From Verrucomicrobiales bacterium (GTDB lineage: Bacteria; Verrucomicrobiota; Verrucomicrobiia; Limisphaerales; CANJXF01), in contig CANJXF010000036.1 in NCBI GenBank assembly GCA_947478865.1, positions 1 through 43,455 of the forward strand: a stretch of DNA of 43,455 bases. Direction: 5' to 3'. Each line of letters begins with the position of its first letter. The stretch's first letter is position 1. A model generated the notes under the pieces. The model was not told where the DNA came from, ran no database searches, and was given only the letters and a program-made list of their open reading frames with translations. The position numbers and the translations under genes were made by a program. Shown one piece after another: positions 1 through 43,455 of the stretch.

Positions 1-30
1 ACGAGGGTTCGATTCCCTTCACCCGCTCCA
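1..30 (+). tRNA. tRNA-Gly, 3' end only (runs off left edge)
   Basis: The first 30 bases fold as the T arm and 3' acceptor strand of a tRNA. Bases 3-7 pair with 15-19 around a TTCGATT loop. Bases 20-26 (CACCCGC) are the acceptor strand, T27 the discriminator and 28-30 an encoded CCA. The implied 5' acceptor GCGGGTG and the U73 discriminator fit bacterial tRNA-Gly, but the anticodon lies outside the window, so the amino acid is inferred. tRNA 3' ends are common integration sites for islands, and a foreign-looking block follows. Confidence 0.85.
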
Positions 31-514
31 AACCTCATTTAAACCAATAGAATCAATGGTTTCGTGAGTTTTAATGTTTCCTTAATGGGCTAACTGCTAA
101 CGCCTACTGCTAACAAGTCCACCCGTTTCAACTAGGTTTTGCCTTGTTGCATTGAATGATTTTCTGGGCTGGTTGTGGTGGAACATGGTTTTTTTGACTT
201 CTCACACAAAGGGGGCGGAATGACGCCCAATCCGCTGGGAACGGGCAGGCTAAAAGATTCCTTATGGGGGCGGCGGGCAGGGCGGGCAAAGTGATCTGTA
301 AAAAAGGCGAAGGAATCTCTTGGTGATGACGTAGAGCAAGGATAAAGGAACGCTTCGGGTGATTTCTATGAGACCAAATTTTGAAAATACACCATACAAT
401 CACGCCACCCCACCCCCCGTTAAAGGATACCGTGACACCGCTGGGGAAAGCCGGTTACCGAGCCGGTCGCCGTGCGCGTGGGGAGCTTGGGAGTTGTGGT
501 TTACACCTGCGCCT
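31..514. other. gene-poor spacer between tRNA and accessory block
   Basis: No convincing gene is visible on either strand; the short open frames here have no recognisable family and no ribosome binding site. The stretch has mixed composition, with AT-rich segments near 31-125 and 340-400 and a G-rich stretch near 265-290. A short imperfect repeat of the form TAACTGCTAACGCCTACTGC followed by TAAC occurs near 91-115. I found no second copy of the tRNA 3' end in the window that would mark a right attachment site. Confidence 0.5.
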
Positions 515-946
515 CTATTGCTTCACCTTGGCCGCATCGGTCTGACGCGTCTTTTCTTCGGCGCGCTTGGCTTTGTCTTCCTCGATTTTAAGCTGCTGAA
601 CTTTTGCCACCGTTTCTTGCACATCCAGCTCTCTCCTTTTCAACGCCCGTTCCTCTGCGGAAATGGCGTCCTGTCTGGACCGGGATGCGATGATAGCCCC
701 CTGCTGGGCGAAATAATCCGCCGCCTGTCTCTTTTCCGCATCAATTCGTTTTTGATCGGCAATCGCTGTATCGGGATCAATTTTGAGTTTTGCAAGGACT
801 TCGGGATGAAGTTCTTTTACGTCTAAAATCTTCCGCGCGCCGATTTCCGCGCGAAGTTTATGCCCACCTTGTGCCAAACGTGCCAACCGTGACACTCGCC
901 CTCGTTTGTCACGAGTGGCACGAGTGTCACGGCTAGCTTGGCACAA
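515..946 (-). CDS. small hypothetical coiled-coil protein
   Basis: About 143 residues from a TTG at 946; GTG or TTG codons about 18-21 residues in are equally possible starts, and no in-frame ATG exists near the beginning. The first 25 residues are Arg-rich and come from a degenerate repeated GTGTCACG/GTGGCACG DNA motif (about 862-932). The conserved-looking core starts near residue 36 (an ARKILDVKELHPEVL-type segment). It is followed by a charged Ala/Glu/Lys/Gln-rich stretch (about residues 60-143) predicted to form a coiled coil. There is no signal peptide, membrane segment or known catalytic motif. It lies just downstream of the DUF3987 remnant on the same strand, so it probably belonged to the same mobile unit. 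Function unknown. Confidence 0.45.
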   Translation of the reverse strand: MCQASRDTRATRDKRGRVSRLARLAQGGHKLRAEIGARKILDVKELHPEVLAKLKIDPDTAIADQKRIDAEKRQAADYFAQQGAIIASRSRQDAISAEERALKRRELDVQETVAKVQQLKIEEDKAKRAEEKTRQTDAAKVKQ

Positions 947-947
947 T

Positions 948-1223
948 TCATTTCCGCGCTTTGGTGAAGGTCCGCGTGATGTGTCCGCCGGTTTCCGGTT
1001 TGGAATCCTTTCCGGTTAATTCGCCGTCCGCTTCCATCCGCGCGAGCAGGGCGTGCGCTTCCTCTGCGCTGGGTACGATTCGCGCCCGGTAAACTTCCCG
1101 TGCCGTGATGCCCTTGGGATGATCGGCAAGCAGTGCCAGGATTTCATCGTGTTTCGCGCGGCGGGCTTCGTGGCGTCCACGAGCAAGGATGCGAAGCTGT
1201 TCACCAGCAAACCAGTCTGCCAA
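948..1223 (-). pseudogene. DUF3987-type protein, C-terminal stub
   Basis: About 91 residues starting ADWFAGEQLRIL and containing a segment (ITAREVYRARIV then EEAHALLARMEADGEL) that reads like the small winged-helix-like tail found at the C-terminus of DUF3987 proteins. These are plasmid/phage-associated primase-helicase-like proteins carried on mobile elements. The rest of the protein, usually several hundred residues more, is missing: upstream of the TTG at 1223 the frame closes within three codons, exactly where PglZ homology begins on the opposite strand. I therefore treat it as a truncated gene. The family assignment rests on motif memory and is moderate; the truncation itself is visible. 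Confidence 0.5.
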
Positions 1224-1225
1224 GG

Positions 1226-2446
1226 CAGTTCTTCACCCAATACGTCCAGCCGTTTCTAGCCAAGAATCAAAAAGTGTTCGTCATCATCTCCGATGCTTTG
1301 CGTTACGAGGCGGCGGCGGATTTCGCGCAGCGGCTGCGCTCCGCCAATCGCTGGACCGCCGAAGTGGACGCGGTCTTTGGTGTGCTCCCATCCTACACCC
1401 AGCTCGGCATGGCGGCGCTCTTGCCCGGCAAGCAGTTGGCCGTGGACGCCACGACAGCCACCGTCACGGTGGATGGCCAAAGCGCCACCGGCACCGAAAA
1501 CCGGGCGAAGATTTTAAGTCTCGCCTCCGGCGGCAAGGGGACAGCGATTCAGGCCGAGGATTTTCTGGAGCTGAATACCAAAACCGATGGCCGCGCGCTC
1601 ATGCGCGATCACGAGGTCATTTACATTTTCCACAACGTCATTGATAAGACCGGTGACGCGCCCGGCACGGAAGGCAAAACGTTCGATGCCGTAGAACAGG
1701 CGTTTGAAGAGTTGGACCTGATCATCAAGAAGGTGGCGAACATCAACGGGAGCAACATGCTGCTTACGGCGGATCACGGCTTTCTTTTCCAGCAGGACGA
1801 TGTCGCCGCCGACGATGCCACGACGTTGCCCGCCGCCCGCGAATGGACGTTCCGCAACCGACGGTTTTCCTTCGGTCGCGGCATCCCAGCCGCGACCAAG
1901 GTGAAAGTCTTTGACAGCGCCGCTGTCGGGGTCAGTGGGGACTGGTCGGCGGCGTTTCCGCTCTCGCTCGGTCGCTTTCCGCTCCAGGGTTCAGGAATGC
2001 GCTACGTTCACGGCGGCATCAGCCTTCAGGAAGTGGTCGTGCCCGTGGTAAAAATCCACAAGGCCCGCACGGATGATACCGGCCGCGTGGAAGTCGAGTT
2101 GCTCCGCGTGCCGGCCAAGATTACCACGGGTCAATTATCCATCGCGCTCTTCCAGGATCGGCCGGCGCTGGACAAGGTTCTGCCCCGGACGCTCCGCGTC
2201 GGCGTCTTCGCCAAAGACGGCACCAGCCTATCCGAAATCAAGACGCTGACGTTTGATTCCAAAGAGACCGAAGCACGTCAGCGCGAAACCACCGTGCTCA
2301 TTGTGCTGTCCCCGGCCGCCGATGCCTTCAACAACCGCGACGTGGATCTCCGCCTCGAAGAAATGGTGCCCGGCACGACCCAGATCGTCACCTACAAGAC
2401 GCACAGCCTTAAACTCCAGAAACCCTTCACCACGGATTTCGAATGA
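1226..2446 (+). pseudogene. pglZ: PglZ (BREX alkaline-phosphatase-fold protein), N-terminally truncated
   Basis: From QFFTQYV at 1226 the frame encodes about 406 residues that match the C-terminal half of BREX PglZ, normally around 800-850 residues. The alkaline-phosphatase-superfamily core is present: FVIISDALRYE carries the first metal-binding Asp and LLTADHGFLF the later Asp-His pair. In type 1 BREX, PglZ is essential for defence and for methylation by PglX. The open frame extends upstream to 1133, but those codons overlap the DUF3987 stub and are not PglZ-like, so the N-terminal half is really gone. The stop overlaps the brxL start by four bases (ATGA at 2443), the usual pglZ-brxL coupling. 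No promoter or start codon is evident, so expression is doubtful. Identity is strong; activity is doubtful. Confidence 0.85.
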
Positions 2447-4572
2447 ATACCGAACCTACTCCCGACCCGGTGCCTGTTGACGCGCCGGCTGAAAGCACGG
2501 AGCCGTTTGTCGCCGCGCCCCGCCAGTTGAGTCCGCTGGATCAAAAAATCCTCAAACATTTCCCCGGACTGGTCGTGCGCAAAGACCTGACCAAGGGACT
2601 CAAGCAAAACGCGGTCGTCCCGACTTATGTGCTGGAATACCTCCTCGGCCAGCACTGCGCCACCGATGACAACGACGTCATCAAGGCCGGGCTGGAATCG
2701 GTTCAGAAAATTCTCGCCAAGCATTACGTCCATCGCAATCAGGCGCAGTTGGTCAAATCCACCATCAAGGAAAAGGGCCGCCACAAGGTCATTGATAAAC
2801 TCACGGTGGAATTGAACGACAAAGGCGGTTTCTACGAAGCCGAGTTCACCAATCTGGGCATCAAGAAAGTTCCCGTCTCCGATGATTTCGTGCGGCGGTT
2901 TCCCAAGCTCTTGGTCGGTGGCATCTGGTGCATTACCGATGTGACCTACGAGGTGGCCGAAGATCAAAAAGTCAGCCCGTGGCAGATTGACACGCTGAAA
3001 CCCATCCAGGTGGCCGGCGTGGACTACGAGCAGTTTCTCAAAGCGCGGGCGGAGTTCACCACCGAGGAATGGATGGACGTGCTCATGCAGAGCGTGGGTT
3101 TCAATCCCGAAATGTTCGGGCGACGCGCCAAGCTGCTCACGTTGATTCGCCTCATTCCCTATTGTGAGCGCAACTACAACCTGCTCGAACTCGGACCCAA
3201 GGGCACTGGCAAATCCCACATCTACGCAGAGTTCTCGCCGCACGGGATGCTCATTTCTGGCTCGGAAGTGACCGCGCCCAAATTGTTCGTCAGCAATACG
3301 TCCAACGGCAAAATCGGCCTCGTCGGTTTCTGGGATTGTGTCTGCTTCGACGAGTTCGCCGGCAAGGACAAGAAGGTGGATAAGACGCTGGTGGACATCA
3401 TGAAGAATTACATGGCCAACCGGACATTCTCGCGGGGCATCGAGCAGCTCACCGCCGAGGCGTCCATGGTCTTCATGGGCAATACCAAGAAGTCGGTGGC
3501 CTACATGCTCAAGCACTCGCACTTCTTTGAGCCGCTGCCGGACAAATACATTGATTCCGCCTTCCTGGACCGCCTCCACGCCTACAATCCCGGCTGGGAA
3601 GTCGCGCCCATCCGGCATGAACTATTCACCAACGGATATGGATTTGTCGTGGATTACATCGCCGAAGTGCTGAAGCACCTGCGGACGGAGGATTTCACCA
3701 GTGCCTACAAGCAACATTTTGAAATAACATCCGAGGTTTCCACCCGCGACCAGACGGGTTTTGAAAAAACCTTCTCCGGCCTGATGAAAATCCTTTTCCC
3801 TAATGGCAAGGCCACGCCGAAGGAAATGGAGGAACTGCTCGCCTTTGCGATGGAAGCCCGGCGACGTGTGCGCGAGCACATCCTGCGGATTGATGACACC
3901 TTCAAACGCCACGACTTTATTTACCAGCCGGTCGGCGGCGGCAAAGCCGTCACGGTGCTCACGCCGGAGGAACTCCAGTATCCCACCTTTGCCGGACCGC
4001 GCATTCAGCCGGCGGCTGATGGTGAAACGTCTCACGAAGCGCCCGCCGAGCCAGCGGCAGCCAAACCACCGGAAGTGAAATCGGACCAACCACAGACCGG
4101 CCATGTGGTAATTCCAGAGAACACCAAAGGTTGGAGCTATCACCGCTTGTTTGCGAAACATCTCACCGGCGCACGCACCATCACCATCAATGATCCCTAC
4201 GTCCGGATGTTTTTTCAGGCCCGCAACCTCATGGAGCTGCTCCAGATGATCCATGACTTGGTGCCGGAAGGTGATGAAGTTGCCGTCCACCTGAAAACCC
4301 AGTCCGACCCTGACTCATGCGTCAAGCAGGCCGAGAATTTGAATCAGATCGCCGAATCATTCACCGGTTCACGCGTGGCCTTTACCTGGGAGGATGACCA
4401 AAGCCCCAATTTCCACGCCCGCAACCTCACCACGGACACCGGCTGGAAAATCACGATCGACCGCGGCTTGGACATTTTCCAGAAATACGAATCCGGCCCG
4501 TTTTCATTGGAGCAAGCCATCCAGGAAGCCCGCCTGACGCGCGGCGCCGAAATCACCTACCTGAAATTGTGA
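2443..4572 (+). CDS. brxL: BrxL-like BREX AAA+ protein with PLD-like (MIT_C-type) C-terminal domain
   Basis: 709 residues, intact. An Ala/Pro-rich leader (1-28) precedes the BrxL core. Walker A is GPKGTGKS (251-258) and Walker B is VCFDE (300-304), so an ATPase ring is expected. BrxL is the DNA-binding effector-stage protein of type 1 BREX. A Pro/Ala linker (about 525-560) leads to a C-terminal domain (about 565-709) that does not look like a Lon protease. It reads like the phospholipase-D-like MIT_C domain: TINDPYVRMFFQARNLMELL, then HARNLTTDTGWKI (H658, R660) and RGLDIFQKYE. The gene is translationally coupled to the truncated pglZ and ends 25 bp before the cyclase-like gene. The BrxL call is firm; the C-terminal domain call is from motif recognition. 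Confidence 0.88.
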   Translation: MNTEPTPDPVPVDAPAESTEPFVAAPRQLSPLDQKILKHFPGLVVRKDLTKGLKQNAVVPTYVLEYLLGQHCATDDNDVIKAGLESVQKILAKHYVHRNQAQLVKSTIKEKGRHKVIDKLTVELNDKGGFYEAEFTNLGIKKVPVSDDFVRRFPKLLVGGIWCITDVTYEVAEDQKVSPWQIDTLKPIQVAGVDYEQFLKARAEFTTEEWMDVLMQSVGFNPEMFGRRAKLLTLIRLIPYCERNYNLLELGPKGTGKSHIYAEFSPHGMLISGSEVTAPKLFVSNTSNGKIGLVGFWDCVCFDEFAGKDKKVDKTLVDIMKNYMANRTFSRGIEQLTAEASMVFMGNTKKSVAYMLKHSHFFEPLPDKYIDSAFLDRLHAYNPGWEVAPIRHELFTNGYGFVVDYIAEVLKHLRTEDFTSAYKQHFEITSEVSTRDQTGFEKTFSGLMKILFPNGKATPKEMEELLAFAMEARRRVREHILRIDDTFKRHDFIYQPVGGGKAVTVLTPEELQYPTFAGPRIQPAADGETSHEAPAEPAAAKPPEVKSDQPQTGHVVIPENTKGWSYHRLFAKHLTGARTITINDPYVRMFFQARNLMELLQMIHDLVPEGDEVAVHLKTQSDPDSCVKQAENLNQIAESFTGSRVAFTWEDDQSPNFHARNLTTDTGWKITIDRGLDIFQKYESGPFSLEQAIQEARLTRGAEITYLKL

Positions 4573-4597
4573 ATCCAATAAGCCCGCCCTGAAATAA

Positions 4598-5518
4598 ATG
4601 CCCCCCATCGTCGCTTACCTTGATGTTCTTGGTTTTTCAAGCTACACAGAAAAGGATCTGTATGGAGCGCAGTTATTGTTGCGGCATCAGGAATTTATTC
4701 TCCAGACGGCCCTCCAAGACGGGCAAAGTCACCCAGCCAGTTCTTATACCGATCCCGGTCTAGCCGCCGTTGCCGAGGCGCATCTTGTTGATAGCTTCAA
4801 ACACTTCCTGCCGTTTAGTGACTCAATTTTTATCGTAAGCGAGAGCCCGGATAAATTTGCACGACAGCTCAGTAACTTCTTAATTTCCTGCCTCAGACTT
4901 GTGGATCGTGCGTATGATAATCCGGCGAAACCGGAGGAGGTTGAAATTACTAACATTACCACCGGGGAAAAGCGTGTGGAAAAATGGTATCCCCCGCTTT
5001 GGCGCGGCGGTATCGCAACTGGAGAATTAGCGGCTTTCAAGGCCATGGGAATTGAAAATGGAAAGCCGGTGCCAATTCCGAACCTGGCTGGCATGGCGGT
5101 CGTCAAGGCTGCCAAACTCGAAGAATGGGCCAAGAAGGAAAAGTGTCGTGGGCCGCGCCTTTTCTGTGAAGCGGGGTTTGAAAAGTTATTTGGCGAGGAT
5201 ATAAAGCCATATTTTCAACCTGTTAAGGATTCGGTGTCAGAGTTCCTCTGGCCAGCATTTCTATTCCAGTGTGGCAACAATCCTCAAATGGACATGCAAC
5301 ACTTCCATGATCTATGGCGGCCAGCAGTTTGCCTGTGGAAATCCAAAAGGGGGCAACCTGTATTTGAACACTATGACGAATTTTTGAAGCTCCTCATCCG
5401 ATCGTTTTTACGTTGGGCAGAAGTTGTTGGTTGCAAGCCCGAGGCGCGCAAATATGTTGAGTTATGGATCACCGCAGACTTGTCCAAAGAATTGATTGAA
5501 TCGTATCTGCCCTATTGA
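4598..5518 (+). CDS. class III nucleotidyl cyclase-like protein
   Basis: 306 residues, cytosolic, no membrane segment. It carries the order of motifs expected of a class III (adenylate/guanylate) cyclase fold. AYLDVLGFS (D9) corresponds to the first metal-binding Asp. PFSDSIFIV (D75) corresponds to the second. RGGIATGEL (136-144) matches the RxGIxxG strand, and AGMAVVKAAKLEEW (164-177) matches the GxxVxxAxxLE helix. Spacing between the two Asp is longer than in canonical enzymes (66 residues). It has no receiver, PAS or HAMP domain. Soluble cyclase-fold proteins of this size occur in defence loci (Pycsar uridylate/cytidylate cyclases are one example), and this one follows brxL by 25 bp on the same strand. 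No partner effector gene is present next door. Cyclase activity and nucleotide choice are inference. Confidence 0.65.
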   Translation: MPPIVAYLDVLGFSSYTEKDLYGAQLLLRHQEFILQTALQDGQSHPASSYTDPGLAAVAEAHLVDSFKHFLPFSDSIFIVSESPDKFARQLSNFLISCLRLVDRAYDNPAKPEEVEITNITTGEKRVEKWYPPLWRGGIATGELAAFKAMGIENGKPVPIPNLAGMAVVKAAKLEEWAKKEKCRGPRLFCEAGFEKLFGEDIKPYFQPVKDSVSEFLWPAFLFQCGNNPQMDMQHFHDLWRPAVCLWKSKRGQPVFEHYDEFLKLLIRSFLRWAEVVGCKPEARKYVELWITADLSKELIESYLPY

Positions 5519-5590
5519 GCCATCAAACTTTGTTTGCCGGTTCATCCACGGCGGCCTTGTTCGCGTTCACGAAGCCTTGAAGTTTGCCGT

Positions 5591-7780
5591 GACGTCCGTG
5601 TTCGACTCAATCTTTCGGGAAACTACAACGGCGATCTTTACGGCTACCTTCGTCACAGCAGCGGTCTCGCGGTGCTGCTGAACCGTCCGGGCCGCACCCC
5701 CGCCAATCCTTACGGCTACAGCGATGCGGGATTCAATATCACTCTTGCCGATTCGGCGACGAACGACCTGCACAATTATCGCACGGTGACAACCCCTCCG
5801 GCGGGTTCTGCACTTGCTGGAAGCTGGAAGCCTGATGCTCGTTACGTCCATCCTACGCTGGTGACGGACACCTCGACACGCTCCGCGTTTTTAAGTGTGT
5901 TCAACGGCTTGAATGCGAACGGCACGTGGACGCTATTCCTCGCTGACATCGATCCGGGTGGAACAAACTCCCTCAACAGTTGGGCGCTGGAAATCACGGG
6001 TAATCCCAAAATTAAACCCATTGTCACCTGGACGAATCCTGTTGCCATCGCCTACCCGGCTGCGCTCAGTGCAACCCAACTCAACGCTGCGGCCGATGTC
6101 CCGGGCGTATTCACCTATTCACCATCCGCGGCCACCATCCTAAGCGCTGGCAGCAACCAGACGCTTTCTGTCACCTTCGTGCCGCGTGATACCACCAACT
6201 ACGCAATTATCACCACGAACGTTAGCCTGACGGTGCTGAAGGCGCCGCTCACGATCACGGCCAACGCCACAAACAGAATCTATGGCGGCGCGAACCCGAC
6301 GTTTACCGCGAGCTATAGCGGCTTTATTTCGGGCGAAGGCCCGACGAATCTCATCACTCCAGTGACCTTCTCCACACCCGCCACCACGAGCAGCCCAGCA
6401 AACACCTACGCCATCACGCCCGGTGACGCTACGGCGCAGAACTACGCCATTTCCTTCGTCAACGGAACTTTGACGGTAGTGCCCGCCGCGTTGAGCGTGG
6501 TGGCGCAGGATGCAACTCGGACCTACGGGGAAACAAATCCGATCTTTACCGGCGCGCTGGCCGGCTTGTTGAACAACGATGACATTACGGCGAGTTATAC
6601 GACCGCGGCGACAATGAACAGTCCTGTGGGAATCTACGACATAACGCCGGTGTTGAACGATCCCGGTGGCAAGCTTTCCAACTACACTCTGTTCAGCACC
6701 AACGGAGTAATGGCGATAACGGCGGGAACCATCATTGTTACCGCCAACGACAAGGCCAAGGTCTACGGCGAGGCGTTGCCCGGATTGACTGCTAGTTATG
6801 CGGGCTTCGTTCTTGGTGAAGACACGAACAGTCTCACGACGCTGGCAGCGTTGACCACGACCGCCGTTGCGACGAGCGACGTTGGCTTTTATCCGATCAC
6901 GGCCAGCGGCGCGGCGAGTTCCAATTATACGTTCAATTACATCACCGGCATACTCACCATTGCGCAATCAATCACGGCGGGGACGCTCACGTCTTCGACC
7001 AATCCGGCGCCGCCCGGCGTCAATGTGATCTTCACGATGACGGTGAATGCGTTCGCGCCCGGAGCTGGCACGCCGAGCGGTACAGTGGACTTCCGCGTGG
7101 ACGACACTATTGCAGGGTCAGTCGTGTTGTCCGGCGGCGTGGCAACCTTTTCGCTCGATACGTTGCCTACCGGAATTCACAGTGTCGTGGCTGAGTATAC
7201 TGGGAATTCGAACTTTTTAGGGACCACAAACTCTCTCACGCCTGCACAACTCACGACGGCCGCCGTCTACGCCGCCTCCGACACGCTTGAGCGCTATCCA
7301 TCTCAAGGGGTGAAAGTGCGTATCGCTGCGCTTCTAGCCAATGATTTTACGGTGGATACGAATGGCTTCGCGTTTGAATCGGCTGCCGCGACGAGTTCTG
7401 AGGGCGGAACGATTTCGATGAATGAAGGTTGGCTTTTCTACGAGCCACCATCGGGATTCACCAATGCAGACACTTTTACTTATGTCATTACCAACAGCGT
7501 CGGACAGTCGGCGGTGGGCACAGTGACGGTCGTAACGCACCCGAACGTGGATCCGTCACAAAGCGCCGGCCCGGTGCAATTACTTGGCGGCGGCGACCGC
7601 CTCGTCGAGTTCCTGGGAATTCCTGACCGCACTTACACGATTGAGTTCACCGAGCAACTCGACCCGGCAGATTGGCAGCCGCTCGGCACGAGCCGGGCCG
7701 ACGTTACAGGTTGGTTCGAGTTCATTGACACCCCGCCGACCAACGCGCCGGTGAGATCTTACCGTTCAACCCACCCGTAA
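5591..7780 (+). pseudogene. secreted P-domain/MBG/Ig-like surface protein, N-terminus missing
   Basis: From 5591 the translation matches its neighbour at 7886-10036 from the middle of the P-domain (DVRVRLNLSGNYNGDLYGYL here, SVKVRLKVDGEFNGDLIGHL there). The signal peptide and first ~50 residues are absent; the frame is open back to a TTG at 5534 but that leader is unrelated. Domains in order: rest of the proprotein-convertase P-domain, an Ig-like strand-rich unit, three MBG/YDG-type repeats (TITANATNRIYGGANPTFTA style), a Big_3-type Ig domain, a cadherin/VCBS-like unit, and a 60-residue C-terminal cap ending YRSTHP that its paralogue shares. Without a signal peptide it cannot be exported as built, hence pseudogene. 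The break coincides with the right edge of the BREX/cyclase block. Confidence 0.75.
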
Positions 7781-7885
7781 ATCATGAAAATAAACTTCAT
7801 CAAGTTCCTCACTTTCCGTATCGCGGGCGCACAGCCGCGGGCCGGATTCAACGACAATCTGTGCAAGAAAACTCAAACCCAAACT

Positions 7886-10036
7886 ATGAAAAGCAAAATA
7901 GCCATAGCGCTAGTAATAGGGCTCCTGGGAGCGGTGGCACCACCACTCCTCCAAGGGCAGGTGACCGAGACCTACACATTCACGGCCGACCGGTTAGTTC
8001 CTGACGGGAATCCTGCCGGTCTCCGGGAGGCTCGGAGCGTCAGTTCCGCCATCGGTACGATCGGTTCTGTGAAGGTGCGACTGAAGGTCGACGGCGAGTT
8101 CAACGGCGACCTCATCGGCCACTTGCGACACGTGCAGAATGGTGCCACCAACTTCTGCGTATTGCTCAACCGACCAGGACGAGCGTCCACGAATTCCGCC
8201 GGCTACTCGGACAGCGGGTTGGACGTGACGTTCCAGCATGGTGCAACCAACGGCGATATTCATGTCTATCGCAACGTCTTAACACCGCCGACGGGATCGC
8301 CTCTGACAGGTGTCTGGCAACCGGATGGTCGGTCCGCTGATCCAACGAACGTGACCGACATCTCGGTGCGTGGAACGGATCTCGGTTCGTTTGCGGGTGG
8401 AAATGCGGCTGGGGAATGGACGCTTTACCTCGCCGACTTGGAGTCCGGCGGCACGAACAGGCTCCGTGAGTGGGCGCTTGAAATCACCGGCGGCGCTTAT
8501 CCAACGCTTGCGTGGTCAACGCCGGCGAACATTATCTACGGCACTGCGCTGGGAGGTTCTCAGTTGAACGCCACCGCGACCTATAACTCAACGAATGTTC
8601 CGGGTGTGTTCACCTACTCTCATCCTCCCGGTACGGTGCTAAGTGCGGGCACGAATCAGTTGCTCAGCGTCACATTTACCCCAGTGGATTCGGCTAATTA
8701 CCTGATCGTCACCACGAACGTGAGCATCAATGTGACCCCAGCGGTGCTGACCATCACGGCCAACAACACGAACAAGGTTTACGGAGCATCGCTGCCGGCG
8801 TTCACCGCCAGCTACAGCGGCTTTGTGAATGGGGACACGTTTGCCAGCCTGGATACGCCGGTGACACTGGCCACCCCGGCGACAGCCTCAAGCGATGTCG
8901 GCACCTATGCGATCACTGCGAATGGAGCGGCTGACGTGAACTACGCCATAACCAATGTGAACGGCACGTTGACCGTTACCCCAGCGGTGCTGACCATCAC
9001 GGCCAACAATACGAACAAGGTTTACGGAGCGTCGCTGCCGGCGTTCACCGCCAGCTACAGCGGCTTTGTGAATGGGGACACGTTTGCCAGCCTGGATACG
9101 CCGGTGACACTGGTCACTGCGGCGACAGCCTCAAGCGATGTCGGCACCTATGCGATCACTGCGAGTGGAGCGGCTGACGTGAACTACGCCATAACCAATG
9201 TAAACGGCACGTTGACAATCAGGGAGGCCGTTACCGCTGGCACGATTGCGACTTCGTCCAATCCGGCGGCACAGGGCGCTAGCGTGATGTTTACGATGTC
9301 GGTGAGCGCGGTCGCACTAGGCGTGGGCACTCCGAGCGGCTCGGTAAACTTCCGCATTGATGGTGGAATCGCCGGAGCAGGCTCGTTGTCGGGCGGCGTG
9401 GCGTCCTTCAGCACTACTGCGTTGTCTCATGGCAGCCACACGATTGTGGCAGAGTATCCGGGTAGCGTGAACTTCATCGGAACTACCAACGCTTTAACGC
9501 CGGACCAAGTCATCAACTCCGCGCCGATCGCTGGCGGGGACACCATAGAGCGTTATCCGACTCAAGGCGTGAAAGTTCGTCTAACGTCCTTGCTTGCGAA
9601 TGACAGCGATGCCGACAGTGACGCATTAAACATCACCGTGAGTTCCAGCAGTGCGGATGGCGGAACAATTACTGTCAATGACGGTTGGGTTTTCTACGCG
9701 CCTGTGGCCGGGTTTACCAACGTTGATTCGTTTACTTACACCATCACTGACGGTCATGGAGGTAGCGCCATTGGCACGGTGGCGGTGAACATCAAAGTGG
9801 ACACGGAATTGGCTCAGAATCTGACGATCGCGGCAGGCGAGCTTCCTCAAACGACAAAGATCACGGGTAGCGGCATTCAGGGCCGGACCTATCGGTTGCA
9901 ATTTACTGAGACGATCAATCCAGCCAGCTGGCTGGATCTGCCCGGTGGCAGCGTGACCGTCGACAGCACCGGCGTGTTCCAATTCGTTGACACTACGGCC
10001 TCACCTGAGAGGTATTACCGGTCAGTCTACCCGTAA
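7886..10036 (+). CDS. secreted P-domain/MBG-repeat/Ig-like surface protein
   Basis: 716 residues from ATG 7886, chosen because MKSKIAIALVIGLLGAVAPP is a clean signal peptide; the frame is open to 7784 but those residues are not secretory. Domains: P-domain (about 26-201, ending WALEITGG), Ig-like unit (202-283), two almost identical MBG/YDG repeats (284-443), Big_3-type Ig domain (about 445-550), cadherin/VCBS-like unit (about 551-645), and a C-terminal cap (646-716) ending RYYRSVYP. Such all-beta modular proteins are exported and often surface-attached in Verrucomicrobiota; no catalytic residues are seen. It is a tandem paralogue of the truncated gene before it. A strong terminator follows at 10128. 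Confidence 0.85.
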   Translation: MKSKIAIALVIGLLGAVAPPLLQGQVTETYTFTADRLVPDGNPAGLREARSVSSAIGTIGSVKVRLKVDGEFNGDLIGHLRHVQNGATNFCVLLNRPGRASTNSAGYSDSGLDVTFQHGATNGDIHVYRNVLTPPTGSPLTGVWQPDGRSADPTNVTDISVRGTDLGSFAGGNAAGEWTLYLADLESGGTNRLREWALEITGGAYPTLAWSTPANIIYGTALGGSQLNATATYNSTNVPGVFTYSHPPGTVLSAGTNQLLSVTFTPVDSANYLIVTTNVSINVTPAVLTITANNTNKVYGASLPAFTASYSGFVNGDTFASLDTPVTLATPATASSDVGTYAITANGAADVNYAITNVNGTLTVTPAVLTITANNTNKVYGASLPAFTASYSGFVNGDTFASLDTPVTLVTAATASSDVGTYAITASGAADVNYAITNVNGTLTIREAVTAGTIATSSNPAAQGASVMFTMSVSAVALGVGTPSGSVNFRIDGGIAGAGSLSGGVASFSTTALSHGSHTIVAEYPGSVNFIGTTNALTPDQVINSAPIAGGDTIERYPTQGVKVRLTSLLANDSDADSDALNITVSSSSADGGTITVNDGWVFYAPVAGFTNVDSFTYTITDGHGGSAIGTVAVNIKVDTELAQNLTIAAGELPQTTKITGSGIQGRTYRLQFTETINPASWLDLPGGSVTVDSTGVFQFVDTTASPERYYRSVYP
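8735..9216 (+). repeat. tandem 243-bp direct repeat encoding two MBG domains
   Basis: The segment beginning ACCCCAGCGGTGCTGACC at 8735 starts again at 8978, a unit of 243 bp (81 codons). The two units differ at only a handful of bases and the match stops at about 9216. The reading frame is preserved, so the duplication adds one complete MBG domain. Confidence 0.92.
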
Positions 10037-10127
10037 AGCGGGTCTTAATCGTACAGCATCGCATCGCGCCCGCGTGGGCTACCGCACGGCCGAGGCGACA
10101 CAAACCGGATAGGTTATAGTTTGAGTT

Positions 10128-10174
10128 AGCGGGGCTTCGCCCGGCCGCAAGGCTGGCGAAGCCCCGCTTTTTTT
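10128..10174 (+). terminator. Rho-independent terminator after the surface protein
   Basis: A 14-bp perfect stem (10128-10141 with 10155-10168, AGCGGGGCTTCGCC). An inner four-pair extension closes a GCAA tetraloop. A run of seven T follows (10168-10174). It ends transcription of the surface-protein gene and isolates it from the 10386 gene. Confidence 0.9.
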
Positions 10175-10385
10175 GATTCTGCGTCGATTTCCATGACTTT
10201 GGTTCTCCTGAGTTTAGACATCAAGGAAGCCCCTGCGGGTTGGACTGGTTGGCTAATGCCCCAGGTTATTGCAGCATTTGCCGACTCATTTCTCCCAGGG
10301 ACCGAATTCACTTTTGGATAGTAATAAATTGTCGAACGCCCAAAGTTGATGTAACAGGCACCTGACAAATAAATGGCGCGAAAGC

Positions 10386-10655
10386 ATGAAACGAAAACTT
10401 CGAATTTTGGCCTTTGCAATCTTGGTTCTAGCCTGTGGAATATGGGCGATAACGGGAGCGAATCCCGGATGGACCAAAACAATTACGCCCATCAAAAAAT
10501 TGGATGAAGTCACTGGCATCGAAGGAATCGAATATGAAAAACGATTCAGTCCCGGGGTTGATTGCCTCGCGCTGGCGTTGTTCGGATCAGTCATTTTAAC
10601 GGCTCTTTCCTTCGCATGCTCTAAACCCAAACAGAATCAGAATACGAAAAAATGA
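10386..10655 (+). CDS. small two-helix membrane protein, unknown function
   Basis: 89 residues, ATG start. Hydrophobic segments at about 6-24 (ILAFAILVLACGIWAITGA) and 62-78 (LALALFGSVILTALSFA) flank a ~35-residue polar loop; the tail is Lys/Gln/Asn-rich. The first segment may instead be a lipoprotein-like signal, since a Cys lies in it. The stop overlaps the start of the YceI-like gene (ATGA at 10652), which implies co-translation and supports it as a real gene. No family recognised. Confidence 0.6.
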   Translation: MKRKLRILAFAILVLACGIWAITGANPGWTKTITPIKKLDEVTGIEGIEYEKRFSPGVDCLALALFGSVILTALSFACSKPKQNQNTKK

Positions 10656-11263
10656 AACTAACCTTGCCATTATTCCTCGTTGTTACCTCCCTGACCGCCG
10701 CTGCACTGGCTGGCCCGATGAGCTTTGATTTTAAAGATCCGAAAGGAGTGAACAACGCCGTCTTCAAGCTGGATGCACCGTTGGAAGCCATCAATGGCAG
10801 TGCGAGCGGAATCACGGGGAGCGTGCAATTCGACCCGGCGAATCCAGCAGCGACCAAAGGTAAAATTGTGGTTGCCAGCGCGTCATTGAATGTGAGCAAC
10901 CCGATGATGAAAGAGCATTTGCACAGCGCAAAATGGCTGGATGTCGCGAAGTTTCCGGCAATCGTTTTTGATGCGAAAGAGTTGAAGAATGTTAAGACCA
11001 GTGGAGATGTCACGACGGCGGATGCGGTCGGCAGTTTGACGTTGCACGGCGTCACGAAGAATATCACCGTCCCGGTAAAGTTAACCTACTTGAAAGATAA
11101 GTTGGAAAAGCGCATCCCGAATATGAAGGGCGATCTCCTTGTGATTCGTTCTAATTTCGCCGTCAAACGAAGCGACTATGGAATCATTCCTGGCCAGATG
11201 GAGGAAAAGGTTTCGGATGAAATTGAACTGACGTTGAGTATTGCCGGCGCTGCGCTGCGCTGA
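10652..11263 (+). CDS. YceI-like periplasmic lipocalin-fold protein
   Basis: 203 residues with a signal peptide ending near ALAG (about residue 21). The body matches the YceI family (about 190 residues): a beta-barrel that binds isoprenoid-type lipids in characterised members. Visible landmarks are the FDPANPAATKGKIVV strand pair, MKEHLHSAKWLDVAKFPAIVF (the HxxxxxFLD-like family signature region), GSLTLHGVTKNITVPV and the terminal RSDYGI segment. Family members are often stress- or electron-transport-associated; no partner here reveals its ligand. It overlaps the small membrane protein gene upstream and probably shares its promoter. Confidence 0.85.
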   Translation: MKLTLPLFLVVTSLTAAALAGPMSFDFKDPKGVNNAVFKLDAPLEAINGSASGITGSVQFDPANPAATKGKIVVASASLNVSNPMMKEHLHSAKWLDVAKFPAIVFDAKELKNVKTSGDVTTADAVGSLTLHGVTKNITVPVKLTYLKDKLEKRIPNMKGDLLVIRSNFAVKRSDYGIIPGQMEEKVSDEIELTLSIAGAALR

Positions 11264-11292
11264 TTTTTCAAGAAAATCTACCATTGGGATCC

Positions 11293-12924
11293 ATGAAAAC
11301 TTTAAAACCAAAACATGTTTATCTTTTGGCCAGCGGCGATTTGCGCCCGGCCGCCAATCAAAATTGCTGGTCAGAGCAGGCCAAAATGGAAGAGGTGCTG
11401 GGCGCGGCGCTGAAGACGGAAGGCTGGAAGGTCGTGCGCGCACATCCCTATGACAAAGCAAAGCGACACGGTTTTATCGACTCGCAGAAAATGGGGATCG
11501 AAGTTTTCCGTCAACTCGACCCGAACGCTCCAATCATCGTCGCGGAAAGTGTGTGGCAATATTCGCACCACGTTCTCGCCGGGTTGACCACGCATCAGGG
11601 GCCGATTTTAACCGTCGCGAATTGGAGCGGTCGCTGGCCCGGTTTGGTTGGCATGTTGAATCTCAACGGTTCGCTGGCCAAAGCTGGTGTGCGCTACAGC
11701 ACCCTCTGGAGTGAAACGTTCAAGGACGAGTTTTTCAAAGGCGCGCTGCGTGAGTGGCTTCAGGAAGGAATCGTCACGCACGATCAAAGTCATGTGCGCG
11801 ATCTGGAGTTGCTGAAACTCCCGGTGGCAGATGAGCAAATTGGCCGCGAGTTCGGTCGGACCTTCAAGCGGCAGAAGGCGATCATCGGCGTGTTCGATGA
11901 GGGTTGCATGGGTATGTTCAACGCAATTGTCCCGGACGAATTGCTGCATCCCACCGGGGTGTTCAAAGAGCGGCTCAGTCAATCCACGCTCTATGCGGCC
12001 ATGTCGCAGGTGAGCGACGCCGAGGCAGGAGCGGTTTATGAATGGTTGAAAAGTCGCCGCATGAAGTTCGCCATTGGCCAGGATGAAGCGACGAGCCTCA
12101 CCGAAAATCAAATCCTGCAGCAGTGCAAAATGTATATCGCTGCAACCCGTCTGGCGGATGATTTTGGCTGCGCTGCGATCGGCATTCAATATCAACAGGG
12201 ATTGAAAGACCTCACGCCCGCGAGCGATCTGGCGGAAGGGTTGTTGAACAACATGGATCGCCCGCCGGTCACGTGCGCGAAGACCGGCCGGATCCTTTTC
12301 AAAGGCGAAGCGCTGCCCCATTTCAATGAAGTGGATGAATGCGCCGGTCTCGATGGACTGGTGACGTATCGCTTGTGGCGGCAACTCGGTTTCGCGCCGG
12401 AGAACACGTTGCACGATTTGCGTTGGGGACAGCATTTCAAAGGCGACGGCGTGAATGATTACGTCTGGGTTTTCCTGATTTCCGGCGCCGCGCCGCCCGC
12501 GCACTTCATCGGCGGCTACAGCGGAACCAGCAGCGAACGCCAGCCGTCGATGTATTTTCGATTAGGCGGCGGCACAGTTAAAGGCATCAGCAAACCGGGT
12601 CACATTGTCTGGAGCCGCGTCTTTGTCATGGACGGAAAACTGCACTGCGACATCGGCGTGGCGCGAGTGGTGAAACTGCCGGAGCGCGAAACCGAGCGTC
12701 GCTGGCAGGAAACCACGCCGCAATGGCCGATCATGCATGCGGTATTGAGCGGAGTTTCCCGCGACCAGATGATGGCGCGACACAAGGCCAATCATATCCA
12801 GGTGGTTTACGCCCCGAACGAGGCGCAGGCGAATCGAGCGGCGCGCATCAAGGCGGCGGCGATGGCGGAGCTAGGTCTGAAAGTGCATCTTTGTGGCGAT
12901 GTGAAGCTGGCGGCCAAGGAATAA
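11293..12924 (+). CDS. L-fucose isomerase-like protein
   Basis: 543 residues from the ATG at 11293 (a GGATCC-ATG context without a clear Shine-Dalgarno; an ATG at 11284 would add three residues). Soluble, no signal peptide. It resembles the fucose/arabinose isomerase superfamily branch seen in Planctomycetota and Verrucomicrobiota. The N-terminal Rossmann-like part includes [34 protein letters not shown] and [19 protein letters not shown]. The middle contains [19 protein letters not shown] and [17 protein letters not shown]. The C-terminal part has [18 protein letters not shown] and an HIVWSRVF segment. Ketose-aldose isomerisation is the family reaction; substrate is not deducible. A rhamnosidase-containing hydrolase cluster 30 kb away hints at deoxysugar use, which is speculative. 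A strong terminator follows. Confidence 0.65.
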
Positions 12925-12957
12925 CCGAACTTTCCCTGCCGAAAAACGGGGCGGACG

Positions 12958-13003
12958 AGGGCCAACACGGATTCATTGAAGTGTTGGCCCTGTCTCTTTT
13001 TTC
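12958..13003 (+). terminator. Rho-independent terminator after the isomerase-like gene
   Basis: An 11-bp perfect stem (AGGGCCAACAC at 12958-12968 with its complement at 12981-12991), a 12-base loop and a T-rich tail (GTCTCTTTTTT). It lies inside the open frame that runs into the DUF2126 segment, which argues that the frame's upstream part is not translated. Confidence 0.9.
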
Positions 13004-13028
13004 TCAATCGAGTAAATTCTCGCCAGCG

Positions 13029-14360
13029 TTGAACGAGGTTTGTGACTTGAAACCGGCTCCCGGAGTCATCGAGGTGAATCTGCAGCCCGCGCACAATTGG
13101 GACGAACTCGTGCAGAATACGACGGTGCTTTACGAGGAAGCGCGGCAAGCCCGGCTTGGCAGCGAAAAATTCATGATCGACGGGCGGCACGTTGGCACCG
13201 GCGGCGGAAACCACGTCGTGGTCGGCGGCGCGACTCCCGGCGACAGTCCGTTTTTGCGGCGACCCGATCTGTTGCGCAGCATGATTTGTTTTTGGCAAAA
13301 TCATCCATCGCTTTCATTTTTGTTCAGCGGTTTGTTCATCGGTCCGACGAGCCAGCATCCGCGCGTCGACGAAGCGCGCAACGATTCGCTCTATGAAGTC
13401 GAAACTGCCTTCCGCCAGATTCCCGACGACGGGATAATTGCGCCCTGGTTGGTGGACCGGATTTTTCGCCATCTGCTGATCGACGTCACGGGCAACACCC
13501 ATCGCGCCGAATTCTGCATCGACAAACTTTATTCGCCCGACAGCAGCAGCGGTCGCCTCGGTTTGGTCGAACTGCGTGCGTTCGAAATGCCGCCGCATGC
13601 GCAGATGAGCCTCACCCAACAATTGCTGCTGCGCTCGATCATTGCGCGATTCTGGAAGCAGCCGTGCCATCGCTCGCTCGTGCGCTGGGGCACGGAATTG
13701 CACGATCGTTTCATGTTGCCGCACTTCGTCGAACAGGATTTTCGCGACGTGATCGAGGAATTGGCGGACGGCGGCTACCCATTGAAAACCGAATGGTTTG
13801 CGCCGCATCTGGAATTTCGTTTTCCGCATTACGGGACGGTGACGCAGCGCGGCGTCAGCCTCGAAATTCGCCAAGCGCTTGAACCTTGGCATGTGCTCGG
13901 CGAAGAAGGCGCGGCGGGCGGCACGACGCGCTACGTCGATTCATCGCTCGAACGGTTGCAGATCAAAATCTCCGGCATGACCGATTCGCGGCACGTGATC
14001 GCGTGCAACGGTCGATCCGTGCCGCTGCATGCCACCGGCACCGAGGGCGAATACGTCGGCGGAGTTCGTTTTCGCGCGTGGCAACCCGCGCAATGTTTGC
14101 ACCCCACCATAGGAGTTCACGCGCCGCTGACATTTGACATCGTGGACACCTGGAACCAGCGCTCGATGGGCGGTTGCACGTATCACGTTTCGCATCCGGG
14201 CGGATTGAATTACACCACGCTTCCCGTGAATGCGTACGAAGCCGAAAGCCGTCGCCTCGCGCGCTTTCTTAAAATTGGCCACACGCCTGGCGTGGTCAAA
14301 GTACCGCCGGCTGAACACAATCCTGAATTTCCTTTCACGCTCGATCTGCGCCACGGTTGA
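13029..14360 (+). pseudogene. DUF2126 (predicted amidoligase) C-terminal half, 5' truncated
   Basis: About 443 residues matching the second half of DUF2126 proteins, which normally run to ~1100 residues with an N-terminal transglutaminase domain. Landmarks: [79 protein letters not shown], and [19 protein letters not shown]. Homology starts at about 13041, just after a terminator, with no ATG; TTG 13029 or GTG 12981 are the only in-frame options. The transglutaminase domain and the front of DUF2126 are missing. The family is a predicted ATP-dependent amide-bond-forming enzyme of the glutamine-synthetase/GCS fold, acting with the downstream ATP-grasp and transglutaminase genes. Either a decayed gene or a standalone half; I favour truncation. 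Confidence 0.75.
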
Positions 14361-14393
14361 TTGTCGCGCAAAATATGTCATAGCATCGTCGCG

Positions 14394-16910
14394 ATGAGCG
14401 CTTCATTCAAGTTAACCACGGCGAAAGCTGCGAGCCTGTTTGGCAGGTATCGCTCCGTGGAAAATGTTTTTGATGAATGCGCGTGTGCGCCGGGAAGTCC
14501 TCGTCCGCATTGGCAGCAGTTCATTTCCTCTTTCGAAAAACTCGGTCGGGACGAGCTTGCCGCGCGCTGGGAGACGGGCCGTCGCATCATTCGCGAGCAC
14601 GGCGTCACTTACAACGTGTACGGCGACCCGCAAGGAATGGATCGCCCGTGGGAGCTCGACATGGTGCCGCTGCTCATCGCGCAGGACGAATGGTGTTCCG
14701 TCGAAGCGGGCCTCGCCCAGCGCGCGAAACTTTTCAATCTCATCCTCGCCGATCTTTACGGTCCGCAACGATTGCTCCGCGACGGGCTTCTTCCTCCCGC
14801 GCTCGTGTTTGCCAATCCCGGTTTTCTGCGTGCCTGCCACGGATTGCGCGTCCCGAACGAAACCTATTTGCATCTTCAAGCCGTCGATCTCGCGCGCTCG
14901 CCGGATGGCCAATGGTGGGCGCTCGCGGATCGCACGCAATCGCCCTCCGGCAGCGGTTACGCGCTGGAAAATCGCATCGTGCTCTCGCGGATTTTGCCCG
15001 ATGAATTTCGCGACAGCCAGGTGCACCGGCTCGCTTCATTTTTTCGTGCGCAACGCGATACGCTCCGCCGCCTGGCCCCGAATGCGAGAGATTTTCCCAA
15101 TGTTGTTTTGCTGACGCCGGGGCCGCATAACGAAACTTATTTTGAACATGCCTACCTTGCGCGCTACCTCGGTTTTACGCTGGTGGAAGGGGGCGATCTC
15201 ACCGTGCGCGATCGACGGGTGTTTCTAAAAACACTTGAAGGACTCCAACAGGTGGACGTGATTTTCCGCCGGGTGGATGACAGCTTTTGTGATCCGCTCG
15301 AGTTGCGGAGCGATTCATTTTTGGGTGTGCCTGGTTTGGTCGAAGCGGCTCGCGCGGGAAATGTTTCCATCGCCAACGCGCTCGGTTCAGGGCTGATTGA
15401 GAGCCCCGCGTTTCTCGCCTTTTTGCCAAGCCTTTGCCGACATTTTCTTGGCGAAGAATTGAAATTGCCGAGCGTCGCGACCTGGTGGTGCGGGCAAGGC
15501 AAGGAGCAGCAATACGTCATCGAAAATCTCGAAAATATCGTCGTGAAATCCGCGGTGAACAGCCACGCGCGCAAACCCGCATTCGGCGGCAGGCTCACCC
15601 AGAAGGAACGGCAGGAATTGATCGCCGCCATTCGCGCGCGTCCGGCCGATTTCGTCGGGCAGGAACAAGTCGCAATTTCGACCGCGCCGGTCTGGCTGGC
15701 TGGAAAATTGGAGCCGCGCCGCATTTCATTGCGCGCCTACGTCGCCGCGGATGGCGACGCCTTCACGGTGATGCCGGGCGGGTTGACCCGTGTATCGACC
15801 GCGGTCGGCGATCCGATTGTCTCGATGCAAAGCGGCGGCGGGAGCAAGGACACTTGGATACTTTCCGATGTGCCAGTTGCGCCGGTTTCGCTGCTCAGCG
15901 CATCGGGCCAACCGATCAGCGTCTCGCGGGCTGCCGGCGAATTGCCCAGCCGCGTCGCCGACAATCTGTTTTGGCTCGGACGGTATGTCGAACGACTCGA
16001 AAACCGCATGCGACTGCTGCGCTGCTTGATCGCGCGCATGACCGAGGAAGCCACGACCGAGAACACATTGGAACTCGCCGAGCTGGTGCAATTGCTCGTG
16101 CGCCTGGAAATTTTGCCCAGACGTTTTGCGGGGCGCGTTCCTGCGACAGAATTGCAGCAGGAAATTCTCGCTCTCGTTTACAACCCGCAGCGTCTCGGGA
16201 GCGTGCGCGAATTGGGTCTGCGAATTCGCCACATCATCTCCGTCGTGCGCGACCGATTTTCCCTCGATACCTGGAGTATTCTTAACCAGCTCCAATCCGA
16301 TTCGCGCTCGCGTCCCGGGCCGATTCCTCTGACGAACGCGCTAAGTTTGATCAACACGTTGATCGTCGATCTCGCCGCGTTCAGCGGCATGGAAATGGAA
16401 AACATGACGCGCGGTCACGGCTGGCGTTTTCTCGATTTTGGCCGCCGCCTCGAACGTGGAACCAATCTTGTCATCGTGCTCAGCGGAGCCCTGGGCGAGG
16501 AAATCAACACGTCGGCGCTGTTGGAATCCTTGTTGGAAATTGCCGACAGTTCCATGACCTATCGCCGACGTTATCTTGCCCAGGCCCAGCTTTCTTCCGT
16601 GCTCGAACTCCTTGCACTCGACAAAGGAAATCCGCGCGCCCTGGCGTATCAACTCGGCGCTCTCTCGGAACATGCCGCCAATCTTCCGCGCTACGAAAAT
16701 GTTCTGGCTGAGAACCACGAGCAAATGCGAATCGCGGCACTGGTTGCTCAAACTGAAAATTTGATAATTGCGGAGCTTTCACTTTTGAGCGCGACCGAAC
16801 AGAAGCAAAAATTCAGCGAGTGGCTCGGCGATTTGGGAGCGGAACTGGGCGCTCTCTCGAATGAACTCACCAATCATTATTTCAGTCTCACCGTAGCGCG
16901 TGTGAGTTGA
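14394..16910 (+). CDS. circularly permuted ATP-grasp / alpha-E fusion protein
   Basis: 838 residues from ATG 14394; the frame is open to a TTG at 14361 but the leader is unconvincing. The N-terminal half (about 15-470) is a circularly permuted type 2 ATP-grasp: NVYGDPQGMDRPWELDMVPL, WWALADRTQSPSGSGYALEN, VVLLTPGPHNETYFEHAYLA and VIFRRVDDSFCDPLELR. The C-terminal part (about 515-838) is an alpha-E helical domain beginning SRVADNLFWLGRYVERLENR. Both parts are commonly encoded by two adjacent genes; here they are fused, as in many genomes. The predicted role is ATP-dependent peptide-bond formation with DUF2126 and transglutaminase partners. It sits 33 bp after the DUF2126 segment and 6 bp before the transglutaminase gene, a clear operon. 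Confidence 0.9.
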   Translation: MSASFKLTTAKAASLFGRYRSVENVFDECACAPGSPRPHWQQFISSFEKLGRDELAARWETGRRIIREHGVTYNVYGDPQGMDRPWELDMVPLLIAQDEWCSVEAGLAQRAKLFNLILADLYGPQRLLRDGLLPPALVFANPGFLRACHGLRVPNETYLHLQAVDLARSPDGQWWALADRTQSPSGSGYALENRIVLSRILPDEFRDSQVHRLASFFRAQRDTLRRLAPNARDFPNVVLLTPGPHNETYFEHAYLARYLGFTLVEGGDLTVRDRRVFLKTLEGLQQVDVIFRRVDDSFCDPLELRSDSFLGVPGLVEAARAGNVSIANALGSGLIESPAFLAFLPSLCRHFLGEELKLPSVATWWCGQGKEQQYVIENLENIVVKSAVNSHARKPAFGGRLTQKERQELIAAIRARPADFVGQEQVAISTAPVWLAGKLEPRRISLRAYVAADGDAFTVMPGGLTRVSTAVGDPIVSMQSGGGSKDTWILSDVPVAPVSLLSASGQPISVSRAAGELPSRVADNLFWLGRYVERLENRMRLLRCLIARMTEEATTENTLELAELVQLLVRLEILPRRFAGRVPATELQQEILALVYNPQRLGSVRELGLRIRHIISVVRDRFSLDTWSILNQLQSDSRSRPGPIPLTNALSLINTLIVDLAAFSGMEMENMTRGHGWRFLDFGRRLERGTNLVIVLSGALGEEINTSALLESLLEIADSSMTYRRRYLAQAQLSSVLELLALDKGNPRALAYQLGALSEHAANLPRYENVLAENHEQMRIAALVAQTENLIIAELSLLSATEQKQKFSEWLGDLGAELGALSNELTNHYFSLTVARVS

Positions 16911-16916
16911 CTCGCC

Positions 16917-17834
16917 ATGCATTACAAGATCACTCATACGACGACTTACGAATACGCCGATACGGTTTCGCTGTCGCATCATCTGCTCCGCCTGGCTCCG
17001 CGCAATTTGCGTAATCAACGCTGCCTCAATCACGCAGTGGAGATTCTCCCGGAACCAACCCTGGCCAGGCGGCACTTCGATTATTTTGGGAACGACGTCA
17101 CGTTTGCCACCGTTGAAGGAGCTCATCGCGAGCTTGCCGTGAAGTCGTCAAGCGAAGTGACTGTGTTGCCGCCGCCATCGCATTCGCCGATCGAAACGCT
17201 GCCTTGGGAAACCGTGCGCGATTCTAGTCGCGGCGAGCAAATGGGTCCTGCGCTGGACGCGAGCGAATTCGTTTTTGATTCTCCGCTGGTCCGCGCCGCC
17301 AAAGATTACGCCGACTATGCGTTGCCCTCGTTTAGCCGTGAGCGTCCGATCCTGGATGCCGCGATCGATCTCACCAAACGCATTCACACCGACTTCAAAT
17401 TTGATCCGAAAGCGACCACGCTCGCCACGCCGCTGGAAGAGGTTTTTAAAAATCGCCGCGGTGTTTGTCAGGATTTCGCGCAGCTGCAAATCGCCTGTTT
17501 TCGCTCGCTTGGTTTGCCGGCGCGTTACGTGAGTGGTTACATCGAAACCGATCCGCCGCCGGGCAAGCCCCGTTTCGCGGGAGCCGATGCGTCACACGCC
17601 TGGATTTCTTTTTACTGCCACAGCATCGGCTGGATCGATCTCGATCCGACCAACAATATTCTTCCCACCACGCGACATGTCACGGTTGCTTACGGCCGTG
17701 ATTACAATGATGTCAGTCCGATTCGCGGAGTCATTCTCGGCGCGGGCGAACACACCTTGAAAGTCGCGGTGGATGTCGAAGCCGTTCCTGAAGACACCAC
17801 CGATTCGTCACCTCAAGGCGAGATATCGTCGTGA
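16917..17834 (+). CDS. bacterial transglutaminase-like protein
   Basis: 305 residues, cytosolic. An N-terminal bacterial transglutaminase beta domain (about 1-85, starting MHYKITHTTTYEY) is followed by a papain-fold core. The catalytic triad is visible: C184 in RRGVCQDFAQL, H227 in DASHAWISF and D243 in DLDPTNN. The family cleaves or cross-links amide bonds; in this gene cassette it is predicted to process or transfer the peptide made by the ATP-grasp protein. It starts 6 bp after the preceding stop, and its own stop overlaps the next start (GTGA at 17831), showing translational coupling at both ends. Confidence 0.92.
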   Translation: MHYKITHTTTYEYADTVSLSHHLLRLAPRNLRNQRCLNHAVEILPEPTLARRHFDYFGNDVTFATVEGAHRELAVKSSSEVTVLPPPSHSPIETLPWETVRDSSRGEQMGPALDASEFVFDSPLVRAAKDYADYALPSFSRERPILDAAIDLTKRIHTDFKFDPKATTLATPLEEVFKNRRGVCQDFAQLQIACFRSLGLPARYVSGYIETDPPPGKPRFAGADASHAWISFYCHSIGWIDLDPTNNILPTTRHVTVAYGRDYNDVSPIRGVILGAGEHTLKVAVDVEAVPEDTTDSSPQGEISS

Positions 17835-18901
17835 AAGCGTTCCATTGCGACATTTGCGGCAGCCTCGTCTTTTTCGAGAACTTCCGCTGTCTCAAGTGCA
17901 ATCACGCGCTCGGTTTTCTTCCCGACCTGATTGATCTGAGCACCATCGATTCCGCGGGGAATGGACTCTATCGTGCGCTCGCTCCCGAAGCTCGCCTGCG
18001 ACTTTACAAACCGTGCGCCAATACCCAGCAATATCAAATCTGCAATTGGCTGATTCCCATTGAAGATCTGAATACTTTCTGCGCTGCGTGTCGATTGAAC
18101 GTCGTCATTCCCGACCTGACGATTTCGGAAAACATTGAGCTGTGGCGCCAGCTCGAAGCGGCCAAACGCCGCATGATTTACACGCTGCTGCGTTTGAACA
18201 TTTCAACCGAAGGTGCGCCCGACCAATCGCGGTCTCCGCTGCGATTTCGTTTCATGACCGATGCTGCGGATGGCAAATCGGTGATGACCGGTCACGACAA
18301 CGGCATGATCACAATCAATCTTGCCGAAGCTGATCCCGCTGAGCGGGAGCGACGGCGCGTCAGTTTGCGGGAACCGTTTCGCACGTTGCTTGGCCACATG
18401 CGCCATGAGGTCGCGCATTTTTATTGGGGAGAAGTGGTCGAGAACACGCGTTATCTGGAGCCGTTCCGAAATTTATTTGGCGACGAACGACAGGGCTACG
18501 TGACCTCACTGCAAAATTATTATCGGCAGGGCGCACCGTCGGACTGGCGAACGCGCCACGTGAGCGCTTACGCCGCATCGCATCCATGGGAAGATTGGGC
18601 CGAAACGTCGGCGCATTATTTTCACATCTCGGACACGGTTGAAACTGCGGCGAGCTTTGGCGTGGCGTTGCGGCCGAAACATCCCGATGCCCAAGCGATG
18701 ACGGCAGATCCGAAATCAATTCCTGATCTTAACACGCCGTTCCCAAAAATTCTGGAGCAATGGCTGCCGCTGACGTTTGCCCTGAACGAATTGAATCGTG
18801 GGATGGGTTTGCCCGACCTGTATCCGTTCGCGCTCTCAAGCGTGGCGATTGAAAAGCTCAGTTTCGTTCACGAAGTTCTCCGGCATCCCGGTAGGAATTG
18901 A
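17831..18901 (+). CDS. zinc-ribbon putative metallopeptidase (PF10005-type)
   Basis: 356 residues from GTG 17831, fixed by overlap with the preceding stop. The N-terminus is a zinc ribbon (C6, C9, C20, C23 in FHCDICG and RCLKCN), with a second Cys group near residues 57-95 (CANTQQYQIC, FCAACRL). The catalytic motif is HEVAH (H192, E193, H196) in MRHEVAHFYWGE, a gluzincin-type HExxH; WAETSAHYFHI supplies further conserved acidic and His residues. No signal peptide, so probably cytosolic. The family regularly accompanies the ATP-grasp/alpha-E/transglutaminase genes, suggesting it trims the peptide product or its precursor. It ends 14 bp from the convergent DUF1501 gene. Confidence 0.88.
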   Translation: MKAFHCDICGSLVFFENFRCLKCNHALGFLPDLIDLSTIDSAGNGLYRALAPEARLRLYKPCANTQQYQICNWLIPIEDLNTFCAACRLNVVIPDLTISENIELWRQLEAAKRRMIYTLLRLNISTEGAPDQSRSPLRFRFMTDAADGKSVMTGHDNGMITINLAEADPAERERRRVSLREPFRTLLGHMRHEVAHFYWGEVVENTRYLEPFRNLFGDERQGYVTSLQNYYRQGAPSDWRTRHVSAYAASHPWEDWAETSAHYFHISDTVETAASFGVALRPKHPDAQAMTADPKSIPDLNTPFPKILEQWLPLTFALNELNRGMGLPDLYPFALSSVAIEKLSFVHEVLRHPGRN

Positions 18902-18915
18902 AGGAACGAGGTGGT

Positions 18916-20379
18916 TCAGCTTAATATCTCGCGAACGACCCGCGCTTCGTCCGTCGGCCCGATCAACCGTTGTTTTAACCCGAGATACGAGTAACCAAAC
19001 TGGTACGGATCAAACCCCATTTGGTTCAACAAGGTGGCTTGTAAATCGCGCACGGTAACCTTGTCGCGGACCACGTGATAACCGAAATCGTCGGTCTCGC
19101 CGAAAGTCATGCCCGACTTCACCCCGCCGCCCGCCATCCAGATGGAAAAACAGTTGGGATGATGGTCGCGACCCAGAAAGGTTGATCCGTTGCGCGCTTC
19201 GTTCATCGGGGTGCGACCGAATTCACCGCCCCAGATTACGAGCGTGTCTTCGAGCATGCCGCGCTGTTTGAGATCTTTGACGAGCGCGGCGCTGGCTTGA
19301 TCGACGTCGCGGCATTTCTTGGGAAGTCCGGTGACGAGATCGTTGTCAGCCGCCGTGCCGTGCATGTCCCAACCCCAATCAAACAGTTGCACGAAGCGCA
19401 CCCCTTTTTCCACCAGGCGACGCGCCTGCAAACAATTGTTCGCGAACGAACCTTCGCCCGGTTTCGCGCCGTACATTTCGCGGATGTAATCCGGCTCCTT
19501 CGCGATATCGAAGACTTCCGGCACGGTGACCTGCATGCGATAGGCGAGTTCATATTGCTCGATGCGCGTCAGCGTTTCGGGATCGCCGAACAATTTCGCC
19601 TCGGCCTCGTTCAATTTGTGCAACGCATCCAGACTGCGACGACGGCTCGCGCGATCCATTCCGGCGGGGTTTTCCGAATACAAAATCGGCGCGCCCGACG
19701 TGCGGCATTGGACCCCTTGATAAACGCTCGGCAAAAACCCGCTGCCCCAAAGACTTTTTCCGCCCGTGGGATCGGTTCCGCCGCTCAGCAGAACGACAAA
19801 TCCCGGCAAATCCTGGTTCTCGCTGCCGAGTCCGTAGGTGAGCCAGGAACCCATCGAGGCCGCGCCCGCGCGCTGCGTTCCGGTGAAGAGAAACAGTTCC
19901 GCCGGCGAATGATTGAATTGATCGGTCCACATCGATCGGATGATGCAGGTTTCATCAACGATCTCGGCCATATGCGGGAGAATGTCGCTGACCCACGCGC
20001 CGCTCTTGCCGTGCTGCCGAAATTTGTGCGGCGTGCCCAACATTTTCGGAACCCCTTTGATGAACGCAAATTTTTGTCCTTTCAACAATTCGTCGGGACA
20101 CGGTTGCATGTTCAATTCGACGAGCTTCGGTTTCCAATCGAACAAGTCGAGCGACGACGGCGCGCCGGACATGTGCAGATAAATGATCGACTTTGCCCGC
20201 GCCGGAAGCACGGGAGACTGCACGACCATTGGAGATTTTTTTGCGGCGGCGGCCATCCCGTCGCGCGCCATCAATCCACCCAAAGCCACGCTGCCGACGC
20301 TTAACCCGGCGCGTTGCAAAAATTGCCTTCGCGTGAGCGCGCGGGCATGGGCGAGGCGAAATTCCATTGGATTCATCAT
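18916..20379 (-). CDS. DUF1501 secreted protein with Tat signal
   Basis: 487 residues from ATG 20379, which overlaps the TGA of the upstream DUF1553 gene (TGATG), so the two are co-translated. The longer open frame to 20436 lies inside that gene. A twin-arginine signal (LTRRQFLQRAG, about residues 15-25) is followed by a hydrophobic stretch. The body is DUF1501, an alkaline-phosphatase/sulfatase-like fold. Motifs include YLHMSGAPSSLDLFDWKP, GFVVLLSGGTDPTGGKSLWG, VIWGGEFGRTP and GRDHHPNCFSIWMAGGGVK. The protein is almost always encoded next to DUF1549/DUF1553 cytochromes in planctomycetes and verrucomicrobia. Substrate unknown; sulfatase-like activity is often suggested but unproven. Confidence 0.92.
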   Translation of the reverse strand: MMNPMEFRLAHARALTRRQFLQRAGLSVGSVALGGLMARDGMAAAAKKSPMVVQSPVLPARAKSIIYLHMSGAPSSLDLFDWKPKLVELNMQPCPDELLKGQKFAFIKGVPKMLGTPHKFRQHGKSGAWVSDILPHMAEIVDETCIIRSMWTDQFNHSPAELFLFTGTQRAGAASMGSWLTYGLGSENQDLPGFVVLLSGGTDPTGGKSLWGSGFLPSVYQGVQCRTSGAPILYSENPAGMDRASRRRSLDALHKLNEAEAKLFGDPETLTRIEQYELAYRMQVTVPEVFDIAKEPDYIREMYGAKPGEGSFANNCLQARRLVEKGVRFVQLFDWGWDMHGTAADNDLVTGLPKKCRDVDQASAALVKDLKQRGMLEDTLVIWGGEFGRTPMNEARNGSTFLGRDHHPNCFSIWMAGGGVKSGMTFGETDDFGYHVVRDKVTVRDLQATLLNQMGFDPYQFGYSYLGLKQRLIGPTDEARVVREILS

Positions 20380-23300
20380 CAACCTTTCGTCAAAACTCCG
20401 TCGAGATTCAGCAACACATTTGCGACGACGGTCCACGCGGCGGCTTCGGCGGAATCGATTCCCGGCGGTAATGCGCCAATTGGTTTTGTCGCAAGTTCGA
20501 TCGCTTCTTTTTCGTTCGATCGATAGCGCGCCAATTCGGATTCGTACAACTCTTTCAACGTCGTCATTTCCGATTTGGTTGGTGGTCTGGCCAACGCGAG
20601 TTGCAGGCCAAACCGAATCCGTTCATCGATTGTGTCGCCGCCTTCCTTGTGCAGGCGACGGCCGAGCGCTTGGGCGGCTTCGACGTAAACCGGGTCATTC
20701 ATCGTGACGTAAGCCTGCAACGGCGTGTTCGTCGGCAAGCGCCGGAACGAACAGCTTTCGCGACTCGGCGCATCGAACGTCGCCATGCTCGGATACGGCA
20801 CGGTGCGCCGCCAGATGGTGTAGAGTCCGCGGCGATAACGGTCCTCGCCTTTGCTCGTGGCGTAGGTGCGCTCGCCGTTGAAGGCGGCGCGCCATAAGCC
20901 ATCAGGTTGCGGAGGGTAAACGCTTGGCCCGCCGATTTTCCGGCTCAACAATCCACTGAGCGCGAGCGCCTGGTCACGAACCGTTTCCGCGTCCAACCGC
21001 TGGCGCGGCGAGCGGGCGAGCAAACGATTGCGCGGATCTTTCTGCAACAGCTCCGGTGTGAGCCGCGAACTTTGCTGGTAAGTCGCGCTCATCACGATTT
21101 TTTTGAGAAATTGTTTCACGTTCCAGCCGCTATCGCGCAGCTCAACCGCGAGCCAGTCGAGCAACTCGGGATGGCTCGGCAAGGTTCCCTGCGTTCCAAA
21201 ATCCTCTTCGGTTTCCACGATGCCGGTGCCAAAAAATTGCGCCCAAAAGCGATTCGCGGTGACGCGCGCCGTCAGCGGATTTTCCGGGCTCATCAACCAT
21301 TGAGCGACGCCGAGGCGGTTCGTCGGCGCGTTCGCCGGCCATGGATTGAATGCAGCCGGAACGCCGGGAGAAACTTCGTCGCCGGGCAGAAGATAACTGC
21401 CTTTGCTTAACATGCGGCTGGTGCGGCGCTCGGCGCTGGCGACTTCCTTCATCACCGGGACCATCACCGGCTTGATCGCCGCCAGCTGCTTTTTCAACGA
21501 CTCGATTTCGCCAGCGCGTCGAGCCGTCGTGGCGGCGAATCGGCGAAACCATTTGCTGATTTCTTCCTGCTCTTTGGGTGAGCGTTTTTCGGAAGCGACC
21601 GCCAGAGCGGGGGCAATTTCTTCCGGAATTGCCAGCACGGGAGAGGGGAGCGCCGCTGCCGAAATTCTGAAACGGCCCAGCACCTGTTTGCCGCCAGCGT
21701 TCTGCACCAGCTTGATCGTCAAATTTCCCGGCGGCAATTGGGTCGCCACCTCGAAAACCGCGGAGTGAGATTTTCCCTCGCTCCCGTTGGCGGACCAGCC
21801 GGCTTTCGGCTCCGGCTTTCCTTCGATCGTCTTTCCAATGTCATGATTGGCTCCAATAAAGCTGGCCGTCGCACGGGAAAATTTAACCGGCTGTTCGCCG
21901 CCGAGCGCAAAGCGGGCGTTCGGGCTGGGCGCATCAGCAGATTTTGTTTCCCAAACTGATTCGCGTTTTGCGTTGAGCGCGACGAGCCGAAAATTCGCAA
22001 GCCGCGCGCCGACTTCGGGATCGGTGCGATTCCATATCACGATGGATTCAATGGGCTGTTCGCTGCCAAGATCGACTTCCCACCACGGATTGTTTTCGGA
22101 TTGAGTATGAGTCGTTGATTTGGCGGCTTCATAATTTCCGTTCGTATTTCCATCAATCGCCAATTGAGGGGGGCCATCGAAACCGACGCTCGACTGGCTG
22201 GCTTTTCCGGATGGCGCGCTGTTGGTTTTTCCCCGGAAAATCTGGACCTCGGCCAAGGAAAGAATCCGCTGCTCGCCCGGCAACTCGATGCGCACAAATT
22301 GAGCCTTGAAGTCTTTTTCGGAATCCGGCCTGAACGCGGCTTCAATTTGATTGAGCAGAAAATTTCCTGAACCCGAACGCCCCGGGCCATTTTTAACCAG
22401 AGTTTCATCCGGAAGAACTTCGAGCCGCACTGCCGACAAATTACTCACGGCCGAATGGACGGTGACCGTGTAAGTGTCCGTTGCGGGCGCGGGATTGGTC
22501 GCGAGCAACGAATGATCCTCCAGTTTTTTGAAGGACGTCCCGTTCTTGGATTTGAACTCGATCGGCTCAAGTGGCTTCCATGCTGTCTCGTCGCCATGAG
22601 TTTTTTGCCACGCGAAAAACTCATCGAGAAGTTCCGGCGAGGAGGTTTCCAGTTGCTTTTCGAGCGCCGCGATTTGATTGCTCAACCCCTTGATTTTTAC
22701 GGCTTCATCCGCGTTTGGCACCGGCATGGTCGGGCGCTCGTCGGGTTGATCGTTGTCCTGGGTCTGATTGAAGAACGAGTAAAACTGATAGTATTCCTTT
22801 TGGGTGATCGGATCGAATTTGTGCGTGTGACATTGTGCGCAACCCATCGTCAGACCCATCCAGACTTGCACGGTGACGTTGGCTCGATCTTTCACTGCGG
22901 CCACGCGCCATTCTTCGTCGTCGGTTCCGCCTTCGGTGTTAGTCATCGTGTTGCGATGAAACGCGGTCGCGGTGCGCTGTTCTTCAGTGGCGTTTTCCAG
23001 CAGATCTCCGGCGAGTTGCTCGATGGTAAATTGGTCAAATGGCAGGTTGCGATTCAGCGCGTTGATGACCCAATCGCGATACGGCCAGATGTTCAGCCGC
23101 AATGGATCCGAGCCGTAACCGGCGGAATCCGCGTAGCGCGCCAGATCCATCCACAGGCGCGCCCAACGTTCGCCAAACGACGGAGAAGCGAGCAGGCGAT
23201 CGACTAATTTTTCGTAGGCGCTGGCCGATTGGTCTTTGCTGAAAGCTTCAACTTCCGAGGGCGCCGGCGGCAATCCGGTCAGGTCGAGCGACAGTCGGCG

Positions 23301-23864
23301 AATTAAAGCGGAGCGTTCGGCAGGCGGAGACGGCTTTAATTTCGCCGCTTCAATCTTCGCGAGAATAAAATGATCGATGCTGTTGCGCGGCCAGCGTTTG
23401 TTTCTGACGGCGGGCAGAGCCGGGCGAACCGGCTTCACGAACGCCCAATGCTTTTCGTAGGGCGCGCCTTGTTGGATCCATTTTTTTAGCAAAGCGATTT
23501 CCTGGATCGTCAGCGGATGACCGTCTTTGGGCGGCGGCATGATTTCCTCGGGATCTTTGCTGCTGATGCGTTTCACCAGTTCGCTGTGCGCCAAATCATT
23601 GGGCGCGATGGCGAATGTCCCGCCGCTGCGTTCTTTGGTGGCGTTTTCCCGAACGTCCAGGCGAAGTTTTCCTTTGCGCGCTGCTTCATCCGGTCCGTGG
23701 CAATGAAAACATTTTGACGAAATGATCGGGCGAATCTGAGCATTGAAATCAACGGAGTCCGCGGCGGAAACAGGCGCTGCGGAAAGGGTTGAGGCCAGGA
23801 ACACCGCACCCAAAACGGGCGCGAGATTCGAAGCGATAGATTTTGCCGCAGCGAAACCGGTCAT
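20379..23864 (-). CDS. DUF1549/DUF1553 planctomycete-type cytochrome c protein
   Basis: 1161 residues from ATG 23864, chosen because it gives a signal peptide ([19 protein letters not shown]); the frame extends to 23954. Order: planctomycete cytochrome c domain with haem motif CFHCH (about residues 52-56), DUF1549 (PSD1; starts near [17 protein letters not shown]), a further CAQCH site after PSD1, and an inserted discoidin/F5-8C-like carbohydrate-binding domain (about 560-640, with [20 protein letters not shown]). DUF1553 (PSD2) follows at about 820-1160. It is probably periplasmic, forming a redox-active partner for the DUF1501 protein. Family roles are not biochemically settled; polysaccharide-linked oxidation is the usual inference and the binding domain supports it. 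Confidence 0.92.
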
Positions 23865-24133
23865 AGCGTGGCAAAAGTGTATTGCTGAAAATGTTCCTCG
23901 GCAATCCCGCGTAAAGGGAGGGATCGACGGTCTGATTCCAGCGGAATCCTTCACGGATAAATTCAGTTTTTGAAAATCGTTCAGATATTTTTCTCGCGTG
24001 GTTAAGTCCTTTTCGCTACTGAAAACACGACGGATTCTTCAGCGACGGAGAACAGGCGCATTGGGTTGTTTTTTAACCAAATGCCGCGTGTCTCCCATTA
24101 TGCGTCGATGAACATCTCCGTTTATTTAACTCC

Positions 24134-25480
24134 ATGAAAAAAATCCTTGAAGAAATTCGTCGCTCAAAGCACGAGAAAATAAAAGTTGCCGTCACAGACA
24201 TCGACGGCGTTTTGCGCGGCAAATATATCAACAAGGAAAAGTTCCTTTCCGCCGCCCAGAACGGTCTCGGCTTTTGTAACGTCGTTTTCGGCTGGGATTC
24301 CGGCGACGTCTGTTACGACAACACGCCTTACACCGGTTGGCACACCGGTTATCCCGACGCGATGGCGAAACTGGATTTGTCCACCGCTCGAACCATTCCC
24401 TGGGAGAATAATCTTCCCTTTTTCCTCGGTGACTTTGAAAACGGCGATGGCAAGGCCTTGGAAGTTTGTCCGCGTCAGCTTTTGAAAAAAGTCATCGCGC
24501 GCGCCGCCAAAGCCGGGTTCACCGCCAAATGTTCGATGGAGTTCGAATGGTTCAACTTTCGCGAAACGGCGCAGACGGTTGCGGATAAGAAATTCACGTC
24601 GCTCGAACCGCTCACGCCGGGAATGTTCGGCTACTCCGTTTTGCGTACGAGCCAGAACCAGCCGTTTTTCACCGCGCTGATGGATGACCTCCGCGGCTTC
24701 GGCGTGCCCATTGAAGGGCTGCACACCGAGACTGGCCCGGGCGTTTTTGAAGCGGCGATCGTTTACTCGGACGCGCTCGAAGCGGCCGATCGCGCCGTGC
24801 TTTTCAAAAGCGGCGCGAAGGAAATTGCCCATCGCTTTGGCATTCTCCCGACCTTCATGGCCAAATGGAATTCGCAATTGCCCGGCTGCAGTGGACACGT
24901 TCATCAAAGTCTGTGGCGCGGTGAAAAAAACACCTTCTACGACGACAAAGGCGCGCATAACTTGAGTAAGACTTTCCAGAGCTACGCCGCCGGACAACTG
25001 CATTGCCTCCCGGAAATTCTGCCGTTCTTCGCGCCAACCGTGAACAGCTACAAACGTCTCGTCGATGGCTTTTGGGCTCCAACAAAAGTCACCTGGGGCG
25101 TGGACAACCGCACGACGGCCCTCCGTGCGATTCCTGGCAGCGCGAAATCAACCCGCCTTGAGACGCGTGTGCCCGGCTCCGACGCCAATCCGTATCTCGC
25201 CATGGCGGCGGCGATTGCGAGCGGGCTCTACGGCATCGAAAAAAATCTCCCGCTCAAAAGCGCGCCGGTAAAAGGCAGCGCCTACATGGAGAAAGATGCC
25301 GAGCGTCTGCCGCGCAATCTTTACGAGGCGACCATGCGGCTCTCCGATTCCAAAGTGGCGCGCGAAATCTTTGGCGACGCCTTCGTCGAACATTTTGTGC
25401 AAACCCGCCTTTGGGAGTGGCGACAATTCCAGGACTCCGTGACCAATTGGGAACTTCAGCGTTATTTCGAAATCATTTAA
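24134..25480 (+). CDS. glutamine synthetase-family ligase (gamma-glutamyl-amine type likely)
   Basis: 448 residues. An N-terminal GS beta-grasp-like domain (VAVTDIDGVLRGKYI) is followed by the catalytic barrel. Metal and substrate residues are kept: E136 and E138 (CSMEFEWF), E199 and E206 (TETGPGVFEAAI), H255 (GCSGHVHQS), NSYKRL, R326 (WGVDNR) and RLETR (E343, R345). True GlnA is usually ~470 residues and has an adenylylation site; this one lacks the classic NLYDLP-type loop. Its operon with an alcohol and an aldehyde dehydrogenase points to gamma-glutamylation of an amine or amino alcohol before oxidation. That assignment is inference from context. The next start is 4 bp after its stop. Confidence 0.85.
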   Translation: MKKILEEIRRSKHEKIKVAVTDIDGVLRGKYINKEKFLSAAQNGLGFCNVVFGWDSGDVCYDNTPYTGWHTGYPDAMAKLDLSTARTIPWENNLPFFLGDFENGDGKALEVCPRQLLKKVIARAAKAGFTAKCSMEFEWFNFRETAQTVADKKFTSLEPLTPGMFGYSVLRTSQNQPFFTALMDDLRGFGVPIEGLHTETGPGVFEAAIVYSDALEAADRAVLFKSGAKEIAHRFGILPTFMAKWNSQLPGCSGHVHQSLWRGEKNTFYDDKGAHNLSKTFQSYAAGQLHCLPEILPFFAPTVNSYKRLVDGFWAPTKVTWGVDNRTTALRAIPGSAKSTRLETRVPGSDANPYLAMAAAIASGLYGIEKNLPLKSAPVKGSAYMEKDAERLPRNLYEATMRLSDSKVAREIFGDAFVEHFVQTRLWEWRQFQDSVTNWELQRYFEII

Positions 25481-25484
25481 ATTT

Positions 25485-26627
25485 ATGGCCAATTCAACTT
25501 TCAGTTTTCCAACTTTAATTCACTTCGGCGCGGGGGTTCGCTCCCAATTGCCGGATTTTCTCGCGCAAAACAAAGTGGCGCGCCCTTTCATCGTCACGGA
25601 TCGCGGCATCGCGCCGCTGCCGATGTTTCAGGAGTTTTCGGAATCTCTTTCGAACAAAACTTTGCAGGTTGCCACTTTTTCCGACATCTGGGGCAACCCG
25701 ACCAAATCGCAGGTGATCGCCGGAGTGAAAGCGTTCGCGGCGCACGGAGCCGATTCGATCATCGGCCTCGGCGGCGGCGCGGCGCTCGATGTCGCGAAAG
25801 CCATCGCGCTCATGGTCAATCATCCGGGCGACTTGTTCGATTACGAGGACGGCAAGCCCGACGCATTGCCCATCGATCAAGCAATTCCATTTCTCGTCGC
25901 GCTCCCGACCACGTCGGGAACGGGCAGCGAAGTGGGACGCAGCGCGGTTATTTCCGACGACGCGACGCATGTGAAGAAAATCGTTTTCTCGCCGCGGCTG
26001 CTCGCCAAAGCGGTGTATGCTGACCCGGAACTCACGCTCGACTTGCCTGCGAAAATAACCGCTGCCACCGGCATGGATGCGCTGACGCATTGCATCGAGG
26101 CATTTCTCGCCAAGGGCTATCACCCGATCTGCGACGGCATCGCGCTCGAAGGCCTTCGGCTGGGCGCCGCGAGTTTGGAAAAATCGGTGAAAAGCCCTCG
26201 CGACATCGAAGCACGCAGCGCGATGATGATGTCATCGATGATGGGCGCGATCGCGTTCCAAAAAGGTTTGGGCCTCACCCATTCGTGCGCGCACGCGTTG
26301 AGCGCGGTTGCGGACATGCACCATGGATTGGCGAATGCCGTGATGATGCCTTACGCGTTGCCGTTTAATATTCAGACTGTCCCCGAACGTTTCGAGCGGA
26401 TGGCGATGACCATCGGGCTCAAAGATGTTTCGGGCAACGGTTTCATCCAATGGCTGCGCGACTTGAACGCGGCCGTCGGAATTCCCGCCAGGCTCTCGGA
26501 TGCCGGCGTGAAAAAGGAGCAGCTCGATCGCCTCGTGCAAATCGCCGTGGCCGATGTTTGTCATCAGAATAATCCGCGTGCGGTGACCGAGGAAGATTTC
26601 CGCCGCATCTTCTCCGCAGCACTCTGA
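25485..26627 (+). CDS. iron-containing alcohol dehydrogenase
   Basis: 380 residues, cytosolic. The N-terminal Rossmann-like domain has LGGGAALDVAKAIAL (95-109) for NAD(P) binding and TTSGTGSEV (142-150). The C-terminal helical domain carries the four metal ligands of the family: D198 and H202 (GMDALTHCIEAF), H266 and H280 (GLTHSCAHALSAVADMHHGL). It oxidises a primary alcohol or reduces an aldehyde. Between a GS-like ligase and an aldehyde dehydrogenase, it would convert an amino-alcohol or hydroxyacid intermediate to the aldehyde for the next enzyme. It starts 4 bp after the ligase gene and ends 3 bp before the ALDH gene. Substrate not deducible. Confidence 0.93.
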   Translation: MANSTFSFPTLIHFGAGVRSQLPDFLAQNKVARPFIVTDRGIAPLPMFQEFSESLSNKTLQVATFSDIWGNPTKSQVIAGVKAFAAHGADSIIGLGGGAALDVAKAIALMVNHPGDLFDYEDGKPDALPIDQAIPFLVALPTTSGTGSEVGRSAVISDDATHVKKIVFSPRLLAKAVYADPELTLDLPAKITAATGMDALTHCIEAFLAKGYHPICDGIALEGLRLGAASLEKSVKSPRDIEARSAMMMSSMMGAIAFQKGLGLTHSCAHALSAVADMHHGLANAVMMPYALPFNIQTVPERFERMAMTIGLKDVSGNGFIQWLRDLNAAVGIPARLSDAGVKKEQLDRLVQIAVADVCHQNNPRAVTEEDFRRIFSAAL

Positions 26628-26630
26628 GTT

Positions 26631-28004
26631 ATGTTGAAAGTTATCAATCCAGCCACCGCCCAGGTCATTCGCGAACTCGAAACCGACAACCCGGAATCCG
26701 TCGCCGAAAAATTCCAACGAGCGCAACTCGCGCAAGAGATTTGGGCATGCGTTCCGCTGGATGATCGGTTGAAAGCGATTCGCAATTTTCGCGAACTCAT
26801 CGTCCAGCGCACCGAAGAACTCGCGCAAATTTTAACCAGCGAAGTCGGCAAGCCGATCTCGCAATCCCGGAGTGAGCTGAAAGGGTTGTTGGGTCGCATC
26901 GATTTCTTCCTCGAGAACGCTGCCCGCGTCTTGCGCGACGAGACGGTGCTTTCCGATCCAGCGCAAAAGCTGGAGGAAAAAATTACGCACGAGCCGCTCG
27001 GCGTGATCGGCAACATCTCGGCCTGGAACTATCCGTATTATGTCGGCTCGAATGTTTTCATTCCCGCACTGCTCGCCGGAAATGCGGTTCTCTATAAACC
27101 GTCGGAATTTGCCGCGCTCACCGGATTGGCCATTGCCGATTTGCTCCATGAGGCCGGAATTCCAGACGACGTTTTTATTCCATTGATTGGCCGCGGCGAT
27201 GTCGGTGCGGAACTCTGCCGCCAGCCGATCGCCGGAATTTTTTTCACCGGCTCCTACGCCACCGGACAGAAAATCGCCGAAGCCGCGGCCAAGCGCTTGA
27301 TGAAAGTGCAGCTCGAACTGGGCGGCAAAGATCCAACCTACGTCCGCGAGGATGCCGATGTGGATGCGGCGGCTGAAAGCCTGGCTGACGGCGCCTTTTA
27401 CAATTGTGGACAAAGCTGCTGCTCCGTGGAGCGAATCTACGTTCACGAGAAAGTCTATGACGCGTTCGTTGAAGCCTTTTTCAAGACGGTGAAAACATTT
27501 GTGGTGGGCGATCCGCTGGATGACAAAACCTACATTGGCCCCGTGACGCGCCGCGAACACCTTGCCGTTTTGGATCGGCAGGTCAGTGACGCCTTGAAGC
27601 AGGGAGCGAAGTTGCTCTGCGGCGGCAAACGCGCGGCTGGTCCTGGTTTTTATTTCGAACCAACGGTCTTCGCGAACGTGAATCATTCCATGGAACTGAT
27701 GCGCGAAGAAACGTTTGGCCCGCTGATCGGCATTCAAAAAGTCAGCAGCGATGCGGAAGCGATTCAATTGATGAACGACACCGAGTATGGACTCACGGCC
27801 GGCGTCTATTCAAAAGCCCGCGAGCGTGCCACGGCGATCCTAGCCGAAATCAATTCCGGCTCCGTCTATTGGAACTGTTGCGACCGCGTCAGCCCGCGAC
27901 TCCCCTGGTCCGGTCGCGGCCACTCTGGAGTGGGAACGACGCTCTCCACCTATGGAATCCAAACCTTTGTCCAGCCGAAGGCGTGGCATTTGAGGGGTGT
28001 TTGA
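26631..28004 (+). CDS. NAD(P)-dependent aldehyde dehydrogenase
   Basis: 457 residues, the usual ALDH length. Cofactor and catalytic residues are all present: N133 (SAWNYP), E229 (LELGGKDP), and nucleophile C263 (YNCGQSCC). Another landmark is REETFGPLIGI. The C-terminus (RVSPRLPWSGRGHSGVG) matches the ALDH branch found beside GS-like ligases. It oxidises an aldehyde, probably made by the preceding dehydrogenase, to the acid. Last gene of a three-gene operon with spacings of 3-4 bp. Confidence 0.93.
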   Translation: MLKVINPATAQVIRELETDNPESVAEKFQRAQLAQEIWACVPLDDRLKAIRNFRELIVQRTEELAQILTSEVGKPISQSRSELKGLLGRIDFFLENAARVLRDETVLSDPAQKLEEKITHEPLGVIGNISAWNYPYYVGSNVFIPALLAGNAVLYKPSEFAALTGLAIADLLHEAGIPDDVFIPLIGRGDVGAELCRQPIAGIFFTGSYATGQKIAEAAAKRLMKVQLELGGKDPTYVREDADVDAAAESLADGAFYNCGQSCCSVERIYVHEKVYDAFVEAFFKTVKTFVVGDPLDDKTYIGPVTRREHLAVLDRQVSDALKQGAKLLCGGKRAAGPGFYFEPTVFANVNHSMELMREETFGPLIGIQKVSSDAEAIQLMNDTEYGLTAGVYSKARERATAILAEINSGSVYWNCCDRVSPRLPWSGRGHSGVGTTLSTYGIQTFVQPKAWHLRGV

Positions 28005-28102
28005 ACAGAGTCATATCAAATTCCCCTGAAAGAACGTCACTCGTGAGAGCTGCGCCCACGCCACGTCGTCTGCGAAACTGACTAACCGCGAAATCATGGA
28101 AT

Positions 28103-28236
28103 CATTTTGCGAGCGTTACGGGCGTTTACGACTCCCAAAAAGCGGCGCTTCCATCGGTGAAATCCAAAAAGGTGGCCGCACAACCAGATTGATCATTTCG
28201 TTCTCGCCCGGATGGAAAAGGAAAAGCTCCCACCAA
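28103..28236 (+). pseudogene. DUF1549 (PSD1) relic, frameshifted
   Basis: From 28173 the translation is WPHNQIDHFVLARMEKEKL, an unmistakable match to the start of PSD1 domains (compare [20 protein letters not shown] in the intact gene at 20379-23864). One frame over, 28103-28171 reads HFASVTGVYDSQ then KAALPSVKSKK, matching the linker just before it. So a fragment of about 45 codons carries a +1 shift near 28172. No start, no continuation: a dead fragment of another DUF1549/DUF1553 gene. Confidence 0.65.
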
Positions 28237-28275
28237 GATGTTAAAACCAATGACCAACCTCGTCTAAACCGGAAT

Positions 28276-28455
28276 TCCGAGATAGGAATTGGAAATCGGC
28301 GGTGGAGCGGCGGGCGTCCGTGCCTGCCGTAGAGCCGGGGCGTCCTGCCCGGCGGATCAACGCATCCATGATCAAGCCGCTGGAACATTTCAGGACCGCT
28401 CAATCTTTCCATCGTCTTTTCCGGGCGCCAGCGCCTGCCGCTACTTCGGAATTCG
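28276..28455 (+). repeat. dispersed intergenic repeat, copy A
   Basis: About 180 bp nearly matching, in reverse complement, the element at 31527-31734. Shared landmarks are CAATTCC-type ends, GGCGGGCGTCCG, GTAGAGCCGGGGCGTC, CGGCGGATCAA, GCTGGAACATTTCAG, CGCTCAATCTTTCC, CGTCTTTTCCGGGCG and CTACTTCGGAATTCG. This copy lacks about 28 bp of palindrome present in copy B. It lies in a gene-free stretch. Confidence 0.88.
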
Positions 28456-28748
28456 GGTTAAAGCTAATCCCCATGCGCAACCGGTTAAATCGCCTCATAG
28501 ACGAGAAGCTCGTCAGGTTGATGTTGTAAGCGGTTACGTTATCGGTGGAGTCCGGAACCGTTGTGAGGTGTGCATGGTTCCCACTCACCTGCGATAAGTG
28601 CGTAATCCTGGTTCGACTTGAACTTCATTACAAAGTCCTGGGCAACGTGAGCCAAGAGTCGGAGGAGTGCGAGATATGGAAAAGGCTTCGAGAGTGCCCC
28701 ATCGCCTGCAATGAATTCAGAAGCCGAACAAATCGACTTTTTATGAGT
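28456..28748. other. gene-free stretch with no recognised content
   Basis: About 290 bases between repeat A and the P-domain head. Open frames exist on both strands but none has family resemblance or a start signal. A minus-strand reading (about 28540-28650, FVMKFKSNQDYALIAGEWEP) looks protein-like but I cannot name it; it may be another relic. Confidence 0.35.
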
Positions 28749-28755
28749 AAGGAGA
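28749..28755 (+). promoter_or_regulatory. strong Shine-Dalgarno for the P-domain head
   Basis: AAGGAGA lies a few bases before the ATG at 28759. It is one of the best ribosome binding sites in the window, although the gene it serves is broken 40 codons later. Confidence 0.7.
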
Positions 28756-28758
28756 AGC

Positions 28759-28877
28759 ATGAAACCAGTCCATGTTGGACTTGCCACGATACTTGCTGCA
28801 GTCGCGTTAAACACTGTCTCGGGACAGATTGTCGAAACAAACCTGTTCACCGGGGTGAACCGCCCCGTGCCAGATGG
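28759..28877 (+). pseudogene. N-terminal head of a third P-domain surface protein
   Basis: ATG 28759 starts a clear signal peptide (MKPVHVGLATILAAVALNT) followed by GQIVETNLFTGVNRPVPDG, which parallels GQVTETYTFTADRLVPDG in the intact protein at 7886-10036. After the PDG codons the similarity stops and glycosyltransferase sequence begins in another frame. The fused frame continues as nonsense to 28989. This head has no body, while the gene at 5591 is a body without a head; about 20 residues are missing between them, so they are not simply reciprocal. Confidence 0.75.
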
Positions 28878-29162
28878 TACGATTATCCGGAAGCCTTTGG
28901 CTTGGTGCTCATCGAAGCGATGCTTTGCGGAACGCCGGTTGCCGCGATCAATTTTGGTGCGGTGCCGGAAATCATCGAGGATGGCGTGACCGGAGTGGTG
29001 GCCAGATCGAATGACAATTTTGCGGAGGCGGCGGCGCGATGCTTCCGTCTCGATCGACAGGTCATCCGATCCTGCGCGGAGCAACGGTTTTCGGCGGAGC
29101 GCATGGCGCGGGATTACGCCCGCTTCTACGAAAAAATTGGATCGGGAACCCTGAGCTTATGA
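28875..29162 (+). pseudogene. glycosyltransferase family 4, C-terminal fragment
   Basis: About 95 residues starting YDYPEAFGLVLIEAMLCGTP, continuing GAVPEIIEDGVTGVV and RFSAERMARDYARFYEKI. This is the nucleotide-sugar-binding end of GT-B glycosyltransferases (GT4), where the EAFGLVLIEA Glu residues contact the donor. The N-terminal ~270 residues are missing and replaced by the P-domain head. The stop overlaps the PIG-L start (ATGA at 29159), so the pair was once an operon for glycan or exopolysaccharide synthesis. Confidence 0.85.
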
Positions 29163-29788
29163 AGGTACTCGTGATCGCTCCCCATCCCGACGACGAATGC
29201 CTGGGGTGCGGCGGAACCATCTGCCGGCACGCTGACCGGGGCGACCGGGTGGAGGCGGCATTTCTGACCTCGGGCGAACTGGGGCTCAAACAGCTCCCCC
29301 GGGAAGAGGCCTGGAAGATCCGGGAGGGCGAGGCCAGGCGGGCGGCGAAAATCCTCGGCATTTCCGCACTGCATTTCCTCCGATGCAGCGACTGGCTTCT
29401 GGGAGACGAAATTGAAAGGGCGGCGCTGGCTCTGGTTCCTCTACTCCAGGAATGGAAGCCAGACTTGATTTATCTCCCTCACCCGCTGGAATGGCATCCC
29501 GATCACAAAGCCTCGCTGCCAGTTGTGCGCGCGGCCCTCTCGCGCTGCAGAAATCCAGCGCCAGAGCTGCGAACCTACGAAGTGTGGACACCTCTTTCAG
29601 AGTATTGCCACGTGGAAGATGTGACGGGGGTCATGTCCCGGAAGTTGAAAGCCCTCCGGGCCCACCCGTCGCAACTGAAAGAATTCAACTACACCACTGC
29701 CATCCGCGCCTTGAACGAATATCGCGGGGCGCTGGCCGGAAAATGCAAGTATGCCGAGGTGTTTTCGTCTGCGTCAGCCCACTGCTAG
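29159..29788 (+). CDS. PIG-L family deacetylase
   Basis: 209 residues from ATG 29159, which overlaps the stop of the GT4 fragment. The zinc site is visible: PHPDDE (residues 8-13) with GCGGT following, and HPLEWHPDHKAS near residue 110. Members remove an acetyl group from GlcNAc-containing lipids or glycans (LmbE/BshB/PIG-L). With a glycosyltransferase partner it likely modifies a sugar intermediate. The gene is intact in sequence, but its operon partner is broken, so expression would depend on the hybrid upstream region. Confidence 0.92.
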   Translation: MKVLVIAPHPDDECLGCGGTICRHADRGDRVEAAFLTSGELGLKQLPREEAWKIREGEARRAAKILGISALHFLRCSDWLLGDEIERAALALVPLLQEWKPDLIYLPHPLEWHPDHKASLPVVRAALSRCRNPAPELRTYEVWTPLSEYCHVEDVTGVMSRKLKALRAHPSQLKEFNYTTAIRALNEYRGALAGKCKYAEVFSSASAHC

Positions 29789-29830
29789 CGAGCGGCCAAA
29801 CCAGCTCACCCCGTCTCGTGCAGTCCAGTG

Positions 29831-30252
29831 GTCAAATCGCTGGGCTTGAAGAATCCCGCGTTTCTCTTCCGCTGCCCATTGGACTGGGATGGGCCCGGCC
29901 GAACCAGTTATCCCTAAAGCTACACCCTGCAATACGTGGATGGCTTCACAATATAATGGGACAGCATTTGTGCTCACCAAGCTAGGTGCATGCCGCAACC
30001 CGTCAGGCAAGGTTACTTGTCGAAGAAGTAACTGGATCCAATGATTTCCCGCCCGGGAGGTTAAAAACAGCCGATGACGGTCGCTGTATAATGGAGTTAT
30101 CTTGTGGAATTCCGATTTCGACTTACTCGGGGAATAACAATCTAACGATTCGGCACAACAAATGAGGTAATGTGAATTTTGCCGATGGTCATTCGGGAGC
30201 GGTAGATTCTAGGTTTGGTACGAATGCTCTAAACGTTCTTCCGTGGATCTGA
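29831..30252 (+). pseudogene. prepilin-like H-X9-DG protein relic, frameshifted
   Basis: Three frames together give the C-terminal part of a prepilin-type protein with the H-X9-DG motif common in this phylum. Frame 1 (from 29831) reads VKSLGLKNPAFLFRCPLDWD, then SYP, a stop, SYTLQYVDGF. Frame 2 (about 29961) reads TAFVLTKLGACRNPSGKV. Frame 3 (from 30019) reads VEEVTGSNDFPPGRLKTADD, later TIRHNK, a TGA, then GNVNFADGHSGAVDS, ending LNVLPWI with a stop. At least two frameshifts and three in-frame stops make it dead. The intact N-terminal pilin helix is not visible. Confidence 0.72.
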
Positions 30253-30503
30253 ACCAATACCTGTCACGATTGCAGTATCCACCTGATACTGCATTTCCCC
30301 AGCGAACCAACTGATTTTTTTAGACCAAGTCGCACGGCTTTGGGCTGAGCGTTCACCCTGATTGAACTATTTGAGAAAAATATTTTAGTTTTCCATTGGC
30401 CTGCGGGTGATCGAATTAGGAAAAAAAGTCTCGCGGCCAGCAGCGGCAGGTGGCTTGACAACGGATGCGCGGGTTATACAGTTGAACCTGCGCTGAAAAA
30501 ATC
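30253..30503. other. intergenic stretch before the esterase gene
   Basis: About 250 bases, AT-richer than flanking genes. No gene or hairpin terminator is recognised. The esterase promoter presumably lies here, but no clear -35/-10 pair with good spacing stands out. Confidence 0.35.
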
Positions 30504-31508
30504 ATGAGATCGCCCCAACCCCACTTCCCGCTCCGCAAAACTCCGTCCGGTGCCGATTCAATGCGGGCAGTCACTCCCCAGTCCTTTGCCAGTAGGCGAG
30601 TCCCGCAAGTGCTAAATCTATTGAGGGTCCTGGGTCTTGCTGCGCTTCTCAACGCAGGTCTGGTCTCGGCCCAGGAGAAGGTCGCCCGCCCAGGTTCAAA
30701 GCCAGCCTTGCCAGCCGGCGTCCGGGCATTGCGCGATCTGGCCTACGTCGAGGGGGGGCACGAGCGCAATCGGCTGGATCTCTATCTGCCCGAGGGATCG
30801 GCTCGTCCCTTGCCTGTGATCGTATGGGTCCACGGAGGCGGATGGATAGGTGGAAGCAAGGCGGGCTGCCCGGCGATTCCGTTTGTGACCAACGGCTATG
30901 CGGTGGTTTCGATCAACTACCGGCTCAGTCACCACGCGATTTTTCCCGCTCAAATTCACGACTGCAAGGCGGCCATCCGCTGGCTGCGGGCCCACGCTGG
31001 AAAATACGGGCTTGATCCCGATCACATAGGGGTGTGGGGCGGTTCGGCGGGCGGACAGTTGGTCATGTTGCTGGGAACAACTGCGGGCGTGAAGGAGCTG
31101 GAAGGGCAGGGGGGAAACGCCGGTCAATCCAGCCGCGTCCAGGCGGTGGTGGACTGGTTTGGTCCGTCAGATTTTCTCACGCTCGGGCCCAAGGATACCC
31201 GGACGAAGTTGCTGGGTGGCGATGCGCTGCAAAACAAGCCGATGGCGATCAAGGCCAGCCCGATGACCTATGTGTCAAAGGACGCGGCTCCGTTCCTGAT
31301 CATGCATGGCGACGCGGACAAGACCGTAGCGCTTTCGCAGAGTGAACTCTTTGCGCAAGCGCTGAAGAAGGAGGGAGTGGAGGTGACGTTGGTGATCCTG
31401 AGAGGCGCCGGTCATAGCGGTCCGCAATTCCAAGGTCTCGAAAGCATGAAACAAATCGGGGAATTCTTCGCCCGGCACCTGACCCAACCCAAGCCGGCCC
31501 AGCCTTGA
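30504..31508 (+). CDS. secreted alpha/beta-hydrolase (BD-FAE-like carbohydrate esterase)
   Basis: 334 residues. A long, basic N-terminus and hydrophobic segment (about 36-56, LNLLRVLGLAALLNAGLVSA) act as signal peptide; an internal ATG (Met20) is an alternative start. The catalytic machinery is complete: oxyanion HGGGW (110-114), nucleophile S181 in GGSAGG, acid D272 in HGDADKT, and H304 in GAGHSG. The fold and the HGGGW/GGSAGG pair fit bifunctional feruloyl/acetyl-xylan esterase-type (BD-FAE) or related lipase/esterases. It sits between a pseudogene and repeat B and is the only secreted hydrolase on the plus strand here; it resembles, functionally, the minus-strand hydrolase set beyond the repeat. 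Confidence 0.88.
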   Translation: MRSPQPHFPLRKTPSGADSMRAVTPQSFASRRVPQVLNLLRVLGLAALLNAGLVSAQEKVARPGSKPALPAGVRALRDLAYVEGGHERNRLDLYLPEGSARPLPVIVWVHGGGWIGGSKAGCPAIPFVTNGYAVVSINYRLSHHAIFPAQIHDCKAAIRWLRAHAGKYGLDPDHIGVWGGSAGGQLVMLLGTTAGVKELEGQGGNAGQSSRVQAVVDWFGPSDFLTLGPKDTRTKLLGGDALQNKPMAIKASPMTYVSKDAAPFLIMHGDADKTVALSQSELFAQALKKEGVEVTLVILRGAGHSGPQFQGLESMKQIGEFFARHLTQPKPAQP

Positions 31509-31526
31509 GGAGGATGGCTTTTGGGT

Positions 31527-31734
31527 CGAATTCCGAAGTAGGGGCAGGCGTCTTCGCCTGCCGTGAAGGGCGGGCGTCTCGCCGCCCGGAAAAGACGGTG
31601 GAAAGATTGAGCGGTTCTGAAATGTTCCAGCGCTTGGATCGTTGGTGCTTTGATCCGCCGGGCGGGACGCCCCGGCTCTACGACAGGCGCGGACGCCCGC
31701 CGCTACACCGCCGGTTTCCAATTCCTGTTTCGGG
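31527..31734 (-). repeat. dispersed intergenic repeat, copy B (inverted relative to A)
   Basis: Reverse complement of copy A at 28276-28455, 208 bp. It contains near-perfect short palindromes such as GGCAGGCGTCTTCGCCTGCC and GGGCGGGCGTCTCGCCGCCC that could form hairpins in RNA or DNA; the second is reduced in copy A. It occupies the spacer between convergent genes (esterase plus, toroid-like protein minus), so it may also serve as a terminator. Confidence 0.88.
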
Positions 31735-31818
31735 GTTCGGCTTTAATCCGGCTGCACGCCTGCTGTCACGGTTTCGTTCGCTGGCATTCTGTGACGCCGC
31801 CTAGCGCTTCTCCACTGC

Positions 31819-33687
31819 TTACTTCCGACCCAGCGTCTCTGCGGCCAGGTCTCGGCCGTTGACACTCAAAATTTTAGACTGCCATTTTCGTCCATTTACC
31901 CGGCGCAGGGCGATCTCATGCTTTTCCAAATTCAGGGCTGCCTCCAACTCCGCCGCCCCGGATTTTGCTTTTACCTGCCATACGCCTTTCCGGGTGGTGT
32001 CGCTCAGTTTGATTTGGGCTGCTCGCTTGAGGAAGCTGGAGAATTCGATTTCGGTTTCGCACCGCGCAGTGAGCATGAGCAAGCCGCACCGCACGGTTGA
32101 TCCAGCGAGCGGTCCCGCCGGGCCGCTGTAGTGATGGACGACCAAACGGCCCGCGCCGATCTCATTTCCATTGAACTCTAACGACCACGCCGGGATCTGC
32201 CCGGCAGCGCCATCGGCGGCGAACAAGCGGATTGCCACGGCTGCCTTGCCTTCGCGAACCACCACGACTGCATCGGCATCGGCGGGCAGGTTGAAGGGCT
32301 TTGTGGTGTCCACGAGTTTTCCGTTCAGGAGCAGTGAGTTGACTTGCACGGGGAGGGTGATGTTGCTGGCGAGGTTGGTAAACCCTCCGTCTTGAATGGC
32401 GGGTGAAAGGTCGATTAGCGCCAGAAGAAAATCTTTTTCCTGCACGGTGGCGAGCAGATGGGGGAGGTGATGCGGCTTGTTATGGCCGCCACGGTCGGTG
32501 GATCGCACAATGCCAAACGGTGCATCCAATGCATCGACCACGAAACTGATCATCGGCAGCTTTTTTTCTGAGGTCAATTCGGCGCAGATTCGCCGATCCT
32601 GCGGACCGTGATAAGCGCTGGCGCTGCCGAGGGAGAAATCGGGGGTGATCCACACATAACGATCCTGCCCCGGCAACGCGCCGAACCTCGACCGCACCAC
32701 GCGCTCGGGCAAATTCGCCAGCCCGAGAAGCTTCGGCGTGGGTTGGTAGTCGTTCATCCGTGCCACCGTCAAGGACCGAACGGAGTCGCTCAAGAAGGTG
32801 CCGGAGGGCGGCTTGGACCGCAGGCCGGCGAGGTAATACGGGTATTCAATGTTGGCGTCGCTGAACAGAAAGCCCTGGTTGTAGTTCCGGCTCGTCGGAC
32901 CGGTCATCGTTTGCCGGCCCGCAAAATAATTTGCCGCGAAGTCGGCCCAATAGAAATCCAGCACGGCTTTGAGCCTGGCTTTCAAGCGCGGGTCGTTCGT
33001 GAGGTTGTTCGCCAGCGCAAGGCAATCGGCCTGGATCGGCGAATAGGTCGGGCTGTCGTATTCGGTCACGCCATTGGTTCTGGTGAAGGCCAGCCACGTC
33101 TCGAAATGGGCCTTGCCTTCCGCGACCGCGTCGGCGTCGCCAATCGCCTGGCCGAGCAGCAGCAGGTTGACCAGCTTCATCAGGTAAATGTTTGAGTACT
33201 TCGCGAGCACATTGTGGCGGCGGATGGCGGCGATGGCGGCGCGGACGTGCGGCAGCGCGTCCTGCTTGAACGGCCCGGATAATTTCTCGGAGTGACGCAG
33301 CAGAATTACGCTCACCGGTTGCATGGTGAATTCGATGGCATTGGGGTCCTTGATTTCCGGGTGGCCTTGCTGCCATGGAACCGTGCCGTAGCCGGGAGAG
33401 GCGGGATCCATGTCCTGCAGGCCGAAGGCGTGGCGCACCAGCTTTTCCGCGCGGGCGGCCGGCTGGTTGAGTTCGAGCCAGCCCAGGGCGGCGGAGGTCA
33501 ATTGGCGGACCGAAGGCTGCGGGTTCGGGTTGGCAAGGCCGTTCTCGACATTGCGGCAATCTTCCTCAACGCGCGTGGCGACAAGCGCCCTGCGTTCCGA
33601 TTCCGGAAGGATCGTCGCTGCCCGGACAGGCACGGCAATCGCCAGGGAAAATAACAACGCGAGGTGAGCTGGAAAAAATATTTTCAC
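31819..33687 (-). CDS. secreted protein, probable alpha/alpha-toroid plus beta-sandwich, function unknown
   Basis: 622 residues with a clear signal peptide (MKIFFPAHLALLFSLAIAVP). The N-terminal ~330 residues are helix-rich with aromatic and Asn/Tyr-rich stretches (VTEYDSPTYSPIQADCLAL, GPTSRNYNQGFLFSDANIEY), as in alpha/alpha-toroid glycan-active enzymes. The C-terminal ~280 residues are strand-rich, with PAWSLEFNGNEIGAGRLVVH. This layout recalls polysaccharide lyases/heparinase-like proteins, but I do not recognise a named family or catalytic signature. The start lies 2 bp from the stop of the ceramidase-like gene, so they are co-transcribed. Confidence 0.75.
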   Translation of the reverse strand: MKIFFPAHLALLFSLAIAVPVRAATILPESERRALVATRVEEDCRNVENGLANPNPQPSVRQLTSAALGWLELNQPAARAEKLVRHAFGLQDMDPASPGYGTVPWQQGHPEIKDPNAIEFTMQPVSVILLRHSEKLSGPFKQDALPHVRAAIAAIRRHNVLAKYSNIYLMKLVNLLLLGQAIGDADAVAEGKAHFETWLAFTRTNGVTEYDSPTYSPIQADCLALANNLTNDPRLKARLKAVLDFYWADFAANYFAGRQTMTGPTSRNYNQGFLFSDANIEYPYYLAGLRSKPPSGTFLSDSVRSLTVARMNDYQPTPKLLGLANLPERVVRSRFGALPGQDRYVWITPDFSLGSASAYHGPQDRRICAELTSEKKLPMISFVVDALDAPFGIVRSTDRGGHNKPHHLPHLLATVQEKDFLLALIDLSPAIQDGGFTNLASNITLPVQVNSLLLNGKLVDTTKPFNLPADADAVVVVREGKAAVAIRLFAADGAAGQIPAWSLEFNGNEIGAGRLVVHHYSGPAGPLAGSTVRCGLLMLTARCETEIEFSSFLKRAAQIKLSDTTRKGVWQVKAKSGAAELEAALNLEKHEIALRRVNGRKWQSKILSVNGRDLAAETLGRK

Positions 33688-33689
33688 GA

Positions 33690-34583
33690 TTAATCAGGTT
33701 CAATGCTTCCGATGGTTTTGGCTGAATTGATTTCCGAACGGTAGAAGAGATAGGTGCTGGCGAGCGATAGAGCCGTGAGCAGATGCCAGACGGCATGGCC
33801 TTGAAACCACGTGTCCGGGCCACTGAATTTTTTTGCGACATCCAGCTGCCAACAAATCCGCGCCGCCACCAGGGCCGCCATCGATAAGACCAGCCAGCGG
33901 CCGGCCATCCGCGTGCCGGACCTAAATCTGTCCAGGACGGCAAAGGCAGCGACCATCAGGATCAGGGTGGGAAGAACTTTGGCGGAACTCATGGACCATT
34001 TGTATTGGTAGAGCAGGAAGCTCGCGACCAGAGCCAGCAGGGCCAGGAGGGGCCAGGTTGAGAAGCCTTCCCGACGACCAGCCGTTTTCACTCGAGGAAT
34101 CCAGCGGCCGAGGTTGATGGCGATGAAGGCCAGGAGGGGCGCGTACATGGAGGCAACATCGATTTGCTGCCCCCAACGGCTCAGGGAGGCGTGATAGAGG
34201 CCGCTGCCGAAGCCGAGATAGCAGCAGGTTAGGCCGAAGAAGATGCTCATAGCCGGGGTGTCACTCAGATAGCAGCCTCTAGCCTGAGGCCTGCCTCGCC
34301 AGTCGTGGCCAGCCAGCCCAACCGCATAGAAGCCCACCAGGACGTAAGCCAGGTTGGACCATGAATTGGCGCGGGTGCGGAGCACGTTCTCCGGATAAAT
34401 TCGCTCTGCGTAACCGGGCTTCCGTAGCTCCTGACTCGCGGTCCAATTGCTCCAGACATTTGTTCCGTCGTAGCGGTTGGATATGGCGAGCAAGAGCAAA
34501 ATCAGCGCGAGAACGCCGCCCCAAGCGAAGGCGTGAATCCAAATCGGGAAGCTGAGGAGCGGGCGGAATTGCGAATGCATCAA
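33690..34583 (-). CDS. ceramidase-like membrane hydrolase (CREST superfamily)
   Basis: 297 residues, ATGATG start, seven or so membrane segments. The CREST-superfamily metal/catalytic residues can be seen: Ser in NSWSNLAYVLVG (S74/S76), H131 in GSGLYHASLS, D142 in QIDVASMY, and H263 with H267 in FQGHAVWHLL. CREST proteins include alkaline ceramidases and PAQR receptors and hydrolyse amide or ester bonds of lipids within the membrane. A bacterial member with the full set is plausibly an active lipid amidase. It is followed after 2 bp by the secreted toroid-like gene. Confidence 0.8.
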   Translation of the reverse strand: MMHSQFRPLLSFPIWIHAFAWGGVLALILLLLAISNRYDGTNVWSNWTASQELRKPGYAERIYPENVLRTRANSWSNLAYVLVGFYAVGLAGHDWRGRPQARGCYLSDTPAMSIFFGLTCCYLGFGSGLYHASLSRWGQQIDVASMYAPLLAFIAINLGRWIPRVKTAGRREGFSTWPLLALLALVASFLLYQYKWSMSSAKVLPTLILMVAAFAVLDRFRSGTRMAGRWLVLSMAALVAARICWQLDVAKKFSGPDTWFQGHAVWHLLTALSLASTYLFYRSEINSAKTIGSIEPD

Positions 34584-34692
34584 ATCAGCGTTGTTCAGTT
34601 ATCAGGTCAGTTCAAACCGTGGCATCGGGCGAGGTGCCGGAAAACGGCGCATCCTGATTTTAATTCGCAGATCATCTTGCCTTAAGCTAAGG

Positions 34693-37600
34693 TCATTTTG
34701 CCTTCGGCAATCCTTCGATGTAATCGAGCAAAGAAGCCAGGTCCTGCACTGTCAGACCGGCGGCCAGACCTTCCGGCATGAGTGAGCGTTCCTGTTTCTC
34801 GCGCTTCGCGATGTCGCTGACCCGGACTACCTGTTCCTGCGCTGTAATGGTCCGAATGGTAACCGCATCCGCCGCTTCCCGGACAACGAAGCCATCGACC
34901 TCGGTGCCATCCTTCATTTCAAAATGATTTGCGACAAACCCCTGGGCGATGGTTTTGTTCGGAAGCAGGATCGCTTCGGCCAGTTGCCGCCGCCGATAAA
35001 CAGTTGCAATCGTGCCGAGGAAAGGGCCTTTGAGCGGCTCATCGGCTTTCACGGTGTGACAGGCGTTGCAACCAATTTGCGTGAATAGCTGCACGCCGCG
35101 GATCGCATCACCCTTGGAGTTCTCAACCGCGGCCAATGCAGCATCAGTCGTCAACCCGCCGATTTTCTGTGCGGCCGCAGAGGCGCGAATTTTCTCGGGA
35201 TCAATGCGCAGCCGCGCAACTGCCTGCTTTGCCGCCTCGGCGACTGCTGGATCTGGGTCGTCCAATGCGGCGACGAATTGAGCCGCGCGGCTGGAGTTCC
35301 CCGAACTCGCGGCCGCGCGAAGAATCTGGGCGCGACGTTTCGGGACAGCCCAGCCGGCATCCAATGCACCGCGCGCCGCATCCCGTGGTTCGGGAGAACC
35401 GATTTTCGACGAAGCCAGCTTCAGCAGCAGCTGGTCTGCAAGTTCGGATTGCTCGCCCGAAAGTTGCGCGGCGACTTCCTCGAGCACGGCGTGAACCTGG
35501 TCAATCTTGGAAGCGTTTTTGACTGCGCTTTTCGCCGTTTCGGCGAGATTGTTTTCCGACTGAGTCCCGGCGACTTTCGGTGACGCAAAAAGAATTGCGC
35601 GCCAGGCATCCGGGCTCGCTGTCTTGGCCAGCGCGATCACTGCTTGCGCCCTGGTCGCATCGCGAGACTCGTCGGCCCGCGCCGCGCGAATCAGCAGGGG
35701 GATGGCGTTGGCGGGAACCTCCTCCGCTTGCGCCAGTTGACCGGCGATGGCGGGGATCAGGCTGGCATCGGCGGTTGCGCGGGCGATCAGCAAATCCATC
35801 GCATCGCCGGCGGGTATGCGATGGCGGGAAAGTTCACGGCCGATCAGAACGGCCTCGCTGGAGTTCGCTTTCTTCAATGCCGTTTGGAGTGCGTCCGAGA
35901 TTTTCGGCGTCTCGCTCCACGGTTCAGGCTGGTAAAATGGTCCGCGAGTGTCAGGCCGTGTGCCCCAGGAGTCGCCCTTCCACTCGCCTTCGATAAAATG
36001 CAGCCGACAGAGCGCCGTCAATAATCCGGCACGTCGCGTTGGATCTGATTCCTTGTCGAGTCTGGTCAACAATGCGCTCACGACCGCCGGTTCATGGAGC
36101 GATTGCAGCACGCGCAATGCTCCGGCGCGAAGGTCGGGCGACGCCTTGCTGTCGTCCAATACAGCGACGGTTGCACTCACCGACTTGAGCTGAATGAGCG
36201 CCTGCATCGCGGTGTGGGCGACGATTGGGTCGGCATCCGCCAGCAGCGGGATCAAAGCTTTGTGTTGCTGCGGAGTGGCAATCTTCTCCAGGGCGAGCGC
36301 GGCTTCCCGGCGGGTGCGAGGATCGGTCGAGGCGAGTGCCGCCGCAATACGGCTGGCGGGAATATTCGTCAGCTGCTCGCGCCGGTCGGCCAGTGCGCGA
36401 ATCGCCCATGGCGCAATGGTCGGATCAGAAATTAAATTGGCGAGAAAGGAATGGGATTGCGCGGCGAACTTTTGTTTCAGGAGAAACACTGCGGCCACCC
36501 GCGAGGGCAGTGGCTTCAACTTGTTGCTCGCCAGCGAACGAATGGCGCCCTGAACTCCCGCGACCTTCTCGTTTCTCAGCAAGGTTCTCTGCGCAGCCAG
36601 GCGCCGGCTGCTGCTGGATGATTCCAATAAGGCCACCAGCTGCTCGTTTCTGAGCGTTCCGAAGTCGGGCATTGGCTCGGGCTGGTAATTCTTCGGGGAC
36701 ACACGCGCGATAAAGCCCACGTCCGGTCCAACCCACGTGAAGGATGCGCCCTTCCAACTGGAGGCGTAGATCGCGCTGTTTCCATCCACATCGAGATCAG
36801 TTGGGCGGGGCAGGTGAATGAATTCTTCTTGCGACGCCGTAAAAGTTGCGCCTTTTGGCTTGAGCCCGTGATGATAAATCCAGTCGCGACCCCAGTCGGC
36901 GGTCAGCGGAGCGTTGTTCCATGCGGCCGGGATGCCCGGCTCGTCTATCCACGCTGCGCCGCACCCGGAACCGCCGCCGTAATCGGCCAATGGCTCCACG
37001 AATTCGCCTGGAAAATTCTTAAACAGCCGCGGATAACCGTGCTGGGTGAGGCCGCTGAAATGATGAAAGCGCACATCCCACCCGCCGCCGTCATTGGTGT
37101 TGTCGCGTGCGAAAATATCGAGCAGCGGGCTAACCGCCGCTTCGAGGATATTCCGCGTGCCGTTGGCCCACAGCTCGAGGCCCGTCCCGTCCGGCCGCAC
37201 CCGCACCACGCCGCCGCCCCGCAACTGCAGCTTGCGTCCGTCCGCGCCGACCGCCCCCATGAATCCAAAATCGCCAATGGCCGCGTAGAGCCAGCCGTCC
37301 ACACCTAGTTCGAGCCCGTTGGACGCGTGATCCGCCGGGCGATCCTTGAAGGTCCAGCCGATGCCAGAGACCAACGTTTTCTTTTCGTCCGCTACGCCAT
37401 CGTGATTGTGGTCGATGAACACGCTGATGTCGGGTGGATGCAGCAGGTAAACGCGATCATGATCCCAGACCAGCCCGCGCGGCGAATCAACGTCCGGAAC
37501 AAACGCCTTCACCTCATCCGCCTGGCCGTCGCCATTGGTGTCGCGCACGCGCAGGACTCGTCCCATGTGCGGCTTGCGATCCAGCGATCCGTTCCCGTCG

Positions 37601-37878
37601 CTGGACACGTAGAGCGTGCCATCCACGGACGCCGAGACGAACACCGGATAATTGACGGCCGGTGGCGTCGCAAAGATTGTGACCCCGAAGCCGTCCGGCG
37701 CCTTGACGTCCTTTAACAACGCGGCGGCTTTCTCGGGAACGACGGCAGGAAGCTTTGCTAATTCCTCCGGCGTGGGTTGACGGTCCGTGGCTGTGAATGT
37801 TGTTTCCGCGGCTGATAAAATGGTCGCAACGAGAAGCGCCGTTGTCGCGACAGGAAGTAGTCTCAAAAGAGGTGACAT
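34693..37878 (-). CDS. PVC-type membrane-bound dehydrogenase / HEAT-repeat / cytochrome c protein
   Basis: 1061 residues with signal peptide (LLPVATTALLVATILSAAE). The N-terminal ~400 residues are a beta-propeller of the planctomycete 'putative membrane-bound dehydrogenase' type: APDGFGVTIFATPPAVNYPV, DTNGDGQADEV, VFIDHNHDGVADE and HASNGLELGVDGWLYAAIGD. The middle (about 430-890) is alpha-helical HEAT/PBS-lyase-like repeats. The C-terminus has a single haem-binding site CNACH (C937, C940, H941) and a downstream KDGTEVDGFVV segment. Proteins of this build are abundant in the phylum and are thought to oxidise sugars in the periplasm. Substrate unknown; it lies amid secreted carbohydrate hydrolases. 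Confidence 0.9.
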   Translation of the reverse strand: MSPLLRLLPVATTALLVATILSAAETTFTATDRQPTPEELAKLPAVVPEKAAALLKDVKAPDGFGVTIFATPPAVNYPVFVSASVDGTLYVSSDGNGSLDRKPHMGRVLRVRDTNGDGQADEVKAFVPDVDSPRGLVWDHDRVYLLHPPDISVFIDHNHDGVADEKKTLVSGIGWTFKDRPADHASNGLELGVDGWLYAAIGDFGFMGAVGADGRKLQLRGGGVVRVRPDGTGLELWANGTRNILEAAVSPLLDIFARDNTNDGGGWDVRFHHFSGLTQHGYPRLFKNFPGEFVEPLADYGGGSGCGAAWIDEPGIPAAWNNAPLTADWGRDWIYHHGLKPKGATFTASQEEFIHLPRPTDLDVDGNSAIYASSWKGASFTWVGPDVGFIARVSPKNYQPEPMPDFGTLRNEQLVALLESSSSSRRLAAQRTLLRNEKVAGVQGAIRSLASNKLKPLPSRVAAVFLLKQKFAAQSHSFLANLISDPTIAPWAIRALADRREQLTNIPASRIAAALASTDPRTRREAALALEKIATPQQHKALIPLLADADPIVAHTAMQALIQLKSVSATVAVLDDSKASPDLRAGALRVLQSLHEPAVVSALLTRLDKESDPTRRAGLLTALCRLHFIEGEWKGDSWGTRPDTRGPFYQPEPWSETPKISDALQTALKKANSSEAVLIGRELSRHRIPAGDAMDLLIARATADASLIPAIAGQLAQAEEVPANAIPLLIRAARADESRDATRAQAVIALAKTASPDAWRAILFASPKVAGTQSENNLAETAKSAVKNASKIDQVHAVLEEVAAQLSGEQSELADQLLLKLASSKIGSPEPRDAARGALDAGWAVPKRRAQILRAAASSGNSSRAAQFVAALDDPDPAVAEAAKQAVARLRIDPEKIRASAAAQKIGGLTTDAALAAVENSKGDAIRGVQLFTQIGCNACHTVKADEPLKGPFLGTIATVYRRRQLAEAILLPNKTIAQGFVANHFEMKDGTEVDGFVVREAADAVTIRTITAQEQVVRVSDIAKREKQERSLMPEGLAAGLTVQDLASLLDYIEGLPKAK

Positions 37879-38012
37879 GTCCTAGGAGAGTAACGAGCGC
37901 GACGGCCAGAGTTCAAGCGCGCGCTGGATCAAAACCGCAACGAATGCAGTCCATCCGCCCGTCACACCCCGGCTGGAATGTGAACTTGAAGCTTCGGGAA
38001 TATGTCCCCGGA

Positions 38013-39278
38013 TCAACGAAACGCCGCCGTGATCTCGGCGATGGAAACGCCCAGCGCCGCGCGACTGATGGAGTCGAGCTGTTCCGGCGTGCCCTCGAAG
38101 TGCACGGTGGACTGGATGTGCGTGATGGATTGGCCGGGCGCCAACGGCAGCGAAGGCGAGGAGGATTCCAGTTCATAGAACGGGCCGAGCGGTTTTGCTC
38201 CTGGTTCGGGCGCGCCATCGTTGTAAGCATTGATCACGTCGCCGGCATACGGGTGTTCGTGGTCTTTCCACTGCGAGCGGACATACGGTTTGCGGGCGGC
38301 GTCCTCGGGTTGGTTGTAGTGGAGCACAGTCAGAATCCCTCGCGTCGCATCGTAGCTGCCGTAAACTCCCTTGGCGCGATTCGGCGGGATGCCAATCTTC
38401 GAACGGTATTGGCCGTCGCCCTTGAAAAACACGGTGTCATGCGCGACGCGCAGGCGGTCATTCTCAACCGCACCAAAGTAATCCGAGTTGACGGCGGGTT
38501 CGCCGCCCTTGGCCAGCGGGATGACAATGGTCACACCCGGGCCATGTTTGAGCATGCCGAGCAGCCAGATGGAGATTAGCCCTCCCTCTTCGGTCCACGG
38601 CTGAGGCCCTAGGTTGGCGACGGCGTTGCGGCTCTGATAACCGACGCTGCGAACCTGGCTCGGGATGGCCATCTTGAAGAGCTGGGCAATGGCATCCTTC
38701 TCCAGCACCTTCACTTCGCGTTCCAGGCGCAGGTTCAGTTTTGTCCCGGCTTTGTTGGTGAGGGTGCCCGATTTCTCGAAAACGATGCGGGAAGGCGACG
38801 ATGCCCTCACGGAAAAAGACTCGGTATCCATCAAGGCAGGCGTCTTCCAATCCTCGAAGGTGTAGGCCTTGACTCCGGGTGGAAAAAAGAGCGCGAACTG
38901 ACCGCCTTCAGGGCCAAACCAGATTCTCTCTTCGCCGCCGAAAACGTGGATGTGCTTTTCCAACCCAGTGCGTTGCGATTCCGGTTGGATGCCCTTTTTG
39001 GTCAGCTCGTAGTTGATCCATCCTTGGCTGAAGCCGGCGGACCCTCTCGTTGAAGAAGTCATCACGCGCCCCTCCCATTCGGGGACCACGGCAACTTCAG
39101 CGCCCGAGGAAGCGGCCTTGAGGACGTGGACCTTCACGTGTTGCCGGAGAAAGGCGATATCTTCGCCAAACGTGGCCGATCCAGCTTTGCCATTTGCCTC
39201 CGAATGCAGAGCTGGATTTTTGCAGGCGGCGAAGAGTATGGTGGTGGCGATGGCCACCGGAATGAGGTGCTTTGTCAT
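38013..39278 (-). CDS. lipoprotein, DUF6786-like (mutarotase-type fold suspected)
   Basis: 421 residues. A lipobox (LFAAC, Cys about residue 19) predicts a lipid-anchored protein. The body is all-beta with GGEERIWFGPEGGQFALFF, WEGRVMTSS and HEHPYAGDVINAYNDG, which recalls DUF6786-type proteins and the aldose-epimerase-like fold of carbohydrate-active proteins. No established reaction. It is flanked by the SGNH hydrolase (108 bp away) and the cytochrome protein, so it likely joins the same glycan-processing set. Confidence 0.7.
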   Translation of the reverse strand: MTKHLIPVAIATTILFAACKNPALHSEANGKAGSATFGEDIAFLRQHVKVHVLKAASSGAEVAVVPEWEGRVMTSSTRGSAGFSQGWINYELTKKGIQPESQRTGLEKHIHVFGGEERIWFGPEGGQFALFFPPGVKAYTFEDWKTPALMDTESFSVRASSPSRIVFEKSGTLTNKAGTKLNLRLEREVKVLEKDAIAQLFKMAIPSQVRSVGYQSRNAVANLGPQPWTEEGGLISIWLLGMLKHGPGVTIVIPLAKGGEPAVNSDYFGAVENDRLRVAHDTVFFKGDGQYRSKIGIPPNRAKGVYGSYDATRGILTVLHYNQPEDAARKPYVRSQWKDHEHPYAGDVINAYNDGAPEPGAKPLGPFYELESSSPSLPLAPGQSITHIQSTVHFEGTPEQLDSISRAALGVSIAEITAAFR

Positions 39279-39386
39279 GATTGATTCCTATTCTGTTATC
39301 CGAGTGCTCAGATAAATTCCAGTTTTAAGTTCACGTTCGATTTGGATCGCAGCTTTGACTTTCTGCAATGGTTTGAATTTTCCCGA

Positions 39387-40091
39387 TCAACGCTTTCCGC
39401 CCGCCAGATCCAACGCCTTGAGGATGGCGGGCGTGATCACCTTCTCGCAGCCCTCCGCGTTGGGATGAATGCCGTCTGGAACATACTTATCGAAGAGTTT
39501 GGCGTCTGCTCTGAGGATTTTTTCCCAGTTGGGGTAATGATCGATCAGCATCAGCTTCCGCTTTTTGGCCACGTCGCGATACATCTGGTAATAGGCGGTC
39601 ACCTCCGGGCGCCGCTGCAAGTGCACGCCGATGGGCGGGTTCATGGTCATCAGGATTATTTCGCAGCTGGAGTTCGTCTTCAGAATCCGTTCGATCATGT
39701 TCACGAGATGGGTGCGCGCCTGTTCGACGGAGGTCTGGTATTCGAGGTAGGCGTCGTTGATCGCAAATTCGATGAAGACGGCGTCGGGTTTCTTTTGCAG
39801 CACTCGCTCGTCGAGATGGTCGACGCCCCATTTCGACCACATGCCTCCCTCGCCGCTGTTGATCACGGTCGGCAAGCTGGCGAATTTCGATTTCAAGGCT
39901 TCCTGCAATTGGCCGACCCACGCGCCTCCGGCGGTCAGGCTGGTGCCGTAGGTGACAATGGTTTGAGGCTGGCCGGCCTTAAGGCGTGCAACCAGCTGGC
40001 TGGTCTTTCCAGCACAAACAATCGGGGTTAGAATGGCAACTGGCAGGATCAACCTCCAGAAGCAGCCGGTGAGTCTACGTGGGATTTTCAT
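39387..40091 (-). CDS. secreted SGNH/GDSL hydrolase
   Basis: 234 residues with an N-terminal signal segment (about 11-27). All four SGNH blocks are visible: nucleophile S51 in YGTSLT, G80/E81/G82 in NSGEGG, N112 in FAINDAY, and D206/H209 in PDGIHP. Such enzymes deacylate sugars or lipids (rhamnogalacturonan acetylesterase-like and related). It starts 27 bp after the stop of the sialate O-acetylesterase-like gene in the same direction, consistent with one transcript for deacetylation of a complex glycan. Confidence 0.92.
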   Translation of the reverse strand: MKIPRRLTGCFWRLILPVAILTPIVCAGKTSQLVARLKAGQPQTIVTYGTSLTAGGAWVGQLQEALKSKFASLPTVINSGEGGMWSKWGVDHLDERVLQKKPDAVFIEFAINDAYLEYQTSVEQARTHLVNMIERILKTNSSCEIILMTMNPPIGVHLQRRPEVTAYYQMYRDVAKKRKLMLIDHYPNWEKILRADAKLFDKYVPDGIHPNAEGCEKVITPAILKALDLAGGKR

Positions 40092-40118
40092 AAGATAGCT
40101 CAGGTGGATTTTGCAAAA

Positions 40119-42041
40119 TTACTTCAGGCCATAGTGTTCCCGCAGCGAGTTGAATAACGCCTCCAACTCCGCATCGCCCAGCGGCCGCGAGAAGATCAAG
40201 AAGCGGGCGATCTCGCCATCGAAGGATTCGCTGCCGGGGTGATTGATCGCGTCGCGTTCCTGGCCGATGGCCATTTTGGATGGATTGGCTTTAGGGTTCA
40301 CCTGGATTTCAGTAGCCGCCACCGGACTGGGGTGATTGACGAAAAGTTCCAGCTTCACCTTGTCCGTGCCGGCCGCTATGCGCCCGGCTAAGAGGTAGAA
40401 GCGGCCGGTTACAAGCTTTGGACCGAGCAGTTGCGGGTTGTTGGTGTCGAAACGTCCGAAGCTGAGGCCGTTGCGCGCGCCCCACCAGACCGTGTTGTCA
40501 TCGCTGACGTTGCCCCAGAGTCCCTCGAAATTGCCGCTGTTTTTGAGATTGCCGAAGAAGGAGTTCACATCCTTCAATCCGACGCGTTGCTCGTGTGCCG
40601 CGACCACAGCCACCCACGTGCAACCGCCGCCCTGCGTGAGGGAATCAAACGCATCTTCGTCCAGGCACACCAGCTCTTGTTGCAGGAAAACCAGTGCGCC
40701 ATGACCGTTGAGTTCCTGAACCGACTTGCGCAGGGTGGGGCGACCTGAACCCGCTTCCTGGCGGCCTTCGTCACGCTTCACAAAGTCGCGCGCGACAAAG
40801 CCAGCCACCTGGTTTTGCCAGAGCGAGACGCGATTGCCGCCTTCGATTGTGACCCCGCGATCTGCGTCGAGATCGAGGATAAGACCTTTTGCGGAGCTGC
40901 GAGCCAACGGTTGATCAAGCCACGGCGCCACTTTGGCTGTCCAACGCGCGGCGTGTTCGCGCAGTCCCGGACCGCTGAAGTGAACCCCTTTGCCGCCGGA
41001 ATCGCGCCATTCGCTTTTCAGTGCGTCGCTGTCCGGACCTTCCAGGGCAATGCCGTCTTTCCACAACGATGCCTGGGCCGATCGAATCTCGGGCGAGCTT
41101 TCATCGCCGGGAATGTGATAGCTGACTTGCGCCACAAACCAGGGTGCATCCCAACCAATCTCACGCTGCGAATCGCGGATGATTTGCTCCAGATATTCGC
41201 GGTAAAGTTTTCCTGGCAGCGTGCGCGCGGGGTCCGCCTGGTTCGCATCGCTCTCGCCCTGATGCCAGAGCACCGCGCGGAAACCGTGCGATCCCATCTG
41301 CTTCATGCGCGCGACGAACAGGTCGTAAGCCTCGCCTTTGCTCTCCCATTCACCTGAAGGAAGCTGCTGCACGCGCCCGGTAAGCGTTGGCGGGTTTGGA
41401 AACCGTGCTCCTTTCGGCAGCCATTCGCGCACGCTGGTGGCGCCGATCCCGCAGGCGATGAAGCCTATCGGCACATGGAAGCGCTGCGCCATCGCGTCGC
41501 CAAAGGGCGGCAGGAAACTTCCGCCGCCACCGCTCGCACCGGGTTGGGGATCGTTGGAAAGTTGCCAGTGTTTGCCATTGAAGGTCGCGACTTTGCCGGT
41601 CTTGGTGCTCTGCTTTTCGTCGCCGTGATTGGCTGAGTTCGATTGCCCCGCGATGACGAACACTTCACCCACACCGACATGTTCGACGGCCGCTTCAGCG
41701 AGAACCTTTTCTCCGTTCCTGGCCCGCACTTCCAGGCGATACCAACCGCCCGCCGGCAACTCCATCGTCGCCTGAAACGTTGCCTGCTGGAATGACGGAG
41801 CCAGTTTCTGCCATTCGCCGTTCCTGCCATCGGCAATGATTCGCAACTCCAGCGTGCTTGATTTGAGGTCGGCGTCACCGAGGGCGCCGGCAATGACAAT
41901 GCTCCCGTTGTCCTTCGTCTTTCGTTGAACGACCTGGTAATCCAGGGGCGAGGAAAGCGTGAGTTCGGCGGCGTGAGAAGCCAGCGCCGAAAAGCCAAGG
42001 AAGAAGGTCAGAATGATTTTTTTAAGTCGGTCGCTTCGCAT
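40119..42041 (-). CDS. sialate O-acetylesterase-like protein with LamG-type C-terminal domain
   Basis: 640 residues, signal peptide (KIILTFFLGFSALASHA). A Fn3/Ig-like N-terminal unit (about 27-125) precedes an SGNH-type sialate O-acetylesterase domain with S134 in IAGQSNSANHG, CGIGATSVREWLP and RAVLWHQGESDA. A concanavalin-like/LamG C-terminal domain (about 400-640, ending ELEALFNSLREHYGLK) may bind carbohydrate. The expected reaction is release of O-acetyl groups from sialic acid or other acetylated sugars. It heads the run of minus-strand genes that follow. Confidence 0.9.
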   Translation of the reverse strand: MRSDRLKKIILTFFLGFSALASHAAELTLSSPLDYQVVQRKTKDNGSIVIAGALGDADLKSSTLELRIIADGRNGEWQKLAPSFQQATFQATMELPAGGWYRLEVRARNGEKVLAEAAVEHVGVGEVFVIAGQSNSANHGDEKQSTKTGKVATFNGKHWQLSNDPQPGASGGGGSFLPPFGDAMAQRFHVPIGFIACGIGATSVREWLPKGARFPNPPTLTGRVQQLPSGEWESKGEAYDLFVARMKQMGSHGFRAVLWHQGESDANQADPARTLPGKLYREYLEQIIRDSQREIGWDAPWFVAQVSYHIPGDESSPEIRSAQASLWKDGIALEGPDSDALKSEWRDSGGKGVHFSGPGLREHAARWTAKVAPWLDQPLARSSAKGLILDLDADRGVTIEGGNRVSLWQNQVAGFVARDFVKRDEGRQEAGSGRPTLRKSVQELNGHGALVFLQQELVCLDEDAFDSLTQGGGCTWVAVVAAHEQRVGLKDVNSFFGNLKNSGNFEGLWGNVSDDNTVWWGARNGLSFGRFDTNNPQLLGPKLVTGRFYLLAGRIAAGTDKVKLELFVNHPSPVAATEIQVNPKANPSKMAIGQERDAINHPGSESFDGEIARFLIFSRPLGDAELEALFNSLREHYGLK

Positions 42042-42289
42042 CGTCTTATGATTGTGCCCAAGGAGGCTAGCTTGGACAACGCTCGTTTACGGCGGAAAAA
42101 TAATTGGTTCGGTTTGCCATTCCGGCGGGTTTGCGAGCAGCCGTGCGGCGAAGCCGTGCCGCTCCATCGTGATCGGCGCGGATCATCGCCAGGCCGGCTT
42201 GGCTAGGGCTGCTGTTCATGAGAAACAGAAACCGAAGGCTTCCGGCTGTTCACTGAAGCCGGGCGCCCGAGTGCAGGTCACGGGCTGAC
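42042..42289. other. spacer between rhamnosidase and sialate O-acetylesterase-like genes
   Basis: About 250 bases. A plus-strand open frame (42052-42288) runs through it but has no recognised family and no ribosome binding site. No terminator hairpin with a T run is visible. It should contain the promoter of the esterase gene to its left. Confidence 0.35.
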
Positions 42290-43310
42290 TCACAAGCCGT
42301 CATCCGTCACTCGGAAGCTGTAAGTGCCCGAGCCAACTGCCACGTCAACCCGATCACGATTTGCGCTGGCTCCAGAGATGCCCGCAACCCCGTTGATGTA
42401 GGTTCCGTTTGACCATACCTTCGCGCCACTTTCCTTGATCGTGGACGAGCCGGTGCCGGGCAAGCTCACCGTTGCCGAAGTATTGGCGGGAATGGTCACG
42501 TCCACCACCAAAGCCCCGACGCTCTTTTCCCATCGCACGGCAATGGTTCCGTGAATGCTGTCGTAGGAAACCTTGGCCCAGGTCAGTCCCGCCCCGATAT
42601 ACGGTTTGATGACGATGTTTTTGAATCCTTCGCCCTGCTGGCCGATGCCCCCGACATAGTGGAAGAGCCACTCGCCGACCGAGGCCATCAGATCGGGCAT
42701 GCTAAACGAGTTCATGGCGGGATTCTGAAAGCCCCTGTCCGGCGTCCAGCCGTCCCACCGCTCCCAGGCGGTGGTGGCGCCGAGTTTGACCGGGTAGAGC
42801 CACGAAGGATAGGTATCCACCAATAACAGATTGTAGGCCACGTCGTTGCGTCCGTATTCGCTCAGGACGGGCAGCAAGGCCCGGGAACCATGAAATCCAG
42901 TGGTCAAGTGTCCAGGTGGCACTATGGGGGTTTTCCCCAGCGCATCGGGAAGGGTCTGCTGATGGCTCTTGCTCAGGATGTCATTGGCCAGATTGGAGAC
43001 GGCCATGGATATCTTGTTGGTCGGGATAAATCCGTAATACAAAGCCAGGGCATATTCCATCTGGCTATCATCGCGAACGACGCCCTGAGATGACACATAG
43101 GCTTGGTCAAATGCCGTCTGCATGTTTGCGAACAAGGTGCGATACGCTGCGGCGTCAGCCGTCCTCCCGATGGCCTCCGCCATCTCCGCCATCATTTTCA
43201 CCGAGGCTCCGTTCAACAGCGTGTTGAAGATGTCGGCGTTACCTTCCCGGTTTTGGGTGATGGACAACCGGGCGAGAGATGGGCGGGAATGGTGATGGTG
43301 AAAGCCTCTA
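42290..43310 (-). pseudogene. alpha-L-rhamnosidase (GH78) C-terminal half, cut by IS5-type element
   Basis: About 325 residues clear from 43267 downward: IVPPGHLTTGFHGSRALLPV, YPVKLGATTAWERWDGW and ASVGEWLFHYVGGIGQQ are hallmarks of the GH78 six-hairpin catalytic domain, followed by the C-terminal beta-sandwich (GLTWAKVSYDSIHGTIAVRW). Full GH78 proteins are usually 700-1000 residues. The N-terminal half is missing because an IS5-type end begins at about 43310. Between 43267 and 43310 the most protein-like reading is in another frame (EAFTITIPAHLSP), so a small deletion may add to the damage. It would have removed rhamnose from plant or bacterial polysaccharides. Confidence 0.85.
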
Positions 43311-43455
43311 GAGCCTGTATTTAACTTTTGTGGAAGAGATTTGCGAGCATGAGTGTGACAAAAGCCAGCCAGTGATAGCCGGCCAAGGTGGCAGGAAGTC
43401 GTTCATAATCTCGAGCTAATCGGCGGAAGCGGGCGGCCCAGGCAAAAGAGCGTTC
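43308..43455 (-). mobile_element. IS5-type insertion sequence, 3' end (runs off right edge)
   Basis: The element's end is placed at 43308-43320: the target-like CTAG (43308-43311) followed by AGCCTGTATTTAAC, directly after rhamnosidase sequence and directly before the transposase stop. CTAG targets are typical of IS5-group elements. Only one end is in the window, so the target duplication and inverted repeats cannot be confirmed. Confidence 0.7.
43321..43455 (-). CDS. IS5-family transposase, C-terminal 44 residues (partial)
   Basis: Reads [20 protein letters not shown] then [20 protein letters not shown] and a TAA stop. The Glu-Arg-Ser-Phe-Ala-Trp followed by [10 protein letters not shown] is the conserved C-terminal signature (last DDE Glu region) of IS5-type DDE transposases. 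The rest lies beyond the window. Confidence 0.88.

Follow-up and report, generated by a model that had tools for sequence, protein, structure and literature searches.

Organization of the gene cluster

The window, i.e. the whole 43,455-nucleotide stretch of DNA that was analysed, carries three closely spaced open reading frames on the forward strand, separated by gaps of 4 and 3 bases. As reported in the first-pass annotation, they encode a glutamine synthetase (GS)-like ligase, an iron-type alcohol dehydrogenase (ADH) and an aldehyde dehydrogenase (ALDH). Features of the region are summarized in Table 1.

Table 1. Features of the ligase-ADH-ALDH operon and its upstream flank.
Feature	Coordinates	Strand	Remarks
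PSCyt1/PSCyt2/PSD1 gene	20379-23954		Pfam domains; divergent from the operon, on the far side of the intergenic region
Intergenic region 5′ of the operon	23955..24133	.	ORF listing, promoter scan
GS-like gamma-glutamyl-amine ligase, probably gamma-glutamylethanolamide synthetase	24134..25480	+	448 aa, ATG; PF00120; W314; separate from GlnA in the tree
4-base spacer between ligase stop and ADH start	25481..25484	+	Read directly in the sequence
Iron-type alcohol dehydrogenase, probably gamma-glutamylethanolamide dehydrogenase	25485..26627	+	380 aa, ATG; PF00465, PF25137
3-base spacer between ADH stop and ALDH start	26628..26630	+	Site of a C26 gene in 44/50 relatives (best 80 of 573 matches)
Aldehyde dehydrogenase, probably forming gamma-glutamylglycine	26631..28004	+	457 aa, ATG; PF00171; ELGGK, GQSC

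Family assignments were made with Pfam. The ligase matches Gln-synt_C (PF00120) with 334.9 bits, the ADH matches Fe-ADH (PF00465) with 149.4 bits and ADH_Fe_C (PF25137) with 166.2 bits, and the ALDH matches Aldedh (PF00171) with 457.7 bits. The ADH contains the motifs DALTHCIE (at 198) and GLTHSCAHAL/HHGLAN (at 263-279), and the ALDH contains ELGGK (at 229) and GQSC (at 260), which we take to be metal-binding and catalytic motifs. Phosphonoacetaldehyde dehydrogenase was rejected as the identity of the ALDH (242.0 bits against a cut-off of 635.65).

Neither a PuuB-type amine oxidase nor a PuuD hydrolase is encoded within 24134-28004; the ORF listing of this segment contains no hydrolase gene and no transporter gene. 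A simple scan of the intergenic region found no sigma-70-like promoter, and a terminator scan at the operon gave scores no better than those of shuffled sequence. The GC content of the window is 0.573 and that of the ligase, ADH and ALDH genes 0.555, 0.584 and 0.561, respectively; in the absence of a contrast, composition is uninformative on acquisition, either way.

The ligase and its active site

In an alignment with GlnA, the ligase keeps the metal ligands, the ATP residues and most of the glutamate-binding residues. The position of E327, occupied by glutamate in Escherichia coli GlnA and in the genome's own GlnA, is taken by W314, so that the ammonium-specific residue is lost. Tryptophan is also present at this place in IpuC and phenylalanine in Csal_0679; the corresponding residues of PauA7 and GlnA4 are W296 and F331 (PMC6529630). 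Y179 of GlnA lies opposite a gap, and the glutamate-binding N264 is replaced by proline (alanine in PuuA and Csal_0679). The D50 column holds an aspartate in the ligase, but inside a poorly aligned loop.

The curated cut-offs for GlnA, GlnIII and PuuA were all missed by the ligase, which scored 224.7 bits with the GlnA model (cut-off 429.15), and no NCBIfam cut-off was reached by the window ligase, L034 or L067. It is 41% identical to IpuC, 34% to Csal_0679 and 27% to PuuA; an identity of only 34% to Csal_0679 is too low for similarity to transfer function. The AlphaFold model (pLDDT 81.1) falls below 50 at residues 49-72, so no pocket argument was made, and its structure matches establish only the GS fold.

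Phylogeny of the ligase

The relatives considered here are the best 80 of 573 ligase matches, to which the window ligase is 59-72% identical; absence of a feature from these 80 proves nothing about the remainder. In the first tree, 80 of the 81 sequences (window plus best 80 of 573) group with support of 85, L101 being without firm placement. In the second tree, from which PuuA and the Rhizobium leguminosarum sequence L148 were left out, all of them lie on one side of a branch with SH-aLRT 96. IpuC is outside this clade in both trees, on a long branch of unsure place. The Streptomyces coelicolor GlnA4 sequence was absent from the trees.

The ligase is separated from GlnA by a branch with support of 100 (first tree). 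Grouping with true GlnA, the outcome named in the first-pass annotation as contradicting its proposal, was thus not seen in the tree or in the model scores. The active site, the curated cut-offs and the tree rule out a true glutamine synthetase.

Among the best 80 of 573 matches, the clade spans several phyla, with members in Bacteroidota, Betaproteobacteria, Bdellovibrionota and other groups. Within the phylum of the source organism it is rare (2/387 genomes at E 1e-100, including the source genome). The sister group includes plasmid loci of Pseudorhizobium, Burkholderia vietnamiensis and Rhodobacteraceae M382, the last not in the tree and assigned by 46% identity; no iron-type ADH is listed beside these ligases in a gene table that is incomplete.

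Conserved gene neighbourhoods

Neighbouring genes were counted in those of the best 80 of 573 loci with sufficient flanking sequence: 1.2 kb or more beyond the ligase (75 loci), 3.9 kb or more beyond it (60) or 1.4 kb or more upstream (69). In 59 of the 75, an ADH gene follows on the same strand no more than 4 kb away, and in 49 of those 59 it is within 300 bases. ADH, C26 and ALDH genes follow the ligase in 41/60 loci, with ALDH as the final gene of the set; neither dehydrogenase is found downstream on the same strand in 11/60. Pedobacter frigoris (L112) is one relative that carries the whole cassette. Recurrence of the same set in relatives from several phyla indicates that it is more than a chance arrangement.

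Where both dehydrogenases are present, a gene for a PuuD-like C26 hydrolase usually stands between them (44 of 50 loci among the best 80 of 573). This figure was counted from the locus listing and includes L064; the script gave 43/50, as the C26 frame of L064 runs further into the end of the ADH gene than the 60 bases it allowed. The first-pass statement that there is no PuuD-type hydrolase therefore holds for the operon, but not for the cassette as found in its relatives.

Upstream of the ligase, an ethanolamine-permease-like gene occurs in 29/69 loci (30 over all 80), the commonest transporter found adjoining clade ligases among the best 80 of 573. The name is that of the annotation; 28 of the 29 match TIGR00908 at E 4e-114 or better, approximately the curated cut-off. 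In 15/69 loci, in Betaproteobacteria, the ligase gene follows phnW in 2-aminoethylphosphonate operons, and 25/69 have neither upstream. These 25 loci, together with the 11/60 without ADH and ALDH, suggest that the clade's ligases may act on more than a single amine. Aquabacterium terrae (L117) is an example of a Betaproteobacterium with the PhnW-linked cassette and has a PhnS2-type binding protein. The nearest genome of the same order (G110, 52%) has the order permease-ligase-ALDH-ADH-class I amidotransferase, and its permease scores 387.4 bits against the TIGR00908 cut-off of 381.75.

The source genome, rated 97.31% complete, encodes two further glutamine synthetases. The search for a hydrolase elsewhere, proposed in the first-pass annotation, yielded a PuuD-like C26 gene on contig C32 (205.3 bits), a candidate only, and two proteins of the gamma-glutamyltranspeptidase family; PF05013 was not found in this genome. 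Its best TIGR00908 match reaches 83.1 bits (cut-off 381.75).

Comparison with known systems

The ethanolamine gamma-glutamylation route of Chromohalobacter salexigens comprises PF00120-PF00465-PF00171-PF05013 proteins (PMC9397018 Table 2), and we took its ligase to be Csal_0679 (PDB 5dm3). The first three families are common to both systems, their activities in the window being predicted, but the two ligases fall in different clades. The hydrolase of C. salexigens is an N-formylglutamate amidohydrolase (PF05013), while the window's relatives have C26, and neither is in the window operon. The counterpart in Phaeobacter is likewise an operon of a ligase and two dehydrogenases; its proteins rise on phosphorylethanolamine, and EtoX binds ethanolamine with a Kd of 7.9 µM. 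Uptake in the C. salexigens/Phaeobacter system is by a TRAP transporter, unlike the transporterless window operon.

For GlnA4 of S. coelicolor, glutamylation of ethanolamine was shown and a route with another dehydrogenase was proposed (PMC6529630). Its cluster (SCO1611-SCO1615) shares with the window a ligase lacking E327, a dehydrogenase and an ALDH, but assigns the alcohol step to a short-chain dehydrogenase (SDR) and also has a regulator and a hydrolase gene. With the E. coli Puu pathway the window shares a GS-like ligase, a gamma-glutamyl intermediate (predicted here) and an ALDH step, and most relatives also share the PuuD-like hydrolase; an alcohol dehydrogenase stands in place of the amine oxidase PuuB. 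IpuC, annotated as gamma-glutamylisopropylamide synthetase, is encoded on plasmid pTC1 of Paenarthrobacter aurescens. A C26-like gene is nearby, as in the window's relatives, but P450, ferredoxin and SDR genes are also part of that cluster, and no iron-type ADH is listed in it.

Proposed pathway and alternatives

We consider it likely that the three genes form the core of a gamma-glutamylation route for an amino alcohol, with ethanolamine as the best candidate, predicted from the neighbours of the relatives. The ligase would use ATP to activate glutamate as gamma-glutamyl phosphate and couple this to the amino group of ethanolamine, so that gamma-glutamylethanolamide is formed. The ADH, presumed to act in the oxidative direction, would convert the terminal alcohol to an aldehyde using NAD(P)+, and the ALDH would turn this into gamma-glutamylglycine. 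A hydrolase coded elsewhere, perhaps the C26 protein of contig C32 or one of the two gamma-glutamyltranspeptidase-family proteins, would then free glycine and glutamate. The ethanolamine would probably come from membrane lipids. Comparative evidence thus favours the first-pass idea of amino-alcohol gamma-glutamylation followed by two oxidations, with ethanolamine as a candidate.

The same chemistry might act on another primary amino alcohol, be it alaninol, propanolamine or the product of an earlier hydroxylation elsewhere like that of the isopropylamine route, and yield another gamma-glutamyl amino acid. We regard this as unlikely, though not negligibly so: IpuC shares the tryptophan flap and is closer to the window ligase than Csal_0679, 25/69 loci (best 80 of 573) lack both upstream genes, and the cassette of G190 is preceded by genes for a proline-iminopeptidase-family hydrolase and an amidase-like protein (below its model's cut-off). 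However, IpuC lies outside the clade, although on a long branch of unsure place, its P450, ferredoxin and SDR are missing from the window operon, and the ethanolamine-permease-like gene is the commonest transporter beside clade ligases (best 80 of 573). Two unlinked tasks, with the dehydrogenases oxidising 4-hydroxybutyrate or a similar alcohol to a diacid and the ligase merely assimilating nitrogen, are improbable. The top curated models are indeed 4-hydroxybutyrate dehydrogenase for the ADH and succinic semialdehyde dehydrogenase for the ALDH, but both scores are under the cut-offs (361.2 vs 500 and 389.7 vs 521 bits), the three genes co-occur across several phyla, mostly with C26 between the dehydrogenases, and the ligase lacks E327 in a genome that has other glutamine synthetases.

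Very little probability attaches to a degraded or partial remnant, whose hydrolase and permease were lost and whose pathway is incomplete. The operon lacks both genes and the genome a good permease match, but the three reading frames are intact and retain their catalytic motifs, the ligase keeps 59-72% identity to its relatives, 6/50 of these (best 80 of 573) also lack C26 between ADH and ALDH, and a C26 gene is present on contig C32. Least credible is a Puu-type polyamine route with the ADH running backwards as a reductase of a gamma-glutamyl aldehyde. Polyamine-type ABC genes do adjoin the ligase at two of the three sister-group plasmid loci, and the window ligase matches the PuuA equivalog NF045547 with 213.1 bits; this is far under the cut-off of 650, on which ground the route was rejected, and a PuuB query had no match listed in the 80 loci (best 80 of 573). 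An alcohol substrate also fits ADH and ALDH without an amine oxidase.

Possible phosphonate link and significance

The first-pass description of a variant route stands as to the chemistry of the proposed ethanolamine pathway, but most of it is not new: the route has been published for C. salexigens and its first step for S. coelicolor GlnA4. What differs from the published systems is the ligase clade, the C26 hydrolase in relatives and an operon without a hydrolase or permease gene.

More tentatively, the ligase may belong to an amino-alcohol cassette with exchangeable inputs, either an ethanolamine permease or, in Betaproteobacteria, a 2-aminoethylphosphonate importer with PhnW. There the cassette could use a second amine brought in by the phosphonate importer (ethanolamine beside 2-aminoethylphosphonate), or it could process, by way of gamma-glutamyl intermediates, an amino alcohol that derives from a phosphonate; we consider this possible rather than probable. 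The part of the phosphonate literature searched by term makes no mention of such a link, and further literature may hold more. At L124, the one PhnW-linked locus in which the phosphonoacetaldehyde dehydrogenase family was looked for, a further ALDH fragment (240 aa, truncated where the locus ends) reaches 417.8 bits with that family (full-length cut-off 635.65). Ethanolamine and 2-aminoethylphosphonate are both lipid head groups, the former a common one.

The proposed pathway would extend B12-free ethanolamine use to a ligase clade that has no fitting curated name. The association with 2-aminoethylphosphonate operons suggests that scavenging of lipid-head-group nitrogen may be connected to phosphonate use, and the clade is now defined well enough to be targeted with assays.

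Organization of the operon

Inspection of the sequence bore out the three-gene operon proposed in the first-pass annotation: the genes for a glutamine synthetase (GS)-like ligase, an iron-type alcohol dehydrogenase (ADH) and an aldehyde dehydrogenase (ALDH) are intact, lie on one strand with gaps of 4 (ligase/ADH) and 3 bases (ADH/ALDH), and encode members of the corresponding Pfam families. A motif scan detected the expected motifs, which we take to be catalytic, in both dehydrogenases. Neither a hydrolase gene nor a transporter gene was present among the ORFs and Pfam matches of the operon.

Features of the operon and its surroundings in the window
Feature	Position	Strand	Remarks
PSCyt1/PSCyt2/PSD1 protein gene	20379-23954	-	upstream neighbour, opposite strand; Pfam
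Ligase (Gln-synt_C)	24134-25480	+	intact ORF; Pfam far over cut-off
ADH (Fe-ADH and its C-terminal domain)	25485-26627	+	intact ORF; Pfam far over cut-off
ALDH (Aldedh)	26631-28004	+	intact ORF; Pfam far over cut-off
Interspersed repeat, 163 bases	28265-28427	+	two copies 88% alike
ORF overlapping the PIG-L deacetylase gene	within 28545-29788
PIG-L deacetylase gene	29039-29788		102.8 bits
Interspersed repeat, 163 bases	31583-31745	-

Of the genes downstream, two were scanned against Pfam, one encoding a PIG-L deacetylase and the other a BD-FAE-type hydrolase. By eye, the end of the ORF overlapping the former presumably has similarity to a glycosyltransferase in its C-terminal part. Genome-wide, 20 full or partial matches to the interspersed repeat were found, both window copies included.

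The ligase and its phylogenetic position

The ligase scored below the cut-offs of the curated models for GlnA (224.7 bits; cut-off 429.15), GlnIII (232.1; 469.6) and PuuA (213.1; 650). Alignment with E. coli GlnA, whose numbering is used here, revealed conservation of the metal ligands E129, E131, E212, E220, H269 and E357, of H271 and R344 for ATP, and of G265, R321 and R359 for glutamate, with N264 replaced by P. E327 is replaced by W and Y179 lies opposite a gap; the D50 column holds D, but within a poorly aligning loop. In PMC6529630, glutamine synthesis is described as requiring E327 and D50; the place of E327 is occupied by W296 in PauA7 and F331 in GlnA4, and the pocket is said to accommodate a larger amine. 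The sub-cut-off scores, the E327 replacement and the tree placement rule out that the ligase is a GlnA.

Besides the window ligase, the genome has two GS genes, adjacent on contig C10 (9883-12234): one encodes its own GlnA (type I), in which E327 is present, and the other is read as type II. Since the genome carries its own GlnA and a second GS, the window ligase is, judging from gene content, probably dispensable for glutamine synthesis.

A search of genome contigs matched at least 590 stretches, at least 573 of them encoding relatives of the ligase. The best 80, which were kept, share 59-72% identity with it; their sources include Bacteroidota, Betaproteobacteria, Bdellovibrionota, Planctomycetota, Myxococcota and Spirochaetota, among others. 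One tree places the window ligase and these 80 on one side of a branch (SH-aLRT 96); the other joins 80 of the 81 with a value of 85, without settling the placement of L101. This clade is separate from its sister group (G110, a genome of the same order, Legionella lytica, Burkholderia vietnamiensis and Pseudorhizobium), from GlnA, and from IpuC and the group of the Chromohalobacter salexigens homologue Csal_0679, the last two being long branches of unsure exact position.

Among 116 genomes of the order (own included), a full-length ligase of >50% identity was found in only one other, G110, while G065 has a 59-residue piece (56% identity). Across 387 genomes of the phylum, matches at E 1e-100 occurred only in the window's genome and G190. 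Loci L035-L053 of same-order genomes carry a different ligase clade, which groups with Csal_0679; of these 19 loci, 14 have an ALDH gene in the vicinity of the ligase and seven have an ADH gene too, and several contigs end close by. A genome search found no member of that clade in the window genome.

Gene neighbourhoods of the relatives

Among the best 80 relatives, 75 loci extend 1.2 kb or more past the ligase, and in 59 of these an ADH gene follows within 4 kb in the same orientation (within 300 bases in 49); in L080 and L084 it is on the opposite strand. The 60 loci with at least 3.9 kb after the ligase comprise 41 with ADH, ALDH and a hydrolase of the PuuD-like C26 family, four with ADH and ALDH without C26, four with ADH without ALDH, and 11 with neither dehydrogenase. 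Both dehydrogenases are found downstream in 50 of the 80, with C26 between them in 44 (43 by script, one C26 frame overlapping the ADH end) and without it in six, the type to which the window operon belongs. The G190 order is ligase, ADH, C26, ALDH. L. lytica carries ligase, ALDH and ADH genes in that order, along with a gene whose annotation is GMP synthase and whose product is 37% identical to the class I amidotransferase of G110.

The amino-alcohol glutamylation and two oxidations suggested by the first-pass annotation are the best-supported reading, which draws on these neighbourhoods. Among the 69 of the best 80 loci in which the sequence before the ligase spans at least 1.4 kb, 29 have an ethanolamine-permease-like gene, on the ligase strand in all except L076. 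In 28 of the 29 it reached E <=4e-114 for TIGR00908, about the curated cut-off of that model; that of L076 scored 375.8 bits (cut-off 381.75). In G110 the order is ethanolamine permease-ligase-ALDH-ADH-class I amidotransferase. What supports the ethanolamine reading is therefore the gene content around the relatives' ligases, and not the window itself. It is weakened by three plasmid loci whose ligases share 46-48% identity with that of the window: there the incomplete gene table lists no iron-type ADH beside the ligase.

A different use of the ligase is possible in Mucilaginibacter, where L139 and L142 have it without ADH or ALDH and L108 ends just past it. Inspection by eye places ORFs resembling a type II GS and a gamma-glutamylcyclotransferase upstream in all three, and a kinase-like ORF comes after in L139 and L142.

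A probable variant of the ethanolamine route

The ethanolamine gamma-glutamylation route itself is already known. For C. salexigens it is listed as comprising PF00120, PF00465, PF00171 and PF05013 (PMC9397018); we infer that Csal_0679, the subject of PDB 5dm3 according to the entry title, is its ligase. PMC10132767 uses the tag of the neighbouring Csal_0678 beside EtoX, which binds ethanolamine (Kd 7.9 uM), and reports Phaeobacter operon proteins raised on phosphorylethanolamine. GlnA4 produces gamma-glutamylethanolamide, later steps being proposed (PMC6529630).

The window operon resembles this route in how it would work, but the described clusters also contain genes for a hydrolase and a transporter, both absent from it. 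We therefore class it as a variant rather than a full member, set apart by the clade of its ligase, by the C26 hydrolase that relatives have, and by these absences. The window genome encodes one clear C26 protein (contig C32, 205.3 bits; 36% identical to the cassette hydrolase of relative L064) and two gamma-glutamyltranspeptidase-family proteins (570.7 and 352.9 bits), all candidates that may complete the route; it contains no match to PF05013. No good ethanolamine permease was found in this genome (top match 83.1 bits); ethanolamine could be supplied by turnover of the cell's lipids or by another transporter, e.g. a TRAP system.

Association with 2-aminoethylphosphonate genes

Unexpectedly, 15 of the 69 loci have the 2-aminoethylphosphonate transaminase gene phnW ahead of the ligase; they are all read as Betaproteobacteria (including L117, L124, L141, L093, L102, L132, L085 and L088), and most have the rest of the cassette; the two matches are 45-142 bases apart in 14 of the 15. 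One representative each of PhnW, the importer parts PhnS2, PhnT2 and PhnU2, the regulator PhnR and the phosphonoacetate hydrolase PhnA passed the curated cut-offs. In nine of the 15 loci PhnA is encoded on the opposite strand. A 240-aa ALDH piece in L124 scored 417.8 bits for phosphonoacetaldehyde dehydrogenase, the cut-off of 635.65 applying to the whole protein. No locus among the 69 has both permease and PhnW, and this is not just a phylum effect, because both kinds are found among Betaproteobacteria (permease in L115 and L119), though as relatives the loci are not independent of one another. On a Rhizobium leguminosarum plasmid, a sister-group ligase has genes annotated as 2-aminoethylphosphonate transaminase, gamma-glutamyl hydrolase and GMC oxidoreductase upstream and an ALDH gene downstream.

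A term search of four phosphonate papers (PMC8154272, PMC10590968, PMC12366243 and PMC10574752) found no mention of glutamine synthetase; "glutamyl" was absent from all except PMC10590968, where its three occurrences concern PuuB or its reference. Titles and opening abstracts in a limited open-access literature search revealed no link between the ligase and phosphonate operons. The phosphonate context is the aspect most deserving a bench test.
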